Part shown: in pieces, positions 1 through 64,000 of the stretch | Layout of the letters: every line of letters begins with the position of its first letter | Numbering within the stretch: the first letter of the stretch is position 1 | From: Geovibrio ferrireducens | Lineage (GTDB): Bacteria; Chrysiogenota; Deferribacteres; Deferribacterales; Geovibrionaceae | Length of the DNA: 64,000 bases | Assembly: GCF_026226615.1 (NCBI RefSeq) | Contig: NZ_JAJAPB010000003.1 | Span: forward strand, 124,001-188,000 | Direction: 5' to 3' | Notes under the pieces: model-generated | What the model saw: only the letters and a program-made list of their open reading frames with translations | The model's database searches: none | What the model was told of the DNA's origin: nothing | Translations under genes and position numbers: made by a program

Positions 1-156
1 GGAACCGAAGACTGTGGCACATGAGCCCACCTTGGAGAGGGTTTCGAATCCTTCCACAAACTCGGCGAGGATTTTAAACACACGCCAGGTATCGCCAACC
101 TTCATATCGTCTATGAGGTACTGAAGTCCGTTGAGATTAAGTTCACCGTTATTCAA
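1..156 (-). CDS. LOG family protein (TIGR00730-like), N-terminal part only
   Basis: Only the first ~52 codons lie in the window; the gene runs off the left edge. The translation contains DTWRVFKILAEFVEGFETL followed by a run ending ATVFGS, which matches the start of the Rossmann-fold LOG/'lysine decarboxylase-like' family; members known in detail are cytokinin riboside 5'-monophosphate phosphoribohydrolases or nucleotide 5'-monophosphate nucleosidases. I chose the TTG at 156-154 because GAGAGG lies 9 bases upstream; an in-frame GTG at 165 would sit directly on that Shine-Dalgarno sequence. It diverges from tolC. The ~270 bases between the two hold no other convincing gene. The substrate cannot be judged from the fragment. 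Confidence 0.7.
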   Translation of the reverse strand, partial: MNNGELNLNGLQYLIDDMKVGDTWRVFKILAEFVEGFETLSKVGSCATVFGS

Positions 157-425
157 TTCAATCACCCTCTCTGTTTTGTAAACCGTACTGTTTTTGACTG
201 ATAAAAAATATAATAATTCATTTTTGCAAAAGCTTCAAAGAAAAACATTTCCTGTTCATAACCTGATAAATATACTGCCCGTTTTTATCAGTTCTGCGCA
301 AACTTTATTGCTGTTAAAAGGTCATTCCCATGCGAGCCACAGACAGCCGTTGCTTTCTTTCCTGTTTCCCGGCGCGTTCTGTTTGTGTTAATATGCTTTA
401 ATTAATGACAAAAAGGTGACCTACA

Positions 426-1694
426 ATGATGAAAAAAGCTGCGGCAGCCGCTTTCTGTTTTTCCTTTGCTTTTTCCGCCCATGCCCTTACGCTGGATGAG
501 GCGGTAAACAAGGCGCTTGCGAACAACCACGAGATAACCGAATACAGATACCTCACCGAACAGAAGGAGAATCAGGTAAGCACCGCGCGCTCACCGTTTC
601 TCCCTCAGCTTGATGCCTCATACGGCTACCAGCGCTCAAATGAGGACAACAAATACGGCTCAGGCAAAAATCAGGCCTCCAGTGCGGATGTGACAGTGAG
701 CTACAACCTTTTCAGAGGCGGAGCGGACAGCCTGAACCTCAGGGCGGCGAAATCATCGCTTGAGGCACAGAAATTCATGGAAGAGAGCATAAGGGCTGAT
801 GTTGTGCTCAATGTGAAAAAAGCTTTTTTCAGTGTTTTACAGGCCAAAAAGGATGTGGAGGCGGCGAAGGAGAGCGTTGCCCTTCTTGAAAGCCAGCTTA
901 AGGATGCAAGGCTCACCTATGAAGTGGGAATATCACCCAAAAATGAGGTGCTGAAAGTCGAGGCGGAGCTCGCTTCCCAGAAACAGGCGCTGCTGCAGGC
1001 TCAGAGCGCTGAAAATACTGCTGTTTTTGAGCTTGAAAGGCTGATGAACGAAAACATTCCGGCGAACGAGGCTTATCAGGATTTCACTGAGCCGGAGCGC
1101 ATGGAAATGAACTCCGCTTCGCTTTTTGACAGCCTCAAAACCAACAGAAGCGAACTGAAATACGTCCGTGAGCTTGTGAAGGCGCAGAACTATTCCGCAG
1201 ATGCAACCAGACGCGGCGGTCTGCCCTCTGTCAGTGTGTCGGCTTCCTATAACTCATACGGTGATGATGCCAAACCAGCAGACAGGGAAAGCTCATATGA
1301 TGACGAAGTGATCTTCGGCGCTTCCGCAACATGGAGCATTTTTGACGGCAACGCCCGCAGAAGCACTGCGGCAGCGGAAAAGTCATATGCTATGTCCTTG
1401 AAACATCAGGAGCTTAAGACCACAGCCCAGATGAAATACCAGCTTGAAAACGCCCTTGAGCAGTACTCTCTGGCAACAGGCAGCCTTGCAGTAGCTGAAA
1501 AAGAGGTGGAATCAGCGGAAGAGAACTACCGCATAACCGAAAGCCAGTACAAGCAGCGCGTAACCACCGCCACTGACCTTCTTGACGCACGTGTTATGCT
1601 CACCAGAGCAAGAAACAACTATAACAAGGCGCTGTATGATATTTATAAGGCAATGGCAGAAATAGAAAGGGTTGTGGAACAGCAGGTGTTCTGA
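426..1694 (+). CDS. tolC: TolC family outer membrane protein
   Basis: Outer-membrane channel component of a tripartite efflux or type I secretion system. The first ~20 residues (MMKK, then an Ala/Phe-rich core ending SAHA) are a signal peptide. The mature part begins LTLDEAVNKALANNHEITEY, the usual start of an OEP repeat, and shows two long helical/beta halves typical of the TolC fold (422 residues against about 430-490 for the family). A Shine-Dalgarno AAGGTGA lies 7-8 bases before the ATG at 426; a second ATG follows directly. No membrane fusion protein or inner-membrane pump gene is next to it, so the partner is unknown. It is the only plus-strand gene in the first 43 kb. Confidence 0.85.
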   Translation: MMKKAAAAAFCFSFAFSAHALTLDEAVNKALANNHEITEYRYLTEQKENQVSTARSPFLPQLDASYGYQRSNEDNKYGSGKNQASSADVTVSYNLFRGGADSLNLRAAKSSLEAQKFMEESIRADVVLNVKKAFFSVLQAKKDVEAAKESVALLESQLKDARLTYEVGISPKNEVLKVEAELASQKQALLQAQSAENTAVFELERLMNENIPANEAYQDFTEPERMEMNSASLFDSLKTNRSELKYVRELVKAQNYSADATRRGGLPSVSVSASYNSYGDDAKPADRESSYDDEVIFGASATWSIFDGNARRSTAAAEKSYAMSLKHQELKTTAQMKYQLENALEQYSLATGSLAVAEKEVESAEENYRITESQYKQRVTTATDLLDARVMLTRARNNYNKALYDIYKAMAEIERVVEQQVF

Positions 1695-1713
1695 AAGATT
1701 CTTCATCAGGACA

Positions 1714-1789
1714 GGTCATTCTGAACGCAGTGAAGAATCTCTCATTCTGCAATGAATAGGGATTCTTCGGCTAAAGCCTCAGAATGACC
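1714..1789. repeat. MITE-like repeat with 11-bp terminal inverted repeats
   Basis: A 76-bp element bounded by GGTCATTCTGA (1714-1724) and its exact inverse TCAGAATGACC (1779-1789). Internal sub-repeats (AGAATCTCTCATTCT-like and GATTCTTCGGC-like) recur at 11451-11490. It lies between the convergent tolC and pilC ends and could fold into one long hairpin, so it may also act as a bidirectional terminator. It has no coding capacity, so any mobility would depend on a transposase in trans. Confidence 0.7.
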
Positions 1790-1798
1790 GGAATACCC

Positions 1799-3007
1799 TT
1801 ACTGTATAACATCCCCAAGTTTGAAGATCGGCAGATACATTGCAATGATTACGAAGCCTACTGCGCCGCCCACAAAAAGCATAAGGAAGGGTTCTATAAG
1901 CTTGGTAAGCCCTTCCACCGCCCTGTCAACCTCATCGTCATAAAAGTCTGCTATTTTCTGGAGCATCAAATCAAGGGAGCCTGTTTCCTCGCCCACTGAG
2001 ATCATCTGGATAACCATTGACGGAAAAACGCCCGATTTCTCCAGAGGTTCAACGATTGTTTTACCTGATTCTATATCCCTTTTACTGTCCAGAAGCGCTT
2101 TTTCTATAACCTTGTTGCCGCTGGTTTTCGCAACAATATCAAGGGCATCAAGAATGGAAACACCGCTTGAGAGCAGGGTTCCGAATGTGCGTGAAAACTT
2201 GGCCACCGCAACCTTGCGTATAAGATCCCCTATTTTCGGTATCCGCAGGAAAATCTGATCCAGCTTATACCGCCCTGCGGGTGAGCGCGTATAGGTAAGT
2301 TTCAGCACCGTAAAGCTGACTATAATAGTCGCAAAGATAAGCCCGCCGCCGTACCACTTGCTCAAAAAGTCGCTTATGGCTATGGCAAGCTGAGTAAGAG
2401 CCGGGAGCTCACCACCGAACCCCTCATACATCTCTTTGAACTTGGGAATAATGAAAACCATAAGGCCGTAAACAACGGCAATCGCCACGATCAGAACCAC
2501 AGTCGGGTATGTCATGGCGGCTTTTACCTTTCTTCTCAGCGATATAGCCTTTTCCAGATAGTTGGCCAGCCTGTCCAGAATTGAATCCAGCAGACCGCCC
2601 GCCTCACCTGCTGCGATCATATTCACATACAGTTCGCCGAAGTCATTTTTATATTTTCCCAGAGCCTTATTGAACTCCGAACCTGTTTCTATTCCGCCTT
2701 TGACATCCACAAATATCTTGCGCATGCGTTTCTTGGATGCCTGAGTGGCTATGATGTCCAGAGCCTTCACAATGGGCAGCCCGGCATCAATCATAACGCT
2801 AAGCTGCCTCGTGGAGATGAGTATATCCTCATCATTAACCTTTTCGGGCAGACCTATCTCAACCTTGCTGAGATCACGCTTAATCTCACGTACTACTATC
2901 CTGCGGTTTTTCAGCAGTTCCGTTGCCTGCTGCTTGTTGTCCGCCTCAATTATACTCTGAATAGGCTGACCGCCTGGGTCTGTGCCTCTGTATTTGTAAA
3001 CAGCCAT
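1799..3007 (-). CDS. pilC: Type IV pilus inner-membrane platform protein PilC
   Basis: Polytopic inner-membrane protein that anchors the PilB/PilT motors and passes their motion to the pilin filament. It has the family length (402 residues) and two T2SF (GspF) domains, roughly residues 70-190 and 270-395. Hydrophobic segments lie near 165-190, 215-230 and 370-395. Conserved signs include SVMIDAGLPIVKALD in the first repeat and LLSSGVSILDALDIV in the second. It is last in the pilB-pilT-pilC run, 5 bases after pilT. No pilin or pilMNOPQ gene is in the window, so the rest of the machine must be elsewhere. Confidence 0.93.
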   Translation of the reverse strand: MAVYKYRGTDPGGQPIQSIIEADNKQQATELLKNRRIVVREIKRDLSKVEIGLPEKVNDEDILISTRQLSVMIDAGLPIVKALDIIATQASKKRMRKIFVDVKGGIETGSEFNKALGKYKNDFGELYVNMIAAGEAGGLLDSILDRLANYLEKAISLRRKVKAAMTYPTVVLIVAIAVVYGLMVFIIPKFKEMYEGFGGELPALTQLAIAISDFLSKWYGGGLIFATIIVSFTVLKLTYTRSPAGRYKLDQIFLRIPKIGDLIRKVAVAKFSRTFGTLLSSGVSILDALDIVAKTSGNKVIEKALLDSKRDIESGKTIVEPLEKSGVFPSMVIQMISVGEETGSLDLMLQKIADFYDDEVDRAVEGLTKLIEPFLMLFVGGAVGFVIIAMYLPIFKLGDVIQ

Positions 3008-3012
3008 GAGTC

Positions 3013-4098
3013 CTACCTTCTCTTTCTGGGGCCGCCAGCCCTGTCGATAAGCTGCCTTACCTCATCAGGGTAAACGGCGCGGTTAACCGCATCCTCGTAT
3101 GTGATAAGCCCTCTGCTGTAGTTCTCAAACAGTGACTGACTCATGGTCTGCATGCCGTGTTCTGACTGGCCGGACTGCATCATGGAGTAAACCTGATGAA
3201 GCTTGTCCTCTCTGATAAGGTTGCGTATGGCGGAGTTGGGAACCATAACCTCGCAGCACATAACACGCCCCTTGCCGTCTGCCCTTTGTATAAGCTGCTG
3301 AGATATGACACCCTCAAGCACAAAGGAGAGCTGGGCCCTGATCTGCGGCTGCTGATGCGGGGGGAAAACATCTATAATACGGTTGATTGTCTGCACGGCG
3401 CTGTTGGTGTGGAGGGTTCCGAAGGTGAGGTGTCCTGTCTCGGAAACAGTGAGTGCCGCCTCTATGGTTTCAAGGTCTCGCATCTCGCCGATGAGAACAA
3501 CGTCCGGATCCTGACGGAGAATGTATTTCAGCGCATTGCGGAACGATTTTGTATCCGCATGAAGCTCTCTCTGGTTCACAGTCGCCTTTTTATGCACATG
3601 AACATACTCTATGGGATCTTCCACAGTCACAATATGCACAGGGTCTTCTGTGTTTATTTTGTCTATCATGGATGCCAGTGTGGTTGATTTACCGCTGCCC
3701 GTGGGGCCGGTAACAAGAATGAGTCCTCTCGGTTTATCGCAGAGTGACCTCACCACAGCGGGCAGGTGAAGCTCGTCAAAGGTGAGTATTTTATATGGAA
3801 TCCGGCGGAAAGCGGCGGCTATTGCGCCCCTCTGCATGAAGAAGTTTGCCCTGAAACGGCTGACGCCTTTAAGCCCGAAGGACAAATCAAGCTCCCAGTC
3901 CTCCTCAAGCCTCTGCTTCTGCGCCTCGGTGAGTATGCTGTAGCAAAGCTGCTTGGTCTCGTTGGGCTTCATGGGCTCGCCCTCGATTCTCACCAAGTCG
4001 CCGCTGACACGGTATGTGGGGGGTGTGCCCACTGTTATATGCATATCGCTTGCGTCAAGCTCCACCATTTTGGAAAGAAGTTCCTGAAGGCTGTACAT
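3013..4098 (-). CDS. pilT: Twitching motility retraction ATPase PilT
   Basis: Hexameric cytoplasmic ATPase that depolymerises type IV pili and drives retraction. At 361 residues it has the normal PilT size. Walker A GPTGSGKST is at residues 131-139; an Asp box and Walker B (QDPDVVLIGEMRD) and the His box (TGHLTFGTLHTNSA) follow. The motif AIRNLIRE near residue 290 is diagnostic of PilT and separates it from the extension ATPase PilB encoded just upstream. The gene lies 16 bases after pilB and 5 before pilC, consistent with one transcript. Confidence 0.95.
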   Translation of the reverse strand: MYSLQELLSKMVELDASDMHITVGTPPTYRVSGDLVRIEGEPMKPNETKQLCYSILTEAQKQRLEEDWELDLSFGLKGVSRFRANFFMQRGAIAAAFRRIPYKILTFDELHLPAVVRSLCDKPRGLILVTGPTGSGKSTTLASMIDKINTEDPVHIVTVEDPIEYVHVHKKATVNQRELHADTKSFRNALKYILRQDPDVVLIGEMRDLETIEAALTVSETGHLTFGTLHTNSAVQTINRIIDVFPPHQQPQIRAQLSFVLEGVISQQLIQRADGKGRVMCCEVMVPNSAIRNLIREDKLHQVYSMMQSGQSEHGMQTMSQSLFENYSRGLITYEDAVNRAVYPDEVRQLIDRAGGPRKRR

Positions 4099-4114
4099 TT
4101 CCTATCCTCCGAAA

Positions 4115-5836
4115 TCAGTCGGTGAAGGTGACTCTTACCACCTCTTCCACCGTGGTTATGCCGCTCTTTATCTTTTCAAGACCGCTGCGTCTTAATGATA
4201 TCATACCGTCGCCGAGTGCCGCTCGCTTAATTTCGCCTGCGTTTGCTCCGCGGAGTATGCATTCTCGTATATTTTCCGTAATTTCCATTACTTCGTAAAA
4301 GGCAACCCTGCCCTTATAGCCTGTTCCGCCGCATTTTTCACAGCCTTTGCCTTTATGCGCCCTGAATGTGCCTATCTCATCCTTTCTGAAACCTATGCTT
4401 AACAGAGCTTCGGGCGGAAGATCGATCTCCTCTGTGCATGACTGGCAGATCCTTCTAGCCAGCCTCTGGGCAAGGATAAGGTTTGTGGAGGAAGCCACGA
4501 GGAAAGGCTCTATCCCCATATTGAGAAGCCTGTTGATTGTACTGGGCGCATCGTTGGTGTGAAGAGTGGAAAGCACAAGGTGTCCGGTGAGCGCCGCTTT
4601 GATGGCTATCTCCCCTGTTTCATAGTCCCTTATCTCCCCGACCATTATGATGTCCGGGTCCTGACGGAGAAATGAACGGAGAGCGGCTGCGAAGTTGAGA
4701 CCTATCTCATCCTTCATCTGCACCTGATTAACGCCGAAGAGGTTATATTCCACGGGATCTTCTGCGGTCATAATATTTACGTCCTCGTTGTTGAGGCGGC
4801 TGAGTGCCGAGTAAAGCGTGGTGGATTTGCCGCTGCCCGTAGGCCCGGTTACAAGCACCATGCCGTAGGGGCTTTCTATTGCCTTTATAAGCCTGTCCAG
4901 AGATTCCCTTTCGAATCCCAGCTTCTCCATATCAAGCTGGAGGTTGCTTTTGTCCAGAAGACGGATAACCACCTTCTCCCCGAAGAGAACAGGAAGTGTC
5001 GAAACCCTCATATCTATGGTGATAGAGCCCAGCCGCAGCTTGATACGTCCGTCCTGCGGAAGTCTGCGTTCGGCTATGTCCAGATCGGCAAGAATTTTTA
5101 TACGCGAGATAACCGCGTCCTTTATGCTTTTCGGTGGGTTCATAAGTTCCTGAAGAACACCGTCCACCCTGAGCCGGACACGGAACTCCTTCTCATAGGG
5201 CTCTATATGAATATCCGAGGCTCCTTTTTTCACAGCCTCGTGCATGATGTGGTTAACAAGCTTGACAATGGGGGTGTCTTCAATATCTCGGCGGAGCTGT
5301 TCAAGAGCCACATTGCTCTCCTCCACAGTCTCTATCTCAAGATCATCCATGTCAAAATCGCCGATCTCCCTCATAAGATCGGTTCTGCTCTCCTCGTCCT
5401 TCTCCTGACGCTTGCGGAGAAACTCATTCATCATGGATTCCACTGTTACATAAGGCTCCATGTTAAAGCCTGAAACAAAGCGGAGCTCCTCAAGTGCATA
5501 TGCGTTGGAAGGGTCGGTTATGGCTACTTTCAGGGTTTTTCCCTGTCTGGCGAAGGGGACAACGTTGTATTTTTTGCAAAGGTCGGTGGAGAGAGCGTCC
5601 GAAGCGGACTGGTCTATCTCTATCTCGGAAATATCAACATAGGGCACACCGTACTGCCTGCTCAGGAGCTTTGCTATGGACAGTTCATCCACATAGCCCA
5701 TATCAATAAGAATAGTACCGAGCCTGCCGCCTTTGCCTATCTGATGCTCAAGGGCTTTTTCAAGCTGCTCCTGAGTGATCAGATTTTCCTGAATAAGCAT
5801 GCTGCCAAGCTTGGTGCTCTTCCTGACGGTGTTCAA
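4115..5836 (-). CDS. pilB: Type IV pilus assembly ATPase PilB
   Basis: Hexameric ATPase that powers pilus extension. The N-terminal ~150 residues form the GspE-N/MshEN domain (GSMLIQENLITQEQLEKAL), often a c-di-GMP-responsive region in this family. The C-terminal half is the T2SSE ATPase with Walker A GPTGSGKST, Walker B DPDIIMVGEIRD, and a four-Cys zinc motif (CQSC ... CEKCGGTGYKGR). Length (573) is normal. Its start overlaps the aroE stop by 4 bases (ATGA-type coupling). Two c-di-GMP phosphodiesterase-like EAL genes occur elsewhere in the window, but a link is only a possibility. Confidence 0.93.
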   Translation of the reverse strand: MNTVRKSTKLGSMLIQENLITQEQLEKALEHQIGKGGRLGTILIDMGYVDELSIAKLLSRQYGVPYVDISEIEIDQSASDALSTDLCKKYNVVPFARQGKTLKVAITDPSNAYALEELRFVSGFNMEPYVTVESMMNEFLRKRQEKDEESRTDLMREIGDFDMDDLEIETVEESNVALEQLRRDIEDTPIVKLVNHIMHEAVKKGASDIHIEPYEKEFRVRLRVDGVLQELMNPPKSIKDAVISRIKILADLDIAERRLPQDGRIKLRLGSITIDMRVSTLPVLFGEKVVIRLLDKSNLQLDMEKLGFERESLDRLIKAIESPYGMVLVTGPTGSGKSTTLYSALSRLNNEDVNIMTAEDPVEYNLFGVNQVQMKDEIGLNFAAALRSFLRQDPDIIMVGEIRDYETGEIAIKAALTGHLVLSTLHTNDAPSTINRLLNMGIEPFLVASSTNLILAQRLARRICQSCTEEIDLPPEALLSIGFRKDEIGTFRAHKGKGCEKCGGTGYKGRVAFYEVMEITENIRECILRGANAGEIKRAALGDGMISLRRSGLEKIKSGITTVEEVVRVTFTD

Positions 5837-6651
5837 TTAGCGGCTCCGCACAGTTTTATTAGTTCCGGCATATCAATACAGGCTTTTTTGTCCGTCCAGA
5901 TTTCAAATGCCTTATGAGCCTGATGAACAAGCATTGAAAAGCCGTTTACCGTCTTGCACCCGCTGTTTTCATAACATTTCAGAAAAGGTGTAACCCACGG
6001 TTTATATTGCAGATCAACTGCTGCCTGCGTACATTTTATTTTGCTCATATCAGCAAAAGGCGAACCATCCAGCCCTATGGAAGTGGCATTAATTACCGAA
6101 TCAAATACCGCTTCCCTGCTGATATAATTATAATCACATATTTCTGCATTGTCAAAATTAAGAAATTTCAAAATTTTTTCAGCTTTTGCCGTATCTCTGT
6201 TAACAACTGTGAGTTTAATATTTCTGAAATCTTTTAAACAGCGCAGAACAGCCTTCGCAGCGCCGCCGCAGCCAAGCATAAGCACTTTTGAACCTGTGAA
6301 ATCAAGCTTGTTTTCCCGCAGCGTTTCTGCGAATCCGTGAACATCAGTGTTAAAGCCCTTCGCACGTCCTTCCTCAAAAAGTACAGTGTTTACAGCCCGG
6401 AGGTCATCCGCCAAAGGGTCAAGCTCATTCATAAAGCTTATCACGTCCTCTTTGTAAGGCACTGTGACGTTAACCCCTCTGAACCGGAACTTTTTTAATG
6501 TATCAAAAACTTCCGGCAGCTTATCTTTTGAAGGGGTTTCAAAGCAGACATATCCGCCGTTGATTCCGGCGGATATAAGAAAACGTGAATGAAGAGACGG
6601 GGAAAGTGTATGGGATAAAGGGTTTCCTATGAGTCCGAGATTAAGATACAT
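5833..6651 (-). CDS. aroE: Shikimate dehydrogenase
   Basis: NADP-dependent reduction of 3-dehydroshikimate to shikimate in aromatic amino acid synthesis. Seen: substrate loop NPLSHTLSPSLHSRF, catalytic Lys in NVTVPYKED, nucleotide-binding GCGGAAKAVL, TSIGLDGSPF and the C-terminal NGFSMLVHQAHKAF. I place the start at the ATG at 6651-6649 (MYLNLGLIGNPL), which overlaps only the end of the DUF502 gene and gives about 272 residues, the family size. An upstream in-frame TTG (6681) would add ten unconserved residues and a larger overlap. It sits between a membrane protein and the pilus motor genes, an ordinary mixed operon. Confidence 0.93.
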   Translation of the reverse strand: MYLNLGLIGNPLSHTLSPSLHSRFLISAGINGGYVCFETPSKDKLPEVFDTLKKFRFRGVNVTVPYKEDVISFMNELDPLADDLRAVNTVLFEEGRAKGFNTDVHGFAETLRENKLDFTGSKVLMLGCGGAAKAVLRCLKDFRNIKLTVVNRDTAKAEKILKFLNFDNAEICDYNYISREAVFDSVINATSIGLDGSPFADMSKIKCTQAAVDLQYKPWVTPFLKCYENSGCKTVNGFSMLVHQAHKAFEIWTDKKACIDMPELIKLCGAAN

Positions 6652-7294
6652 TTTCAGAGCCCGGTTTGCCATCTTTGTCAAAGGGTTCCAGAATCCCGGC
6701 GGAAATAATGTATTTTACCCCTTCTTCAACGGGTATTTTCAGTTCTATAAGCTCGCATTTGGGTATGATGAGGACAAAGCCGGATGTAGGGTTCGGCGTA
6801 GTTGGTATGAACACGCTCACGCAGTCCTGCCCTGTTGCTTTTGTGAAAAAGTCGGAAGCATCCTTAGTGATGAACCCCATACTGTAAATCCCTTTGCGCG
6901 GGTATTCCACCAGAATGACCTTTTTAAAGTTGTTTCCGCCTGCATTCTGAAAGGTATCAACAATCTGGCGCATTATGCCGTATACGCTTTTGGCAAACGG
7001 AATCTTTGAGACGAAGACCTCAAGCAGGTTAAAAAACTTTTTGCCCACATAATGCTTCGCCACAAGCCCTATGCAGAGTATGGCAAGAAGAATGACCAGA
7101 AAAGAGAATAACTCCATAATATATCTGGGAATTACGAGGTCATACCTGATTACGAACATGTCGAAGTAAGGCAGAAGAAAGCCGGAGAACTTCTCAAATA
7201 CGAAGCGGAGGAAATAAAATGTCACCACTATGGGTAAGCATGACAAAATTCCGGCTATGAAGGCGTTGCGCAAAAATATTCTGAATTTTTTCAT
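6641..7294 (-). CDS. DUF502 family membrane protein
   Basis: A 217-residue protein of the DUF502 family, whose function is unknown in bacteria. Two transmembrane segments lie near residues 10-32 and 50-72 (FLVILLAILCIGLVAKHYVG), followed by a soluble domain with the conserved stretch IPFAKSVYGIMRQIVDTF and PTTPNPTSGFVLIIPK, typical of the family. It heads the aroE-pilBTC run. The ATG is only six bases after a good -10 element and has no Shine-Dalgarno sequence, so translation may be leaderless. Confidence 0.85.
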   Translation of the reverse strand: MKKFRIFLRNAFIAGILSCLPIVVTFYFLRFVFEKFSGFLLPYFDMFVIRYDLVIPRYIMELFSFLVILLAILCIGLVAKHYVGKKFFNLLEVFVSKIPFAKSVYGIMRQIVDTFQNAGGNNFKKVILVEYPRKGIYSMGFITKDASDFFTKATGQDCVSVFIPTTPNPTSGFVLIIPKCELIELKIPVEEGVKYIISAGILEPFDKDGKPGSENVS

Positions 7295-7299
7295 AAAAA

Positions 7300-7328
7300 A
7301 GCATACGATAGGAAAATGAAGTTGTCTA
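7300..7328 (-). promoter_or_regulatory. Predicted sigma70 promoter of the DUF502-aroE-pilBTC operon
   Basis: Read on the minus strand: -35 TAGACA (7328-7323), 17-base spacer, -10 TATGCT (7305-7300). The start codon of the DUF502 gene lies six bases beyond the -10, so the transcript would begin at or next to the ATG. Confidence 0.5.
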
Positions 7329-7340
7329 TATTTATCAAGT

Positions 7341-7440
7341 AAAAAAAATCACCATCCTTGGGATTTTTTTTACACACGCTCGCGCCGCTTAAAAAGCGGC
7401 TTCGCTGCGCACGGCGGACGGCGCTTCCTGCGCCGTTCGT
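7341..7440. repeat. Three-hairpin intergenic element, copy A
   Basis: Seen: hairpin 1 AAAAAAAATC (7341-7350) with GATTTTTTTT (7362-7371) and apex CCATCCTTGG; linker ACACACGCTCGCGCC; hairpin 2 CCGCTT-aaa-AAGCGG (7385-7399); linker CTTCGCTGCGCACGGCGG; hairpin 3 ACGGCGC-ttcct-GCGCCGT (7418-7436). It ends at the stop codon of the YhaM-like gene. The A8/T8 stem gives a terminator-like structure on both strands. Other copies are at 11651-11738, 13010-13100, 49696-49789 and, inverted, 49915-50006. Confidence 0.75.
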
Positions 7441-8373
7441 TTACACTTCTTCTTTGTAGCCGTGTTTGAAGATCTGACGCTCAAGAAGTCTGTCGTACCC
7501 GCTCCATCCTGCGTCCAGAACCTCATCTTTAACAAAGATGGAGGAGAAGGTATTTATTTTGGCATCCATATCATCTATATGGTGAAGGATAAGCGCTTCC
7601 ACAGTCTTCGGTTTTTTCGGTGAGCCGAACTCAAGAAAGCCGTGGTGGCTCGCTATCATATGGCATATGAGATCCTTAACCTCTTCGGGGAATCCATCGA
7701 CTTTATCAGCAAGATTCCTGAAAAGCATAATACCCTGAATGAGATGTCCAAGAAGCTTGCCGCTGTTCGTGTAATCGAAACCGAGTTTTGAGTCAAGCTC
7801 TACAACCTTGCCCATATCATGGAAAAGAGCGCCGAAAAGCAGGTGCTCCGTATTGGCCTTCTCGCCGTAGTAATCACCCATCAGCACAGCAAGCTTCGCA
7901 ACGCTTAGCGTATGCTCAAGAAGCCCGTTGACGTAAGCGTGGTGCACGGCTTTTGCTGCCGGGCTTTTCTTAAATTTATCAATCATTCTTTCATCAGAGA
8001 AAAACAGCCTGATAAAAGCTTTCAGATAATCTGTTTTCACCCTCTCATCCAGAAGATCCTTAAGTTCCTTAAGAAGCTTGTCCGCATCCAGACCGCTTGT
8101 TGGCAGGAAAAGCGACGGATCAGCATTCTCCTTTTTTTCCATCATGGTGATTTTAAGCTGAGTCTGCCCGGAATACTGCTGGAGAACACCCTCGACAGTC
8201 ACAACATCGCCGCCTGCGGGTTCAAAAGCCAGCCTGTTGCTGTCAAACATTATGCCGTTGTGCCTTGTTCCTTCGCTGTCGTTCAGTACGAGGCGCAGGA
8301 AGGGTTTACCGTCCCTTGTTACGTTCTTGTTTATGTCAGTGAGCATAAAATCTTTTTTAATAGTAAGTTCCAT
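7441..8373 (-). CDS. YhaM-like 3'-5' exoribonuclease (OB-fold plus HD domain)
   Basis: The N-terminal ~80 residues form an OB-fold nucleic-acid-binding domain (FLRLVLNDSEGTRHNGIMFD); the C-terminal half is an HD phosphohydrolase domain with NGLLEHTLSVAKL, the HD pair in GALFHDMGKVVELD and later His residues in HMIASHHGFLEFGS. This order and length (310) match YhaM/CBF1-type 3'-5' exonucleases, which act on RNA or single-stranded DNA. The start ATG shares one base with the tldD stop (TAATG), so the genes are coupled. Gram-positive YhaM is the only well studied relative, so the role here is inferred. Confidence 0.8.
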   Translation of the reverse strand: MELTIKKDFMLTDINKNVTRDGKPFLRLVLNDSEGTRHNGIMFDSNRLAFEPAGGDVVTVEGVLQQYSGQTQLKITMMEKKENADPSLFLPTSGLDADKLLKELKDLLDERVKTDYLKAFIRLFFSDERMIDKFKKSPAAKAVHHAYVNGLLEHTLSVAKLAVLMGDYYGEKANTEHLLFGALFHDMGKVVELDSKLGFDYTNSGKLLGHLIQGIMLFRNLADKVDGFPEEVKDLICHMIASHHGFLEFGSPKKPKTVEALILHHIDDMDAKINTFSSIFVKDEVLDAGWSGYDRLLERQIFKHGYKEEV

Positions 8374-9737
8374 TATTTACCGCCTACAGTTATCAAGGGA
8401 ATACGCAGAGTGGGCTGTGCATCGGAAACAGGGACACCCTGCCCGCCTTTGCCGCAGGTTCCGATCCCGAAGCCGAGGTCTGTTCCCGCCATGTCTATAC
8501 TCTGCATCACTTCCGGTCCGTTGCCCATAAGCGTGGCATTTTTGACCGGTCTGTCTATTTTTCCGTTTTTTATGATATAGCCTTCGGTTACTTCAAAAAC
8601 GAAGTCGCCGTTGACTGTGTTTACCTGTCCGCCGCCCATATCAGCCACATAAATTCCGCTGTCGACTGATTTGATTATATCATCCGGCCTGTCATTTCCG
8701 GGGGCTATAAACGTATTTGTCATGCGTACTATGGGTTTATGTCTGTAGCTTTCCCTCCGGCCGTTTCCGGTGGGTGCTCCGCCGTTTTTGAGAGCGTACA
8801 GCCTGTCACGCATATAGCTTTTCAGTATTCCGTTTTCTATCAGAACATTGCGGGCAGCGTCCGTTCCTTCATCATCAAAAGGGATGTAGCCGCGTTTAGG
8901 TTTCAGCGTTCCGTCGTCTATCACGCTGATAATCGGGTTTGCAACCTGCATACCGATCTTATTTTCGTAAACGCTCATCCCCTCTTCCGCCAGATCAGCC
9001 TCAAGACCGTGCCCCACAGCCTCATGCACCATTGTTCCGCCGGCCTTGGAGGCAAGCACAACAGGCATTCTGCCTGCGGGAGCATAATCCGCAGCAAGGT
9101 TGTTCAGTGCCTTTCTCAGTGCTTCTTTGCCAACCGTTTCCGGCTCAAATCCGTCAAGCCCTTCCGCACCGAAAACACCGCCGAAGGATTCATACCCCGT
9201 CTGGAGATCATCACCGTCTTTGGCGACTGCATTAGCGTATATTGTTATATATGAAAGCTTTTTGGTCTTGTCATCACCAAGTGAGTTAATGATCCGCACA
9301 TCCCTGAAAACATCACCGTAGAAAGCGCGAACCTGAACAGCCCTTTTATCCCCGTATGCCGCACGGCTTACGGTTTCGGCTATTTTTATCTTATCCTGCA
9401 AAGGGATTTGCTCGCAAGGCCTCTCGAAAGTGTAAACCGGGGCGGATTTTGTGAAATCAAGCACAGTTTCAGCGCCCTTTTCACCAAGAGCCGTGAGTCC
9501 GCAGGCTATTTCATCAAGTACATCAGGATCTGACGAGTTGGTATAGCCGTAGAAGGTTCTGCCGTTTCTGATGAGTCTGAGCCCGACACCGGCATCATCC
9601 TCACTGGAAAGCGTGTCAATTTTGCCGTCCTCGAAAACGATAATGCGCCGGAAGGAGCTCTCTATGAAAATATCCGCGTAATCCCCGCATGAGGCGAGTT
9701 TTTTAAGTATGCGGGTGTAATCGGGAATTTTTACCAA
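8373..9737 (-). CDS. tldD: TldD family metalloprotease
   Basis: TldD is the active subunit of the TldD/TldE (PmbA) protease, which matures peptides and degrades the CcdA antitoxin in E. coli. The zinc-site motif HEAVGH is present near residue 240 (GTMVHEAVGHGLEAD), and the C-terminal region carries GTCGKGGQGVPV. Length 454 fits TldD rather than the shorter, motif-less TldE. No tldE is adjacent, so the partner must be encoded elsewhere or be absent. The gene overlaps the preceding small gene by 7 bases. Confidence 0.9.
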   Translation of the reverse strand: MVKIPDYTRILKKLASCGDYADIFIESSFRRIIVFEDGKIDTLSSEDDAGVGLRLIRNGRTFYGYTNSSDPDVLDEIACGLTALGEKGAETVLDFTKSAPVYTFERPCEQIPLQDKIKIAETVSRAAYGDKRAVQVRAFYGDVFRDVRIINSLGDDKTKKLSYITIYANAVAKDGDDLQTGYESFGGVFGAEGLDGFEPETVGKEALRKALNNLAADYAPAGRMPVVLASKAGGTMVHEAVGHGLEADLAEEGMSVYENKIGMQVANPIISVIDDGTLKPKRGYIPFDDEGTDAARNVLIENGILKSYMRDRLYALKNGGAPTGNGRRESYRHKPIVRMTNTFIAPGNDRPDDIIKSVDSGIYVADMGGGQVNTVNGDFVFEVTEGYIIKNGKIDRPVKNATLMGNGPEVMQSIDMAGTDLGFGIGTCGKGGQGVPVSDAQPTLRIPLITVGGK

Positions 9738-9985
9738 TTATCAACTTCCTCACTGAATTCCGTTCTGATGTCCGTAACGCCTATGCCTGTTTTGTTCAGT
9801 TCATCAAGCACTCTGAGCAGTTTTTCATAAACCGTGTCGGTGGAGTAGATAACCACATTCCCCTTGGCGCTGTCCAGTGTGCGGACTATGCCCAGCCCCT
9901 CGTATGAATCCACGAGGCTGTTTACCAGAAGAATGTTCTGCCTGTCCACATGGCACTTAACTTTTACGGTACGGGTCATCTGCAA
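9731..9985 (-). CDS. Small conserved protein, DUF4911-like
   Basis: An 84-residue protein without signal peptide or membrane segment. It resembles the short DUF4911 domain by length and pattern (LVNSLVDSYEGLGIVRTLD, then VIYSTDTVYEKLLRVLDEL), whose function is unknown; the shape suggests an ACT-like alpha/beta fold, but this is only an impression. Two in-frame ATGs (9985 and 9979) both overlap the upstream gene's end; the second is the more likely start because GGA lies about 8 bases before it. It overlaps tldD at its 3' end, so it belongs to the nusB-tldD operon. Confidence 0.65.
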   Translation of the reverse strand: MQMTRTVKVKCHVDRQNILLVNSLVDSYEGLGIVRTLDSAKGNVVIYSTDTVYEKLLRVLDELNKTGIGVTDIRTEFSEEVDNW

Positions 9986-10364
9986 ATTCCATCAGAACAA
10001 TTTCAACACCCTTAAGCTCATCCTGAAGCTCTTTTATGTCAAAGTTAAGGGCGTTTTCCAGATATATTTTGTTAAAGCCCGCATCTTTCACCTTTTCGGC
10101 GAATTTTGCGGGAGCAATTGAGTTAAAGTCAGTAACGAAGAAACCGTCCTCCTCAAAGAAGCCTGTGCTCCTGAGAAAAAGCCATTCCTCCTGTATAAAC
10201 CTTCTCTCCTCAGCACTGAGGGCGGAAAGAACCCTGTTCAGACCGCCGTAATAGAAGAGATCAAGCTTGGCGGACATTCCTCTGCATTTGAGCTCTGCCA
10301 CATTGTAATCTAGAAATGCGGGAAACAGCCCTTTGTTATGCAGACCGACCTTAGCCTTATTCAT
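9957..10364 (-). CDS. Unknown protein between nusB and the DUF4911-like gene
   Basis: About 135 residues, soluble, no recognised domain. It contains an acidic, aromatic-rich middle (EERRFIQEEWLFLRSTGFFEE cut here for length) and ends with a predicted alpha/beta stretch (FNKIYLENALNFDIKEL). I chose the ATG at 10364 because AGGTG lies five bases before it; a GTG at 10370 is also in frame. It overlaps nusB by a few bases and the next gene by about 28, so expression is coupled to both. The tight overlaps support a real gene even though the sequence is not recognised. Confidence 0.6.
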   Translation of the reverse strand: MNKAKVGLHNKGLFPAFLDYNVAELKCRGMSAKLDLFYYGGLNRVLSALSAEERRFIQEEWLFLRSTGFFEEDGFFVTDFNSIAPAKFAEKVKDAGFNKIYLENALNFDIKELQDELKGVEIVLMEFADDPYRKS

Positions 10365-10794
10365 TTTCACCTGCCGAGAGGCTGTAGGTTTTCCTTACAT
10401 TGTCCAGAATGCCGTTTACAAGCCCCGCTGCGGCTTCATCGCCGAATTTTTTGGTGAGTGTCACGAAGTCATCAAGTATGGCAAAATAAGGCGATTTACC
10501 GTCCAGAAGCTCATACAGGGCGACACGCATTATATTTTTCTCTATCTCGCCCATACGCTCAAACGTCCAGCCGTTTTTAAGGTATTTTTCTATCATGGCA
10601 TCGCTGTCAGCGGCTTTTGCAGCGGCTCCGCGGAAAAGGCTCTCTGCGAAGTCCTTAACCTCCGGTTCCACAACACCAAGCGGCTGCCAGAAAGTAAGGG
10701 GAATCTGAGTCGGTGTTTCCCCTGTCATGCCGTAACGGTACATCATCTGAAACGCGTATTCACGCGCCTTTGTGCGTTTTGATTTATCAGCCAA
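10357..10794 (-). CDS. nusB: Transcription antitermination factor NusB
   Basis: All-helical RNA-binding protein that works with NusE (S10) on boxA in rRNA transcription. Length 145 is normal. Seen: [18 protein letters not shown] at the N-terminus, where the Arg and the aromatic positions bind boxA, and the C-terminal [15 protein letters not shown]. The start overlaps the ribH stop by 8 bases; the ribH-nusB pair is very common in bacteria. Confidence 0.92.
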
Positions 10795-11260
10795 GTTTAT
10801 TGTCCTTAATAAGATTTACAAGTTCAAGCGCGCCCATTGCACAGTCCGCGCCTTTGTTTCCGCTTTTTGTTCCCGCTCTTTCCACTGCCTGTTCGATTGT
10901 ATCTGTGGTGAGAACGCCGAAGATAACAGGCACACCAGTATCAAGGGAAACCTTGGCAACACCCTTTGAAACCTCTGCGGCTACAAAGTCGAAGTGAGGC
11001 GTAGCACCCCTGATGACAGCGCCGAGAGTGATAACCGCATCGTATTTCTTGGTAAGAGCAAGTTTCTGAGCCACAAGGGGAATCTCAAAAGCGCCGGGAA
11101 CCTTGAACACATCGATGTCCTTCTCTGCGGTGTTGTGTCTCACAAGTGCGTCAACAGCGCCGCCGATAAGAGCCTGTGTAATGAAATCATTGAAACGGGA
11201 AGCCACTATGGCGAACTTAAACCCTTTTCCGTCATATTTTCCTTCTATAGCCTTGATCAT
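10787..11260 (-). CDS. ribH: 6,7-dimethyl-8-ribityllumazine synthase
   Basis: Condenses 5-amino-6-ribitylamino-uracil with dihydroxybutanone phosphate in riboflavin synthesis. Seen: [31 protein letters not shown], the phosphate-binding [17 protein letters not shown] with the catalytic His, and [16 protein letters not shown]. Length 157 fits the icosahedral or pentameric forms. It is separated from ribBA by nearly 490 bases filled with repeats, so it may be read from its own promoter or through the repeats. Confidence 0.95.
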
Positions 11261-11357
11261 AAGGAACTCCTTAGATGTTTAATTATATTTTATTCTGAAT
11301 GCACACATTTCAAAGTAGAGACTCTTCGCATACGCTCAGAGTGACGTAGTAAACCAT

Positions 11358-11439
11358 GTCATTGCGAACTCCAAAGGAGTGAAGCAATCTCTCAGCATGG
11401 AGAGACTGCCTCGTCAGGCTGTGCCTTCCTCGCAGTGAC
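11358..11439. repeat. MITE-like repeat, copy 1 (82 bp)
   Basis: Ends are GTCATTGCGA (11358-11367) and TCGCAGTGAC (11430-11439), an imperfect terminal inverted repeat. The interior also folds on itself (GAAGCAATCTCTC and GAGAGACTGCC). Copy 2 begins 148 bases further on and differs at only three positions; the similarity continues 11 bases past the right end (GCAGTAAAGCG). Confidence 0.75.
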
Positions 11440-11450
11440 GCAGTAAAGCG

Positions 11451-11490
11451 TCATTCTGAGGCTTCTGCCGAAGAATCTCTCATTCTATAA
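11451..11490. repeat. Half copy of the 1714-1789 repeat type
   Basis: TCATTCTGAGGCTTCTGCCG and the following AAGAATCTCTCATTCT match one end of the element at 1714-1789 read on the other strand. Only one terminal repeat is present, so this is a remnant. Confidence 0.55.
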
Positions 11491-11505
11491 CATCAAACCG
11501 TATAT

Positions 11506-11587
11506 GTCATTACTAACTCCAAAGGAGTGAAGCAATCTCTCAGCATGGAGAGACTGCCGCGTCAGGCTGTGCCTTCCTCGCAGTGAC
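11506..11587. repeat. MITE-like repeat, copy 2 (82 bp)
   Basis: Direct-oriented second copy of 11358-11439. The left end has decayed to GTCATTACTA while the right end TCGCAGTGAC is intact; otherwise one internal T-to-G change. The near identity suggests recent tandem duplication of the unit including the half repeat between them. Confidence 0.75.
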
Positions 11588-11596
11588 GCAGTAAAG

Positions 11597-11628
11597 CGTA
11601 TTTATTACATCACAGATCCAGTTTATGC
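11597..11628. repeat. 32-bp direct repeat of the ribBA 3' end, left copy
   Basis: Identical to 11737-11768, which covers the last six codons and stop of ribBA plus 13 bases beyond. The two copies are 140 bases apart and enclose the three-hairpin element copy B, like an unusually long target-site duplication. Confidence 0.85.
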
Positions 11629-11650
11629 GTCTATACAATGATAGTTCGAA

Positions 11651-11738
11651 GCAACTACATCCTGTGTTGCTTCTCACACGCTCGCGCCGCTTAAAAAGCG
11701 GCTTCGCTTCGCACGGCGCGGTTCCATCCATGGAACCG
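11651..11738. repeat. Three-hairpin intergenic element, copy B
   Basis: Hairpin 1 GCAAC (11651-11655) with GTTGC (11666-11670) and apex ACATCCTGT; linker CACACGCTCGCGCC; hairpin 2 CCGCTT-aaa-AAGCGG (11687-11701); linker CTTCGCTTCGCACGGCG; hairpin 3 CGGTTCCA-tcca-TGGAACCG (11719-11738), a perfect 8-bp stem. Enclosed by the 32-bp duplication of the ribBA end. Confidence 0.8.
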
Positions 11739-11749
11739 TATTTATTACA

Positions 11750-12964
11750 TCACAGATCCAGTTTATGCCCCATTTTATCCTTTTTAGTAAACAGATATTT
11801 TTCGTTTTCGGGGTTGAGGTCGCTCAATGTGCCCACACGCTCCACAACCTCAAGTCCGTAGCCGGAGAGGCAGCGCATTTTTTTGGGATTGTTGGTAATC
11901 AGGCGGATCTGTTTTATCCCCAGATGCCTGAGAATCTGCGCCCCGAAGCCGTAGTCACGCAGGTCTTCATTAAAGCCCAGATGGATGTTCGCCTCTATGG
12001 TATCAAGCCCTTCGTCCTGAAGGTGGTAAGCGTTGATTTTGTTAAGGATGCCGATTCCGCGCCCCTCCTGAAACAGGTAGAGCACAACGCCTCTGCCTTC
12101 CTCCTCCACACGGTCCATGGCCTCATGAAGCTGGGAGGCGCAGTCGCATCTTCTGGAGCCGAAAACGTCCCCGGTGAGGCATTGAGAATGAACACGGACA
12201 AGTACGGGTTCATCAGTGGTGACATCCCCTTTCATAAGGACAACCGCCTCCTGACCGTCAGCGACGCTTCTGAAACCGAGGATGTTAAACTCGCCCGCAT
12301 GGGTGGGGAGCCTTGCCACATTTGTTTCTTCTATGAGTTTTTCATGATCCATTCTGTAAGATATGAGATCCGCTATTGTAACTATCTTAAGCCCGTGAAC
12401 CCCAGCAAATTCGTCAAGCTGGGGCATTCTGGCCATTGTACCGTCATCGTTCATTATCTCGCAGATCACTCCCGCGGGTTTAAGCCCTGCGGCCTTCATG
12501 AGGTCAACTGAGCCTTCGGTCTGTCCTGCACGGACAAGCACGCCCCCCTGTCTCGCCCTGAGCGGGAAGACATGGCCGGGTCTGGCAAGGTCTTTTGATG
12601 TGGATTTATCATCAATTGCCACTTTGACAGTGTGGGCCCTGTCAAATGCTGAGATTCCGGTGGTCACACCTTCTTTCGCCTCTATGGAAACAGTGAAGGC
12701 TGTGCCGAAGCGCGCCGTATTTCCGTCTCCGCCCACCATAAGATTGAGCCCAAGCCTGTCGCAGCGGTCTTCCGTCATGGCGAGGCAGATAAGCCCGCGC
12801 CCGAATTTCGCCATAAAGTTTATGGACTCAGGCGTTACATGCTCAGCAGCAAGAACAAGGTCGCCCTCGTTCTCCCTGTCCTCATCATCAACAAGGATGA
12901 TCATCTTACCCTGTTTAAGGTCTGCTATGGCTTCATCTATTGTTGCCAGATTTTTATATTTCAT
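11750..12964 (-). CDS. ribBA: Bifunctional DHBP synthase / GTP cyclohydrolase II
   Basis: Supplies both precursors of riboflavin. The N-terminal ~200 residues are 3,4-dihydroxy-2-butanone 4-phosphate synthase (VDDEDRENEGDLVLAAEHV; RPGHVFPLRARQGGVLVRAG). The C-terminal ~200 are GTP cyclohydrolase II with the zinc Cys residues in HSQCLTGDVFGSRRCDC and the RGVVLYLFQEGRGIG loop. Length 404 is normal for the fusion. Both active sites look intact. It is flanked on each side by a copy of the three-hairpin element, which breaks the otherwise compact rib cluster. Confidence 0.95.
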   Translation of the reverse strand: MKYKNLATIDEAIADLKQGKMIILVDDEDRENEGDLVLAAEHVTPESINFMAKFGRGLICLAMTEDRCDRLGLNLMVGGDGNTARFGTAFTVSIEAKEGVTTGISAFDRAHTVKVAIDDKSTSKDLARPGHVFPLRARQGGVLVRAGQTEGSVDLMKAAGLKPAGVICEIMNDDGTMARMPQLDEFAGVHGLKIVTIADLISYRMDHEKLIEETNVARLPTHAGEFNILGFRSVADGQEAVVLMKGDVTTDEPVLVRVHSQCLTGDVFGSRRCDCASQLHEAMDRVEEEGRGVVLYLFQEGRGIGILNKINAYHLQDEGLDTIEANIHLGFNEDLRDYGFGAQILRHLGIKQIRLITNNPKKMRCLSGYGLEVVERVGTLSDLNPENEKYLFTKKDKMGHKLDL

Positions 12965-12983
12965 AAAAAAACACCTTTTATAC

Positions 12984-12995
12984 CTTACAGCATAT
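12984..12995. repeat. 12-bp direct repeat of the ribE 3' end, outer copy
   Basis: CTTACAGCATAT here is repeated at 13100-13111, where it contains the ribE stop codon and last codons. The pair, 116 bases apart, encloses the three-hairpin element copy C, the same arrangement as at ribBA. Confidence 0.7.
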
Positions 12996-13009
12996 CTACT
13001 TTACTGCTC

Positions 13010-13100
13010 GTGTTTGCCATCCATGGAAACACTCGCCACACGCTCGCGCCTTGTGGAACAAGGCTTCGCTGCGCACGGCGGATTTCCTTCCATGCAAATC
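13010..13100. repeat. Three-hairpin intergenic element, copy C
   Basis: Hairpin 1 GTGTTT (13010-13015) with AAACAC (13027-13032) and inner CCA-tcca-TGG; linker CACACGCTCGCGCC; hairpin 2 CCTTGT-gga-ACAAGG (13049-13063); linker CTTCGCTGCGCACGGCG; hairpin 3 weaker, GATTT (13081-13085) with AAATC (13096-13100). It directly abuts the ribE stop. Confidence 0.75.
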
Positions 13101-13724
13101 TTACAGCATATTAAGAAGTGAAGTTATGCTCTTCCCTTCCTTTTTCATTAGCTTTTCAAGATAACGCGCTATCACGTCCGCTTCAAGGTTAACTTTGTCC
13201 CCTCTCCGCTTATCCGAAAGGACAGTCTCCTTAAAAGTGTGCGGAATAACCGCCACATCAAACGTCAGCCCGTTAACCCATGCCACAGTGAGGCTTATTC
13301 CGTCCACGGTTACGGAACCCTTCTCAGCTATGTATTTGTCCATCTCCTCAGGGAATCTGATCCGCAGCACATAGGAATCCCCTTTGGGAGTTATTGAATC
13401 CACAGTTCCAAGCCCGTCCACATGCCCGCTGACGATATGTCCGCCGAGGCGGGTGGTGAGTGTCAGCGCCCGCTCAAGGTTCACGCGGGTTCCGGCGGCG
13501 GCTCCGGCAAGGGATGTGCGTTTCAGCGTTTCGTATGATATATCCGCACTGAAACTGCCGTCTGTTATCTCTGTTGCGGTGAGGCATACGCCGTTTACCG
13601 CTATTGAATCGCCGATTTTGGCATCCTCAAGCACCCTGGAGCACCTGATTCTGATTACGGCGGAACTGCCTTTTATGTTCAGGGCATCAACTCTCCCTGT
13701 TTCCTCTACAATCCCCGTGAACAT
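13101..13724 (-). CDS. ribE: Riboflavin synthase, alpha subunit
   Basis: Dismutates two lumazines to riboflavin. The two lumazine-binding repeats are clear: MFTGIVEETGRVDAL with GDSIAVNGVCLTA in the first half, and VSGHVDGLGTVDSI with GSVTVDGISLTVAWV in the second. Length 207 is normal. The start overlaps the ribD stop by 19 bases. Gene order ribD-ribE-ribBA-ribH follows the classic riboflavin operon. No FMN riboswitch is visible upstream of ribD. Confidence 0.95.
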   Translation of the reverse strand: MFTGIVEETGRVDALNIKGSSAVIRIRCSRVLEDAKIGDSIAVNGVCLTATEITDGSFSADISYETLKRTSLAGAAAGTRVNLERALTLTTRLGGHIVSGHVDGLGTVDSITPKGDSYVLRIRFPEEMDKYIAEKGSVTVDGISLTVAWVNGLTFDVAVIPHTFKETVLSDKRRGDKVNLEADVIARYLEKLMKKEGKSITSLLNML

Positions 13725-14833
13725 CTGTTCCTCAGTTTTTCGGTCAGGTCAAGCACATGCGTGCGGTAGTCCGTAAAGCGCCCGCTGATCAGTATATCTT
13801 TTTCAAAGTGCCTTATGTCAGTCTCCAGCATTTCCTTTGCGCCGGAGACGAAATCAGCGCCTTTGCCGGCAACGGTCATAACCGCATCCCGCCCGCCTAT
13901 TATTTTGGGGGCTATGACAAAATACCCCTTATCAACCAAATCCGCATCAAAAAAGGCTCCGGCGGTTTCGCCGCCCCCTTCGATGAGGATGTTCATTATC
14001 TTCATATCCAGCAGTCTGTCTGAAAGCTCACGCAGGTCAAGCCCGCCGTTTATGCAGGAAATCTCAAGCACATGAGCGCCTTTTCCCCGCAGACGTGCGG
14101 CAGCGGCAGTTTCCGCCCCTTTCCCGGTAACATAAATAAGTTTATCGGGATTTTCCTCAAGCTTTCTGCCTTCGGGCATTCTGCCGTGAGGATCGAGAAC
14201 AATTTTATAAGGGTCGTTTTCGGAATGCACATCCCTCACGGTGAGCTGCGGGTCATCTGCTATAACAGTGTTAACCCCGACCAGAACAGCATCGGAAACA
14301 CTCCGGAGGTAATGGGCGTAAGCCCTTGACGAAGGTGATGAAATCCATTTGGAGTCCTTGGTTCTGGTGGCGAGCTTGCCGTCTATTGATGTTGCGGTTT
14401 TCAGTGAATAATAGGGCATTCCGGTAAGGATGCGTTTTGTGAAATCCTCAATGAGCGCGGCGCAGAGCTCCTCACGATAGCCGAGGAACACCTCAATGCC
14501 ATGCTCCATGAGAATATTGAGTCCGTTTCCGGCGTTCACCGGGTTAGGATCAACGACACCGACAAACACACGCTTTATGCCTGTTTCTATAATTTTATTG
14601 ACACAGGGAGGAGTTTTCCCGTGATGGCTGCAAGGCTCAAGAGTCACATAGAGATCAGCGCCCCGCACATCCCCGGCATCTGCTATGGCCATTACCTCAG
14701 CGTGTGCCTTGCCGTACTCTGAGTGCCAGCCGCGGCCGATTACTTTTCCCTCTTTTACCACAATAGCGCCCACTATGGGGTTGGTTTTGGTAAACCCCTT
14801 TCCCGCAAGGGCGAGAGAGGCGCATTCATCCAT
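13706..14833 (-). CDS. ribD: Bifunctional pyrimidine deaminase/reductase RibD
   Basis: Second and third steps of riboflavin synthesis. The N-terminal deaminase domain has the zinc motif HAEVMAI and the later PCSHHGKTPPC; the C-terminal reductase domain shows DSKWISSPSSRAYAHYLRS, VGVNTVIADDPQLTVR and ILIEGGGETAGAFF. I chose the ATG at 14833 (MDECASLALAGKG), four bases after the plsY stop, giving about 375 residues. An in-frame GTG at 14878 would add 15 residues inside plsY without a reasonable Shine-Dalgarno. Confidence 0.93.
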   Translation of the reverse strand: MDECASLALAGKGFTKTNPIVGAIVVKEGKVIGRGWHSEYGKAHAEVMAIADAGDVRGADLYVTLEPCSHHGKTPPCVNKIIETGIKRVFVGVVDPNPVNAGNGLNILMEHGIEVFLGYREELCAALIEDFTKRILTGMPYYSLKTATSIDGKLATRTKDSKWISSPSSRAYAHYLRSVSDAVLVGVNTVIADDPQLTVRDVHSENDPYKIVLDPHGRMPEGRKLEENPDKLIYVTGKGAETAAAARLRGKGAHVLEISCINGGLDLRELSDRLLDMKIMNILIEGGGETAGAFFDADLVDKGYFVIAPKIIGGRDAVMTVAGKGADFVSGAKEMLETDIRHFEKDILISGRFTDYRTHVLDLTEKLRNRCSRGL

Positions 14834-14837
14834 TATA

Positions 14838-15428
14838 TCAAGAGGATTTACGGTTGAGCTCAACTTTGGTTTCCTCACCCTTCATTATTCTGCTGATGTT
14901 TGTTCTGTGTTTATAGATCACAAAAGCGGCGATAACCACTGTAAAAATTTTTAATGATACGGGAGTGTCCATAAGAACAACTGCGGCGGCAAGAACAGCG
15001 GCGGCGGTTATTGAGCTTAGGGAGACCATACGCCCGACGTAAAACACCACGCCGAATGCCACAGCGGCCACTCCCAGCGGAACAGGAGCCAGAGCGAGGA
15101 AAACCCCCACAGCGGTTGCGACCCCCTTGCCTCCCTTGAAATTGAGAAAAACAGTATAAGTATGCCCCAGAACAACAAGCACAGCGGCGATAAGCACCAC
15201 ATCGGGATAAAGCATGCCTGTTATCCACACGGGGATAAACCCCTTGAGCATATCTGCTGAAAAAACAGCGGCAAAGCCCCATTTGCCAAGGATTCTGGCG
15301 GCGTTAGTAGCTCCCACGTTTCCGCTTCCCACCGTTCTTATATCCACACCTTTAAGCTTCTTCACCAGAAGATACGCAGTCGGTACGGAGCCCACAAGAT
15401 AACAAATAATAAGTAAAACAAATTTCAT
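14838..15428 (-). CDS. plsY: Glycerol-3-phosphate acyltransferase PlsY
   Basis: Transfers the acyl group from acyl-phosphate to glycerol 3-phosphate, the first step of phospholipid synthesis. It is a polytopic membrane protein of 196 residues with the family motifs GSVPTAYLL, GSGNVGATNAAR, GHTYTVFLNFKGGKGVATA. The start overlaps the stop of the DUF362 gene by 4 bases (ATGA). pgsA, another phospholipid gene, is two genes upstream. Confidence 0.93.
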   Translation of the reverse strand: MKFVLLIICYLVGSVPTAYLLVKKLKGVDIRTVGSGNVGATNAARILGKWGFAAVFSADMLKGFIPVWITGMLYPDVVLIAAVLVVLGHTYTVFLNFKGGKGVATAVGVFLALAPVPLGVAAVAFGVVFYVGRMVSLSSITAAAVLAAAVVLMDTPVSLKIFTVVIAAFVIYKHRTNISRIMKGEETKVELNRKSS

Positions 15429-16507
15429 CTTACAAACACCTTATGCAGAAATGAGCGTTTCATGCCCACTGCGTCTGACTCGCAGACCTCATGACAGCAG
15501 AAGCACTCTATGCATTTGTCAGTTTCTATGAAAAATTTACTGTCAGTGCGTATCGCATCCACAGGACAGCTTTTTACGCACAGACGGCATTTTATACATT
15601 TTTCCGCGATAATGAAAGGTTTAACGAAAACCCTGTCAGATACCCAAGATTTAAGAAACTCCGGCAGAACCGGAACTTTTTTGGACACAGGGATTTTAAC
15701 TCTGAACCTTCCTCCGGGCAAATCAGCCTGAATGTCTGATGTGTCATACCCTGTTCTCTTAGCACCAAGAGTCGTCAGGCAGAAGTCCTCATCAAAGCCA
15801 AGCAGGCGGGTGACTGCCGCATCCAGTGCCACAGCATCGCTTGATGCCGCCATAAGGCCAAGGTGAACAGGTTTTCCCCTTGAGGGGCCGTCCCCTTCGT
15901 GGACTGTTATGCCGTCCAGCAGATTCAGAATCTTCCCGTCAAACATGGAAAAGAAATCGTATATATTATAAGCCAGTTCCCTGTCATCCGGATGCTCCCT
16001 GTGGTAGCCCACCTTGGCGTTGCCGGGGACAAGCCCGAACATGTTCTTAACGCACAGTGTCAGCCCTGTGAGGGAGTGGGTTTTGAGCTTGGCTATATTT
16101 ATTATTAAATCAGCCTCATCAGCCGCGGGGGCGTAAACCCGCCCGTTTTTCATTTTAGGCGCAGAGGCCTCCATGCGGACAGTGCGTATTCCGTGTTTTT
16201 CGCATATCTCAGCCATGCCCGTCTTTTTAAGGACAGTTTCATATTTGCCGAAGTTCGCTCCCGGACTGTCGCCGAGGAAAAGCTCCGCATCTGTATATCT
16301 TTTCAAGGCTGTCACGGCAGACTCAACAAACAGCGGATGAGTTGTGATCCCCCTTTCGGGAGGAGCGGCAAGGAGAAGATTGGGTTTGAGCAGAATTTTT
16401 CCCGCCTCTGCCAGCCTGACGGCATAGAGGGAAAAAAAGGTGTCAATAAACGAAACAACGGCAGGGTCGGAATACCCTTCTGCCGTACTAAGGCTTACTT
16501 TTTTCAT
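15425..16507 (-). CDS. DUF362 protein with C-terminal 2[4Fe-4S] ferredoxin domain
   Basis: The first ~270 residues match DUF362 (LLKPNLLLAAPPERGITTHP; INIAKLKTHSLTGLTLCVKN). The last ~70 residues carry two Cys clusters, CIKCRLCVKSCP and CIECFCCHEVCE, for two 4Fe-4S clusters. DUF362 proteins are common in anaerobes and their reaction is not established; an electron-transfer or redox-coupled role is a reasonable guess. The gene overlaps pgsA by 20 bases and plsY by 4, so it is cotranscribed with phospholipid genes. Confidence 0.85.
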   Translation of the reverse strand: MKKVSLSTAEGYSDPAVVSFIDTFFSLYAVRLAEAGKILLKPNLLLAAPPERGITTHPLFVESAVTALKRYTDAELFLGDSPGANFGKYETVLKKTGMAEICEKHGIRTVRMEASAPKMKNGRVYAPAADEADLIINIAKLKTHSLTGLTLCVKNMFGLVPGNAKVGYHREHPDDRELAYNIYDFFSMFDGKILNLLDGITVHEGDGPSRGKPVHLGLMAASSDAVALDAAVTRLLGFDEDFCLTTLGAKRTGYDTSDIQADLPGGRFRVKIPVSKKVPVLPEFLKSWVSDRVFVKPFIIAEKCIKCRLCVKSCPVDAIRTDSKFFIETDKCIECFCCHEVCESDAVGMKRSFLHKVFVR

Positions 16508-17057
16508 CAGCAGGCTTGTAATAACCTCTGAAATACTCCCATGCGGAATACATGGAGAATATGAGCGATATGTAGACCAGTATTGTTCCTATAAGGTGTA
16601 TGTCCAGCCCTAAGAGCTTGTTCTTGAAGATAATGCAGCCTACCCCGGTCATCTGGAAGCCTGTTTTCCATTTTCCGGCGCTGCCCGCAGCTATGATTAT
16701 GCCTTTGCTGGCAGCAAGGTTCCGCAGGGCTCCCACGGCAAAATCACGGGTGAGGATAATCATGAGGATAAAGCCCTCAAGTCTGCCCATCTCCACCAGA
16801 GCGATCATTGTGGCGGCAACGAATATTTTATCCGCCACCGGGTCGAGAATTTTACCCAGATCAGTCACCATATTGTATTTTCTGGCTATGTAGCCGTCCA
16901 CATAGTCGGTAGCGGCGAACACAGTGTATATGACACAGGCGATTACATTAAGCAGAGGCTTGTCAAAATAGAGAAAAGCAAGAAAAACAGGAACTGAGAT
17001 AATCCTCAGTGCCGTAAGCAGGTTGGCGGGGTTCAGCTCACGCTGTACTTTATTCAT
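16488..17057 (-). CDS. pgsA: CDP-diacylglycerol-glycerol-3-phosphate phosphatidyltransferase
   Basis: Makes phosphatidylglycerol phosphate in the inner membrane. The CDP-alcohol phosphotransferase signature D-x2-D-G-x2-A-R-x8-G-x3-D-x3-D is present (ATDYVDGYIARKYN, then LGKILDPVADKI). Several hydrophobic segments fit the family, length 189 is normal, and the N-terminus NPANLLTALRIISVPVF is typical. It lies 73 bases downstream of ptsI. Confidence 0.92.
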   Translation of the reverse strand: MNKVQRELNPANLLTALRIISVPVFLAFLYFDKPLLNVIACVIYTVFAATDYVDGYIARKYNMVTDLGKILDPVADKIFVAATMIALVEMGRLEGFILMIILTRDFAVGALRNLAASKGIIIAAGSAGKWKTGFQMTGVGCIIFKNKLLGLDIHLIGTILVYISLIFSMYSAWEYFRGYYKPADEKSKP

Positions 17058-17130
17058 AAAAAACTTCCGTAATATTTTTAATAGCAGGGCGAATTATATA
17101 CGTTCACGTCTTTATTTACAAAGAAAAATT

Positions 17131-18873
17131 TCAGGAGAAGAAGATGCCCTCTCCCTGACTCTCCAAGAAGGCGGTAACCTTTTCCTCCGCCAGCACAGAG
17201 GTGTCACACTTCATGAGATCCGCCACCAGATGCTCGCAGTCATGAACCTTAAGCTGCTTAATAAGCTTTTTCGCCCTGAGTATATGGGCGGGGCTCATAC
17301 TGAGCTGCCTGTAGCCGAGACCCAGAAGTATGGGGATATATCTGGGTTCACCCGCTATCTCCCCGCAGACGGAGCAGTCTATCCCCTCTTTTCTGGCGGC
17401 GGTTATGATAGTGTTCAGAAGCGTGAGTATCGCCGGATGCGCAGGCCTGTAAAGATACGCCACGTATTCGTTGTTGCGGTCTATGCCCAGCGTGTACTGT
17501 ATAAGGTCGTTCGTGCCGACGCTCATGAAATCCACCTCACGGGCTATCAGGCCGCTGATTATGGCTATGGAGGGAAGCTCCACCATTATGCCCAGCTTTA
17601 TATTGTCGGCAAAAGGTATTCCTTCCGCACGGAGCGATTTTTTAGCGGATTCGTACACCTCGCGCACCTTGCGGTATTCGTGCAGACCTGAGATCATGGG
17701 AAACATTATCTTTATATCACCGTAGACGGAGGCGCGGAGGATGGCTCTCAGCTGTCTTATGAAAAACTCCCTGAAACGCAGGGAATAGCGCACCGCGCGG
17801 AGCCCCATTACCGGGTTCTGCTCCTTCGGATGCGGCATCTCTTCTGAAAGTTTTTCACCGCCGAGGTCGAATGTCCTTATGGTGGTGGGTTTGCCGGAGT
17901 TCAGTTCCACAGCCTCTTTCAGGATCTGAAACTGCTGCTCCTCTGAAACATCCCCGTGCTGGAGGTATATGTACTCCGTTCTGTAAAGCCCTACACCGGA
18001 GGAATTGTTCAGGTTTGAGAGGTGGATTTCGTCATTAAGCTCCACATTGGAATAGAGGTAGACATCCACCCCGTCCGCCGTGCGCACTTCCGTATCGCGC
18101 AGGTTTTCCAGAGCGGTTATATATTCGCGGTAGCGTCTTTCTTTTGTCGCATATTTCTCAAGGGTTTCGGCATCGGGGTTGATAATCACCACCCCCTCAA
18201 ATCCGTCCAGAATAATAGTGTCGCCGCTTTCGGCTATCTTTGAAATATCCTCAAGCCCCACAACAGCGGGCAGCCCCAGAGAACGGGCGAGGATGGACGT
18301 ATGGGATATTTTGCTTCCCAGATCGGTAGCGAAGCCTTTTATCTTTTTTTTGAGTATATGGGTCGTGTCCGACGGGGAGAGGTCGTATGAAACCACAACG
18401 GAGTTCTCCTCCACCTGCTCCAGAATATCGTAGCCCTCACCGGTGAGAAAACGCAGAAGTTTCTGCACTATATGAACAACATCGTTCCCCCTCTCGCGGA
18501 GGTATTCATCATCAGCCCGCTGAAAGACACGACTGAGTTCCCTGCCTGTGTTGTGCAGGGCCTGTTCGGCATTTACCAGACTGTTTCTGACAAGCTCTTT
18601 GCTTTTCCCTATGAGCATTTCATCACGAAGAAGCATCAGGTAAACGTCGAAAATCATGGAATGGCTTTCGGAGTAAGTATCCCTTCCCATCTCACGCACT
18701 TTTTCGATATAAGCGGTGGCATCCGCCACAGCCGCATCAATACGCGCGCACTCACTGCCGATTTCGTCCGGTTCTATCCTGCGTTTCTGAAAACTCACTT
18801 TCAGGCGGTCAAGGAGGTAGCATTTGCCTATTGATACCCCTTCGGACGAACCAATCCCCTTATAGATTTTCAT
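17131..18873 (-). CDS. ptsI: PTS phosphoenolpyruvate-protein phosphotransferase (enzyme I)
   Basis: Takes phosphate from PEP and passes it to HPr. Seen: the HPr-binding N-terminal domain, the active-site His191 in SKISHTSILARSLG, the PEP-binding LYRTEYIYLQ, MFPMISGLHEYR, the C-terminal catalytic Cys in DCSVCGEIAGEP and LSMSPAHILRAKK. Length 580 is normal. Its start overlaps the HPr stop by 4 bases. It ends a run of PTS genes. Confidence 0.95.
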   Translation of the reverse strand: MKIYKGIGSSEGVSIGKCYLLDRLKVSFQKRRIEPDEIGSECARIDAAVADATAYIEKVREMGRDTYSESHSMIFDVYLMLLRDEMLIGKSKELVRNSLVNAEQALHNTGRELSRVFQRADDEYLRERGNDVVHIVQKLLRFLTGEGYDILEQVEENSVVVSYDLSPSDTTHILKKKIKGFATDLGSKISHTSILARSLGLPAVVGLEDISKIAESGDTIILDGFEGVVIINPDAETLEKYATKERRYREYITALENLRDTEVRTADGVDVYLYSNVELNDEIHLSNLNNSSGVGLYRTEYIYLQHGDVSEEQQFQILKEAVELNSGKPTTIRTFDLGGEKLSEEMPHPKEQNPVMGLRAVRYSLRFREFFIRQLRAILRASVYGDIKIMFPMISGLHEYRKVREVYESAKKSLRAEGIPFADNIKLGIMVELPSIAIISGLIAREVDFMSVGTNDLIQYTLGIDRNNEYVAYLYRPAHPAILTLLNTIITAARKEGIDCSVCGEIAGEPRYIPILLGLGYRQLSMSPAHILRAKKLIKQLKVHDCEHLVADLMKCDTSVLAEEKVTAFLESQGEGIFFS

Positions 18874-19145
18874 TTTCCTTCACCGAACCTGTCAGCGACA
18901 AGGTTCTCTATGGCGCATACCGCGTCATCGGCATCCGCTCCGCTGGCTATTATTTCAATAAAGCTTCCCTTCTGCGCAGCAAGCATCATAAGACCCATAA
19001 TGCTTTTTCCGTTTACCTCGAAGCCGTCCTTCTTGACCTTAATATCGCAGGAAAACTTCTCGGCCACCTTAACAAGGTTCGCCGCCGCTCTGGCGTGCAG
19101 CCCAAGCTCGTTTACAATTTCCAGTTTTCTGTTAAGTAACTGCAT
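18870..19145 (-). CDS. ptsH: Phosphocarrier protein HPr
   Basis: Small phosphocarrier of 91 residues. Active-site His17 is in LGLHARAA and the regulatory Ser48 is in GKSIMGLM, the site phosphorylated by HPr kinase; hprK is encoded in the same cluster, so both phosphorylation routes are possible. The start immediately follows the EIID stop and its stop overlaps ptsI. Confidence 0.95.
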   Translation of the reverse strand: MQLLNRKLEIVNELGLHARAAANLVKVAEKFSCDIKVKKDGFEVNGKSIMGLMMLAAQKGSFIEIIASGADADDAVCAIENLVADRFGEGK

Positions 19146-19844
19146 TTAAACTCCCAATTGAAAAAATATTATGCCGCTCAGAATAAGATTGATCATCAGC
19201 CCAAGGGTTATATCCAGCTTTTTGGCGAGAATAAGCCCCATGGTCAGATAGCCGGCGGCAACAAAGAAGACATCCACGCTGATTTCAGCGCCGCTTTTAA
19301 AAAGATATGAAAGAAAAACGCCCAGAAAAAAGACGCTTATAAGATCAAAGTATTCAGGCCATTTGTTAAAGCCTATGCGATTGAACCAGACTATGACATC
19401 ACGCCCCAGTTCCCTGCCCAGACTGTAGCCTGTGAAAAGGAACGTGAAGTGAAAAAGGTTGAACGTAAGCAGATACACCATTATGCCTGCAAACGGGTTG
19501 ACTGTGCCTGTGATGGCTGCGAAAACAAACGAAAACGGGCGGAGAGAGTGCCAGAAAAAGCTGTCTCCCAGTGCGCCGAAGGCGGAGGAGTATGCCTTTT
19601 TAAATGTTTCGGGATCAGAGCCGTTTTTATATTCAGTCAGCCACATGCCGAGGATGAAGTTCACCAGAAACGGGTGAGTATTAAAATATTTCCGCTGATT
19701 TTCAAGGCACTTTTCGTCTATCTCTATCCCGTCCCGCTTTGCCGCATCCCTGAGCAGGTAGTAGAAACCTGTCCCCTGCATGTTTTCATGGTTAAGCCCG
19801 GCGTGATAGAAAAGGCTTTTGAAAAGAGTGACAATATTTTTCAT
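19146..19844 (-). CDS. PTS mannose-family EIID component
   Basis: Membrane subunit of a mannose-type PTS permease. Seen: GTGFYYLLRDAAKRDG and FNTHPFLVNFILGMWLTEY near the N-terminus, GALGDSFFWHSLRPF in the middle and hydrophobic segments at the C-terminus. I start at the ATG overlapping the EIIC stop (ATGA) rather than a TTG 12 bases upstream. At ~232 residues it is shorter than typical ManZ (about 280), a feature shared with its EIIC partner. Confidence 0.85.
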   Translation of the reverse strand: MKNIVTLFKSLFYHAGLNHENMQGTGFYYLLRDAAKRDGIEIDEKCLENQRKYFNTHPFLVNFILGMWLTEYKNGSDPETFKKAYSSAFGALGDSFFWHSLRPFSFVFAAITGTVNPFAGIMVYLLTFNLFHFTFLFTGYSLGRELGRDVIVWFNRIGFNKWPEYFDLISVFFLGVFLSYLFKSGAEISVDVFFVAAGYLTMGLILAKKLDITLGLMINLILSGIIFFQLGV

Positions 19845-20497
19845 AAAACTGCCCAACCAACCAGAACACCGCAGAGAAACAGCACATACTTAACGTAGCT
19901 GTTACCGGAAAGGAAGCGGAGCAGGAAACCGGAAAGAAATATAATGGTAAAAACTATATAAGGTATAAAATTGTCATTACCGGGAAGATAGGCGGCAAAC
20001 CACTGATAAAGCGTGTATATTATCACAAATGCAAGATTGTAGACCACCACGCCCTGTCCGAAATGGAAAAAGAGCCCCAGTCTGACCAGTTTTGAGGGAT
20101 TGAATCTGTCGCCTTTATTAAGCTCTCTCATATAGAGCCTTTTGTTGAGTTTTCTGCATATATGAAGAGAAAGGGTAACAGGATATGTGAACACTATAAC
20201 AAGCATGAGCGCCAGAATAAAGTTACTCATCCCTGTCACTGCGTGGTATGACAAAACAAGGCTGAAAGCATAAGCGCCGAAGCTGTCGTCTCTGGAAATC
20301 CTTGTACCCACAGGCACATCCACAAGACCGATGATTTCAAAAATCAATCCGCCCAAAAAGCACAATTCCACTGTTCCGAATATCATTCCTATGACCACGG
20401 ACACAACAAGAGGGCGGGAAATCATAGTATTAAACCCTGCGGCTCTGTCCACAGTGATTATCCCCGAAAAAGCTAACAGCAGAATCAGTTGGGTCAT
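19841..20497 (-). CDS. PTS mannose-family EIIC component
   Basis: Polytopic membrane subunit with family features: RPLVVSVVIGMIFGTVE, LIFEIIGLVDVPVGTR and many hydrophobic segments. At 218 residues it is shorter than sugar-transporting ManY-type EIIC (about 260). Overlaps EIIB by 4 bases and EIID by 4. Whether it transports a sugar or acts only as a signalling device cannot be told from sequence. Confidence 0.8.
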   Translation of the reverse strand: MTQLILLLAFSGIITVDRAAGFNTMISRPLVVSVVIGMIFGTVELCFLGGLIFEIIGLVDVPVGTRISRDDSFGAYAFSLVLSYHAVTGMSNFILALMLVIVFTYPVTLSLHICRKLNKRLYMRELNKGDRFNPSKLVRLGLFFHFGQGVVVYNLAFVIIYTLYQWFAAYLPGNDNFIPYIVFTIIFLSGFLLRFLSGNSYVKYVLFLCGVLVGWAVL

Positions 20498-20985
20498 AAC
20501 CCGCCTTTAAGGAGTTTTGAAAAGTTTCTTATTTCTACACTGGGTTCCCACGGAACCTTATGAATATACACTTCCACCATGTCCCGGATTGAACAGACCT
20601 GCTCAATCTCGTCCAGATCGAGAAACACGGTGTTGGAAACCTCCACCTTGTGTTCCCTGCATGCCACGCAGCCTATATTCACATAAACATCGTTGTCTAT
20701 AAGGTCGGTACATCGCGCCAGATCATCCACAGACTCCATTAGGACAAGGGTATAGTCCTTCACGTTTTTGAGACTGTCAAAGGAGGCAACGAACTGATCC
20801 ACGCCCATAATCTCAAGCGTGCAGCCCGAAGGAAGGGCGCTCTGATAAATCATGCGCTGAAGGCTGTCACCCGCTATGCGGTCACTGACGACCATAATGC
20901 GGTGGATCTTGTAATACTTGACCCAACCTTCTATCACCTGACCATGTATAAGTCTGTCATCAACACGAAAAATTATCTTCTTCAT
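20494..20985 (-). CDS. PTS mannose-family EIIB component
   Basis: Cytoplasmic phosphotransfer subunit (163 residues). The phosphorylated His14 lies in VDDRLIHGQVIEGWV, the exact family signature, followed by VVSDRIAGDSLQRM. It is stop-start coupled with EIIA upstream (ATGA) and EIIC downstream. Confidence 0.92.
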   Translation of the reverse strand: MKKIIFRVDDRLIHGQVIEGWVKYYKIHRIMVVSDRIAGDSLQRMIYQSALPSGCTLEIMGVDQFVASFDSLKNVKDYTLVLMESVDDLARCTDLIDNDVYVNIGCVACREHKVEVSNTVFLDLDEIEQVCSIRDMVEVYIHKVPWEPSVEIRNFSKLLKGGL

Positions 20986-21395
20986 GATGTCTCTTTTAAA
21001 AGCTCTCCGGCAACTATAATGCTCTGCCTTGCGGAATCAGCGCACTCGTTGCACATCACCCTGATCGATTTATTCTCACGTCTCATTCCCAGAGCCTTGA
21101 TAAGCATGGGAAGGTTAACGCCCGAAACCACCTCGACATTTTTTGAGCCGAGGTAAGCCATTGCCACGTTAGATGGGCTTCCGCCGAACATATCGGTGAA
21201 CACTATTGCGCCCGAATCCTCATATCTGGCTATAATTTTCTCTATCTCATCGGCCACATCCGCCAGTGATGAGCCATACTCCATGGAAATCGTCTCCACA
21301 CCTTCCTGAGTGCCTAAAATCATCTCTGCGCTTTTTTTAAGCTCCTCTCCGAACCTGCCGTGTGTTACAAGAACTATTCCGACCATCATTGTCAC
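20982..21395 (-). CDS. PTS mannose-family EIIA component
   Basis: Cytoplasmic subunit (137 residues) that accepts phosphate from HPr. Active-site His12 is in VLVTHGRFGEELKKSAEMILG-type context (first part shown), and FTDMFGGSPSNVA is the second family motif. It stands alone rather than fused to EIIB. Overlaps rapZ by 4 bases. Confidence 0.92.
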   Translation of the reverse strand: MTMMVGIVLVTHGRFGEELKKSAEMILGTQEGVETISMEYGSSLADVADEIEKIIARYEDSGAIVFTDMFGGSPSNVAMAYLGSKNVEVVSGVNLPMLIKALGMRRENKSIRVMCNECADSARQSIIVAGELLKETS

Positions 21396-22243
21396 CTGTC
21401 CATATCTCTGTGCTTAGTTATAACTTTAAATTTAGTAGTTTCTCTCAGATATTTCGATAGATTTTCGGATACCGCAACGGATCTGTGTTTACCGCCTGTA
21501 CAACCTATTGATACCGTGAGAAATCTTTTTCCTTCAGATAAATAGTTCGGAATGAGGAAATTCAGCATATCTTTAATTTTTTCAATAAAAATACCCGTTT
21601 TTTCATCAGAAAAAACATAGTCCTGCACAACTTTTTCCTGCCCGGTCTTTTCTCTCAGTTCCTCAACAAAGTGAGGGTTCTTTAAAAAACGGACATCAAA
21701 AAGCAGGTCGGAATCCTCCGGCACGCCGTACTTGAAACCGAATGACTGAACTGTCACGCTAAGGTTTACGGAATCATCGTCTTTAAAATATGACTCAATC
21801 TGGCGGGCAAGGTCATGCACCGTTTTGCGGGATGTGTCTATGACAATATCCGCTGTTTCCCTTATTTCCCGCAGGCTTTCCCTTTCGGTCTTAATAGCCT
21901 CCGGCAGGGCTGCACCCAGAGGGTGAGTACGCCTTGTCTCTTTGTAGCGTTTTATGAGTGTGGCGTCATCTGCCTCAATAAAGAGCACCTGCGCACCGTA
22001 ATTATTTTTGAGAAGTGAGATAACCTCGGAAGCCTTCACGCTGTTTCTGCTGCGTATGTCTATAACAAGGGCAACCTTGGAGACATCCATATTGAATGTG
22101 AAAATAAGCTCAAGAAATTTTTCCAGAAGCTGCGGAGGAAAATTATCCACAGTGTAATAGCCAAGATCCTCCAGAACGGCTGCCGCGCGCGACTTGCCTG
22201 CACCGGAAAGCCCTGTAAGAACGATGAGAGAAACTCTCCGCAC
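21392..22243 (-). CDS. rapZ: RNase adapter protein RapZ
   Basis: Nucleotide-binding protein that in E. coli delivers the GlmZ small RNA to RNase E and so tunes GlmS; in other bacteria it is a general signalling NTPase (YvcJ). Walker A GLSGAGKS at residues 11-18, LGYYTVDNFPPQL, and the C-terminal IGCTGGKHRSVAV motif are all present. Length 283 is normal. It shares one base with the hprK stop. glmM is in the window but glmS is not. Confidence 0.93.
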   Translation of the reverse strand: MRRVSLIVLTGLSGAGKSRAAAVLEDLGYYTVDNFPPQLLEKFLELIFTFNMDVSKVALVIDIRSRNSVKASEVISLLKNNYGAQVLFIEADDATLIKRYKETRRTHPLGAALPEAIKTERESLREIRETADIVIDTSRKTVHDLARQIESYFKDDDSVNLSVTVQSFGFKYGVPEDSDLLFDVRFLKNPHFVEELREKTGQEKVVQDYVFSDEKTGIFIEKIKDMLNFLIPNYLSEGKRFLTVSIGCTGGKHRSVAVSENLSKYLRETTKFKVITKHRDMDR

Positions 22244-23244
22244 TACTCTTCCCCCTTTTTAGGAATATTCTTAAATGATAATATCTCTCCGCTTTGAACG
22301 CTATTCTTTTTTCTTTTCGGGTTCATTCTGTTCAGCAGGTTATCCGAAAAATCCTTGGCGGAGTCATACCCCATAACTTTCAGAAGCTGATTTCTGGCAG
22401 CGACTTCCACAATCACAGCCATATTTCTTCCCGCAGTTATGGGCAGAACAATCATCGGGGTTTTTATATCGAGAGTTTCGTAGAATTTTTTCTCAAGACC
22501 TATGCGGTCACAGCTTCCCACCTGATCCCAGTCCACGAACTCAATCACAAGCTCAATCTTTTTGCGCATGCGTATTGCGGTTACCCCGAACATATCCTTT
22601 ATGTTCAGAATCCCCAGACCGCGCACTTCAATATGGTGGCGGAGAATATCATTGCTCATGCCGACCAGAGTGTCGTAGCGTTTCTTGATGGTGACTATAT
22701 CATCCGCCACAAGCCTGTGACCGCGCTTTACCAGTTCCACCGCGCACTCGCTCTTGCCTATGCCGCTTCTGCCCATTATAAGCACACCGATACCGTAAAC
22801 ATCCATTAGAACGCCGTGAACGTTTGTTTCCGGCGCGAGCCTTTCCTCAAGAAAGTCTGTTATAAGTTCTATGGCTTTTGAACTGAGAAGTTTTGTTTTA
22901 AAAAGAGGAATGCCGCATTCCTGAACCGATGAGAGAAATTCCTTCGGCAGTTTCAGGTTTTTGGTAACAATGAAGCAGCAGATTTCATGCTGCATGAGGT
23001 TGTCCGCCGCTGATTTGCGCTGTTTAGGCGGCAGAGTCCAGAGGTAGCTTATTTCTGTATTGCCGAGGATCTGTATGCGCCCCTCGTGCAGATATTCCGT
23101 AAAACCCGCCAGAGCCAGCCCCGGTTTCTGTATGCGGTGGCTGGTTATGAAACGTTCGTGAATCTGCTTTTTGCCGTGGAGGAGCCTGAGCCCAATGTGT
23201 TTCGCTCCGGCAGAAAGCAGTTCGGAAACAGGCATTTTATCCAT
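22243..23244 (-). CDS. hprK: HPr kinase/phosphorylase
   Basis: ATP- or PPi-dependent kinase and phosphorylase of the regulatory Ser in HPr. Walker A GRSGIGKSECAVEL at 158-165 onwards, VADDIVTI, the family signature EVRGLGILNIKDMFG and KIELVIEFVDW are present. Length 333 fits. Together with HPr Ser48 it shows a regulatory PTS branch in a diderm, as in several deltaproteobacteria and spirochaetes. Confidence 0.95.
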   Translation of the reverse strand: MDKMPVSELLSAGAKHIGLRLLHGKKQIHERFITSHRIQKPGLALAGFTEYLHEGRIQILGNTEISYLWTLPPKQRKSAADNLMQHEICCFIVTKNLKLPKEFLSSVQECGIPLFKTKLLSSKAIELITDFLEERLAPETNVHGVLMDVYGIGVLIMGRSGIGKSECAVELVKRGHRLVADDIVTIKKRYDTLVGMSNDILRHHIEVRGLGILNIKDMFGVTAIRMRKKIELVIEFVDWDQVGSCDRIGLEKKFYETLDIKTPMIVLPITAGRNMAVIVEVAARNQLLKVMGYDSAKDFSDNLLNRMNPKRKKNSVQSGEILSFKNIPKKGEE

Positions 23245-23270
23245 GCAGATTCATCCGGATTATAATCCCC

Positions 23271-23726
23271 TTAAAGTTTTTCTTCCTCTTCGCGGAGAAT
23301 GAGGCAGACATCGCTTACGCTTTTTGCCTGAAGCACTCTTTCCTTAAAATCGGTCGCCTTTACCAGCCGGCTTATTTTTGCCAGTGTTTTCAGGTGGAGA
23401 TTCATCTGTTTTTCAGGGGCAAGGACAAGGAAAAGTATTTTCACATCCTTTCCGTCCGCAGACTGAAAAGGGAGCCCGTCACTGAAAGCCAGCAGTATAA
23501 CAAGGTCATCAACGGCAAGTTTGGCGTGGGGGATGGCTATCTCCTCTCCTACACCCGTGCTGCCGAGTTTTTCTCTTTCAAAAAGTGCCTGTAACGCTGA
23601 TTCCCTGTCAGTGAGAGCGTTTTTTCCGTCCAGAAAATTCACCATCTCACTTATTGCGGAATCTTTATCCTGAGAAGAAAGGGAGAGGATTACCCTCTCC
23701 CCGTCTATGTAATCGGAAAGATTCAT
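23271..23726 (-). CDS. ptsN: PTS EIIA-Ntr-like protein
   Basis: Regulatory EIIA of the fructose/nitrogen type, 151 residues. The phosphorylated His67 is in EEIAIPHAKLAVDD and is preceded by LGSTGVG, the family pattern. It lies 26 bases upstream of hprK and 9 bases downstream of hpf, the usual rpoN-hpf-ptsN arrangement known from proteobacteria. Confidence 0.92.
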   Translation of the reverse strand: MNLSDYIDGERVILSLSSQDKDSAISEMVNFLDGKNALTDRESALQALFEREKLGSTGVGEEIAIPHAKLAVDDLVILLAFSDGLPFQSADGKDVKILFLVLAPEKQMNLHLKTLAKISRLVKATDFKERVLQAKSVSDVCLILREEEEKL

Positions 23727-23735
23727 TAAATAAGC

Positions 23736-24269
23736 CTAGGAATCGATCAGACCGATGTTTCCGTCGTCTCTTCTGTAAACAACGCTCAGTTCGCTGGTTT
23801 CCGCATTGCGGAAAACGAAGAAGGTTTTGTTCAGAAGATCCATCTGCATAACAGCTTCCTCAACATCCATGGGTTTAACAGGCATGTCCTTGGAAACCAC
23901 AACACGGGGTTCATCGCTGTCAAAGCTCTCAACATCAAGAACGTTGAGCTTGAGGGGAGCCTTGAACTCTTTTTCCATAAGTTTTTTGTTTTTCAGCTTT
24001 TCTTTATATTTCACAAGCTGCTTTTCTATTTTATCCACGGCAAGGTCGATGGACGCGTAAAGATCCTCGGACTTCTCAAGCCCCTTCATAAATACGCCTT
24101 TGGCAGTAATAAGCACTTCCACTATATGAAGATTTTTCTGAACCTCCAGAAGAACGTTAGCCTCTGTGATGTGGTCAAAGTATTTTTCAAGTTTAGCAAC
24201 TTTCTTTTCTGCGTAGCTTCTTATGGCATCCGTAATTTCAATGTTTCTTGCAGTGATCTGGACGTTCAT
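23736..24269 (-). CDS. hpf: Long-form ribosome hibernation promoting factor
   Basis: At 177 residues this is the long form: an N-terminal S30AE/YfiA domain (MNVQITARNIEITDAIRSYA; VEVLITAKGVFMKG) and a C-terminal dimerisation domain (RVVVSKDMPVKPMDVEEA; FFVFRNAETSELSVVYRR). The long form drives 100S formation by itself. It starts one base after the rpoN stop. Confidence 0.93.
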   Translation of the reverse strand: MNVQITARNIEITDAIRSYAEKKVAKLEKYFDHITEANVLLEVQKNLHIVEVLITAKGVFMKGLEKSEDLYASIDLAVDKIEKQLVKYKEKLKNKKLMEKEFKAPLKLNVLDVESFDSDEPRVVVSKDMPVKPMDVEEAVMQMDLLNKTFFVFRNAETSELSVVYRRDDGNIGLIDS

Positions 24270-24270
24270 G

Positions 24271-25677
24271 CTACCTCCCGGTTTTTTTTCTCTGGGATTT
24301 GGTGGGTATATTCAACTCATCCCTGTATTTTGCAACGGTTCGCCGTGCAATTTTTATACCTTTTTTCTGCAAAATTTCCACAATTTTCTGATCGCTGTGG
24401 GGGCTGTCTGCGGGCTCTTCATCAATGATACCTTTGATCATCTCCTTCACCCTGTCGGTGGACATATCCCCTTCCGCCGTGTCGAGCCCTTTCACGAAGA
24501 AGGACTTCAGCTCCATGACACCGTGCTCTGTCATGGCGTACTTGCCGGAGGTAACCCTGCTCACTGTGGACTCGTGCAGTTCGGTCACTTCCGCTATGTC
24601 TTTCAGTTTCAGCGGGCTGAGATGCTTTACATTGCCGAGGAAAAACGGCTTCTGCGCATCTATTATAGCCCGCACTACCCGATAGATGGCTTTCTGGCGC
24701 TTGTTAAGGCTCTTTATAAGCCATACAGCACCCTTGATCTTCTCTTCCAGATACTCCTTGGCCTTTGCATCTACATTCGCGCTTTTAAGAAGACGCATGT
24801 AGTAGGCGCTTGTGCGGAGCGAGGGCATTCCGTCCTCATTAAGGACAACATCAAAGTCGTCCCCTTTGCGTGCTATGTAAACATCAGGGGTGACATGCCT
24901 GTTCTCCCCTTTCTGAAAAGAAAGCCCCGGTCTGGGGTCTGTCTTTCTTATTAAAAAAAGGAGATACTCAAAAGTATCCTGCTCGATACCGATGCTCTTC
25001 ATTATATCGGCATATTTAAAGTTTATCAGTTCTTCTTCGTAATTTTCAAGGAGTTCAGCCACAAGTTCAACATATACTTCCTCTGTGCCGAAATCCGCAA
25101 GCTGCCGGCAGATGCATTCACGCAGGTTTGAACTGGCTATTCCGGAGGGCTCGAACCCCTTTATAACATCCAGAACAGCCTCTACCTGCCTCTCCTGACA
25201 GCCGAAATACTCGGCCACCTCCGCGCAGGGCAGCCTGAAAAAACCGTCTTCGGACAGGTTGCCGATTATGTATTCGCCTATTTTCTCAGCCTCAGAGCCC
25301 ATCCCCATTATCTTAAGCTGAAACATAAGATGATCAAAAAGGTTGTCACTGCGGCCTATGAATTTTTCAAAATCATAGCCTTCGTCACTGGAGGGCGAGT
25401 ACTGGAGCTCTTCGTTATCACGGTAGAGTTCGTCCCAGTCCATTTTAAGGAGATCATCCTCAAAGTTGTCCTCGTTTTTGAGTTCCTCGGCGGATTTCTC
25501 CTCCCCTTCCTGAACCTCTTCCAGCACGGGGTTTTCCTCAAGATAGGTGTTAAGCTCCTGCACCAGTTCGGTAATAGGCATCTGGAGGATATTAAGAGAC
25601 TGCTTCATCTGCGGGGTGATGAGCAGCTTCTGGGCAAGTTTTGTCTGGAGACCTATATTAAGTTTTCCCGATACCAT
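24271..25677 (-). CDS. rpoN: RNA polymerase sigma-54 factor
   Basis: Sigma54 recognises -24/-12 promoters and needs an AAA+ activator. Region I is Gln/Leu-rich (QKLLITPQMKQSLNILQMP), region II acidic, region III includes the core-binding and helix-turn-helix parts, and the C-terminal RpoN box reads ARRTVAKYRDELNI. Length 468 is normal. The start overlaps the lptB stop by one base, the lptB-rpoN-hpf-ptsN order widely conserved. No sigma54 activator is encoded in the window. Confidence 0.95.
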   Translation of the reverse strand: MVSGKLNIGLQTKLAQKLLITPQMKQSLNILQMPITELVQELNTYLEENPVLEEVQEGEEKSAEELKNEDNFEDDLLKMDWDELYRDNEELQYSPSSDEGYDFEKFIGRSDNLFDHLMFQLKIMGMGSEAEKIGEYIIGNLSEDGFFRLPCAEVAEYFGCQERQVEAVLDVIKGFEPSGIASSNLRECICRQLADFGTEEVYVELVAELLENYEEELINFKYADIMKSIGIEQDTFEYLLFLIRKTDPRPGLSFQKGENRHVTPDVYIARKGDDFDVVLNEDGMPSLRTSAYYMRLLKSANVDAKAKEYLEEKIKGAVWLIKSLNKRQKAIYRVVRAIIDAQKPFFLGNVKHLSPLKLKDIAEVTELHESTVSRVTSGKYAMTEHGVMELKSFFVKGLDTAEGDMSTDRVKEMIKGIIDEEPADSPHSDQKIVEILQKKGIKIARRTVAKYRDELNIPTKSQRKKTGR

Positions 25678-26396
25678 CAGATTTCGAAGCCCTCACCCAG
25701 ATAGCGGCTGATGACCTCTTCATTGCTCACGATCTCCTGCGGGGAGCCGTGGCAGAGTATTTTCCCATCCGCTACAATATAAGCCCTGTCGGTTATCTTG
25801 AGGGTTTCACGCACGTTGTGATCGGTGATCAGAACGCCTAAACCCATCTCTTTCAGGGAAAAAATCATTCTCTGTATGTCCGATACCGATATGGGGTCAA
25901 TACCCGAAAACGGTTCATCAAGCATTATGACATCAGGCTCTGTGGATATGCAGCGCGCGATCTCCACTCTTCTTCTTTCGCCGCCGGAGAGAGAATAGCC
26001 CTTTGAATCACGCACCTTCCCCAGTCCGAACTCACGTATCAGCCTTTCCGTGGTCTCCCTGTTGAGGGATTTATCATTGTTTTTGAGCTCAAGAGCTGCA
26101 TATATGTTTTCATAAACGCTGAGCTTCCGGAAAACCGAAGGCTCCTGCGGGAGATAGCCTATTCCTGCTCTGCTGCGCTCGTGTATGGGGCTTTTTGTTA
26201 TATCCTTGCCGTTGAGGTGCACACTTCCGCCGTCCGGTTTCACTATCCCGGTGAGCATGTAGAAGGTGGTGGTTTTTCCGGCTCCGTTGGGCCCCAGAAG
26301 ACCGACTACCTCGCCCTTTGAAACATTCAGCGAGATTCCGTCAACTACGGCGCGTTTTTTATAAACCTTGCGCAGGTTATCGGCAGAAAGTCCCAA
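25677..26396 (-). CDS. lptB: LPS export ABC transporter ATPase LptB
   Basis: Cytoplasmic ATPase of the LptB2FG complex that extracts LPS from the inner membrane. Walker A GPNGAGKT at 35-42, signature LSGGERRRVEIARC, Walker B VIMLDEPFSGIDP and the H-loop in LITDHNVRETL are intact. Length 239 is normal. lptA and lptC are directly upstream in the same operon; lptF and lptG are not in the window. Confidence 0.95.
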   Translation of the reverse strand: MGLSADNLRKVYKKRAVVDGISLNVSKGEVVGLLGPNGAGKTTTFYMLTGIVKPDGGSVHLNGKDITKSPIHERSRAGIGYLPQEPSVFRKLSVYENIYAALELKNNDKSLNRETTERLIREFGLGKVRDSKGYSLSGGERRRVEIARCISTEPDVIMLDEPFSGIDPISVSDIQRMIFSLKEMGLGVLITDHNVRETLKITDRAYIVADGKILCHGSPQEIVSNEEVISRYLGEGFEI

Positions 26397-26397
26397 T

Positions 26398-26874
26398 TTA
26401 ATTACCTTCCTTGGGGTTGAGTATTATTTTCACCCTTTTTTCCTGCCCTCTTGTGACTCTGGCTTCTCCGGTTTTGTTGTTTATATTCACCTGTTCGCCT
26501 TCGAGGTAGCTTGTTCCCTGCCATACCTTAACGGAACCGCTGAGGACAGCCCTGTCTTCTGTGACGAATATCTCCGCCCTGTCGGCTATGGCGCGCATAT
26601 CTTCCTTATTCATCCTCACATTGCCCCTGAAAAGCAGCCTTTCCACATCGCTTGAACCCTTAAGGAAGACATCAAGCTCTGCGGAGCGCACCTCAAGGTC
26701 GCCGCGCTTAACATAGACATTTCCCCTGAGGATGTTTTTATCCTTGAGGATCGTCACGTTATCCGTTTCTATATGTATGGGGCCGGATGAGCCTACTGTA
26801 AAGTTCCCTGCGGCATATACCGCTGAGAAAGCGGTGATGACAGCAAGGCTACATAGAATAATTAATCGATACAT
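26398..26874 (-). CDS. lptA: LPS transport periplasmic protein LptA
   Basis: OstA-like beta-jellyroll protein forming the periplasmic LPS bridge. A signal peptide (first ~21 residues, ending AVYAA) precedes an OstA/LptA domain with GPIHIETDNVTILKDKN, LRGNVYVKRGDLEVRSAE and LSGSVKVWQGTSYLEGEQV. Length 158 is normal. Overlaps lptC by 26 bases and ends one base before lptB. Confidence 0.88.
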   Translation of the reverse strand: MYRLIILCSLAVITAFSAVYAAGNFTVGSSGPIHIETDNVTILKDKNILRGNVYVKRGDLEVRSAELDVFLKGSSDVERLLFRGNVRMNKEDMRAIADRAEIFVTEDRAVLSGSVKVWQGTSYLEGEQVNINNKTGEARVTRGQEKRVKIILNPKEGN

Positions 26875-27382
26875 TGCCCTTAAACTCCGTTATCTTAGTT
26901 TTGAAGTCCATTTCCGCCCTGTCAGCCCTGATCACATTGGGACCCTGCATGCAGATGACTTCATTCTCCACGGTTCCGGTGTAGCTTTCAAAATCGTAGT
27001 TCATAATGCCTTCGTCTGCGGTTTTAAAGCGGAGACTGCCTGTCTCACCGCTTATATTCCCCTCCGCCACAAGATAGCGGTTCTGGAGATAATAACCCCT
27101 GTCGGCTCTGGCAGTTATCTTTTCATCGCCGTCCTCAAACTCGACTGTAATGTCGGTGAGTTCGGCTATATTTTCTATCCTGTTGAATGACGCTTTAACG
27201 GCGGTGAGGCGGTAGTTTGCCCCTTCCCTGCCGGTCAGCATCTCAAAATCCGTTATCTCAAACACGTTTGAGGGCGGCACATAGCCCTTCACCTTTTTGC
27301 TGCTGCCGGAGCAGGAGAAAAGGATAAACAGCATAACGATTCCGCCCGCGGCGGCTAATATGATCTTAAAACGTCTTCCCAT
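26849..27382 (-). CDS. lptC: LPS export protein LptC (lipoprotein-like N-terminus)
   Basis: Bitopic inner-membrane partner of LptA. The N-terminal hydrophobic segment ends in LFILFSCSGSS, which looks like a lipobox, so the protein may be lipidated rather than merely anchored. The rest is an LptC/YrbK jellyroll (ITDFEMLTGREGANYRLTAV; EGNISGETGSLRFKTADEG). I prefer the second ATG (27382) because GCGGA lies just before it; the first ATG is at 27391. Overlaps kdsC by about 28 bases. Confidence 0.82.
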   Translation of the reverse strand: MGRRFKIILAAAGGIVMLFILFSCSGSSKKVKGYVPPSNVFEITDFEMLTGREGANYRLTAVKASFNRIENIAELTDITVEFEDGDEKITARADRGYYLQNRYLVAEGNISGETGSLRFKTADEGIMNYDFESYTGTVENEVICMQGPNVIRADRAEMDFKTKITEFKGNVSINYSM

Positions 27383-27852
27383 ATTCCGCATTTTTTAAGT
27401 ATATACTCTATAAATTCCCTGACTGCACCCTCTCCGCCTTTGGCAAAGGTGATGTAGTCTGCTTCGCTTTTCACGTACTCCGGCGCATCCGCAACCGTTG
27501 CAGATGTTCCGACCGATCTCAGCATGCCTATATCGTTAATGTCATCGCCTATTGCGGCGCAGTCGCAGTCCTCATAGCCTTTTTCATCCCTGATCTGTCT
27601 GTAGAGAGCAGCTTTGTCCGCTATGCCTGTGTAGGCTTTTATCCCAAGCTCGGCAGCACGGATGTCCGTCACAACTGACTTTCTGCCTGAGATGATGATT
27701 ATCTCAAGCCCTGCGCGCATAGCCAGCTTAATACCAAGACCGTCATGGACGTTGAAATGTTTTGTTTCCTCGCCTTTTTCGTTATAAATGATTTTGCCGT
27801 CGGTCATTACACCGTCAACATCAAGAAAGATGACTTTTATGTCTTTCTTCAT
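27355..27852 (-). CDS. kdsC: 3-deoxy-D-manno-octulosonate-8-phosphate phosphatase
   Basis: HAD-family phosphatase releasing Kdo from Kdo-8-phosphate. Catalytic Asp11 and Asp13 lie in FLDVDGVMTDG; KHFNVHDGLGIKLAMRAG and the metal site AAIGDDINDIGML are typical of the tetrameric KdsC type. Length 165 is normal. The start overlaps the kdsD stop as ATGA. Confidence 0.93.
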   Translation of the reverse strand: MKKDIKVIFLDVDGVMTDGKIIYNEKGEETKHFNVHDGLGIKLAMRAGLEIIIISGRKSVVTDIRAAELGIKAYTGIADKAALYRQIRDEKGYEDCDCAAIGDDINDIGMLRSVGTSATVADAPEYVKSEADYITFAKGGEGAVREFIEYILKKCGIWEDVLRSY

Positions 27853-28814
27853 GCAAGCCCGGCCCTGAGCAGGTCATGGAGATGTATTATACCTGACGGT
27901 CTGCCCTGCGAGTCCACAGTAACCAGCGATGTTATGGAGTATGTCTCCATAACGGAGAGTGCCTTCGCCGCCAGTGCGTCATCTGGTATGGTTTTCGGAG
28001 TCTTTGTGCAGACCTCCTCAACCTTCATGGCAAAAACCATGTCTCTGTGCTTTTCCATACCCCGTCTCAGGTCTCCGTCAGTGAGTATGCCTTTCAGCGT
28101 CCCCTGCCCGTCCACAACTATTGTGCAGCCGAAACCTTTGGAGCTTATGACAAAAACAGCATCCGAAACCAGAGTGCCTTCCGTAACCAGCGGCAGCGCG
28201 TCTCCTGTGTTGTATATATCCGCAACTTTCAGCAGAAGCTGTTTGCCCAGTGAGCCTGAGGGGTGGAAAATGGCGAAGTCCTCTTTTTTAAATCCTCTTT
28301 TTTCAAGGAGAGCCACAGCAAGGGCATCGCCGATGGCAAGAGCCGCTGTTGTGCTGGCTGTCGGCGCAAGATTAAGAGGGCAGGCCTCCTTCTCCACGGA
28401 AGCATCCAGAACACAGTCGCTCTTTTTGGCAAGCATAGAGTTTGTTTTGCCCACTATGCCGATAAGCGGGATGTTAAATCTCTTTATAACAGGAAGAATC
28501 TCAAGAATCTCCTTTGTCTCGCCGCTGTTGGAGAGGGCTATAACCACATCCCCTTTAACAAGCATCCCCAAGTCTCCGTGAACCCCTTCCGCAGGATGAA
28601 GAAAAAGAGCCGGAGTGCCCGTACTGGCAAATGTGGCGGCTATTTTTTTGCCTATATGACCGGATTTACCCATTCCGGTGACGACAACGCGCCCCTTGCA
28701 GGAAAAGATAAGCTCAACAGCGGAAACAAATCCGTCACCGAGGGAATCTTTAACTCTGTGCAGGGCATCTATCTCAATATCAAGGGTTTTTCTGCCCGCT
28801 TCAAGAATATCCAA
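27849..28814 (-). CDS. kdsD: Arabinose-5-phosphate isomerase
   Basis: Converts ribulose 5-phosphate to arabinose 5-phosphate, the Kdo precursor. An N-terminal SIS domain (VVVTGMGKSGHIGKKIAATF; HPAEGVHGDLGM) is followed by two CBS domains from about residue 200 (GTLKGILTDGDLRRGM; GRPSGIIHLHDLLRAG). Length 321 is normal. It begins just after the pyrG stop. Confidence 0.94.
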   Translation of the reverse strand: MDILEAGRKTLDIEIDALHRVKDSLGDGFVSAVELIFSCKGRVVVTGMGKSGHIGKKIAATFASTGTPALFLHPAEGVHGDLGMLVKGDVVIALSNSGETKEILEILPVIKRFNIPLIGIVGKTNSMLAKKSDCVLDASVEKEACPLNLAPTASTTAALAIGDALAVALLEKRGFKKEDFAIFHPSGSLGKQLLLKVADIYNTGDALPLVTEGTLVSDAVFVISSKGFGCTIVVDGQGTLKGILTDGDLRRGMEKHRDMVFAMKVEEVCTKTPKTIPDDALAAKALSVMETYSITSLVTVDSQGRPSGIIHLHDLLRAGLA

Positions 28815-28816
28815 GG

Positions 28817-31166
<2,350 letters not shown>

Positions 31167-31172
31167 AAAAAA

Positions 31173-31197
31173 CCTGACCTCAGGCAGATTTAAATCT
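31173..31197. promoter_or_regulatory. Palindromes in the kdsB leader
   Basis: CCTGACCTCAGG (31173-31184, 5-bp arms) overlaps the kdsB Shine-Dalgarno region and AGATTTAAATCT (31186-31197) is a perfect 12-bp palindrome next to it. They could be an operator or a translational control hairpin; no regulator is recognised. Confidence 0.35.
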
Positions 31198-31218
31198 TAC
31201 CTGCATTCAAAACATTAC

Positions 31219-31247
31219 ATAATAGTATGAACGGCAGAGATTTTCAA
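31219..31247 (-). promoter_or_regulatory. Predicted sigma70 promoter of the kdsB operon
   Basis: On the minus strand: -35 TTGAAA (31247-31242), 17-base spacer, -10 TATTAT (31224-31219). Each hexamer has one mismatch to consensus. It would give a leader of roughly 45 bases before kdsB and drive the long operon that follows. Confidence 0.6.
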
Positions 31248-31316
31248 CAAGCAAAAACAATGCCGCACAATAACTTTTCTTCTTTAGCTTATAAACGATT
31301 TTAACAGCGGGGTGAA

Positions 31317-31664
31317 TCAGCTCTGCCGCATCACACTGACAGCAATGGCATAATCCTTGCCGTGCGATATGGAGACCTCAATGTCCGGGCGCTTAATGCC
31401 CCTGACATAAACCTCAGGAGCGCCGCCGCGAACGGGTAAAACCTCAATATCCGAAAAGCCTATTCCGCGCATTCCGGTTTTGAGGGACTTTGATATGGAT
31501 TCTTTGGCTGCGAACCTCCCCGCAAGGAAGTTGAGCCCGTTTTTGTTTCTTTTATGAAAAACAGCCTGTTCGCGCTCCGAGAGTATCTTGTCCAGAAACC
31601 TCTGCCCGAAGCGGGCGTAAGCCGCTTTTATCCTGTAAAGCTCAACAATGTCACAGCCCAGCAT
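31317..31664 (-). CDS. acpS: Holo-[acyl-carrier-protein] synthase
   Basis: Transfers phosphopantetheine from CoA to ACP. Seen: [18 protein letters not shown] with the metal-binding Asp, [17 protein letters not shown], and [13 protein letters not shown] at the C-terminus. Length 115 is normal. Overlaps pdxJ by 14 bases; the pdxJ-acpS pair is common. Confidence 0.93.
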
Positions 31665-32385
31665 GGAGCGCGGCCCTGTCTATGGCTTCCCTCATATCCT
31701 TCACCGCCTGAGTGAGTCCGGTGAAAATGCTTCTGGCTATGATGGAATGCCCGATGTTCACCTCATGCATCCCTCTGAGGGTAACCACTTCACCGACATT
31801 TTTATAGTTAAGCCCATGACCGGCGTTAACAATAAAGCCTGTTTCAAGAGCAAAATCAGCCGCGGTGGCAAGCTTGGTGAGCTCACCCCTTTTCTGCATC
31901 CCCTGTGCCTCGGCATAGCTTCCTGTGTGAAGTTCGATGTATTTTGCCCCTGTTTCATAGGCTTTTGCTATCTGCCTGTTATCAGGGTCTATGAATATGC
32001 TCACTGCAATTCCTGCGTTCATAAGCTTCTCAACAGTGTATTTCACAGTGTCATAATTGCCTATAACATCAAGCCCGCCCTCGGTGGTGAGTTCCTCACG
32101 CTTTTCCGGCACAAGTGTGCAGGTTTCGGGCAGAACTGCGAGGGCTATCTGTATGATCTCCTCGCTGCATGCCATTTCAAGGTTCAGGGGAATATTTATG
32201 GTTTCACGCAGAAGCATGACATCACGCTCGTTTATGTGCCTTCTGTCTTCCCTGAGGTGGACGGTTATACCGTCTGCGCCGCCCAGTTCCGCCAGAACAG
32301 CCGCCTGAACGGGGTCTGGCTCATGCCCTCTTCTTGCCTGTCTTACCGTGGCTACGTGATCTATATTTACGCCGAGTTTTACCAT
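31651..32385 (-). CDS. pdxJ: Pyridoxine 5'-phosphate synthase
   Basis: Last ring-closing step of the DXP-dependent vitamin B6 pathway. Seen: [17 protein letters not shown] at the N-terminus, [34 protein letters not shown] and [12 protein letters not shown]. Length 244 is normal; TIM-barrel. Shares one base with the glmM stop. Confidence 0.95.
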
Positions 32386-33743
32386 TACTTCCTGCCTATT
32401 TCATCCGTTATGCTTTTGGTTATGTCCTGAGCTATTTCCGTGATTTCGTCATGGTCATCACCTTCTGTCATGACCCTGATCTTGTTCTCCGTGCCGGAGT
32501 AGCGCACAAGCACCCTGCCCCTGCCTTTCAGCTTTTCCTCTGCTTTTCTGATAAGAGCGGCAGACGCTGTAAGCTCTTCCAGCGGAACCTTCTTTTCCAC
32601 CATTTCATTGATCAGCACCTGCGGAAAAAGTTCGATAAACTGCTTTAATTCGCTGAGCCGCTTCCCGGTTCTGCGCATAACCTTCAGAAGCTGAATGGCG
32701 CTTACCATTCCGTCCCCTGTGGTGTTATAATCGGAGAAGATCATGTGTCCGCTCTGCTCGCCGCCTATGTTGTAGCCGCCCTCAAGCATTTTTGCCAGCA
32801 CGTATCTGTCGCCCACGGCGCAGCGCTCAAGGTTTATGCCTATACCGTTCATCGATTTCTCGAAGCCGTAGTTGCTCATAACAGTCGCCACAAGGGTATT
32901 TTTGTTAAGCCTGCCTTCCAGCTTCATCTGACGGGCGCATATACCCATGATGATGTCGCCGTCGACCACCTCACCGTTCTCATCTGTGAAAATAACCCTG
33001 TCAGCATCGCCGTCAAAGGATATGCCCACATCAGCGCCCTGTTTTCTGACCAGTTCCGCGCTTTTTTCGGGATGAACGGAGCCCACTCCGTCGTTGATGT
33101 TTGTTCCGTTCGGCTCAACACCTATTGTGGTGACATTAGCACCCAGCTCCATCATAGCCATGGGGGCAACCCTGTAGGCGGAACCGTTGGCACAGTCCAT
33201 AACTATCTTCATCCCCATGAGATCAAGATCCTTATCCAGACTGCTTTTCACAAACTCAACATACCGCCCGACCGCAGTGTCTATCCTGTATGCCTTGCCT
33301 ATGTTCTCGGCGGAGATCGAAACCTCGCCTCCGTGAACCATGCTGTCGGTCTTCTGCTCTATGGCAAGCTCAACCTCATCGGGCAGCTTAAGCCCCTCTG
33401 AGGAGAAAAATTTGATTCCGTTGTCGTAGTAAGGATTATGAGAGGCGGATATAACCACACCTGCATCAGCCCTGAGACTGCGTGTGATGAACGCTATGGC
33501 GGGCGTGGGGATAACGCCTATCTGTACAGCATCCACACCCATGGAGCATATTCCAGCCACGAGCGCATTCTCGAACATGTAGCCTGAAATACGAGTATCT
33601 TTTCCCACAACAATTCTGTGAGCTTTTTTGCCGTTTTTAAACTGCTGCGCCGCCGCCTGACCAAGACGAAGCGCGAATGAAGCCGTCATGGGGAATACGT
33701 TTGCCTTTCCCCTGACCCCGTCGGTTCCGAAATATTTTCTCAC
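32385..33743 (-). CDS. glmM: Phosphoglucosamine mutase
   Basis: Interconverts glucosamine 6- and 1-phosphate for peptidoglycan and LPS. It shows [16 protein letters not shown], the phosphoserine loop [18 protein letters not shown], the metal site [10 protein letters not shown], the sugar loop [10 protein letters not shown] and [15 protein letters not shown]. Length 452 is normal. It follows ybbR and cdaA, the same trio as in Firmicutes, where GlmM binds and inhibits CdaA. Confidence 0.95.
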
Positions 33744-33745
33744 CC

Positions 33746-34651
33746 TTATTCACCTTTCCGTTCGAGCTTAATCCTAACCTTATCAGGGGTAATTCTGAGT
33801 ACCTGATACCCCTCGGCTTTGCTTGAATATACTTTCATTGTGTATCTGCCGGGCTTGTCTGTATTTTCAAGATCCACGTAGAATTTAATCTTTTTCTCAA
33901 TATTTTCAGGAGTAAGCAGGTCCTTGCGCCCTTTCACCCTCACTGAGACAATGTCATTGATCGCTGCGGACAGGCCGCTGTCAAGGTTGACAGCAATTAC
34001 GGACACATTGTCAACAGTGTCCTCAACAATGTTTTCCTTAAAGCTCACATACACTTCAACCTGTTCAGGCGCGGAGGTGAGCACTCCGTCAGTTTCTTTT
34101 ATCCCTATGCTGTATGTAAGCCCTTCCTTCTTGGAGGAGAGGTTCACCGGTTTTGTCTCGATGGAGTTGATTCCGGCAAGTTTTTTAGTTGCTCCCTGAA
34201 TCTCAACATACTCAGGGTATACTGTTACACTGCCAACCTTAAAACCCGGATGCGGCTCACCGATGAAGGTGGGGACAACCTTGGTTGATTTTTTAACCAG
34301 CTTGTCCACTGTGATATTTATCCCCTCAGGCTCAACCCGCACAAGCTCCACACCGGAGGGGAGTTTGATTTCAGAGGGTACAAGCCTGTGGTATGTATCA
34401 CCGTAACCCAGAGCGGAAACATCCACCTCAATTGTTACGGCATTGTAATCCAGAGCACGCATAAGCCCTCTGGGAGTTTTGGCTGTGACATTCACATGGG
34501 TATCGGCAGAAACGGCCACAAGCTCGCCCTGCATGTTTTTAAACCTCACCGGAGCGTAAACGCTGAACTCCTGATACTCCCCTGTAACCAGGCCGAACCA
34601 GAGAGAAACAGCGATAACGATTGAAAGTATTTTCAAATGAAGGTTTTTCAT
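33746..34651 (-). CDS. ybbR: YbbR-domain protein (CdaR-like regulator)
   Basis: One N-terminal transmembrane segment (ILSIVIAVSLWFGLVTG) followed by about three YbbR repeats exposed outside the inner membrane. In Firmicutes the equivalent CdaR binds and controls the c-di-AMP cyclase CdaA. Length 301 is compatible. The start overlaps the cdaA stop as ATGA and the gene ends 2 bases before glmM, so the three are coexpressed. Confidence 0.85.
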   Translation of the reverse strand: MKNLHLKILSIVIAVSLWFGLVTGEYQEFSVYAPVRFKNMQGELVAVSADTHVNVTAKTPRGLMRALDYNAVTIEVDVSALGYGDTYHRLVPSEIKLPSGVELVRVEPEGINITVDKLVKKSTKVVPTFIGEPHPGFKVGSVTVYPEYVEIQGATKKLAGINSIETKPVNLSSKKEGLTYSIGIKETDGVLTSAPEQVEVYVSFKENIVEDTVDNVSVIAVNLDSGLSAAINDIVSVRVKGRKDLLTPENIEKKIKFYVDLENTDKPGRYTMKVYSSKAEGYQVLRITPDKVRIKLERKGE

Positions 34652-35424
34652 TTTTTCTTAGTCCCTCTTCTGTCCGCTTCAAAGAGTTCTTTCAGCCTGA
34701 CCCTCAGCATCTCAGCGTCAAGCTCCTCGCTCAGCACACCCTTGTGAGCCACAGTAATGGAGCCTTTCTCCTCGCTGACGGTCACGCTCACTGCGTCCGT
34801 TTCCTCAGTAATGCCTATGGCTGCCCTGTGGCGGGTTCCGTAGTTTTTACCTATGTCAACCTTCTTGCTCAGGGGGAGTATGCACCCCGCCTTGAGGATT
34901 TCACCGTCCTTTATTATCACCGCTCCGTCATGAAGGGGCGAGTAAGGGATGAATATGCTTATAAGAATATCTTTGGTAACAAGGCTTCTCAGTGTTTCCC
35001 CCGTTTCGAGGTAATGCTCAAGGTCTGTGTTGCCTTCTATAACGATGAGAGCACCTATCTGCCTGTTGGCAAGTATGCTTGCAGCCTTGACTATTTCATC
35101 CAGAACCTTGCCTGTTGATTTCCCGCCGGAGCCCAGCATTCTTGTTTCACCGAAGACCGCCAGTGCACGCCTTATTTCAGGCTGAAAGAGAACCACAAGG
35201 GTTATGAAAAGATAACCGGTGAAATTGCTCAGTACCCAGCTTGTGGTTTTGAGCCCCATGTATTTGGAAGCAAAGGAAATAACAATAAGAAGAAGAACGC
35301 CCAGAATCATCTGTATGGCTCTTGTGCCCTTTATGAGCAGAAGAACCCTGTACGCCACAACGGCGATTATGGTTATATCAAGAATATCAATAAGTGTTAC
35401 GAACTTTAAAAACTCAGGCATCAC
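34648..35424 (-). CDS. cdaA: Diadenylate cyclase (c-di-AMP synthase) CdaA
   Basis: Makes c-di-AMP from two ATP. Three N-terminal transmembrane segments (first ~90 residues) precede the DAC domain with the catalytic DGA in SPLHDGAVIIKDG and the RHR in GTRHRAAIGITEETDA. Length 258 is normal. Two ATGs (codons 1 and 2) are possible starts. Upstream folP overlaps by 11 bases. Confidence 0.93.
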   Translation of the reverse strand: MMPEFLKFVTLIDILDITIIAVVAYRVLLLIKGTRAIQMILGVLLLIVISFASKYMGLKTTSWVLSNFTGYLFITLVVLFQPEIRRALAVFGETRMLGSGGKSTGKVLDEIVKAASILANRQIGALIVIEGNTDLEHYLETGETLRSLVTKDILISIFIPYSPLHDGAVIIKDGEILKAGCILPLSKKVDIGKNYGTRHRAAIGITEETDAVSVTVSEEKGSITVAHKGVLSEELDAEMLRVRLKELFEADRRGTKKK

Positions 35425-36604
35425 ACCCTGCCTTTCTTAAGAAATCAACCACCTTAATCATCTCGGCGGTTTCCGCCACATCGTGGGAACGGATAATGTC
35501 AGCCCCCTTGAAAACGGCGACCGCCTCAAGGGATTTTGTTCCGATAAGCCTCTCCTGCGGCGGTTTTCCGGTTATACCGCCGATCATGGATTTTCTGGAA
35601 ACTCCCACAAGGAGCGGAAAACCCATTGAGGTGAATTCCTCCAGATATTTAAGGATAACGTGATTATCCGTTAAAGTCTTTCCGAATCCGAACCCCGGAT
35701 CAAGAATTATGGAATCCTCTCTTACGCCCGCTTTCACAGCAGTATCCGCCGAATCGTAAAGGAAGTTTTTAACCTCTTCAAGCAGGTTGGCGTATGAGGG
35801 CGCATCCTGCATGCTTTTCGGCTCGCCCTTGATATGCATCACACACAGCGCTGCGCCGAAATCCGCGCATACTTTTGCCATGTCCGCATCAAAGGTAAGA
35901 CCGCTGACATCATTTATCATATCGGCTCCGTTTTCAAGAGCCTTTAGCGCTGTTTTGCTTTTATAAGTGTCTACAGACACAAAAAGATTCATTTCCTTAG
36001 CAAGCTTAACAGCGGGGAGCACTCTTTTCAGCTCTTCATCAAGTGAAACAGAGTCCGAACCGGGTCTGGTGGACTCACCGCCGATGTCGGTTATATCAGC
36101 ACCCTGAGAGGCGAACAAGGCAAGCTTTGCCCTGATTCCCTCTTCATCAGTGAGGATGCCTCCGTCGCTGAAAGAATCCGGGGTCACATTAAAAATACCC
36201 ATAACCAAAGGTTTTTCCAGTGAAAATTCCCTTCCGCATGAAAAGAATGAACGTTTTTTTGATTTTACGAGAAAAGATTTGAGATCGGCTGCGATCTCAG
36301 ACAGATTAAAGGGCTGAACGGCAAGCCTTCCGGCCAGAGCTTTCAGCCCTCTTTCAGTGCCGATGATAAGAACATCCGTTCTCTCCACCGTACAGTTTAC
36401 CGTGCCTCTGCACACGGCGGCATCTATACCGCATGCAAGAGCTTCCTGCTTTATAATATTACCCTGAGCAGGCTTAAGCCCGCATATTTTAACAGCGCGG
36501 GCTGCAGCTTTGTCTGCCATTCTCAGGGCGTAGGGGTCTACACCTACTTTTTTCAGTTCATAGATTATCCGCTCTTTTTCGGGCGTTACCTCAAACAGTC
36601 TCAA
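35414..36604 (-). CDS. folP: Dihydropteroate synthase with N-terminal extension
   Basis: Condenses pABA with dihydropterin pyrophosphate. The DHPS TIM-barrel begins near residue 130 ([16 protein letters not shown]) and continues with [20 protein letters not shown], and DPGFGFGKT. The whole protein is 396 residues, about 120 longer than the usual ~275; the extra N-terminal part ([36 protein letters not shown]) is not a domain I recognise by name, though similarly extended DHPS forms are known. Overlaps ftsH by 14 bases. Confidence 0.9.
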
Positions 36605-38498
36605 CTTGCGCTTCTTCCCCTTCCTTAACCTCGGCGGATTCAGCTTTAACTTCGCTTTTTCTTTCGATGGGCAGAAGCATGGCGGGGTCTATCTCCCCTG
36701 ATTCGATTTTTGCTGTCAGCTCATCTATTTCATGTCCGTCGATGGTTTCTTTTTCAAGGAGAAGTCTGGTGACGGCGTGCAGCAGTCCCATGTTATTTTT
36801 AAGTATATCCTTAGCGTTGTTATAACCGGTGAGCACGAAGCGCTTAACTTCCTCATCGATCATAACAGCCGTTGATTCGCTGTAGTCTTTCGTATGTCCG
36901 AAATCGCGTCCGAGGAACACCTGATCATCCTTCTTACCGAAGGCGAGAGGGCCCATCTTCTCGCTCATACCCCATGAGCAGACCATCTTGCGGGCTATGT
37001 CGGTGGCGCGTTCGATGTCGTTTCCGGCACCTGTGCTCAGTCTGCCGTATATAACCTCTTCCGCACATCTTCCCGCCATGAGAACAGCAAGCATGCCTTC
37101 CATAAACTCCTTGGTGTACATGTGTCTGTCATCCTCAGGAAGCTGCTGGGTAACGCCGAGCGCCATTCCTCTGGGGATAATGCTTACCTTGTGGACAGGG
37201 TCAGCACCGGGAACAAGCTTGGCGACTATTGCGTGGCCTGCCTCGTGGTATGCTGTGTTTTCCTTCTCCGCGTCTTTGATAACCATGCTGCGTCTTTCCT
37301 TGCCCATGGTTACTTTATCCTTGGAGTCCTCTATGTCTTTCATGTCCACTTTTTCCTTGTTGCGTCTGGCGGCAAGGAGAGCGGCCTCGTTAACAAGGTT
37401 TGCCAGTTCCGCTCCGGCAAAACCGGGGGTTCCTTTTGCTATGGTTTCAAGATCCACTTCGGGATCGAGGGGTATTTTGGTTGTGTGCACTTTAAGTATC
37501 TGGAGCCTGCCCTGCATATCCGGTCTGGGGACAACCACCTGTCTGTCAAACCTGCCCGGTCTGAGCAGAGCGGGGTCGAGAACGTCCGGCCTGTTTGTGG
37601 CAGCAATAAGGATAACACCTTCATTGGATTCAAACCCGTCCATCTCAACGAGAAGCTGGTTGAGGGTCTGCTCCCTTTCATCGTGCCCGCCGCCGAGACC
37701 TGCGCCTCTGTGACGGCCCACAGCATCTATCTCATCCACGAAAATGATGCAGGGGGCATGCTTTTTACCCTGATCAAAAAGGTCGCGCACACGGGAAGCA
37801 CCCACGCCCACGAACATCTCCACGAAGTCCGAGCCGCTTATGCTGAAAAAGTTTACGCCCGCTTCACCGGCAACAGCTTTTGCCAGCAGGGTTTTACCTG
37901 TTCCCGGAGGGCCCACGAGGAGTACGCCTTTGGGGATTTTACCGCCGAGCTTCTGGAATTTATGGGGGTCTTTAAGGAACTCTATTATTTCCTCAAGCTC
38001 TTCCTTCGCCTCTTCAATACCCGCAACATCCTTGAAAGTGACCTTCTGCTGATCCTGCGTGAGGAGCTTCGCCTTGCTTTTGCCGAAGCTGAAGGCCTTG
38101 CCTCCGCCCCCGCCCCCCTGCATCTGGCGCATGAAGAAAATCCAGACACCGATAAGCAGTATCATAGGCAGCCATGAGATAAGAACCTGCATATACCACG
38201 GGCTCTTGTCAGGCGGACGTGCGGTTATTTTAACCTTATGGTCAACAAGCAGTTTCACAAGTTCGGGATCATTCGGAGCATAGCTTTCAAACTGGGTTCC
38301 GTCCTTGTACTGTCCGTTGAGCTTTTCCTGTTTAATGGTAACGGAATCAACCTCGCCGCTCTGAACGGACTGAAGAAACTCCGAGTATGATATGTTCTTG
38401 ATGACTCCCTGAGTTCCTGAAATTATGTTAAACAGGAACACCATGATGAATGCTATAACAAGCCAGAGAGCCATATTTTTATAGAGGTTGTTGTTCAT
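36591..38498 (-). CDS. ftsH: ATP-dependent zinc metalloprotease FtsH
   Basis: Membrane-bound AAA+ protease controlling membrane protein quality and, in many Gram-negatives, LPS synthesis. Transmembrane segments at about 8-28 and 105-125 flank the periplasmic domain; Walker A GPPGTGKT is at 196-203, the second region of homology is near 300, and zinc motif HEAGH lies near 417. Length 635 is normal. A GGAGG Shine-Dalgarno is four bases before the ATG. It is preceded by 87 bases and hpt. Confidence 0.96.
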
Positions 38499-38585
38499 TT
38501 CTCCTCCGAATTATATTTTAACTGAACTTTCAACCGCGTGCCGCAGCTGAGCAAAAGCGATATATAACACAATATTGTCAAGCTT

Positions 38586-39119
38586 TTACTGAAACTCAAC
38601 CACTCTTATATCCGCAAGGTTCCGGTATTTACCGTCATAGTCAAGCCCGTAACCCACAACAAATTTGTCCGGTATGGAAAAGCCCACGTAGTCAGGAGTG
38701 AAGTCCATTATACGCCTTGAAGGCTTATCCAGAAGAGCACACACACCGACATATTCGGGGTCGCGCACCTTAAGCATCTTGGTAAGATAATTGATAGTAT
38801 AGCCCGTGTCCACAATATCTTCCACAAGAAGAACACATTTGTCTTTCAGTGGTTTATCAATATCACAGACAAGCTGTACCGAGCCGCTTGACTTTGTGCT
38901 GGCGCCTTTGTAGCTGGAAACCGTTATGAACGCAGTTTCAACCATAGGTTTATCAAGCCTTCTCACCAGATCCGCCATAAAAATGAAAGAACCCTTAAGA
39001 ACGCCCACGACAAGAAGCTCCTTGCCCGCAAAGTCGTTATTTATTTTCTCTGCCAGCTCAGCGACTTTTCCGCTGATGCTCTCTTCCGATATGTAACCCG
39101 CAAGTGTGTGCTTGTTCAC
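38586..39119 (-). CDS. hpt: Hypoxanthine phosphoribosyltransferase
   Basis: Purine salvage: forms IMP or GMP from the base and PRPP. The PRPP-binding loop is LLVEDIVDTGYTINYL; VVGVLKGSFIFMADLVRRL and the C-terminal VVGYGLDYDGKYRNLADI are typical. I take the GTG at 39119 as the start because GGAGGG lies just before it; an ATG seven codons upstream (39140) is in frame but lacks a Shine-Dalgarno. In many bacteria the order is tilS-hpt-ftsH, which is kept here. Confidence 0.92.
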   Translation of the reverse strand: MNKHTLAGYISEESISGKVAELAEKINNDFAGKELLVVGVLKGSFIFMADLVRRLDKPMVETAFITVSSYKGASTKSSGSVQLVCDIDKPLKDKCVLLVEDIVDTGYTINYLTKMLKVRDPEYVGVCALLDKPSRRIMDFTPDYVGFSIPDKFVVGYGLDYDGKYRNLADIRVVEFQ

Positions 39120-39252
39120 GAACCCTCCGCAACTGTCCATAAATATACATAAAAACAGGTTCTATGGACACTGGAACTTTTCAGGAAAAAATACTTTTTT
39201 AGTCAACGGAAAGGATAAAGTCAAACAAAAATAATCCGTTAATAGTAATTGC

Positions 39253-40491
39253 CTAATCATCCTCAGCCTTGCGGAGAGATATATCCTGATTCTGAAAAAC
39301 CCTTTCAGTCCAGATAATTTTACCGTCTTTCTCCGCAATAAGAGCCCTGTCTCTGTCAAAAAGTTCAGTTTTACTGTTTATAAAAATATCTTTAAGCTTT
39401 CTGCCGCCTATGCGGTCGCCGTTCCTGCGGGTTCTTACTGTTATTTCCGCATCAATGAGCGCTCCGGAAAACTCCAGCACCCTGCCGCCTGCCGTCAGTT
39501 CCCTTTCTCCCGCCTGCTTTACTGCGCTTACGGGCTTTATAAGTTCCGAGTGAAACACCCTCAGTCTGCCGTACGAGCATTCCGCATTATAGCCCTCCGG
39601 CAGATCGATCCGGGCAGATTCACTCTCCGATGCCAGTGCAAGAACAGTATCAACATGCCTTTTCTCCGCGCGGAAGCACCCGGAAAGCATCCGCCGCACA
39701 ACCCACGCCTGTTCAAGCGGGCTCAGGGCAAAAAGCCTGTCAGTTTCCGCAATAAACACCCCGCCGCTGTGGCTGTATACCCCGCAGCAGCGCTTCTCAG
39801 TCTCCGCATCAAGCAGGGCAGACTGCTCCATAAGCTGTATAACTTTGTCCAGAAAGGCGGGATTATATCGTTTTATCTCTGAAACCACCTCTCCCCTCAC
39901 CCAGTTACGCAGGTATGAGGAGTCCAGATTCGTTTCATCGAAAGTGGTCTCTATGCCATTCTTTTCTATATATTCCAGAACATCTTCCGTGGAGATTTTC
40001 AGCATGGGGCGGAAGATGTTCCCCCTCGTCAGCCTTATACCGCCGAGAGAGTGAGGGGACGCGCCCTGAAAAACCCTTATGAAGAAGGTTTCCGCCATGT
40101 CGTCTCTGGTGTGGGCGGTGAGGATCAGTTCAAACTCTCCCCTTTCAGCAGCGGCTTCCAGAGCCTCATAGCGGAGCTTTCTGGCTGCATGTTCCAGCCC
40201 CTGCCCCTGTTTTGAAGCCAGTTCGGGAACATTTCTTTTCTCCGCATAAAAGTCTATACCGCGCTTTTCGCAGAACGCACGGCAGAAAGCCTCATCCCTG
40301 TCCGCATTTTCACCGCGTATCATGTGATTGACATGACAGGCTCCGAAGGCAATTTTCAGCCTTTGCGAATTAATATAAAGCCAGTGGAGAAGAGCACATG
40401 AATCCTTTCCGCCGGAGAAAGCGGCAAGAACTTTCCTGCCCGCCATGCTTCCGGCGCTTTCTTCCATGTATCTGTCAAAGGATAAAATCAT
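39253..40491 (-). CDS. tilS: tRNA(Ile)-lysidine synthetase
   Basis: Modifies C34 of the CAU-anticodon tRNAIle to lysidine. The PP-loop SGGKDS is at residues 26-31, followed by the family's GACHVNHMIRGENADRDE and TAHTRDDMAETFFIRV motifs, and C-terminal TilS domains. I chose the ATG at 40491 (MILSFDRYMEES), which overlaps the pgi end; an in-frame ATG at 40467 is also possible, and a far upstream start inside pgi is unlikely. About 412 residues. Confidence 0.92.
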   Translation of the reverse strand: MILSFDRYMEESAGSMAGRKVLAAFSGGKDSCALLHWLYINSQRLKIAFGACHVNHMIRGENADRDEAFCRAFCEKRGIDFYAEKRNVPELASKQGQGLEHAARKLRYEALEAAAERGEFELILTAHTRDDMAETFFIRVFQGASPHSLGGIRLTRGNIFRPMLKISTEDVLEYIEKNGIETTFDETNLDSSYLRNWVRGEVVSEIKRYNPAFLDKVIQLMEQSALLDAETEKRCCGVYSHSGGVFIAETDRLFALSPLEQAWVVRRMLSGCFRAEKRHVDTVLALASESESARIDLPEGYNAECSYGRLRVFHSELIKPVSAVKQAGERELTAGGRVLEFSGALIDAEITVRTRRNGDRIGGRKLKDIFINSKTELFDRDRALIAEKDGKIIWTERVFQNQDISLRKAEDD

Positions 40492-41833
40492 TCTGTTTGC
40501 GGTAAATTTCCGTAAATGTCTTTTTCTTTGCCTCAAAGCCTTCACGGCCGAGGAGCCCGTAGGCGTACTGCTTGCCCTCTTCAACACCGGGCTGGTCGAA
40601 GGGGTCTATATCGTAAGCGAGACCGATTACCGGCACAACATACTGATAAAGCATGAAAAGCTGACCGAGGGTATATTCGTCCAGCACATCCACAGTAAGT
40701 TTCAGTGAGGGCTTGCCTGTGTTTTTCAGGGCTGCCTCAGTGGCCTTAAGTTCCACATTGCAGAGCTCGCCCATTGTGTGTCCGCTTAAATAGTCATAAG
40801 CGGGGAAAGATGATTTCAGCGTTTTGTCGCTCTCGTGGTTCAGAACTTCTATAAAAGTCACAAGCTTGTCCGAGGGACCTTCCTTGAAAAGCTGCACAAG
40901 GGAATGCTGATCAACAACGCCCACTGACGGAACAGGGGTGGAGCCGAAGAATACCTCTTTTCCGCTGCGGTCGTACCTTTTGCCGAGGCTTTCGCCCCAG
41001 AGCTGGCAGAACCATGCCGAAAACGACTTAAGCCTTGAACTGTAGGGCATCATAACGTTCATGTTGCGCCCTTTGTCCATGTAATACATGTAGATAGAGG
41101 CGAGAACGAGAATCATCTCGTAATTATCTGCCGTGACCGAGGCTCCGCCCTTTATGAGCCTGTCAATATCCATGCCCAGAACAGCAGCGGGGAGAAGCCC
41201 CACAGGGCTGAGCACGGAGTATCTTCCGCCCACATTAGAGGGAACATCAAACGCGCGGAATTTCTTTTCGGAGGCGATGGAACGCATGATCCCCTTTTCA
41301 GGATCTGTTATAACCACCACTTTCTTTGATATATCTTTTACATTGCTCTTGAGCCATTCATAGATGATGTTGAAGTTTGCGGCTGTTTCCACCGTGCTGC
41401 CCGATTTAGAGATAACACACAGGAAAGTGTCGTCAGGTTCGCAGGTGTTCATTATGGAGGCGACTTTGGAAGGGTCGACATTATCCGCCACCCATATTCT
41501 GGGCTTGCTGCCCCTCTCCCCGTAGGAAAGCGAGTTGTAGCCGAAAGGCAGCAGAGCATCGCACAGGGTTTCAAGCCCAAGGGATGAGCCGCCTATGCCC
41601 GCCACTATGAAGTCATTCACGGAGCCTTTTATCTCCTTGGCGAAGCTCTTCATGGCGACCGTGTTCTGCCCTTTTAGGTTCGGGAAGCCCACCGCACCGG
41701 AGTTAACAAGGTCTATCAGTCTGGAAAGGCCTAGTCTGGCTTTCTCCTTGTACTGCTCGAAGTCAGCCTCGCCCATGCCGCCTTTAATAAAAACGGATGA
41801 CGTATAGTTATAATCCAGCCTGATCCTTTCCAT
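40475..41833 (-). CDS. pgi: Glucose-6-phosphate isomerase
   Basis: Interconverts glucose 6-phosphate and fructose 6-phosphate. Seen: IAGIGGSSLGLETL, VISKSGSTVETAAN, and FDVPSNVGGRYSVLSPVGLLP-type core (shortened), with FDQPGVEEGKQYA at the C-terminus. At 452 residues it belongs to the shorter bacterial form. It overlaps the helicase gene's 3' end by 26 bases. Confidence 0.95.
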   Translation of the reverse strand: MERIRLDYNYTSSVFIKGGMGEADFEQYKEKARLGLSRLIDLVNSGAVGFPNLKGQNTVAMKSFAKEIKGSVNDFIVAGIGGSSLGLETLCDALLPFGYNSLSYGERGSKPRIWVADNVDPSKVASIMNTCEPDDTFLCVISKSGSTVETAANFNIIYEWLKSNVKDISKKVVVITDPEKGIMRSIASEKKFRAFDVPSNVGGRYSVLSPVGLLPAAVLGMDIDRLIKGGASVTADNYEMILVLASIYMYYMDKGRNMNVMMPYSSRLKSFSAWFCQLWGESLGKRYDRSGKEVFFGSTPVPSVGVVDQHSLVQLFKEGPSDKLVTFIEVLNHESDKTLKSSFPAYDYLSGHTMGELCNVELKATEAALKNTGKPSLKLTVDVLDEYTLGQLFMLYQYVVPVIGLAYDIDPFDQPGVEEGKQYAYGLLGREGFEAKKKTFTEIYRKQNDFIL

Positions 41834-43619
41834 CGCAAACCTCCAGAAAGCTCAGGGCTTCGCTCAGCGTGCGTACCCTGTGTACATTTTTTAGCACATC
41901 CATAAAGGACTTTCCATAATTTTTAGTTAACAGGCGGTCATCCAGCACCACCCAGAGCCCCATATCATCCTCATGGCGGAAGAGTCTTCCCACTGCCTGC
42001 TTAAAGTAAATCACGGCACGGGGAAGGAAAAAATCCATGAAAGGATTGCCGCCGTTATTTTTAACCTTCTCGGATTTCTGTTTGAGAAAAGCATCATCCG
42101 GGTATTCAAAAGGGAGCTTGTCCAGCACAACGCACTTAAGCCCTGTGTGAGCAAAATCCACCCCTTCTCGGAAGATGTTGCAGCCTATGAATATGCCCCC
42201 TGTCTCCAGTTCCCGGTCGCTTATATCCACATTCCCCTGCATAAAAATCTTCTTGTGGGGCATAGTGTTTTCAAAGAGAGCGGCAAGCTCCTCCATCCTT
42301 CTCGTGCTGTTGCATATAACAAGCATTGAGCCCTCAAGGCGGGAGGCAAGGGAGGTGTATATTCCGTCTGCGTTTTTATCGTTCCATAAACCTTTGGGAA
42401 CGTAAATACGCCCTCTGGTCTCGTAATCGAAAACCGCACCTGTTTTAAGTGCGTTGACCTCGCTTGCGTCATAGCCAAGCTCCGAAAGGAAATAGCCGAA
42501 GCTGTCCCCCGCGGTGAGTGTAGCGCTTATGAACAGAGGGGAAATGCAGGTTCCTTTCAGGCCTTCCCTGAAATTATCGCCCGCGATAAGCGGAATAAAT
42601 TTCACTGTGAAAGAGCCCGCTCCCGCTTCGCAGAGCCTCACTCCCTCCTCATCCCCGCGTATGGGGACAAGGGCGGCTTTCAGCTTTGTGAAAGGGTCTT
42701 TTATCTCTTTCTCTGTCTTGTCTTCTATTATTCTGAAAACTGTTTCTACGTATCTGTCCACATCCCCTTTCATCTGCTCAAGGAGCATGCGGCTTTCCCT
42801 TACTCCGGCAAGGAGAGTGTTGTAGGCTCCGGTGGCTGTTTCCACATCTTTCGGTGAGAAATGCGCCTTGTTCTCACGTATGAGGGACATGAAGCTCCGC
42901 AGGTTGATGTCGCTCCCTGCGAACTGCGGGTAAATATCCGGCAGGGCGTGCGCCTCATCGAATATTACATGCTCGGCGAAGTCGAACACAGCGCCGAACT
43001 CGCTTTTGCTCTTCATTGCTATATCGCTTGCTATGAGGTGATGGTTGGTGACGATGACATCCGATGCGTTCGCCGCCTCCTTTGCCCTGTAGAATGAGCA
43101 GTGGGCAAAAAACTGACAGCCGCTTCCGGAGCATTGGTAGCTGTCTGCGGTCATTTTCTCTATGACCTCCCCGCCGAACATGCCGAAGGGTATCTCTATC
43201 ACGTAGTTTTCGGCTATCCCTTCAAACCACTTAACCGCATCGGGGTAAAAGCTTGAGTTCGGATAAACCAGACGAAAAAAACGCTCATGGCAGAAGTAAT
43301 TCCTGCGCCCTTTGAGATAGTACACCGTTGGGGAATGTCCGAAAAGCTTTGAAGCTATGGGAATATCCTTGTTCAGGATCTGGAGCATGAGCTGCTTTGT
43401 CTTGGTGGATATTATCACCTTCCGCTCAAGCTCAAGGGCGGGAATAAGGTATGACAGAGTCTTGCCGGAGCCTGTGGGTGCCTCAACCACAGCCGGAACA
43501 TGACCGCTCATAGATTTATGGATGAACTCCGCTATCTCCGCCTGCTGCTTCCTCGGCCTGTAGCCGCTCAGCACTGACGGCAGAAAGTCTTCATCTTCAA
43601 AGTAATTTTTTATATTCAT
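41808..43619 (-). CDS. DinG/XPD-like Fe-S superfamily 2 helicase
   Basis: ATP-dependent DNA helicase of the DinG/YoaA type. Walker A APTGSGKT at 47-54, DEAH box in VIFDEAHALPD near residue 220, and the C-terminal motif VI in QAVGRLFRHEDD. Four Cys between motifs Ia and II (one in NYFCHERFF and three in QCSGSGCQFFAHC) fit the 4Fe-4S cluster of this family. Length 603 is normal. There is no exonuclease domain. A -10-like TATACT precedes it. It borders the AT-rich accessory cassette. Confidence 0.88.
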   Translation of the reverse strand: MNIKNYFEDEDFLPSVLSGYRPRKQQAEIAEFIHKSMSGHVPAVVEAPTGSGKTLSYLIPALELERKVIISTKTKQLMLQILNKDIPIASKLFGHSPTVYYLKGRRNYFCHERFFRLVYPNSSFYPDAVKWFEGIAENYVIEIPFGMFGGEVIEKMTADSYQCSGSGCQFFAHCSFYRAKEAANASDVIVTNHHLIASDIAMKSKSEFGAVFDFAEHVIFDEAHALPDIYPQFAGSDINLRSFMSLIRENKAHFSPKDVETATGAYNTLLAGVRESRMLLEQMKGDVDRYVETVFRIIEDKTEKEIKDPFTKLKAALVPIRGDEEGVRLCEAGAGSFTVKFIPLIAGDNFREGLKGTCISPLFISATLTAGDSFGYFLSELGYDASEVNALKTGAVFDYETRGRIYVPKGLWNDKNADGIYTSLASRLEGSMLVICNSTRRMEELAALFENTMPHKKIFMQGNVDISDRELETGGIFIGCNIFREGVDFAHTGLKCVVLDKLPFEYPDDAFLKQKSEKVKNNGGNPFMDFFLPRAVIYFKQAVGRLFRHEDDMGLWVVLDDRLLTKNYGKSFMDVLKNVHRVRTLSEALSFLEVCDGKDQAGL

Positions 43620-43655
43620 ATCATCACAGGAAAATTTATATCACACAGCGGCGGA

Positions 43656-43661
43656 AGTATA
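43656..43661 (-). promoter_or_regulatory. Predicted -10 element of the helicase gene
   Basis: TATACT on the minus strand, with a poor TTTTGC -35 region 17 bases upstream. It lies in the divergent space shared with the accessory cassette. Confidence 0.35.
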
Positions 43662-43700
43662 AACAAATTATTATTTACGCAAAAACAGTCATACAACAAA

Positions 43701-43729
43701 TTGATAATTTAATTTCAATGAGTTAAACT
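43701..43729 (+). promoter_or_regulatory. Predicted sigma70 promoter of the cyclase-NACHT cassette
   Basis: -35 TTGATA (43701-43706), 17-base spacer, -10 TAAACT (43724-43729). A start near 43736 would leave a ~21-base leader that contains the AAGGAA Shine-Dalgarno (43744-43749) at good distance from the ATG. Confidence 0.5.
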
Positions 43730-43756
43730 AATCAAAAAGTTACAAGGAACTTCAAA

Positions 43757-44476
43757 ATGATGCGGGCAGGTCTATCTAATATTTCTCCATCAGGTTCATC
43801 GAAAGAATACAATCAACAACTGTTTATCTGGATAGATATTTTAGGTTTCAGCAGTATAGTTGAAGATGAGGTAAAATATACTGAGCTTGCTAATATACTA
43901 GACAACTTCAAGAATGCGTTTACAAAATTACAAGGATGCCAAGCGGATATAATATCTGATGGGATAATAATAAACATAGATATTTCTGATCGAGACACTA
44001 TTAGCAAAGTATTTAAATCAATCGGAGAAAAACAGTACGAGTTTATCCTCAAGGATAGGCACTTTATTCGTGGGGGTATTGCGGTAGGGAGCAGGCTTAA
44101 ACAAGATCAAGAAAACAAATCATACATCAGCAACGGACTAGCGAGGGCGGTAAAAATTGAGAACACAAAAATTAACTGGCCTATCGTTGGCACAAATAAA
44201 AATCATTTAAATGAAATTAGAGAAAAATTGAACATACAAGACCCTGAAGAAAATTTTAATCTTATAAAATGCTTTAATAAAAATGGTGAAGATATTTACT
44301 TTATTGATTTTATTAACGAAGAAAACGAATCGTTTTATAATTTAATTGATAGCAAAATAGCTGAATATAAAAAAGAAACATCAGTGAGAGATAAGTATGT
44401 CTGGCTTTTAAGGTATTATCATCACAAATTTAAACAACCTTTACAAAAAAATTGCCTTGATGGGTGGATTTTATGA
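43757..44476 (+). CDS. Class III nucleotide-cyclase-like protein, first gene of a putative defence cassette
   Basis: A 239-residue soluble protein. Its layout follows the class III cyclase fold: beta1 FIWIDILGFSSIV with a candidate metal Asp27, a beta-hairpin DIISDGIIINID with a second Asp68, then RGGIAVG (from Arg105) and SNGLARAVKIE, which correspond to the G-x-A-x(n)-E region. The canonical transition-state Asn/Arg pair is not obvious, so it may be an unusual or inactive cyclase; Pycsar PycC proteins share this divergent look. AAGGAA sits seven bases before the first of two adjacent ATGs. AT-rich like the next gene, to which it is coupled by ATGA. Product and substrate are unknown. Confidence 0.65.
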   Translation: MMRAGLSNISPSGSSKEYNQQLFIWIDILGFSSIVEDEVKYTELANILDNFKNAFTKLQGCQADIISDGIIINIDISDRDTISKVFKSIGEKQYEFILKDRHFIRGGIAVGSRLKQDQENKSYISNGLARAVKIENTKINWPIVGTNKNHLNEIREKLNIQDPEENFNLIKCFNKNGEDIYFIDFINEENESFYNLIDSKIAEYKKETSVRDKYVWLLRYYHHKFKQPLQKNCLDGWIL

Positions 44477-47400
44477 CCTTTATAAATCTTGAATTACTAA
44501 AAAATAATCAAGAAGATGATAAAAGTGAGCTCGTTTATATAGACCAGATTGTAAATAATAAGCTTTCAGTAATTCTGGGTTCACCTGGAAGCGGAAAAAC
44601 ATCTATTCTTAAAAAGTTTCAAGAAGAAAAGCAAAAAACCGCACAATACACGACAGTCAGAGAATTTTTAATAAATAACATTGAAATCAAGCAGGAAACT
44701 ACTGTCTTGTTGCTTGACGGACTGGATGAATACAGAAGTATAAAACCAGATAAATCCTTTGTAACAAGGGAGCTAGGAAACAAGCTGAGGAATCTCTCTT
44801 CTAATATAGTAATTGCTTGCAGAGAAATGGATTGGTACGGTGATAATGATATAGAAGCATTAGAAGATTACCTAGACTCAGATGTTAATATTTATTACGT
44901 TCAGCTTTTAAGTGATGACAAAAAACGTGAACTGGCGCAATGCTACGGTATTGCAAACACAGATGATTTTATTAAAAAATACAAAGATTACGGTTTTCTG
45001 GAAAACCCGCAGATGTTCAAAATGCTGTATGAACTATCCCAAAACTCCCCTGAACAAATTGAAAAAAAAATGCAGCTTTTTGAAAAGTACATATCGTCAG
45101 CAAAAGAAAAGAACCACACAAGAATATACTCAGACTTAAAAAAGCTCAGCGAACAGGAAATTTTAGAATATGTCGGTTATATAGCTTCATATTATATACT
45201 ATCAAGAGTCACAAAGTTTACTGATGACGTAATAAACATGATAAGTACCGATAAATACAGCGAAGAGAACTTAAAAAAAGCACTTGATACAACTTTGTTC
45301 AACGATAACTGCTTTACCCACAGAACAATTGCGGAGTTTGCATTTGCTTACTTCCTGAGTAAGGTCTTTTTGAGTAGTGAAAGTGAAAATAATCTCAGAA
45401 AAATCCGTTCGCTGTTTATAGTTAAGAACAAAATACCATCTGAATTGAGAGCAACCTATGCATGGCTATGTTCTATAAGTCAAAAAGAAGAATTAACTAA
45501 CGCTGATCCCTACAATCAGATTATTTATGGAGATAACTCGCTTTTTGATATTGAATTAAAAAAAGAGATTATCAAACAAGTCAAAAAGTATTCACAGGAA
45601 ACAGAGCCTTGGTTTTTGAACTCACTTCATGAACCGGAACTAATCGGATTCTATGATACAAAACTGGATGACTTTTTAATAAATGAATTTCAAGAATCTC
45701 TAAATATAAAAACTCACTATCGTTTTTTCATTTCAACAATAATTTCAACTGCAACCGGCCCTAGTGCAAAGTTAATTGACTTTATTAAAAACTATATTGA
45801 TGAAAATAATGAGGATTATTCAGCTAAAACCGACTTTATCCAACTGCTTAAGGCTGATGTCAGCTTTTTAAAGCAGGTTCTGGATAAAATAAAAAATGCT
45901 GAGATTCCTGATTCAAGAGACTTAATAAAAAACAAAATACTAAGATACTTATACCTTAAAGAAATCACTCCGCATGAAGTTGTTGATTATGTTACGCTAT
46001 ATCATACTGACAGCTCTTTTGACTGTCTCTTCTTATTCTCGACTCCTTATGAAGAGAAACTGAAGCTTATTAAAAATCTTCTTATAAAGTTTAAAGAACT
46101 CCACAATGAAAAAGTCAGAAGACGTTTATATTTTCTGGAAAAATTCATCAATGATTACCTCCATGAAACAATATTCAGAGAACAAAATACTGCCGATAAA
46201 ATATACTCAACTTTTTATGAGTTAAGCAGTAGTTATGACTTCTTTCATTTTGATTTTGAAGCTTTCAGAATCAACTCTGAAGAAAATGAAACAGAAAAGC
46301 AAAACCGTCTGGAAAAGCTCTCAAACGAGCTATACGCAAAGCATACAGACGATGATGCGAACATGGATATGCGCTATTTCATGATGAGTTTTTTCTCTAA
46401 ATATCCTCCGACAAGACGAACAGAAATAAACATGAGTAAATTCAATAACACTAACTCAAAAGAAAAAAATGAATCTCTTTTACATATTCTCATAATAGGA
46501 TTACCAAAAAATAAATCGGGAAAACCTAAATTAACGGAGGAAATCAAAGAAGTTATTAAAACACATAAGCTAGAAGAAACACTGAATGAAATGCTGAAAC
46601 CTAAAAAGTGGGAAATTGAACAACGAGAACATGAAAAAAAGAGAAAAGAAAAGTCCGTAAAAATCAAAGAAAATAATGAAACATATTTCAGTGCGAGATC
46701 GGATGATGATATTCTATCTGACTTCGATGATCTTTTTTTTATATCCAGATTATTCTATATTACTCGTCAAAAATCAGAAATTAACTATCTGGAACAAAAC
46801 ACAGTTCAAAGACTCAAGCAAATTATGAAACAAGCGATATTCCAACCTGTCGATAATAAACTCTTAAGCTTGGAATCTTTGATAAATGACGCTCAATTAG
46901 AAAGCAGAAATGTTGACGACGTTTACTATGTATCGTGTGCTCTAAATAAACCGGAAGACCTTATTGCTCTCCATAAGACAATACTGGATTATGTTTTCAT
47001 TCAATCATTAAGAAATGAAAATATACATGGCATTATTCCATTAAAATTTCACAACTATTATGAAAAAGAGTTCAAATCGAAATCCGAAAATATTATTAAG
47101 AATTTTTTAATTAGAATTTGTAAACACTTATTCAAAGAAAACTATGAAACAGTTTCAAATTACTTAAAGAATACAAAATATAGCAGTCTCAGAAAGCTCG
47201 CCTCAATTTCAGTGTTCCAGAATAAAGATCTTTTTAATACATTTTTATTTGAGTTTTTAAAAATATATGCTTTTGAGCTTTCTACAAATGATTTAGAAAC
47301 ACTCCAGCGGAACTCAGGAATTAATCAGGAAAACACCAATATTATTAAAGCACTGTTGTTATTAAATAACAATAACAAAGAAAACTTTACATTGAGTTCG

Positions 47401-48258
47401 GCATTAGCTGTTTTCGGTCTGATGGATAGGGACAGAAAATACTTTTCATTTAAAATTACAAATAAAATGAAAGTACGTCTGATTGATTTCATGTTTAATT
47501 CCTTTAACACTGAGGATCTTATCAAACATAGAAACGGAGTCCAATCAATCCACGACCAATGCGCATCATTTTTGAGAGAACACATTATAAATGATTTGCC
47601 TTATAACGATTTAAAATATTTATTATCGCAACATAATAATGATGGCGACATATGGAGATACCGAATTTTAAGCCGTCTTAATCAAATAGAATCAACAAGA
47701 GCGAATGACAGTTACAATCCTTATTCAATTGAAAGTACAAAAAATTTTATATTATCTGAAGCAATAATAAATAAAAAAGATTTTTTCGAAGAAGTATACG
47801 CCCGGTTGGAAAAGCTGAGAGATAAAATTCAAAATAACAGAAACAACGAAAAGGATGCATTCTATAATCATCTTAAAAAGACAAAGACAAAAAAAGATGA
47901 AAATATGTGCAGAGATGAAATAATGCGTAACTTATCGAATCTGTACAATAAAGATATTCTGATTACAAAAGAGAAATATGAGGCTAATAACAGAGTTGAC
48001 ATCAATATCAAGTATAAAGCAAATACGGACTATGAAGTGCAGATTGAATGCAAAAATGACTCGAACAGTGAACTTTATAAAGGGATAAATGAGCAACTAT
48101 ATAAAAAATATCTGAATGGCTGTGAATTCGGAATATATATTGTATTTTTCTTCAATAAAACGAAAAATCAAGAAAACATGGTAAACAAAATTATAAGCAA
48201 TATTCCACAAGAAAAAAGTGATTCCATTAAAGTTCTCTGCATAGATCTAACCTTTTAA
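44473..48258 (+). CDS. NACHT-type STAND ATPase with C-terminal PD-(D/E)xK nuclease-like domain
   Basis: A 1261-residue protein. Counting from the ATG at 44473: Walker A GSPGSGKT at 36-43, NACHT-type Walker B VLLLDGLDE at 78-86, sensor-like IVIACREMDW at 112-121 and the STAND winged-helix motif FTHRTIAEFAFAYF starting at 281. About 300-1100 is helical and unrecognised. The last ~100 residues look like a restriction-endonuclease fold: Asp1176 in NRVDINIKY, Glu1192 and Lys1194 in VQIECKND, then Gln1208 before KKYL and a hydrophobic strand. The ATG overlaps the upstream TGA (ATGA); a GTG nine bases earlier is in frame. One counted line (44521-44580) has 19 G+C of 60, far below neighbouring genes. 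Likely a defence effector, by inference. Confidence 0.75.
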   Translation: MTFINLELLKNNQEDDKSELVYIDQIVNNKLSVILGSPGSGKTSILKKFQEEKQKTAQYTTVREFLINNIEIKQETTVLLLDGLDEYRSIKPDKSFVTRELGNKLRNLSSNIVIACREMDWYGDNDIEALEDYLDSDVNIYYVQLLSDDKKRELAQCYGIANTDDFIKKYKDYGFLENPQMFKMLYELSQNSPEQIEKKMQLFEKYISSAKEKNHTRIYSDLKKLSEQEILEYVGYIASYYILSRVTKFTDDVINMISTDKYSEENLKKALDTTLFNDNCFTHRTIAEFAFAYFLSKVFLSSESENNLRKIRSLFIVKNKIPSELRATYAWLCSISQKEELTNADPYNQIIYGDNSLFDIELKKEIIKQVKKYSQETEPWFLNSLHEPELIGFYDTKLDDFLINEFQESLNIKTHYRFFISTIISTATGPSAKLIDFIKNYIDENNEDYSAKTDFIQLLKADVSFLKQVLDKIKNAEIPDSRDLIKNKILRYLYLKEITPHEVVDYVTLYHTDSSFDCLFLFSTPYEEKLKLIKNLLIKFKELHNEKVRRRLYFLEKFINDYLHETIFREQNTADKIYSTFYELSSSYDFFHFDFEAFRINSEENETEKQNRLEKLSNELYAKHTDDDANMDMRYFMMSFFSKYPPTRRTEINMSKFNNTNSKEKNESLLHILIIGLPKNKSGKPKLTEEIKEVIKTHKLEETLNEMLKPKKWEIEQREHEKKRKEKSVKIKENNETYFSARSDDDILSDFDDLFFISRLFYITRQKSEINYLEQNTVQRLKQIMKQAIFQPVDNKLLSLESLINDAQLESRNVDDVYYVSCALNKPEDLIALHKTILDYVFIQSLRNENIHGIIPLKFHNYYEKEFKSKSENIIKNFLIRICKHLFKENYETVSNYLKNTKYSSLRKLASISVFQNKDLFNTFLFEFLKIYAFELSTNDLETLQRNSGINQENTNIIKALLLLNNNNKENFTLSSALAVFGLMDRDRKYFSFKITNKMKVRLIDFMFNSFNTEDLIKHRNGVQSIHDQCASFLREHIINDLPYNDLKYLLSQHNNDGDIWRYRILSRLNQIESTRANDSYNPYSIESTKNFILSEAIINKKDFFEEVYARLEKLRDKIQNNRNNEKDAFYNHLKKTKTKKDENMCRDEIMRNLSNLYNKDILITKEKYEANNRVDINIKYKANTDYEVQIECKNDSNSELYKGINEQLYKKYLNGCEFGIYIVFFFNKTKNQENMVNKIISNIPQEKSDSIKVLCIDLTF

Positions 48259-48303
48259 AAATAAAACTGGCGAACAAAACATCTTTTTTATGCGTCCATT
48301 TTC

Positions 48304-48312
48304 TGATAGAAT
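48304..48312 (+). promoter_or_regulatory. Predicted extended -10 promoter of the HtrA gene
   Basis: TGATAGAAT at 48304-48312 is an extended -10; the matching -35 region is only a T-run. It lies between the cassette end and the protease gene, so the protease does not depend on the cassette promoter. Confidence 0.4.
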
Positions 48313-48333
48313 TTTTACCCGTCGGAGAGTTAA

Positions 48334-49689
48334 ATGTTCAGAAAATTATCAGCAGTCCTCATAATTATCATCCTCAGCGTAAGCTGCGGAGCGGCAAAGC
48401 ACGAAAAGCCCGCGCAGGCTGACGATCAGCAGCCGAAGGCGGAGGCTGTGGCTCCTGTTCATCCCGGACATCAGCCGGATGCATCCGAGTCCAGCAGGGT
48501 CACTCCCACTGTTCTTGCAATACGCAAAATTGAAGACAGCGTGGTGAACATCCGCACGGAAAAAACCGTGGAAACAAATGTCAGCCCCTTCTTTAATGAT
48601 CCTTTTTTTGACGATTTCTTCGGACTGCGCAAACGCAGCTACAAAACCCAGAGTCTGGGCTCCGGTGTTTTTATCCGTGATGACGGAACGGTGGTCACCA
48701 ACTATCATGTGGTAAAAGACGCCACAACTATTTTTGTTATAACCCGCGACAATGCCAACTACGAGGCAGAGTTCATCGGCGGGGACGAGTCCATTGACCT
48801 TGCTGTTCTGAAAATAAAAGACAATACAAAGAAATTTCCCGCAGCCACCCTCGGCACAAGCTCGGATGTGATGCTTGGCGAACCCATAATAGCCATAGGC
48901 AACCCCTACGGCCTCAGCAGTTCGGTGACGACAGGCGTAATCAGCGCCGCAGCAAGGATGATGAATATCGGCAACAACTACAGCGTGTTCATACAGACTG
49001 ACGCACTCATAAACCCCGGCAACTCCGGCGGCCCGCTGATCAACATAAACGGTGAGGTGATAGGCATTAACACCGCCATCCACCGTCAGGCGCAGGGGAT
49101 AGGCTTTTCCATCCCGGCGGACACCATAAAAAGAGTTCTGCCCGAAATAATTAAAAGCGGCAAGCTGCGCCGCGGCCATGTGGGTTTCACTGTCAAGGAT
49201 ACCGCTCAGGGTGAGGACATGATGCCTGTGATCGAATCCGTTGAAAAAAATTCCAACGCCGAAGAGATAGGGCTTAAACCCGGAGATCAGATTATTGAAC
49301 TTGGCGGAGTGCCCATTAACAGTGAAGAGGTAATGTACCACATTCTCCGGAGCTATCCCCCCGGTTCGTCTGTGGAAGTAGGCATCAGAAGAGCAGACGG
49401 AACCTTTAAAGGAAGACTTGTACTCACAGAAAGGCCTTCCGATTTCGGATTAAAATATCTGGATACTAAATACGGTATTGCAGTGAACGAGAAAGATGGT
49501 TATCTTACCGTGGCAAAAAGCGAAGGTACGAGATATATAACAACGGGCGACATAGTCGTAGCTCTCAACGGAACGGAGCTTAACAGTCTTGAGCAGCTCA
49601 GCCGGATGATTGAGGAAAATCAGGACAAACCGTTCATACTCACGGTGTACAGAAACGGACGGCTTTTGCAGGTCAAGCTGAACCCGTAA
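48334..49689 (+). CDS. HtrA/DegP-family serine protease, lipoprotein form
   Basis: Periplasmic quality-control protease. The N-terminus is a lipoprotein signal with lipobox LSVSC (Cys18) instead of a cleaved soluble signal. Catalytic triad: His125 in TNYHVV, Asp155 in SIDLAVLKI, Ser231 in NPGNSGGPL. Two PDZ domains follow (LKPGDQIIELGGVPI; then TGDIVVALNGTELNSLE). Length 451 fits DegP/DegQ. GGAGAG is a good Shine-Dalgarno. Residues after Cys18 lack the Asp that would retain it at the inner membrane, so outer-membrane attachment is possible. Confidence 0.92.
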   Translation: MFRKLSAVLIIIILSVSCGAAKHEKPAQADDQQPKAEAVAPVHPGHQPDASESSRVTPTVLAIRKIEDSVVNIRTEKTVETNVSPFFNDPFFDDFFGLRKRSYKTQSLGSGVFIRDDGTVVTNYHVVKDATTIFVITRDNANYEAEFIGGDESIDLAVLKIKDNTKKFPAATLGTSSDVMLGEPIIAIGNPYGLSSSVTTGVISAAARMMNIGNNYSVFIQTDALINPGNSGGPLININGEVIGINTAIHRQAQGIGFSIPADTIKRVLPEIIKSGKLRRGHVGFTVKDTAQGEDMMPVIESVEKNSNAEEIGLKPGDQIIELGGVPINSEEVMYHILRSYPPGSSVEVGIRRADGTFKGRLVLTERPSDFGLKYLDTKYGIAVNEKDGYLTVAKSEGTRYITTGDIVVALNGTELNSLEQLSRMIEENQDKPFILTVYRNGRLLQVKLNP

Positions 49690-49695
49690 CTGACA

Positions 49696-49789
49696 ATGCA
49701 AATCGGTACATCCTGTCCGGTTTGCATACACGCTCGCACCTTGCTAAGCAAGGCTTCGCTGCGCACGGCGGGCGGCACATCCATGTGCC
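49696..49789. repeat. Three-hairpin intergenic element, copy D
   Basis: Hairpin 1 ATGCAAATCGG (49696-49706) with CCGGTTTGCAT (49717-49727), one T-G pair, apex ACA-tcc-TGT; linker ACACGCTCGCACC; hairpin 2 CCTTGC-taa-GCAAGG (49739-49753); linker CTTCGCTGCGCACGGCG; hairpin 3 GGCACA-tcca-TGTGCC (49774-49789). It starts seven bases after the protease stop codon and may serve as its terminator. Confidence 0.8.
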
Positions 49790-49843
49790 TTGAAGATGAC
49801 GGTGAGATAGATACGAGCACAGTACAATACACACTCCCATAAA

Positions 49844-49889
49844 GCGAGCGTGTACGAAAATACCACAGGATGAACGGATTTTTGTTATA
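49844..49889. repeat. Partial inverted copy of the three-hairpin element (hairpin 1 end)
   Basis: 46 bases matching 49968-50013 with three mismatches, 124 bases apart. It carries the conserved GCGAGCGTGTAC linker and the hairpin 1 of copy E only, so it is either a remnant of an older element or a duplication made when copy E arose. Confidence 0.7.
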
Positions 49890-49914
49890 GATATTGGTAA
49901 ACTACACGCCCCAA

Positions 49915-50006
49915 CGCTCCCACGGACGGGAGCGCGCCGTGCGAAGCGGAGACGAACGAAGTTCGGCGCGAGCGTGTACGAAAATACGACAGGGTGTACG
50001 GATTTT
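49915..50006. repeat. Three-hairpin intergenic element, copy E (inverted)
   Basis: Reading on plus: hairpin 3 CGCTCCC-acggac-GGGAGCG (49915-49934); linker CGCCGTGCGAAGCG; hairpin 2 CGAAC-gaa-GTTCG (49953-49965); linker GCGCGAGCGTGTAC; hairpin 1 AAAATaCG (49981-49988) with CGGATTTT (49999-50006) and apex ACA-ggg-TGT. It ends just upstream of carA. A TATAAA (50010-50015) beside hairpin 1 could act as a -10 for carA. Confidence 0.75.
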
Positions 50007-50027
50007 TGTTATAAATAAGAGGTATTA

Positions 50028-51149
50028 ATGAGCAAAGCTTTTCTTGTGCTGGAAGACGGCACTGTGTTTGAAGGAAAAAGTTTCGGAGCAGACGGAACGT
50101 CAGAAGGTGAAGTGGTCTTCAACACCTCCATAACAGGTTATCAGGAAATACTCACTGACCCCTCCTACTACGGACAGATGGTGGCAATGACCTACCCGCT
50201 GATAGGCAACTACGGTGTTAACGAAGAGGATTTCGAGGCCGACCGCCCTTACCTCTCCGCTTTCATAGTCAAGGAGCACAGCAGGGTGCACTCAAACTAC
50301 AGGTCTAACGGCAGTCTGGGTGATTTCCTTAAAAAATACGGCGTAATCGGCATAGAAGGCATAGACACCAGAAAGCTTGTCCGCCACATAAGGGAAAGAG
50401 GCTCAATGAACGCCGTTATCTCCACTCAGACGGAGGACATTGAAGCGCTCAGAAAACAGGCCGCAGGCATACAGACCATAGTCGGCAGAGACCTTGTGAA
50501 GGAAGTTACCTGTCAGAAACCATACGAGTGGACTCAGACAAGCTGGCAGCTCGGCACGGGCTACGGAAATATTGAAAGCCCCAAATACCACATTGCCGCG
50601 ATAGATTTCGGCATAAAAAGAAACATTCTGCGCAATATGGCTGATCTCGGCTGCAAAGTGACGGTTGTTCCCGCCACCGCAACAGTTGAAGAGATAGATG
50701 CTCTCAAGCCTGACGGAGTTTTCCTCTCCAACGGCCCCGGAGACCCAGAAGCGGTCACATACGGAATAGAGCTCACAAGACAGCTTATAGGCAAATACCC
50801 CATGTTCGGCATATGCCTCGGCAACCAGATTCTGGGTCTTGCCCTCGGCGGAAGAACATACAAGCTGAAATTCGGCCACCACGGCGGCAATCAGCCTGTT
50901 ATGGACAACGAGACAGGAAAAGTCGAGATAACCGCTCAGAACCACTGCTTCGCCGTCGATATTGAAAGTCTGGGCGATCAGGTTGAAGTAACCCACATGA
51001 ACCTCAACGATAAGACAGTTGAGGGGCTGAAACATAAAAAATATCCGATATTCGCCGTTCAGTATCACCCTGAAAACGGCCCCGGACCCCATGATGCGAC
51101 TTATCTTTTCAAAAGGTTCGTTGACATGATAGAGGAGAGCAAGGCGTAG
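50028..51149 (+). CDS. carA: Carbamoyl-phosphate synthase small subunit
   Basis: Glutamine amidotransferase subunit that feeds ammonia to CarB. The N-terminal CPSase domain (LVLEDGTVFEGKSFGADG; FNTSITGYQEILTDPSY) is followed by the class I GATase with the nucleophile in FGICLGNQILGLALGG and the His/Glu site AVQYHPENGPGPHD. Length 373 is normal. AGAGG precedes the ATG. carB is not next to it; mltG follows after 4 bases. Confidence 0.96.
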   Translation: MSKAFLVLEDGTVFEGKSFGADGTSEGEVVFNTSITGYQEILTDPSYYGQMVAMTYPLIGNYGVNEEDFEADRPYLSAFIVKEHSRVHSNYRSNGSLGDFLKKYGVIGIEGIDTRKLVRHIRERGSMNAVISTQTEDIEALRKQAAGIQTIVGRDLVKEVTCQKPYEWTQTSWQLGTGYGNIESPKYHIAAIDFGIKRNILRNMADLGCKVTVVPATATVEEIDALKPDGVFLSNGPGDPEAVTYGIELTRQLIGKYPMFGICLGNQILGLALGGRTYKLKFGHHGGNQPVMDNETGKVEITAQNHCFAVDIESLGDQVEVTHMNLNDKTVEGLKHKKYPIFAVQYHPENGPGPHDATYLFKRFVDMIEESKA

Positions 51150-51153
51150 GGCG

Positions 51154-52170
51154 ATGGTTAAAAAAATCATCGCCGCCGTTATTGTAACGACAGTTATTGC
51201 TTTTGCGGTGACAGGTGTTCTGGGCTTATGGATCGTGAAATGCGAAAAGTTTCTGGAAACAACGGAAGTCACCCTTGAGCTTGACCTGCCGAAAAACGGC
51301 ACATTTAATCAGTTTTACGACAGGGTGTTCACCTACCTGAACACCCCTCCCTATTTCCGGGAATATCTAATCCACGTCAAAAAGGCCGACAGGCGCATAA
51401 AATACGGCTACTACCGTGCCGAAAACATGCTGCTCAGGGATTATCTGGAAAATATTTTTAAGGGAACACAGTCCACTCTTAAGATTACCATCCCGGAAGG
51501 CTACAACATACACGACATAGCGTCAGTCCTTGAAAAGGCAAATATAATAAGCGCCGAGGACTTCCTGAAAACGGCTCTGGATGATGAGTTCATATTCAGA
51601 CTGACGGGAATCCCCGCCCCAACCATTGAAGGCTTCCTTTACCCCGATACATACTTCTTTCCGCCTTACACCAAGGCGGACTATGTTATACGCACAATGT
51701 ACGCCAACTTCCTGAACAATCTGCCCTATGACTTCGCCGAAAGAGCGGAGGAAAAAGGCTTAACCTTTTATCAGGCTTTGATACTGGCTTCAATAGTTCA
51801 GAAAGAGACCTACATAGATGAAGAGGCTAAAACCGTTGCCTCCGTCTTCTATAACAGGCTGAAAAAACGGATGCGGCTTCAGGCTGATCCCACAATAATT
51901 TACGGGAAATACGCCGAGTTTGACGGAAACATCCGCAAGGAAGATATAAGGGACGGTGAAAACCCTTACAACACATACGTTATACGAGGGCTTCCCCCCA
52001 CTCCTATCTCCAATCCGGACAGACAGTCCCTTGAGGCGGCGGCATACCCCGCCGAGACCGATTATCTCTTCTTCGTAGCCAGACAGGACAGGACACACGT
52101 TTTCACAAAAACATACGACGAACACCGCAGACAGGTCTATCTGCATCAGATAAAACGGGGGCAGAAATGA
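51154..52170 (+). CDS. mltG: Endolytic murein transglycosylase MltG
   Basis: Inner-membrane lytic transglycosylase that cuts nascent glycan strands. One N-terminal transmembrane segment (IIAAVIVTTVIAFAVTGVL), then a YceG domain with IPEGYNIHDIASVLEKA, the catalytic Glu in ASIVQKETYIDEEAKTVA and LPPTPISNPDRQSLEAA near the C-terminus. Length 338 is normal. Overlaps the next gene by 4 bases. Confidence 0.94.
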   Translation: MVKKIIAAVIVTTVIAFAVTGVLGLWIVKCEKFLETTEVTLELDLPKNGTFNQFYDRVFTYLNTPPYFREYLIHVKKADRRIKYGYYRAENMLLRDYLENIFKGTQSTLKITIPEGYNIHDIASVLEKANIISAEDFLKTALDDEFIFRLTGIPAPTIEGFLYPDTYFFPPYTKADYVIRTMYANFLNNLPYDFAERAEEKGLTFYQALILASIVQKETYIDEEAKTVASVFYNRLKKRMRLQADPTIIYGKYAEFDGNIRKEDIRDGENPYNTYVIRGLPPTPISNPDRQSLEAAAYPAETDYLFFVARQDRTHVFTKTYDEHRRQVYLHQIKRGQK

Positions 52171-53081
52171 GAGTGGCCGCCATAGATATAGGCTCAAATG
52201 CCGTAAGGCTCATTATAGCTGAGGTTCAGCACGGAACCCTCACCGAAATTATCCACACGGACAGAATTATAACAAGGCTCGGCAACGGGCTTAAAAATAC
52301 AGGCAGAATCTCAGAGGAATCTGCCATGAAAACCCTCATTGCTCTCCAGAAGTTTGCAAAAGCCGCAGAGGAGCACAAAGCGGGCAAGCTGGCGGCTGTG
52401 GCCACCAGCGCAGTGCGTGAATGTTCCAACAGGGACGACCTGCTGATACCTGCGCGCGAGATAGGCGTGAATATAAACGTAATTGACGGCGAAACCGAGG
52501 CCGCTCTTGAGCTGGCGGGTGTTCAGTCCGGCATAGAGACAGGCGGACGCAGAACCCTGATTTTCGATATAGGCGGCGGCTCCACTGAGTTCATATATAT
52601 TGAGCCGAATGTGCCCGCAAAGGTAATGAGCATACCCCTGGGTGTTGTGAAAATGGCTGATTCATACAACTTCCGTGATGTCTGCATCGAAGAGCACATG
52701 GACAGAATCCGCATACCGCTGTTTACAATTCTTAACGATGTAAGAAAAGAGATGGATTTTCAGCCGGAACTCCTTATCGGCAGTGCGGGAACACCGACAA
52801 CCCTTGCCGCTGTGGATCTTGAGATGAAAGAGTATGACTGGAGAAAAATAAACGGTTACCCCTTGAAAAAATCGAGGATAGAACAAATATTCACTAAGTT
52901 ATGTTCGCTCACGGCGGAGGAAAGGCTCCTTCTGCCCGGTATGGAAAAGGGGCGCGAGGATCTTCTTATCCCCGGAACCCTCATCACGCTGGAGCTTATG
53001 AGCATGACAGGGACGGAAACACTCACTGTTTCCGACTTCGGTTTAAGGGAGGGTCTAGCTGTTGCAGCCGCAAACAATTAA
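52167..53081 (+). CDS. Ppx/GppA family phosphatase
   Basis: Exopolyphosphatase or pppGpp phosphohydrolase of the ASKHA fold. Phosphate-binding motifs DIGSNAVRLIIAEV near the N-terminus and FDIGGGSTEFIYIEP near residue 130 are intact; ATSAVRECSNRDDLL and GSAGTPTTLAAVDL follow. At 304 residues it has only the two core domains and lacks the C-terminal helical/HD domains of E. coli Ppx, like the short form of many bacteria. It is ATGA-coupled to mltG. Confidence 0.88.
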   Translation: MRVAAIDIGSNAVRLIIAEVQHGTLTEIIHTDRIITRLGNGLKNTGRISEESAMKTLIALQKFAKAAEEHKAGKLAAVATSAVRECSNRDDLLIPAREIGVNINVIDGETEAALELAGVQSGIETGGRRTLIFDIGGGSTEFIYIEPNVPAKVMSIPLGVVKMADSYNFRDVCIEEHMDRIRIPLFTILNDVRKEMDFQPELLIGSAGTPTTLAAVDLEMKEYDWRKINGYPLKKSRIEQIFTKLCSLTAEERLLLPGMEKGREDLLIPGTLITLELMSMTGTETLTVSDFGLREGLAVAAANN

Positions 53082-54579
53082 TCTCATAGTCACGCCGTTC
53101 ATAACCGGCTTAGTCGGTTATGTGACAAACTGGCTTGCAATCAAGATGCTCTTCCGCCCGCACAGGCGGAGGTGGTATTCATTCGGCTGGATAGGAGTGA
53201 TACCCCGCAACCGCTCCAAGCTCGCATCCAAAATAGGCATTATGGTCGGTGAAAAACTGATAGGCGAGGAAGAGATAGCCAAGGCTGTCAAATCCGAGAA
53301 TGTTCAGAACGCCATTTCCGCCACAATAGAAAAAGAGCTTGAGAAGTTCCTCAAAACCGACCACGGAAGCATAAGCGACATCCTTGAAAAAATAGGTCTC
53401 CATGAAGAAACAGTGATAAAAAAACTCACTGAGCTTCTGGCTGATGAAGCAACACTGAACAGCCTCAGCGATGCGCTTTCATCCATATCCGCACCCATGC
53501 TTGAGCGTCTGGCGGATACGGAAATAAGCAGCCTTCTCCCTGACGGAGGGCTTGAGCCTGTCCTTAAAAAAGTGTTCACTGAGGGCAAATGGCAGCCCGC
53601 GGTCATAAATGAACTCTCCAACAGGCTGAACAACCTTGTTCTCTCCGGAAAATCATTCGCTGATATTCTGCCTGACAAGCTGAATGAATCCACAGGCAAA
53701 ATTGCCGATTTCCTCACAGACAGGGCACTGGATATTCTCGACAAGCTGTTTGAGGATGCCGAATCCCGCAATAAGGTTGCTGAAAGGCTCACAAGCCTTA
53801 AAGACGGCATGTTCGGCGGAGGCGGAATAGACCAGCTTAAACTCGGCTTTCTGAACATGTTCCTCAATGAGGACACTATAAACGACCTTGTGCAGGAGCA
53901 CCTGCCCAAGCTCATCGGCGGAATAAAGGGCGATCCTGTCCTGAAACGCAGAATTTCTAACGGTATAAAAGGCAAAATAGACGATTTTCTCAAAAAACCG
54001 CTCTATGCCCACGCAGGGAAAATAGGTTTTGAAACCATATATGAAGTCAGAAGCGACTACATCACCCGCATTCAGAAATACCTCTCCTCGGAAGGCTTTG
54101 CGGAAAGCATATCAAAAGCCGCCTGCAACATGCTCACTGAACGCGGAGCTACCATCGGCTCTGCGGCACGGATGATAGGCATAGACCTCAAAAACGGGGA
54201 CACGGCGCAGAACCTCATCAAAAAACTTGCGGGCTCAGGTGTGCTGAAAAACACCCTGCCCCACGCTATATACAAAATACTCAAAGGCATAAGGGCAGTT
54301 AACCTTTATGATGATATGCCGAAAAAGTCTTTTCTGGCGGTGAAAACCAAGCTTCTGGAGGAGATAAACATTCTTCTGGAAAAAAACGTGCCCGGCATGG
54401 TTCGTGCGGTGGATCTGCCCGGAATAGTTGAGAATAAAATAAACAAGCTGAATCTGTATGAGGTGGAGGACATTCTCTTTGACTTCATGAAGGATCAGTT
54501 CAAATGGATAAACAGACTGGGGTTTGTGCTCGGATTTCTGTTCGGGCTTGTTCAGATTGCCATTATCACACTGCTTTGA
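53062..54579 (+). CDS. DUF445 family membrane protein
   Basis: 505 residues. An N-terminal membrane segment with the family signature FITGLVGYVTNWLAIKMLF, followed by RRRWYSFGWIGVIPRNRSK, a long helical middle, and a C-terminal hydrophobic end (LGFVLGFLFGLVQIAIITLL). Function is unknown (YheB/YjiN-related). The TTG start at 53062 overlaps the phosphatase gene by 20 bases and is supported by GGGAGG nine bases before it. Confidence 0.85.
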   Translation: MQPQTINLIVTPFITGLVGYVTNWLAIKMLFRPHRRRWYSFGWIGVIPRNRSKLASKIGIMVGEKLIGEEEIAKAVKSENVQNAISATIEKELEKFLKTDHGSISDILEKIGLHEETVIKKLTELLADEATLNSLSDALSSISAPMLERLADTEISSLLPDGGLEPVLKKVFTEGKWQPAVINELSNRLNNLVLSGKSFADILPDKLNESTGKIADFLTDRALDILDKLFEDAESRNKVAERLTSLKDGMFGGGGIDQLKLGFLNMFLNEDTINDLVQEHLPKLIGGIKGDPVLKRRISNGIKGKIDDFLKKPLYAHAGKIGFETIYEVRSDYITRIQKYLSSEGFAESISKAACNMLTERGATIGSAARMIGIDLKNGDTAQNLIKKLAGSGVLKNTLPHAIYKILKGIRAVNLYDDMPKKSFLAVKTKLLEEINILLEKNVPGMVRAVDLPGIVENKINKLNLYEVEDILFDFMKDQFKWINRLGFVLGFLFGLVQIAIITLL

Positions 54580-54686
54580 AAACAATACTTTTCTTACGCT
54601 GGCTAACAAAAAATTACTTCTTGCAAAATGACTTACAAATACAATATTCTGTCTACTAATTTATATGTAGTATTTTACGGTGTTCG

Positions 54687-55943
54687 GTGAACGGTTTCAA
54701 CATTCGGGAAATTATTGAAAAAGAAAGTGTCATCACTCACTTTCAGCCTATAATCAGCCTTAAGGAAAAACGGGTTGTGGGTATAGAGGCGCTCAGCAGA
54801 GGCATTAAACCTGTCTGCGGGAGCATAATCCCCCCTTCTGTCATGTTTGAATCCGCCAAGCAGAACAACTGCCTTGTTGAGCTGGACAGGCTCTGCCGCA
54901 AAAAAGCATTGCAGAATTTCCGCGAATTTGCGCAGAATGAAGACCTGATCCTCTTCGTAAACCTTGATGCATCAATCCTGGACATGATCGAAATAAACGG
55001 CAAGTCATGGACAAAATCATTTGCTGATGAGGCAGGCATAGACTGCAGCATGATAGCAATCGAAATAGTGGAATCACGCGTGGAAAAGAACGAAAACCTG
55101 GTTCACTTCGTAAAAAAGCATAAGGACTACGGCTTTTTCGTCACTCTTGATGACTTCGGCGCATACCACTCCAACCTTGACCGCATTGTAAAATCCAAGC
55201 CAAACATTATAAAAATTGACCGCTCGCTGGTGGCAAACATGAATAATGACTACTACCAGCAGTCAATTGTACGTTCAATAATAGAACTTGCCCGAAAAAT
55301 TGGCTCCCTCACCCTCGCAGAAGGACTTGAGACAGAAGAAGATGTCGTCAAGTGCTATGAGCTCGGCGTTGACCTGTTTCAGGGGTTTTATTTCAGCCAG
55401 CCAATAACCGATTACAACAGCATAAAAGAAAGCTGCGATGAGGAGATTGAAAAAATCTCAAAAAGCATAAAGGTGCACCTCAACGGCATAATAACCAGAA
55501 AACAGCAGCAGCATAAACATTTTGAGGCGATTCTGGACAGGCTTGTGGATGAGATACGCACCTCCGGCTCTGCCGCGGAGACATGCTTCCTGCAGGAAGT
55601 CATAGACAGGCATCTGGAAATCGAAAAAATATGCATTCTGGACAGCGAAGGCATACAGACCGCTCAGGCAGTCAGCAAAAACTGTGTTTCCAAAAACGGA
55701 TTCCACAGACTTTACTGGCCAAGCACGGAAAACGTGGATCATTCTCTGAAAGATTACTATTATTTTCTGATGCGCCTTGATATAAAAAAGTTTTATACTG
55801 ATCCGTTCATGTCCATCCTCTCCGGCAGGCTGTGCAGAACCATGTCATCCAGATACCTGCGCAGCGGAAGGGAAGAGGTCGTCTGCATTGATTTTGTGGA
55901 GGCAAAGGCGGATATGAATATTAATAAAAGCAGTTCGCTGTGA
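54687..55943 (+). CDS. EAL-domain protein, first of a tandem pair
   Basis: Predicted c-di-GMP phosphodiesterase, 418 residues. The EAL domain spans about residues 10-250: GIEALSRG (EAL motif), LFVNLDASILD, AIEIVESR, VTLDDFGAYHSNLDR (metal Asp-Asp), IKIDRSLV, LAEGLETEEDV and FQGFYFSQP. The catalytic residues appear present. The C-terminal ~120 residues end in LSGRLCRTMSSRYL and VVCIDFVEA, reminiscent of the PAS-like domain of YkuI, so likely a sensor. No transmembrane segment. The start is a GTG with a weak Shine-Dalgarno; promoter-like TTACAA and TAATTT lie in the 107-base gap upstream. Confidence 0.82.
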   Translation: MNGFNIREIIEKESVITHFQPIISLKEKRVVGIEALSRGIKPVCGSIIPPSVMFESAKQNNCLVELDRLCRKKALQNFREFAQNEDLILFVNLDASILDMIEINGKSWTKSFADEAGIDCSMIAIEIVESRVEKNENLVHFVKKHKDYGFFVTLDDFGAYHSNLDRIVKSKPNIIKIDRSLVANMNNDYYQQSIVRSIIELARKIGSLTLAEGLETEEDVVKCYELGVDLFQGFYFSQPITDYNSIKESCDEEIEKISKSIKVHLNGIITRKQQQHKHFEAILDRLVDEIRTSGSAAETCFLQEVIDRHLEIEKICILDSEGIQTAQAVSKNCVSKNGFHRLYWPSTENVDHSLKDYYYFLMRLDIKKFYTDPFMSILSGRLCRTMSSRYLRSGREEVVCIDFVEAKADMNINKSSSL

Positions 55944-57190
55944 AAGTGGTGAGTCATTTGAACTTTGATATAAAAGCAATACTGGCGAAAGAATCTATAA
56001 TAACAGCCTTTCAGCCCATAGTGAGCCTCAAGAGAAAAAAGATAGTCGGCCTTGAAGCTCTCACCAGAGGCTACGACACCGCAAATGACACCATGATCGC
56101 CCCGAATCTTCTTTTCGAAGCGGCGGATGAAGCGGATGCAACCATCGAACTGGACAGGCTCTGCCGCAGAACCGCCATAAAAAACTTCAGAAAAATAAAG
56201 AATTTTAAAGATATGGTGCTGTTCGTAAACCTCAACACTGCTGTTCTTAATCAGGACGGAGAACTCCAGATGCGCACCAAGCAGTACGCTGATCAGGAGG
56301 GTGTTTCCTACTGCAACATAGCAATGGAGATCGTTGAGTCTGCTGTGGAGAATAACAGCAAGCTTATTGAAGTGATAGAGAAATACCGTGAACTCGGTTT
56401 CTTTGTCGCTTTGGATGACTTCGGCGCGCTGCACTCAAACCTCAACAGGCTGGTGATCACCAAACCTGACATAATAAAAATAGACCGCTGCCTTGTAAAC
56501 AACGTCAGCAAGAGCTATTACCAGCGCTCAATCATAAAATCGATCATAGAGCTCGCCAAAACAATCGGTTCCCTAACCCTTGCGGAAGGTCTGGAGGAGG
56601 AAGAGGACATATTCACCTGCTATGAAATGGGGATAGACCTCTATCAGGGTTTCTATTTCGCAAGACCCGGCGCATTTGATGAAATAGCAGTGGAAAACTG
56701 CATCAACCGGATACTTACCTGCGCTGATAAAATTAAAAGAAACATAGAAACATCCATTCATGAAAATAAAGAAAAGCATAAGGAAAACCAGAAGATTATC
56801 GAAGAGGTTGAACGGAGGCTGAACAAGCTTGCCATAAAAGACTTCTTTCAGGAGTTTCAGGAAACGGCAAACGAAAACGACTCTGTTCAGTGCATTTACC
56901 TGCTCGATTCAAACGGTACGCAGATAGGCCCCACCATCTGCGGCTGCGGTAAGAAGTCACTCAAACAAAACCACTTTTTCAGGCCGGCCGAGGAACTGGA
57001 CGATCATTCGTTAAAGGACTACTATTATTATATAAGCCATCTCGGACTGGAGAGATTCTACACTAACCCGTATATATCCCTCGCCTCAGGGCAGCTTTGC
57101 CGCACGGCATCCTTTCTCACAAATGCGGGAGCAAAAAACTATATAGTCTGCATAGATTTCATAGAGCAGAAGCTGCACGCCGAAACCTAA
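55940..57190 (+). CDS. EAL-domain protein, second of a tandem pair
   Basis: Close paralogue of the preceding gene, 416 residues with the same layout: EAL domain (GLEALTRG, MVLFVNLNTAVLN, AMEIVESA, VALDDFGALHSNLNR, IKIDRCLV, LAEGLEEEEDIF) and the same C-terminal region with LASGQLCRTASFL and YIVCIDFIEQ. Overlaps the first gene by 4 bases (GTGA). The duplicated pair probably shares a signal class; different sequences between about residues 260 and 330 suggest divergence in the linker/sensor part. Confidence 0.82.
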   Translation: MKVVSHLNFDIKAILAKESIITAFQPIVSLKRKKIVGLEALTRGYDTANDTMIAPNLLFEAADEADATIELDRLCRRTAIKNFRKIKNFKDMVLFVNLNTAVLNQDGELQMRTKQYADQEGVSYCNIAMEIVESAVENNSKLIEVIEKYRELGFFVALDDFGALHSNLNRLVITKPDIIKIDRCLVNNVSKSYYQRSIIKSIIELAKTIGSLTLAEGLEEEEDIFTCYEMGIDLYQGFYFARPGAFDEIAVENCINRILTCADKIKRNIETSIHENKEKHKENQKIIEEVERRLNKLAIKDFFQEFQETANENDSVQCIYLLDSNGTQIGPTICGCGKKSLKQNHFFRPAEELDDHSLKDYYYYISHLGLERFYTNPYISLASGQLCRTASFLTNAGAKNYIVCIDFIEQKLHAET

Positions 57191-58596
57191 AGAACAGGCC
57201 CCAGTGTCCGGCATACACCCTCAAAAACACGCACAGAAAACGGACGGTTCCTCACAGCTTTAAGCTCGACCTCTTCGGAATGGCAGAGATAATAGCGGAC
57301 AAGCCTGTCCACATCCTCAGCAAAGGCTCCGGAATAAGCCACTATGTTAAGCTCAAAATTTATCTTAAAGCTCCTGCCGTCCATGTTGGCGGAACCTGTG
57401 ATAACAAAATAATCATCAATAACAACAATCTTCGCATGGAGCATTATGCCCTTGGTTTCGTAAATCCTCACTCCGTTCTCGATAAGCTCCTCGTAATACG
57501 AGCGCCCCGCGGCAGCGGCAAGGGGCTGGTTGTTCCTGCCGGGGAGAATTACGGTTACATCTATCCCCTGTCTGCTGATATTCTTAAGAGTCTCTATAAC
57601 AGGCTGATCGGGTACAAGGTAAGGAGTGACAATCACAACGGACTTTTTCGCCCTGTTCAGGGTGCTGAAAAGGGTGCTGTATATCAGCGGGCGAGGCATA
57701 TGGGGACCGGAGGGCACAACCTGAACCGTGGTATCGCCGCCGCGCTCCACCTGAGCGCTTTTTATAAGCTCCTCTATGCTTTCCCCTGTGGCAAAAAGCC
57801 AGTCCTCGGCAAAAACTTCCTCCACCGGGTAAACCGCATCTCCGCCGAAGGAAAGGTGAGCGTCAAACCATTTCCTGTTGCCGAAAAACCCGCCCATGTA
57901 TTCTCTGCCTATGTTCATGCCGCCTGTGTAGCACACTCTGCCGTCCACTATTGCTATTTTGCGGTGATTACGGAAGTTCATGCGTGAAACTGTTTTAAAC
58001 CCTAACGGCGGATGGAAAACGGCTATGTTCACCTTGCTTTTCTTGAGTCTCCGGTAAGTGCTGCTTAATGTGAAGCCGAAAGAGCCGAAGCCGTCCACCA
58101 GAAGGTAGACCTTCACACCTCTTTCAGCGGTGTCTATGAGCAGATCTGCAAAGAACTGCCCCGCAAAGTCGTTCCTGAAAACGTAATACTCCATGAGCAC
58201 ATACTTCTCAGCCGAGCTTATGTCCTCGCCGAGGAGCGAATATTTCTCCCCTCCGCCTATTATAAGTTTCAGATTGCTGCACATATGCGGCGCAACCCCG
58301 GTTATCTTCTCCACAAGTGCGCCCAGACCGCTCTTATCGAACTCTTCATCATGCTTAACGTATTTTTTGAGGGCTATGGACTGGTATGACTTAAACTTCT
58401 TCTCAAGCATGCGCTTAAGTCTCGGATTACCGAGAAGTATGTACATCACTGCGCCTATGAACGGAAACAGAACAACCACCATAAGCCATGAGAAGTTCGC
58501 CCTCGCCTCCCTCCGGCCGGAGAGAATAACAAGGACAAGTATAAGCGATATAACTTCCCCCAGATGCTGAAAAAACAGATCCAAATAAGCGGTCAT
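57187..58596 (-). CDS. cls: Cardiolipin synthase
   Basis: Makes cardiolipin from two phosphatidylglycerols at the inner membrane. Two N-terminal transmembrane segments, then two phospholipase-D motifs: NFRNHRKIAIVDGRVCYTGG near residue 210 and MLHAKIVVIDDYFVITGSAN near 390, both with the H-x-K residues. Length 469 is normal. It is convergent with the EAL gene (4-base overlap) and ATGA-overlaps the radical SAM gene. Confidence 0.93.
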   Translation of the reverse strand: MTAYLDLFFQHLGEVISLILVLVILSGRREARANFSWLMVVVLFPFIGAVMYILLGNPRLKRMLEKKFKSYQSIALKKYVKHDEEFDKSGLGALVEKITGVAPHMCSNLKLIIGGGEKYSLLGEDISSAEKYVLMEYYVFRNDFAGQFFADLLIDTAERGVKVYLLVDGFGSFGFTLSSTYRRLKKSKVNIAVFHPPLGFKTVSRMNFRNHRKIAIVDGRVCYTGGMNIGREYMGGFFGNRKWFDAHLSFGGDAVYPVEEVFAEDWLFATGESIEELIKSAQVERGGDTTVQVVPSGPHMPRPLIYSTLFSTLNRAKKSVVIVTPYLVPDQPVIETLKNISRQGIDVTVILPGRNNQPLAAAAGRSYYEELIENGVRIYETKGIMLHAKIVVIDDYFVITGSANMDGRSFKINFELNIVAYSGAFAEDVDRLVRYYLCHSEEVELKAVRNRPFSVRVFEGVCRTLGPVL

Positions 58597-59501
58597 CTCC
58601 CGAATAAAACTCCCTGACGCAGTCCCTTTTCACGCATTACGCTTTTGAGAAGATTAATAAACTCATTCTTGGAGATTCCCCACCGGGGCGCAATAAGCGT
58701 TTCCCCTGCGGCATCACCCATAAGACGCGCAATGACAGTTTCCTCCGGCAGAAGCGCAATGCACTCCGCCAGAACATCCGCATATTCACGCACGTCCATA
58801 ACCTTGATTTTACTCTGATTATAAATATTTTCAAGCTCCGTATCCTTCACTACGTGAAGATGATGGAACTTCACGGAATAAACCCCGCAGGCAGCGGCAA
58901 AACGCACGGTTTCCAGCATATCTTCACGGGTGTCGTTCGGCAGACCGAGGATAATATGAGCGCAGGACTTTATTCCCCGCACAGAGGTTTTCCGCACTGC
59001 TTCCGCGAAATCCTCCGCTGTGTGGCCGCGGTTTATTATACGCAGGGTTTCAGGGTTTGAGGATTGCAGCCCGTACTCCACAACCACCTCATAGCGCTTG
59101 TTTAACTCCGCCAGATAGTCAAGCTTTTCATCATCCACCGTGTCCGGGCGTGTGCCTATATGGACAGACACTATGCCGTCATCAACGAGGGCACTTTCCA
59201 TTTTAGCTTCTATCTCATCAAGAGTGCCGTAAGTGTTTGAGTATGACTGAAAATATATGATATACGCATTGATATTCTTCTGTTTCAGAGCCTCAATGCG
59301 CCTCTTCACCTGCTCCGTTATTTCGCCTGCTGACGCACCGGAGAATGACTCATTATTGCAGTAAATACACCCTGAATGCCCCTTGGTTCCGTCCCTGTTG
59401 GGGCATGTGAAGCCCGCATCCACAGGCACTTTCCACACCTTTTGCCCGAACCGGCGGCGGAGATAGGTATTCAGATCGAGGTACAGGTTGTCGGTCATCA
59501 T
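58593..59501 (-). CDS. Radical SAM protein, TIGR01212 (YhcC) family
   Basis: 302 residues. The 4Fe-4S cluster binds Cys residues in FTCPNRDGTKGHSGCIYCNN, with the family's longer spacing. Other signs: IYFQSYSNTYGTLDEIEAK, HIGTRPDTV, EYGLQSSNPETL, HIILGLPNDTREDML. YhcC proteins have no settled reaction. It lies directly upstream of cls on the minus strand. Confidence 0.88.
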   Translation of the reverse strand: MMTDNLYLDLNTYLRRRFGQKVWKVPVDAGFTCPNRDGTKGHSGCIYCNNESFSGASAGEITEQVKRRIEALKQKNINAYIIYFQSYSNTYGTLDEIEAKMESALVDDGIVSVHIGTRPDTVDDEKLDYLAELNKRYEVVVEYGLQSSNPETLRIINRGHTAEDFAEAVRKTSVRGIKSCAHIILGLPNDTREDMLETVRFAAACGVYSVKFHHLHVVKDTELENIYNQSKIKVMDVREYADVLAECIALLPEETVIARLMGDAAGETLIAPRWGISKNEFINLLKSVMREKGLRQGVLFGR

Positions 59502-59565
59502 GGCAGGTATAATAGATTCAGGCTTTCAGGAAAGAAAGATAATTCGGCACAGCAATCCAAACAGT

Positions 59566-59593
59566 TTGCAAAAGAATGCTGAAATTATATAAT
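59566..59593 (+). promoter_or_regulatory. Predicted promoter of the nucleotidyltransferase pair (leaderless)
   Basis: -35 TTGCAA (59566-59571), 16-base spacer, perfect -10 TATAAT (59588-59593). The ATG of the first gene is at 59600, where transcription should begin, so the mRNA would lack a leader; no Shine-Dalgarno is present. Confidence 0.65.
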
Positions 59594-59599
59594 AGTAGC

Positions 59600-59923
59600 A
59601 TGAAACATGAAAAACTTGACCGCCGCAGTCTGGAGCTTCATTACCTGATTGCGGATAAAATCAGAAAAGAGCCCTGCCTCATCGAAGAAGCAAAAGCAAC
59701 TATTGAAAAATGGCTCAATACTGTTTCGCCGCATTCAAAACCTTACCTTGTGGAATGGAAAAAGATTTTAAACAGCAGTACTGAACAGTGTCTCGCCTTT
59801 ATGACGGAAAATTCAGAGCATGCTGATTCTCTCCGCCAATCATCACCCTTCGCTGGGATTCTGACAAATAAAGAACGCTTTGAGTTTCTGAACAAATGGA
59901 GAAGCAGCAATGAGGAGGCATGA
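59600..59923 (+). CDS. Unknown 107-residue protein paired with a DUF6036-like nucleotidyltransferase
   Basis: A small helical protein (ELHYLIADKIRKEP; ATIEKWLNTVSPHSKPYLVE; RQSSPFAGILTNKERFEFLN). I recognise the pattern as the usual upstream partner of DUF6036 nucleotidyltransferases, but its function is not known. It overlaps the next gene by 14 bases. I chose the second Met (59600) because the -10 element lies immediately upstream; the first in-frame ATG at 59576 would be inside the promoter. By analogy to nucleotidyltransferase toxin-antitoxin pairs it could be the antitoxin or partner. Confidence 0.6.
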   Translation: MKHEKLDRRSLELHYLIADKIRKEPCLIEEAKATIEKWLNTVSPHSKPYLVEWKKILNSSTEQCLAFMTENSEHADSLRQSSPFAGILTNKERFEFLNKWRSSNEEA

Positions 59924-60434
59924 ACTTGAACACCTGCTCAGAGCAGCGGGAGCAGTAACTGATCAGAAAAAAATAATTGTTATAGGCAGCCAGTCAGTAC
60001 TCGGCTCTGTCCCGGATGCTCCTGATGAACTGCTGATGTCCATGGAGGCAGACATGTACCCGGCAGAAAAGCCGGAGCTCGCTGATATTATAGACGGTTC
60101 AATAGGGGAACTTTCCCCTTTTGAAAAAACCTTCGGATATTATGCGCAGGGGGTCGGCCCGGAAACTGCAATTCTGCCCGCAGGCTGGGACGTACGCACA
60201 GTTGAAATACACAACAGAAACACAGATGGTGTGACAGGTATGTGTCTTGAACCGCATGATCTCGCAGCATCAAAACTGGCTGTCGGCAGGGAGAAAGATT
60301 CAGTCTTTGTCAGAGCAATGCTGAAACATCAAATAATCAGCATGAACAAACTTCATGACCGCATAAGCCTTCTGCCCGTGGACGAGGAAAGAAAGGTATA
60401 CCTGAAAAAAATTGCAGAATCTTTGACAAAATAA
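59910..60434 (+). CDS. DUF6036-like nucleotidyltransferase
   Basis: 174 residues. A minimal nucleotidyltransferase fold: Gly26-Ser27 in IVIGSQSVLGS, then Glu46 and Asp48 in SMEADMYP in place of the usual Asp-x-Asp, and later IDGSIGELSPFEKTFGYY, GVGPETAILPAGW, LEPHDLAASKLAVGREKD. The last block resembles the AbiEii/MNT-type nucleotidyltransferases of toxin-antitoxin systems. The nucleotide and target are unknown. Its gene follows its partner with an overlap, in a gap between ordinary genes. Confidence 0.72.
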   Translation: MRRHELEHLLRAAGAVTDQKKIIVIGSQSVLGSVPDAPDELLMSMEADMYPAEKPELADIIDGSIGELSPFEKTFGYYAQGVGPETAILPAGWDVRTVEIHNRNTDGVTGMCLEPHDLAASKLAVGREKDSVFVRAMLKHQIISMNKLHDRISLLPVDEERKVYLKKIAESLTK

Positions 60435-60481
60435 CCCCTCGGTCTATTTACATTACAGCATATTTCCCTTCTTGTATTTGT

Positions 60482-60490
60482 TGCTATAAT
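60482..60490 (+). promoter_or_regulatory. Predicted extended -10 promoter upstream of the UPF0434 gene
   Basis: TGCTATAAT, a consensus -10 with the TG extension; no clear -35. The leader is about 30 bases and includes GGAG ten bases before the ATG. It should drive UPF0434-nnrDE-tsaE and what follows. Confidence 0.5.
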
Positions 60491-60527
60491 ATCTTACATT
60501 AACTCAAAATGTACCCGGAGCGCAAAA

Positions 60528-60713
60528 ATGGCTTTAAAACCCGAACTTATAGAAGTGCTTGCATGCCCCAAATGCAAAACAGGCGTGAGAGTTTCAAAAA
60601 ACGGCAAAGCGATAGTCTGTGACACATGCCGCCTTATTTACGAGATAAAAGACGACATCCCTGTAATGCTTATTGACGAAGCAAAACAGGTCGAGAACAC
60701 GGAAGAGTATTAA
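60528..60713 (+). CDS. Trm112/UPF0434 family zinc-ribbon protein
   Basis: 61 residues with two Cys pairs, ACPKCKTG and VCDTCRLI, and the family end YEIKDDIPVMLIDEA. Relatives (YcaR, Trm112) are small zinc-binding partners of methyltransferases or unknown. It is followed by nnrDE after two bases. Confidence 0.85.
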   Translation: MALKPELIEVLACPKCKTGVRVSKNGKAIVCDTCRLIYEIKDDIPVMLIDEAKQVENTEEY

Positions 60714-60715
60714 TC

Positions 60716-62224
60716 ATGGAAATTCTCAGTTCCTCCTCCATGGCCGAGGCGGACAGGCTGACCATTCAGGAAACGGGGATTCCTTCCGCCGTGCTGATGG
60801 AAAATGCCGCCGCAGGCGTTTTTGACTATATAAGCTCACTTGAGATCCCCAAGGACAGAATAGCTATCGCAGCAGGTTCCGGCAATAACGGCGGAGACGG
60901 TTTCGCCCTCGCCCGCCGTCTGGCAAACGCAGGCTGCATTGTGGATGTATTTGTCTGTCAGCCTGAAAAGCTCAAAGGCGATGCAAAGCTGAACTACGAT
61001 ATTCTGCTGAAATTTCCGGTAAGCATTATAGAGCTTGATGACGAGGCTCCGCTGTTTGATTCATACGACATAACAGTGGACGCTCTCTTCGGAACAGGGT
61101 TTAAGGGTGAGATAACAGGCTTTTACGCCGCGCTTATCGAATCAGTGAACGAAACATCAAACTTCGTTATCTCCATAGACATACCCAGCGGACTTTCCGG
61201 CAGTTCCCATAATGTAAGTGGCATATGCGTTGACGCTGATGCCACAGTGACATTCTGCCGCCCGAAAATTCCCCACTGCATGTACCCCGCCAAAAAATTC
61301 TGCGGCGAAGTGGCAGTGGTGGACATATCCATACCGGACTTCAATGTTGAGGCAGTTTCTGAAGGGCTTTACCTCGTTACGGAAGATCTCCTTCCGAGGC
61401 TTGCAAAAAGAGAGCCCGATTCCCACAAGGGAACATACGGACACGCGGTAATCGCCGGAGGCTCAGCGGGAAAAACCGGAGCAGCCGTTATGGCCTCAAT
61501 ATCCTGCTCCGCTGCGGGCGCAGGGCTTGTAACCTGCATGATACCAACCAGCCTTAACTATACGGCGGAACTGGGCGCACTTGAGATAATGAGCTTTCCG
61601 GTCGGTATAGAAGACCATTTCAAAGCCGAAGGCGCAGAGGAAGCGGTGGATTTCCTTGAAGGGAAAAGCGCTCTGGGTATAGGCCCCGGAATCGGCAGAA
61701 AGGAAGAGACCGGAACATTCATCCGTGAAATACTGTCCAAAAGCACAGTTACCGCCATTGTTGACGCTGACGGTCTGTACCACCTTGACAAAGAAACTCT
61801 GGAAACGCTGCGCGGACGTGCAGTGCTTACCCCTCATATAGGTGAATTTGCCCGTATGACAGGGCTCTCAGCAGATGAGGTTCAGGCAGACAGGCTGAAT
61901 TTAGCCCGCACATTTGCCGCACAGTACGGCGTGGTGCTTGTGCTGAAAAGCGCCGATACAATAACAGCAACTCCCGAAGGCATAACCTTCATAAATACAA
62001 GCGGTTCCCCCGCACTCGCCAAAGGCGGCAGCGGCGACTGTCTCACAGGGCTTATAACAGGATTCATCTCACAGGGGTACGAACCAGCTGAGGCGGCTGT
62101 CCTCGGCTGTTACATCCTCGGTGCGGCGTCACGCAGAGCAGCAGAAGGCAAAAGCGAAAGAAGCGTGATGACCACTGACGTGATAAGCCGGATCGGAGCG
62201 GTGATAAGTGAACTTGAAGATTAA
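60716..62224 (+). CDS. nnrDE: Bifunctional NAD(P)H-hydrate epimerase/dehydratase
   Basis: Repairs hydrated NAD(P)H. The N-terminal YjeF_N epimerase domain (residues ~1-215; AAGSGNNGGDGFALARRLA; DALFGTGFKGEI) is fused to a C-terminal ribokinase-fold dehydratase (HKGTYGHAVIAGGSAGKTGA; the catalytic Asp in ALAKGGSGDCLTGLITG). Length 502 is normal for the fusion. Overlaps tsaE by 17 bases. Confidence 0.94.
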   Translation: MEILSSSSMAEADRLTIQETGIPSAVLMENAAAGVFDYISSLEIPKDRIAIAAGSGNNGGDGFALARRLANAGCIVDVFVCQPEKLKGDAKLNYDILLKFPVSIIELDDEAPLFDSYDITVDALFGTGFKGEITGFYAALIESVNETSNFVISIDIPSGLSGSSHNVSGICVDADATVTFCRPKIPHCMYPAKKFCGEVAVVDISIPDFNVEAVSEGLYLVTEDLLPRLAKREPDSHKGTYGHAVIAGGSAGKTGAAVMASISCSAAGAGLVTCMIPTSLNYTAELGALEIMSFPVGIEDHFKAEGAEEAVDFLEGKSALGIGPGIGRKEETGTFIREILSKSTVTAIVDADGLYHLDKETLETLRGRAVLTPHIGEFARMTGLSADEVQADRLNLARTFAAQYGVVLVLKSADTITATPEGITFINTSGSPALAKGGSGDCLTGLITGFISQGYEPAEAAVLGCYILGAASRRAAEGKSERSVMTTDVISRIGAVISELED

Positions 62225-62624
62225 CACATCATCACCGGAGGAAACCGCCAAAGCGGCAAAAAGCCTTATAAACGAGCTCACAGGAAAGACAGTTCTCCTC
62301 AACGGAAATCTGGGCGCAGGCAAGACAACTTTTGTGAAGGCCTTCGCCAAAGAGTCCGGTTGCAGGGAGGAGGGCTCCAGCCCCACCTTTACCCTGATGC
62401 AGAGATACAGGGGCGAAACGGACATTCTCCACTTTGACCTCTACAGGCTGAACCACTTTGAAGAGCTTGAGACAATCGGTTTTTTCGAAACCATGGAGGA
62501 AAAAGCCACCAAGTTCATAGAGTGGGCGGAAAAGTTCAGGCTTCAAGACGAGCTTGAAAGTTTTGTAATAATTGATATAAAAAATCTCGGCGGCGATGAA
62601 AGAGAGCTGCACATAAAGGAATAG
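62208..62624 (+). CDS. tsaE: tRNA threonylcarbamoyladenosine biosynthesis ATPase TsaE
   Basis: ATPase needed with TsaB, TsaC and TsaD for t6A37 in tRNA. Walker A GNLGAGKT at 33-40, SSPTFTLMQRY and LHFDLYRLNHFEELETIG are diagnostic. Length 138 is normal. The start is a GTG (GTGAAC) overlapping nnrDE by 17 bases. Confidence 0.94.
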   Translation: MNLKINTSSPEETAKAAKSLINELTGKTVLLNGNLGAGKTTFVKAFAKESGCREEGSSPTFTLMQRYRGETDILHFDLYRLNHFEELETIGFFETMEEKATKFIEWAEKFRLQDELESFVIIDIKNLGGDERELHIKE

Positions 62625-62626
62625 AT

Positions 62627-62860
62627 ATGATACCCAAATACTGCCCCTACTGCGGGGATCAGAAGCTTGAAGAGCTTGAACCGACAGAAGTCGCCATAGA
62701 CAATATGATATGGACTATATATCATTACGAATGCCAGTTCTGCGGCGAACTTTTCGACCGTATAATACCCGAAGGCGAGCTTGAGTGGGACAATATATCC
62801 CCGGACGATCTCGACTCCCTCATAGATGATGACGATAAACCCAAAGGGTATCCGCATTAA
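62627..62860 (+). CDS. Small zinc-ribbon protein, unknown function
   Basis: 77 residues with two Cys pairs, KYCPYCGDQ and ECQFCGELF, forming a zinc ribbon, and a strongly acidic C-terminal tail ([13 protein letters not shown]). No further match is recognised. It starts two bases after tsaE and overlaps the next gene, so it belongs to this operon. Confidence 0.65.
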   Translation: MIPKYCPYCGDQKLEELEPTEVAIDNMIWTIYHYECQFCGELFDRIIPEGELEWDNISPDDLDSLIDDDDKPKGYPH

Positions 62861-63110
62861 CAACAGACCGAACCTCTCAGAAGAGGATGTAAACAAAATT
62901 CTCATTGTTAAAAACGGGCTGGAGGATCTCAACCTGATAATTCAGGAGATTGAGCACACCTACCAGATACTGGGCAGTGAAGAAATAACCGAGAACGAAA
63001 GAGAACTGAACAAAAGAAGGCTTAAGGCGCTGGAAAAACTCATGGCAGATATAAACGCCAGAGTGAACACGGCGATAGACAAAGAGATAGACAAATCAAA
63101 ATTTTCTTAA
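62826..63110 (+). CDS. Unknown small helical protein before valS
   Basis: Up to 94 residues, probably mostly alpha-helical and possibly coiled coil ([36 protein letters not shown]). It overlaps the previous gene by about 35 bases; the exact start is uncertain because the first ATGs (62826, 62829) have no clear Shine-Dalgarno. Not recognised as a known family. Confidence 0.55.
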
Positions 63111-63129
63111 ATATACGGAGCAGAGAATA

Positions 63130-64000
63130 ATGCCGAAAGAAATACCGACGCGAATCGACCCGAAGGAATTTGAAGCAGACATCTACGCGGAATGGATAAG
63201 GGACAACAGGTTCCATGCCGATGAAAATTCGGAAAAACCCGCTTACTCTATAGTAATACCCCCTCCCAACGTCACCGGCTCGCTTCACATGGGGCACGCG
63301 CTGAATAATACTTTGCAGGATATTCTCATACGCTATCACCGTCTTGCGGGGTTTGAGGCTCTCTGGATGCCCGGAACGGATCACGCAGGGATAGCAACGC
63401 AGAACGTGGTGGAAAAACAGCTTGCCGCGGAAGGAACAGACAGACACGCCCTCGGACGTGATGCCTTCATAGACAGGGTATGGAAATGGCGCACTGAATC
63501 CGGCGGAACGATAATAAACCAGCTTAAACGCCTCGGCTGTTCCTGCGACTGGGAGCGTGAACGCTTCACAATGGACGAAGGCCTCAGCGCCGCTGTCCGC
63601 AAGGTGTTTGTAACACTTTACAAGGAAGAGCTTATCTACCGCTCCGACTATATAGTAAACTGGTGTCCCAGATGCCACACAGCCCTCAGCGACCTTGAGG
63701 TTGAGCACGAGGACACGGAAGGCGGATTCTACCAGCTTCTTTACCCCGTAAAAGACAGCGATATAAAACTCACAGTAGCCACAACCAGACCGGAAACAAT
63801 GCTGGGCGATACCGCCGTTGCAGTTCATCCGGAGGATGAGAGATACAAACACCTCATAGGCAAAACAGTTATCCTGCCCCTTATGAACCGCGAGATCCCC
63901 ATAATCGGCGATGAATATGTTGATATGGAGATGGGGACAGGCTGCCTGAAAGTCACCCCCGCTCACGATCCCAACGACTTTGAAATAGGCAGAAGGCATA
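63130..64000 (+). CDS. valS: Valyl-tRNA synthetase, N-terminal part
   Basis: Class I synthetase charging tRNAVal; the gene runs off the right edge after ~290 codons. Seen: the HIGH motif in [42 protein letters not shown]-like core, the zinc-type CPRCH segment in [14 protein letters not shown] and the start of the editing domain ([19 protein letters not shown]). ACGGAG is a good Shine-Dalgarno before the ATG at 63130. No T-box leader is visible. Confidence 0.95.

Follow-up and report, generated by a model that had tools for sequence, protein, structure and literature searches.

A horizontally acquired DUF6036 nucleotidyltransferase gene pair of Geovibrio ferrireducens, probably a toxin-antitoxin module with a predicted leaderless message

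In the 64,000-nucleotide window of the Geovibrio ferrireducens genome analysed here, two short overlapping genes, P1 and P2 (Table 1), probably constitute a horizontally acquired toxin-antitoxin module in which P2, a nucleotidyltransferase of the DUF6036 family, would be the toxin and P1, a small helical protein, the antitoxin. This assignment is drawn from sequence comparison, and what argues for it is the strict pairing of the two genes across distant relatives, the damage that falls on one side of the pair only, and a patchy distribution centred on plasmids.

The two open reading frames, 59600-59923 and 59910-60434, share 14 nt and lie between a minus-strand gene (58593-59501) that we take to encode a radical-SAM protein and a gene beginning at 60528 that we take to be Trm112-like, both names having been read from the sequence and not from a library search; the overlapping pair between unrelated genes that an earlier, sequence-only reading had described is thus as described. 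Two same-genus genomes match the DNA of the window up to 59501 (or 59488) and again from 60462, and in them the same flanking genes are 166 and 333 bp apart and do not enclose the module, so that about 960 bp stand here where the relatives have a short variable spacer. No relative of P1 or P2 was found among 50 further genomes of the phylum, the two same-genus genomes included. Outside the phylum, relatives of the pair occur on plasmids and on scattered chromosomes: proteins 35-53% identical to P2 are encoded in 59 plasmid records from Pseudomonadota and Actinomycetota, of which 39 were typed as conjugative or mobilisable, and P2 relatives were found in 10 of 398 sampled Pseudomonadota genomes. 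None was found in 50,697 phage records or in viral contigs, and no integrase, terminal repeat or dedicated transposon was found at the segment edges. The sequence-only reading had proposed a small mobile module and a presence/absence comparison among relatives as its check; that comparison gives a patchy pattern, with plasmid relatives, and vertical inheritance is rejected, since the module is missing from the 50 other genomes of the phylum and the same-genus sites are empty. By this comparison the module is horizontally acquired.

Table 1. Coordinates of the module and its features in the window. Motif counts refer to sequences with letters at the position (n = 33 for motifs I and II).
Feature	Coordinates	Strand	Description
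Segment carrying the module	59502..60461		Inserted or replaced, from DNA identity with two same-genus genomes
Predicted promoter	59566..59593	+	TTGCAA 59566-59571, 16-nt spacer, TATAAT 59588-59593; predicted start on or beside the ATG
26-bp imperfect palindrome ATGCTGAAATTATATAATAGTAGCAT	59576..59601		10/13 pairs, spans the -10 and the start codon; candidate operator
P1	59600..59923	+	107 aa, all-helical, putative antitoxin without a recognised DNA-binding domain
P2	59910..60434	+	174 aa, DUF6036 nucleotidyltransferase, putative toxin
P2 motif I, G26-S27	59985..59990	+	Invariant, 33/33
P2 motif II, S44-M-E46-A47-D48	60039..60053	+	E46 and D48 33/33; S44 is 32 S, 1 T
P2 motif III/IV-like, D117...K122...R127-x-K129-D130	60258..60299	+	D117 31/31, K122 31/33, D130 32/32
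Second ATGCT-N16-AGCAT site ATGCTGAAACATCAAATAATCAGCAT	60318..60343		Lies within P2; possibly a coincidence of the coding sequence
			

Pairing was checked in 40 loci, a few of which are near-duplicates (e.g. L021 and L025). An intact P1-type open reading frame lies just upstream in all 34 loci with toxin sequence, all 27 intact toxins having such a partner, and where the overlap of the two genes was measured it is mostly 4 or 14 nt. The toxin gene is broken by frameshift, deletion or truncation in seven of the 34 (L002, L030, L032, L033, L103, L105, L106; some of the frameshifts may be sequencing errors) and the partner gene in none. Six loci carry the partner only (L009, L010, L017, L018, L044, L102), a count to be read as an existence proof because these came from a partner-based search, and there is no toxin-only locus among the 40. 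Damaged toxins next to intact partners are what a toxin role of P2 and an antitoxin role of P1 would predict. Intact toxins are under purifying selection, as dN/dS in close pairs is 0.03-0.08. The pair thus has the general marks of toxin-antitoxin systems, adjacent or overlapping genes, toxin-only loss and a patchy mobile distribution, and the earlier suggestion of a possible toxin-antitoxin pair gains support from partner conservation, loss asymmetry and mobility. On the plasmid of Pseudomonas sp. Leaf58, the open reading frame of the partner (L011, 2706-3056) is intact but carries no annotation in the record.

P1 itself matched nothing in Pfam, NCBIfam or PADLOC. Its AlphaFold model is all-helical (pLDDT 85) and a fold search of the PDB with this model returned nothing below E 1; by sequence, neither P1 nor P2 has a relative in the PDB. 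A homologous domain, marked by a conserved L-R-Q-S-S-P-F stretch and Trp53, is encoded upstream of DUF6036 in all toxin loci and is absent from every family library searched. It stands without a head in Geovibrio P1, Acidiphilium and Alicycliphilus and is fused to an Xre-type head in Comamonas, Rhodoferax, Cupriavidus, Hydrogenophaga, Curtobacterium and Mycolicibacterium; three of these were scanned against the family library (L006, L012, L014), and the helix-turn-helix matches include HTH_31 (2.7e-10) and HTH_3 (1.3e-7). The Methylovorus partner (L007) has instead an AbiEi/DUF6088-like head (2.6e-5; DUF6088 score 24.5, just below the cut-off of 25). An exchangeable DNA-binding head on a constant tail is a typical antitoxin design. 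P1-like proteins of 105-141 aa with no adjacent toxin are also encoded on Pseudomonadota chromosomes (L045, L046, L047, L048, L050, L052, L053, L054), some next to what looks like a gene for DNA polymerase III alpha/DnaE2 (L045, L050) or lexA (L048), and a Pfam scan of two of these solitary proteins gave no match. They are possibly lone antitoxins that have taken on a new, SOS-linked role; that they lack a toxin indicates that the P1 domain can have other roles, which counts against the toxin-antitoxin model.

P2 matches PF19502 (DUF6036, ‘nucleotidyltransferase of unknown function’) over residues 16-163, with 40 bits against a cut-off of 23.6. The Glu-x-Asp that had been noticed in place of the usual Asp-x-Asp of a nucleotidyltransferase site is real, and the Glu is invariant in the clade and not a defect. 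DUF6036 proteins without a partner in the same genome sample (L110, L118, L120, L123, L124, L126) read [S/T]-x-D-x-D; with Glu in 33 of 33 partner-linked sequences and Asp in the sampled partner-less ones, Glu is a signature of the partner-linked clade, a contrast that is a clade difference and not a curated family criterion. The motif III/IV-like stretch resembles the K..R..+D of AbiEii and MenT (PMC3985639, PMC10435456). Set against the DUF1814 motifs hG[G/S], RxxxDhD, Lys III and +DxxD IV, P2 shows GS, SxExD, K122...R127 and K129-D130, and it lacks the motif II Arg, the first Asp and the last Asp of +DxxD. No AbiEii family match was found for P2 in Pfam or NCBIfam, nor any match by sequence to solved MenT or AbiEii structures, and a comparison of the P2 profile with AbiEii, for which there were only three template proteins, was not significant. 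The structure model of P2 and its fold search were too poor to interpret, the alignments having three and two rows only.

The Glu at the first acid is the feature of P2 that puzzles most. AbiEii lost its toxicity with D67E as well as with D69E (PMC3985639), from which it follows that an E-x-D site either works otherwise or is inactive. The latter would make P2 a nucleotidyltransferase fold without catalysis, its effect coming from binding and not from nucleotide transfer, to which the missing motif II Arg of DUF1814 would also be suited. Yet G26, S27, E46, D48, D117, K122 and D130 are essentially invariant and under strong purifying selection, as expected of an active site, and we regard a dead enzyme as improbable. 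We give as little credit to a pair that is no toxin-antitoxin system but a plasmid-borne regulator with a nucleotidyltransferase that modifies a cellular or phage target and is kept for its benefit, for example in defence. A defence role would likewise give a patchy, mobile distribution, and the neighbours of the relatives are often AbiE and other mobile-element genes; the strict pairing and the bias towards loss of the toxin alone disfavour it, however, as do the lack of a PADLOC match and of any relative among the phage records.

Least likely, in our estimate very unlikely, is that the roles are reversed in the manner of HEPN/MNT (HepT-MntA) systems, with P1 as a helical HEPN-like RNase toxin and P2 as an antitoxin that inactivates it by nucleotidylation. 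Those systems also place a helical protein beside a small nucleotidyltransferase, MntA antitoxins are nucleotidyltransferases (PMC7641770), and R9-x4-H14 in the all-helical P1 fits the Rx4-6H form of HEPN. This motif is not conserved, however: of 40 partners, no more than 15 have R-x4-6-H in the first helix, the proteins with Xre heads showing Leu or another residue instead of Arg, and P1 has no Pfam HEPN match and no fold match. Moreover, in each of the seven damaged pairs it is the DUF6036 gene that is broken and the P1-type gene that is intact, which is the wrong direction for reversed roles, and it is the P1-type proteins that carry the DNA-binding heads, as antitoxins do. Motif, heads and loss pattern thus lead us to reject the reversal, and P2 as toxin with P1 as antitoxin is the assignment retained below.

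A second unusual aspect of the module is the start of its message. The predicted promoter matches the consensus at 10 of 12 positions and its TATAAT ends 6 nt before the ATG at 59600, so that the usual +7 start would fall on the A of that ATG. GGAG, GAGG, AGGA and AAGG were sought 5-15 nt upstream of it and none is present, which is weak evidence in itself since in 304 kb of the same genome no more than some 36-46% of genes have a strict Shine-Dalgarno motif ahead of them (3.5% at control positions). Few genes of this genome share the layout: in 9 of 259, the best -10 (score of at least 6) lies 4-10 nt ahead of the start. Chance matches do occur (six promoter-like matches in 1.46 kb, with 1.7 expected), and there is an alternative in-frame ATG at 59576 and another TATAAT, lacking a good -35, at 59508-59513. 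Both the close promoter and the missing Shine-Dalgarno on which the sequence-only reading had built a leaderless message are there in the DNA, and this promoter is best read as giving a leaderless message, the same layout being above chance in the family; the message of the module is accordingly predicted to start at or next to the P1 ATG.

Among 26 non-redundant family loci, the best -10-like hexamer lies 4-10 nt ahead of the antitoxin start in 11, whereas 400 dinucleotide shuffles gave 3.2 such loci on average and 8 at most, and the mean near-start -10 score is 2.4 against 0.26 (sd 0.43) in shuffles; the start codons come mostly from annotation or N-terminus alignment, which leaves some room for bias. 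Clear cases are those of Hydrogenophaga (TTGGTCACTATAATGACCAAATG), genome locus L040 (CCTATAATATTGAACATG), Cupriavidus (TAGAATACTGGACATATG) and Mycolicibacterium (TATAGTTGATTGATG), and the layout is absent from the Rhodococcus loci that have Shine-Dalgarno motifs. A single such site could be due to chance, but for the family (11 of 26, with about 3 expected) chance is rejected. Leaderless regulators have precedents in the repressors PaaR2 and lambda cI (PMC8630535), and most toxin-antitoxin pairs of M. tuberculosis with mapped starts are leaderless (PMC3898074). The likeness is that the message of a regulator or antitoxin begins at its start codon; the difference is that the start is here predicted from the DNA alone and that the toxin family is unrelated.

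The palindrome over the -10 region is matched in quality in 1.9% of local shuffles, and palindromes abutting the start codon are enriched across the family, the observed mean being reached by 4 of 400 shuffles. The near-start promoter of the family often falls within such a palindrome. An operator over the palindrome would allow the antitoxin to repress its own promoter; for the Xre-fused antitoxin of Hydrogenophaga the candidate site would be TTGGTCACTATAATGACCAA. The second site, inside the toxin gene, matches the promoter palindrome in its outer arms and length; ATGCT-N16-AGCAT occurs at three sites in 304 kb of the genome, two of them within the module, which is weak evidence. An operator-like 30-nt direct repeat (D1) that contains this second site was rejected, its similarity being within the shuffle range. 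The symmetric ATTATATAAT core at 59584-59613 also reads as a minus-strand promoter-like site, TTTTCA-18-TATAAT, which may serve the divergent radical-SAM gene, and the two promoters would then share one -10 region.

How might such a module work? P2 would be a compact polymerase-beta-fold nucleotidyltransferase, a member of the E-x-D clade of DUF6036, and an RNA would be the probable acceptor of the nucleotides that it transfers. MenT toxins add nucleotides to tRNA 3' ends, and by analogy these ends would be the most plausible target of P2, with an arrest of translation as the result. P1, as an all-helical antitoxin, probably binds P2 directly; in the relatives, the exchangeable heads on the P1 domain probably repress the operon through the palindrome that covers the -10 and abuts the start codon. 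In Geovibrio P1 this head is missing, as it is in the small antitoxin MenA1, and the lack of a recognised head to account for autoregulation counts against the model. With the message predicted to start at the antitoxin ATG, the antitoxin would be translated first and leaderlessly, and the toxin would follow through the 14-nt overlap. As the Ser, Lys and Asp of P2 come in the MenT order, control by phosphorylation of S44 is conceivable. An appealing possibility, with which only the position of S44 agrees, is that P1 acts like MenA and moves S44 in such a way that P2 autophosphorylates. It is tempting to go further, although we consider the larger proposal rather unlikely as a whole, and to see in the E-x-D clade a distinct toxin family in which Glu for the first catalytic Asp changes the metal geometry and the reaction or target relative to MenT and AbiEii, and in which a previously undescribed, head-swapping helical antitoxin domain neutralises the toxin and is made from a leaderless message as a fail-safe. 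In that proposal, because initiation factors can be bypassed when 70S ribosomes translate leaderless messages, the antitoxin could still be made while ordinary initiation is slowed by the toxin or by stress.

DUF6036, annotated on plasmids as a nucleotidyltransferase of unknown function, is named in no paper of the literature searched, and the comparison gives it a testable role and a named partner domain. It also raises the questions of how a nucleotidyltransferase works with Glu where Glu kills AbiEii, and of whether selection has favoured leaderless synthesis of antitoxins in bacteria other than mycobacteria.

The closest known systems are MenAT and AbiE. In MenAT1 and MenAT3 of M. tuberculosis, an antitoxin gene is likewise followed by a nucleotidyltransferase toxin gene. 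The MenT phosphoacceptor, T39 in MenT1 and S78 in MenT3, lies two residues before the catalytic D41 or D80, and MenT1 also requires K137 and D152 (PMC10435456, PMC11375011); P2 shares a Ser or Thr two residues ahead of the first catalytic acid, in its case S44, and a later Lys and Asp. Another likeness is that MenA1 is a small protein with no DNA-binding domain (PMC10435456), as is P1, and horizontal acquisition has been suspected for MenAT1 (PMC10435456, PMC11375011). In contrast, MenT is a DUF1814 protein with Asp at the first acid whereas P2 is a DUF6036 protein with Glu, the spacing from Lys to Asp is 8 residues in P2 against 15-22, and no relation of the 107-residue P1 to MenA1 or MenA3 was found. 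The type IV AbiE system (AbiEi-AbiEii) also has an antitoxin gene ahead of a polymerase-beta-type nucleotidyltransferase gene and is associated with plasmids and ICEs, and the AbiEi/DUF6088-like head of the Methylovorus partner is joined to a P1 domain. No library match, however, identifies that domain with the C-terminal domain of AbiEi, and motif II is SxExD in P2 but RxxxDhD in AbiEii, which does not tolerate D-to-E (PMC3985639). The pair resembles MenAT and AbiE in its probable mode of action, yet by sequence it falls outside DUF1814 and AbiEii. In several relatives on plasmids (L003, L004, L012, L014, L102) a separate AbiEii-type nucleotidyltransferase gene is present within a few kb, as if such modules cluster on plasmids.
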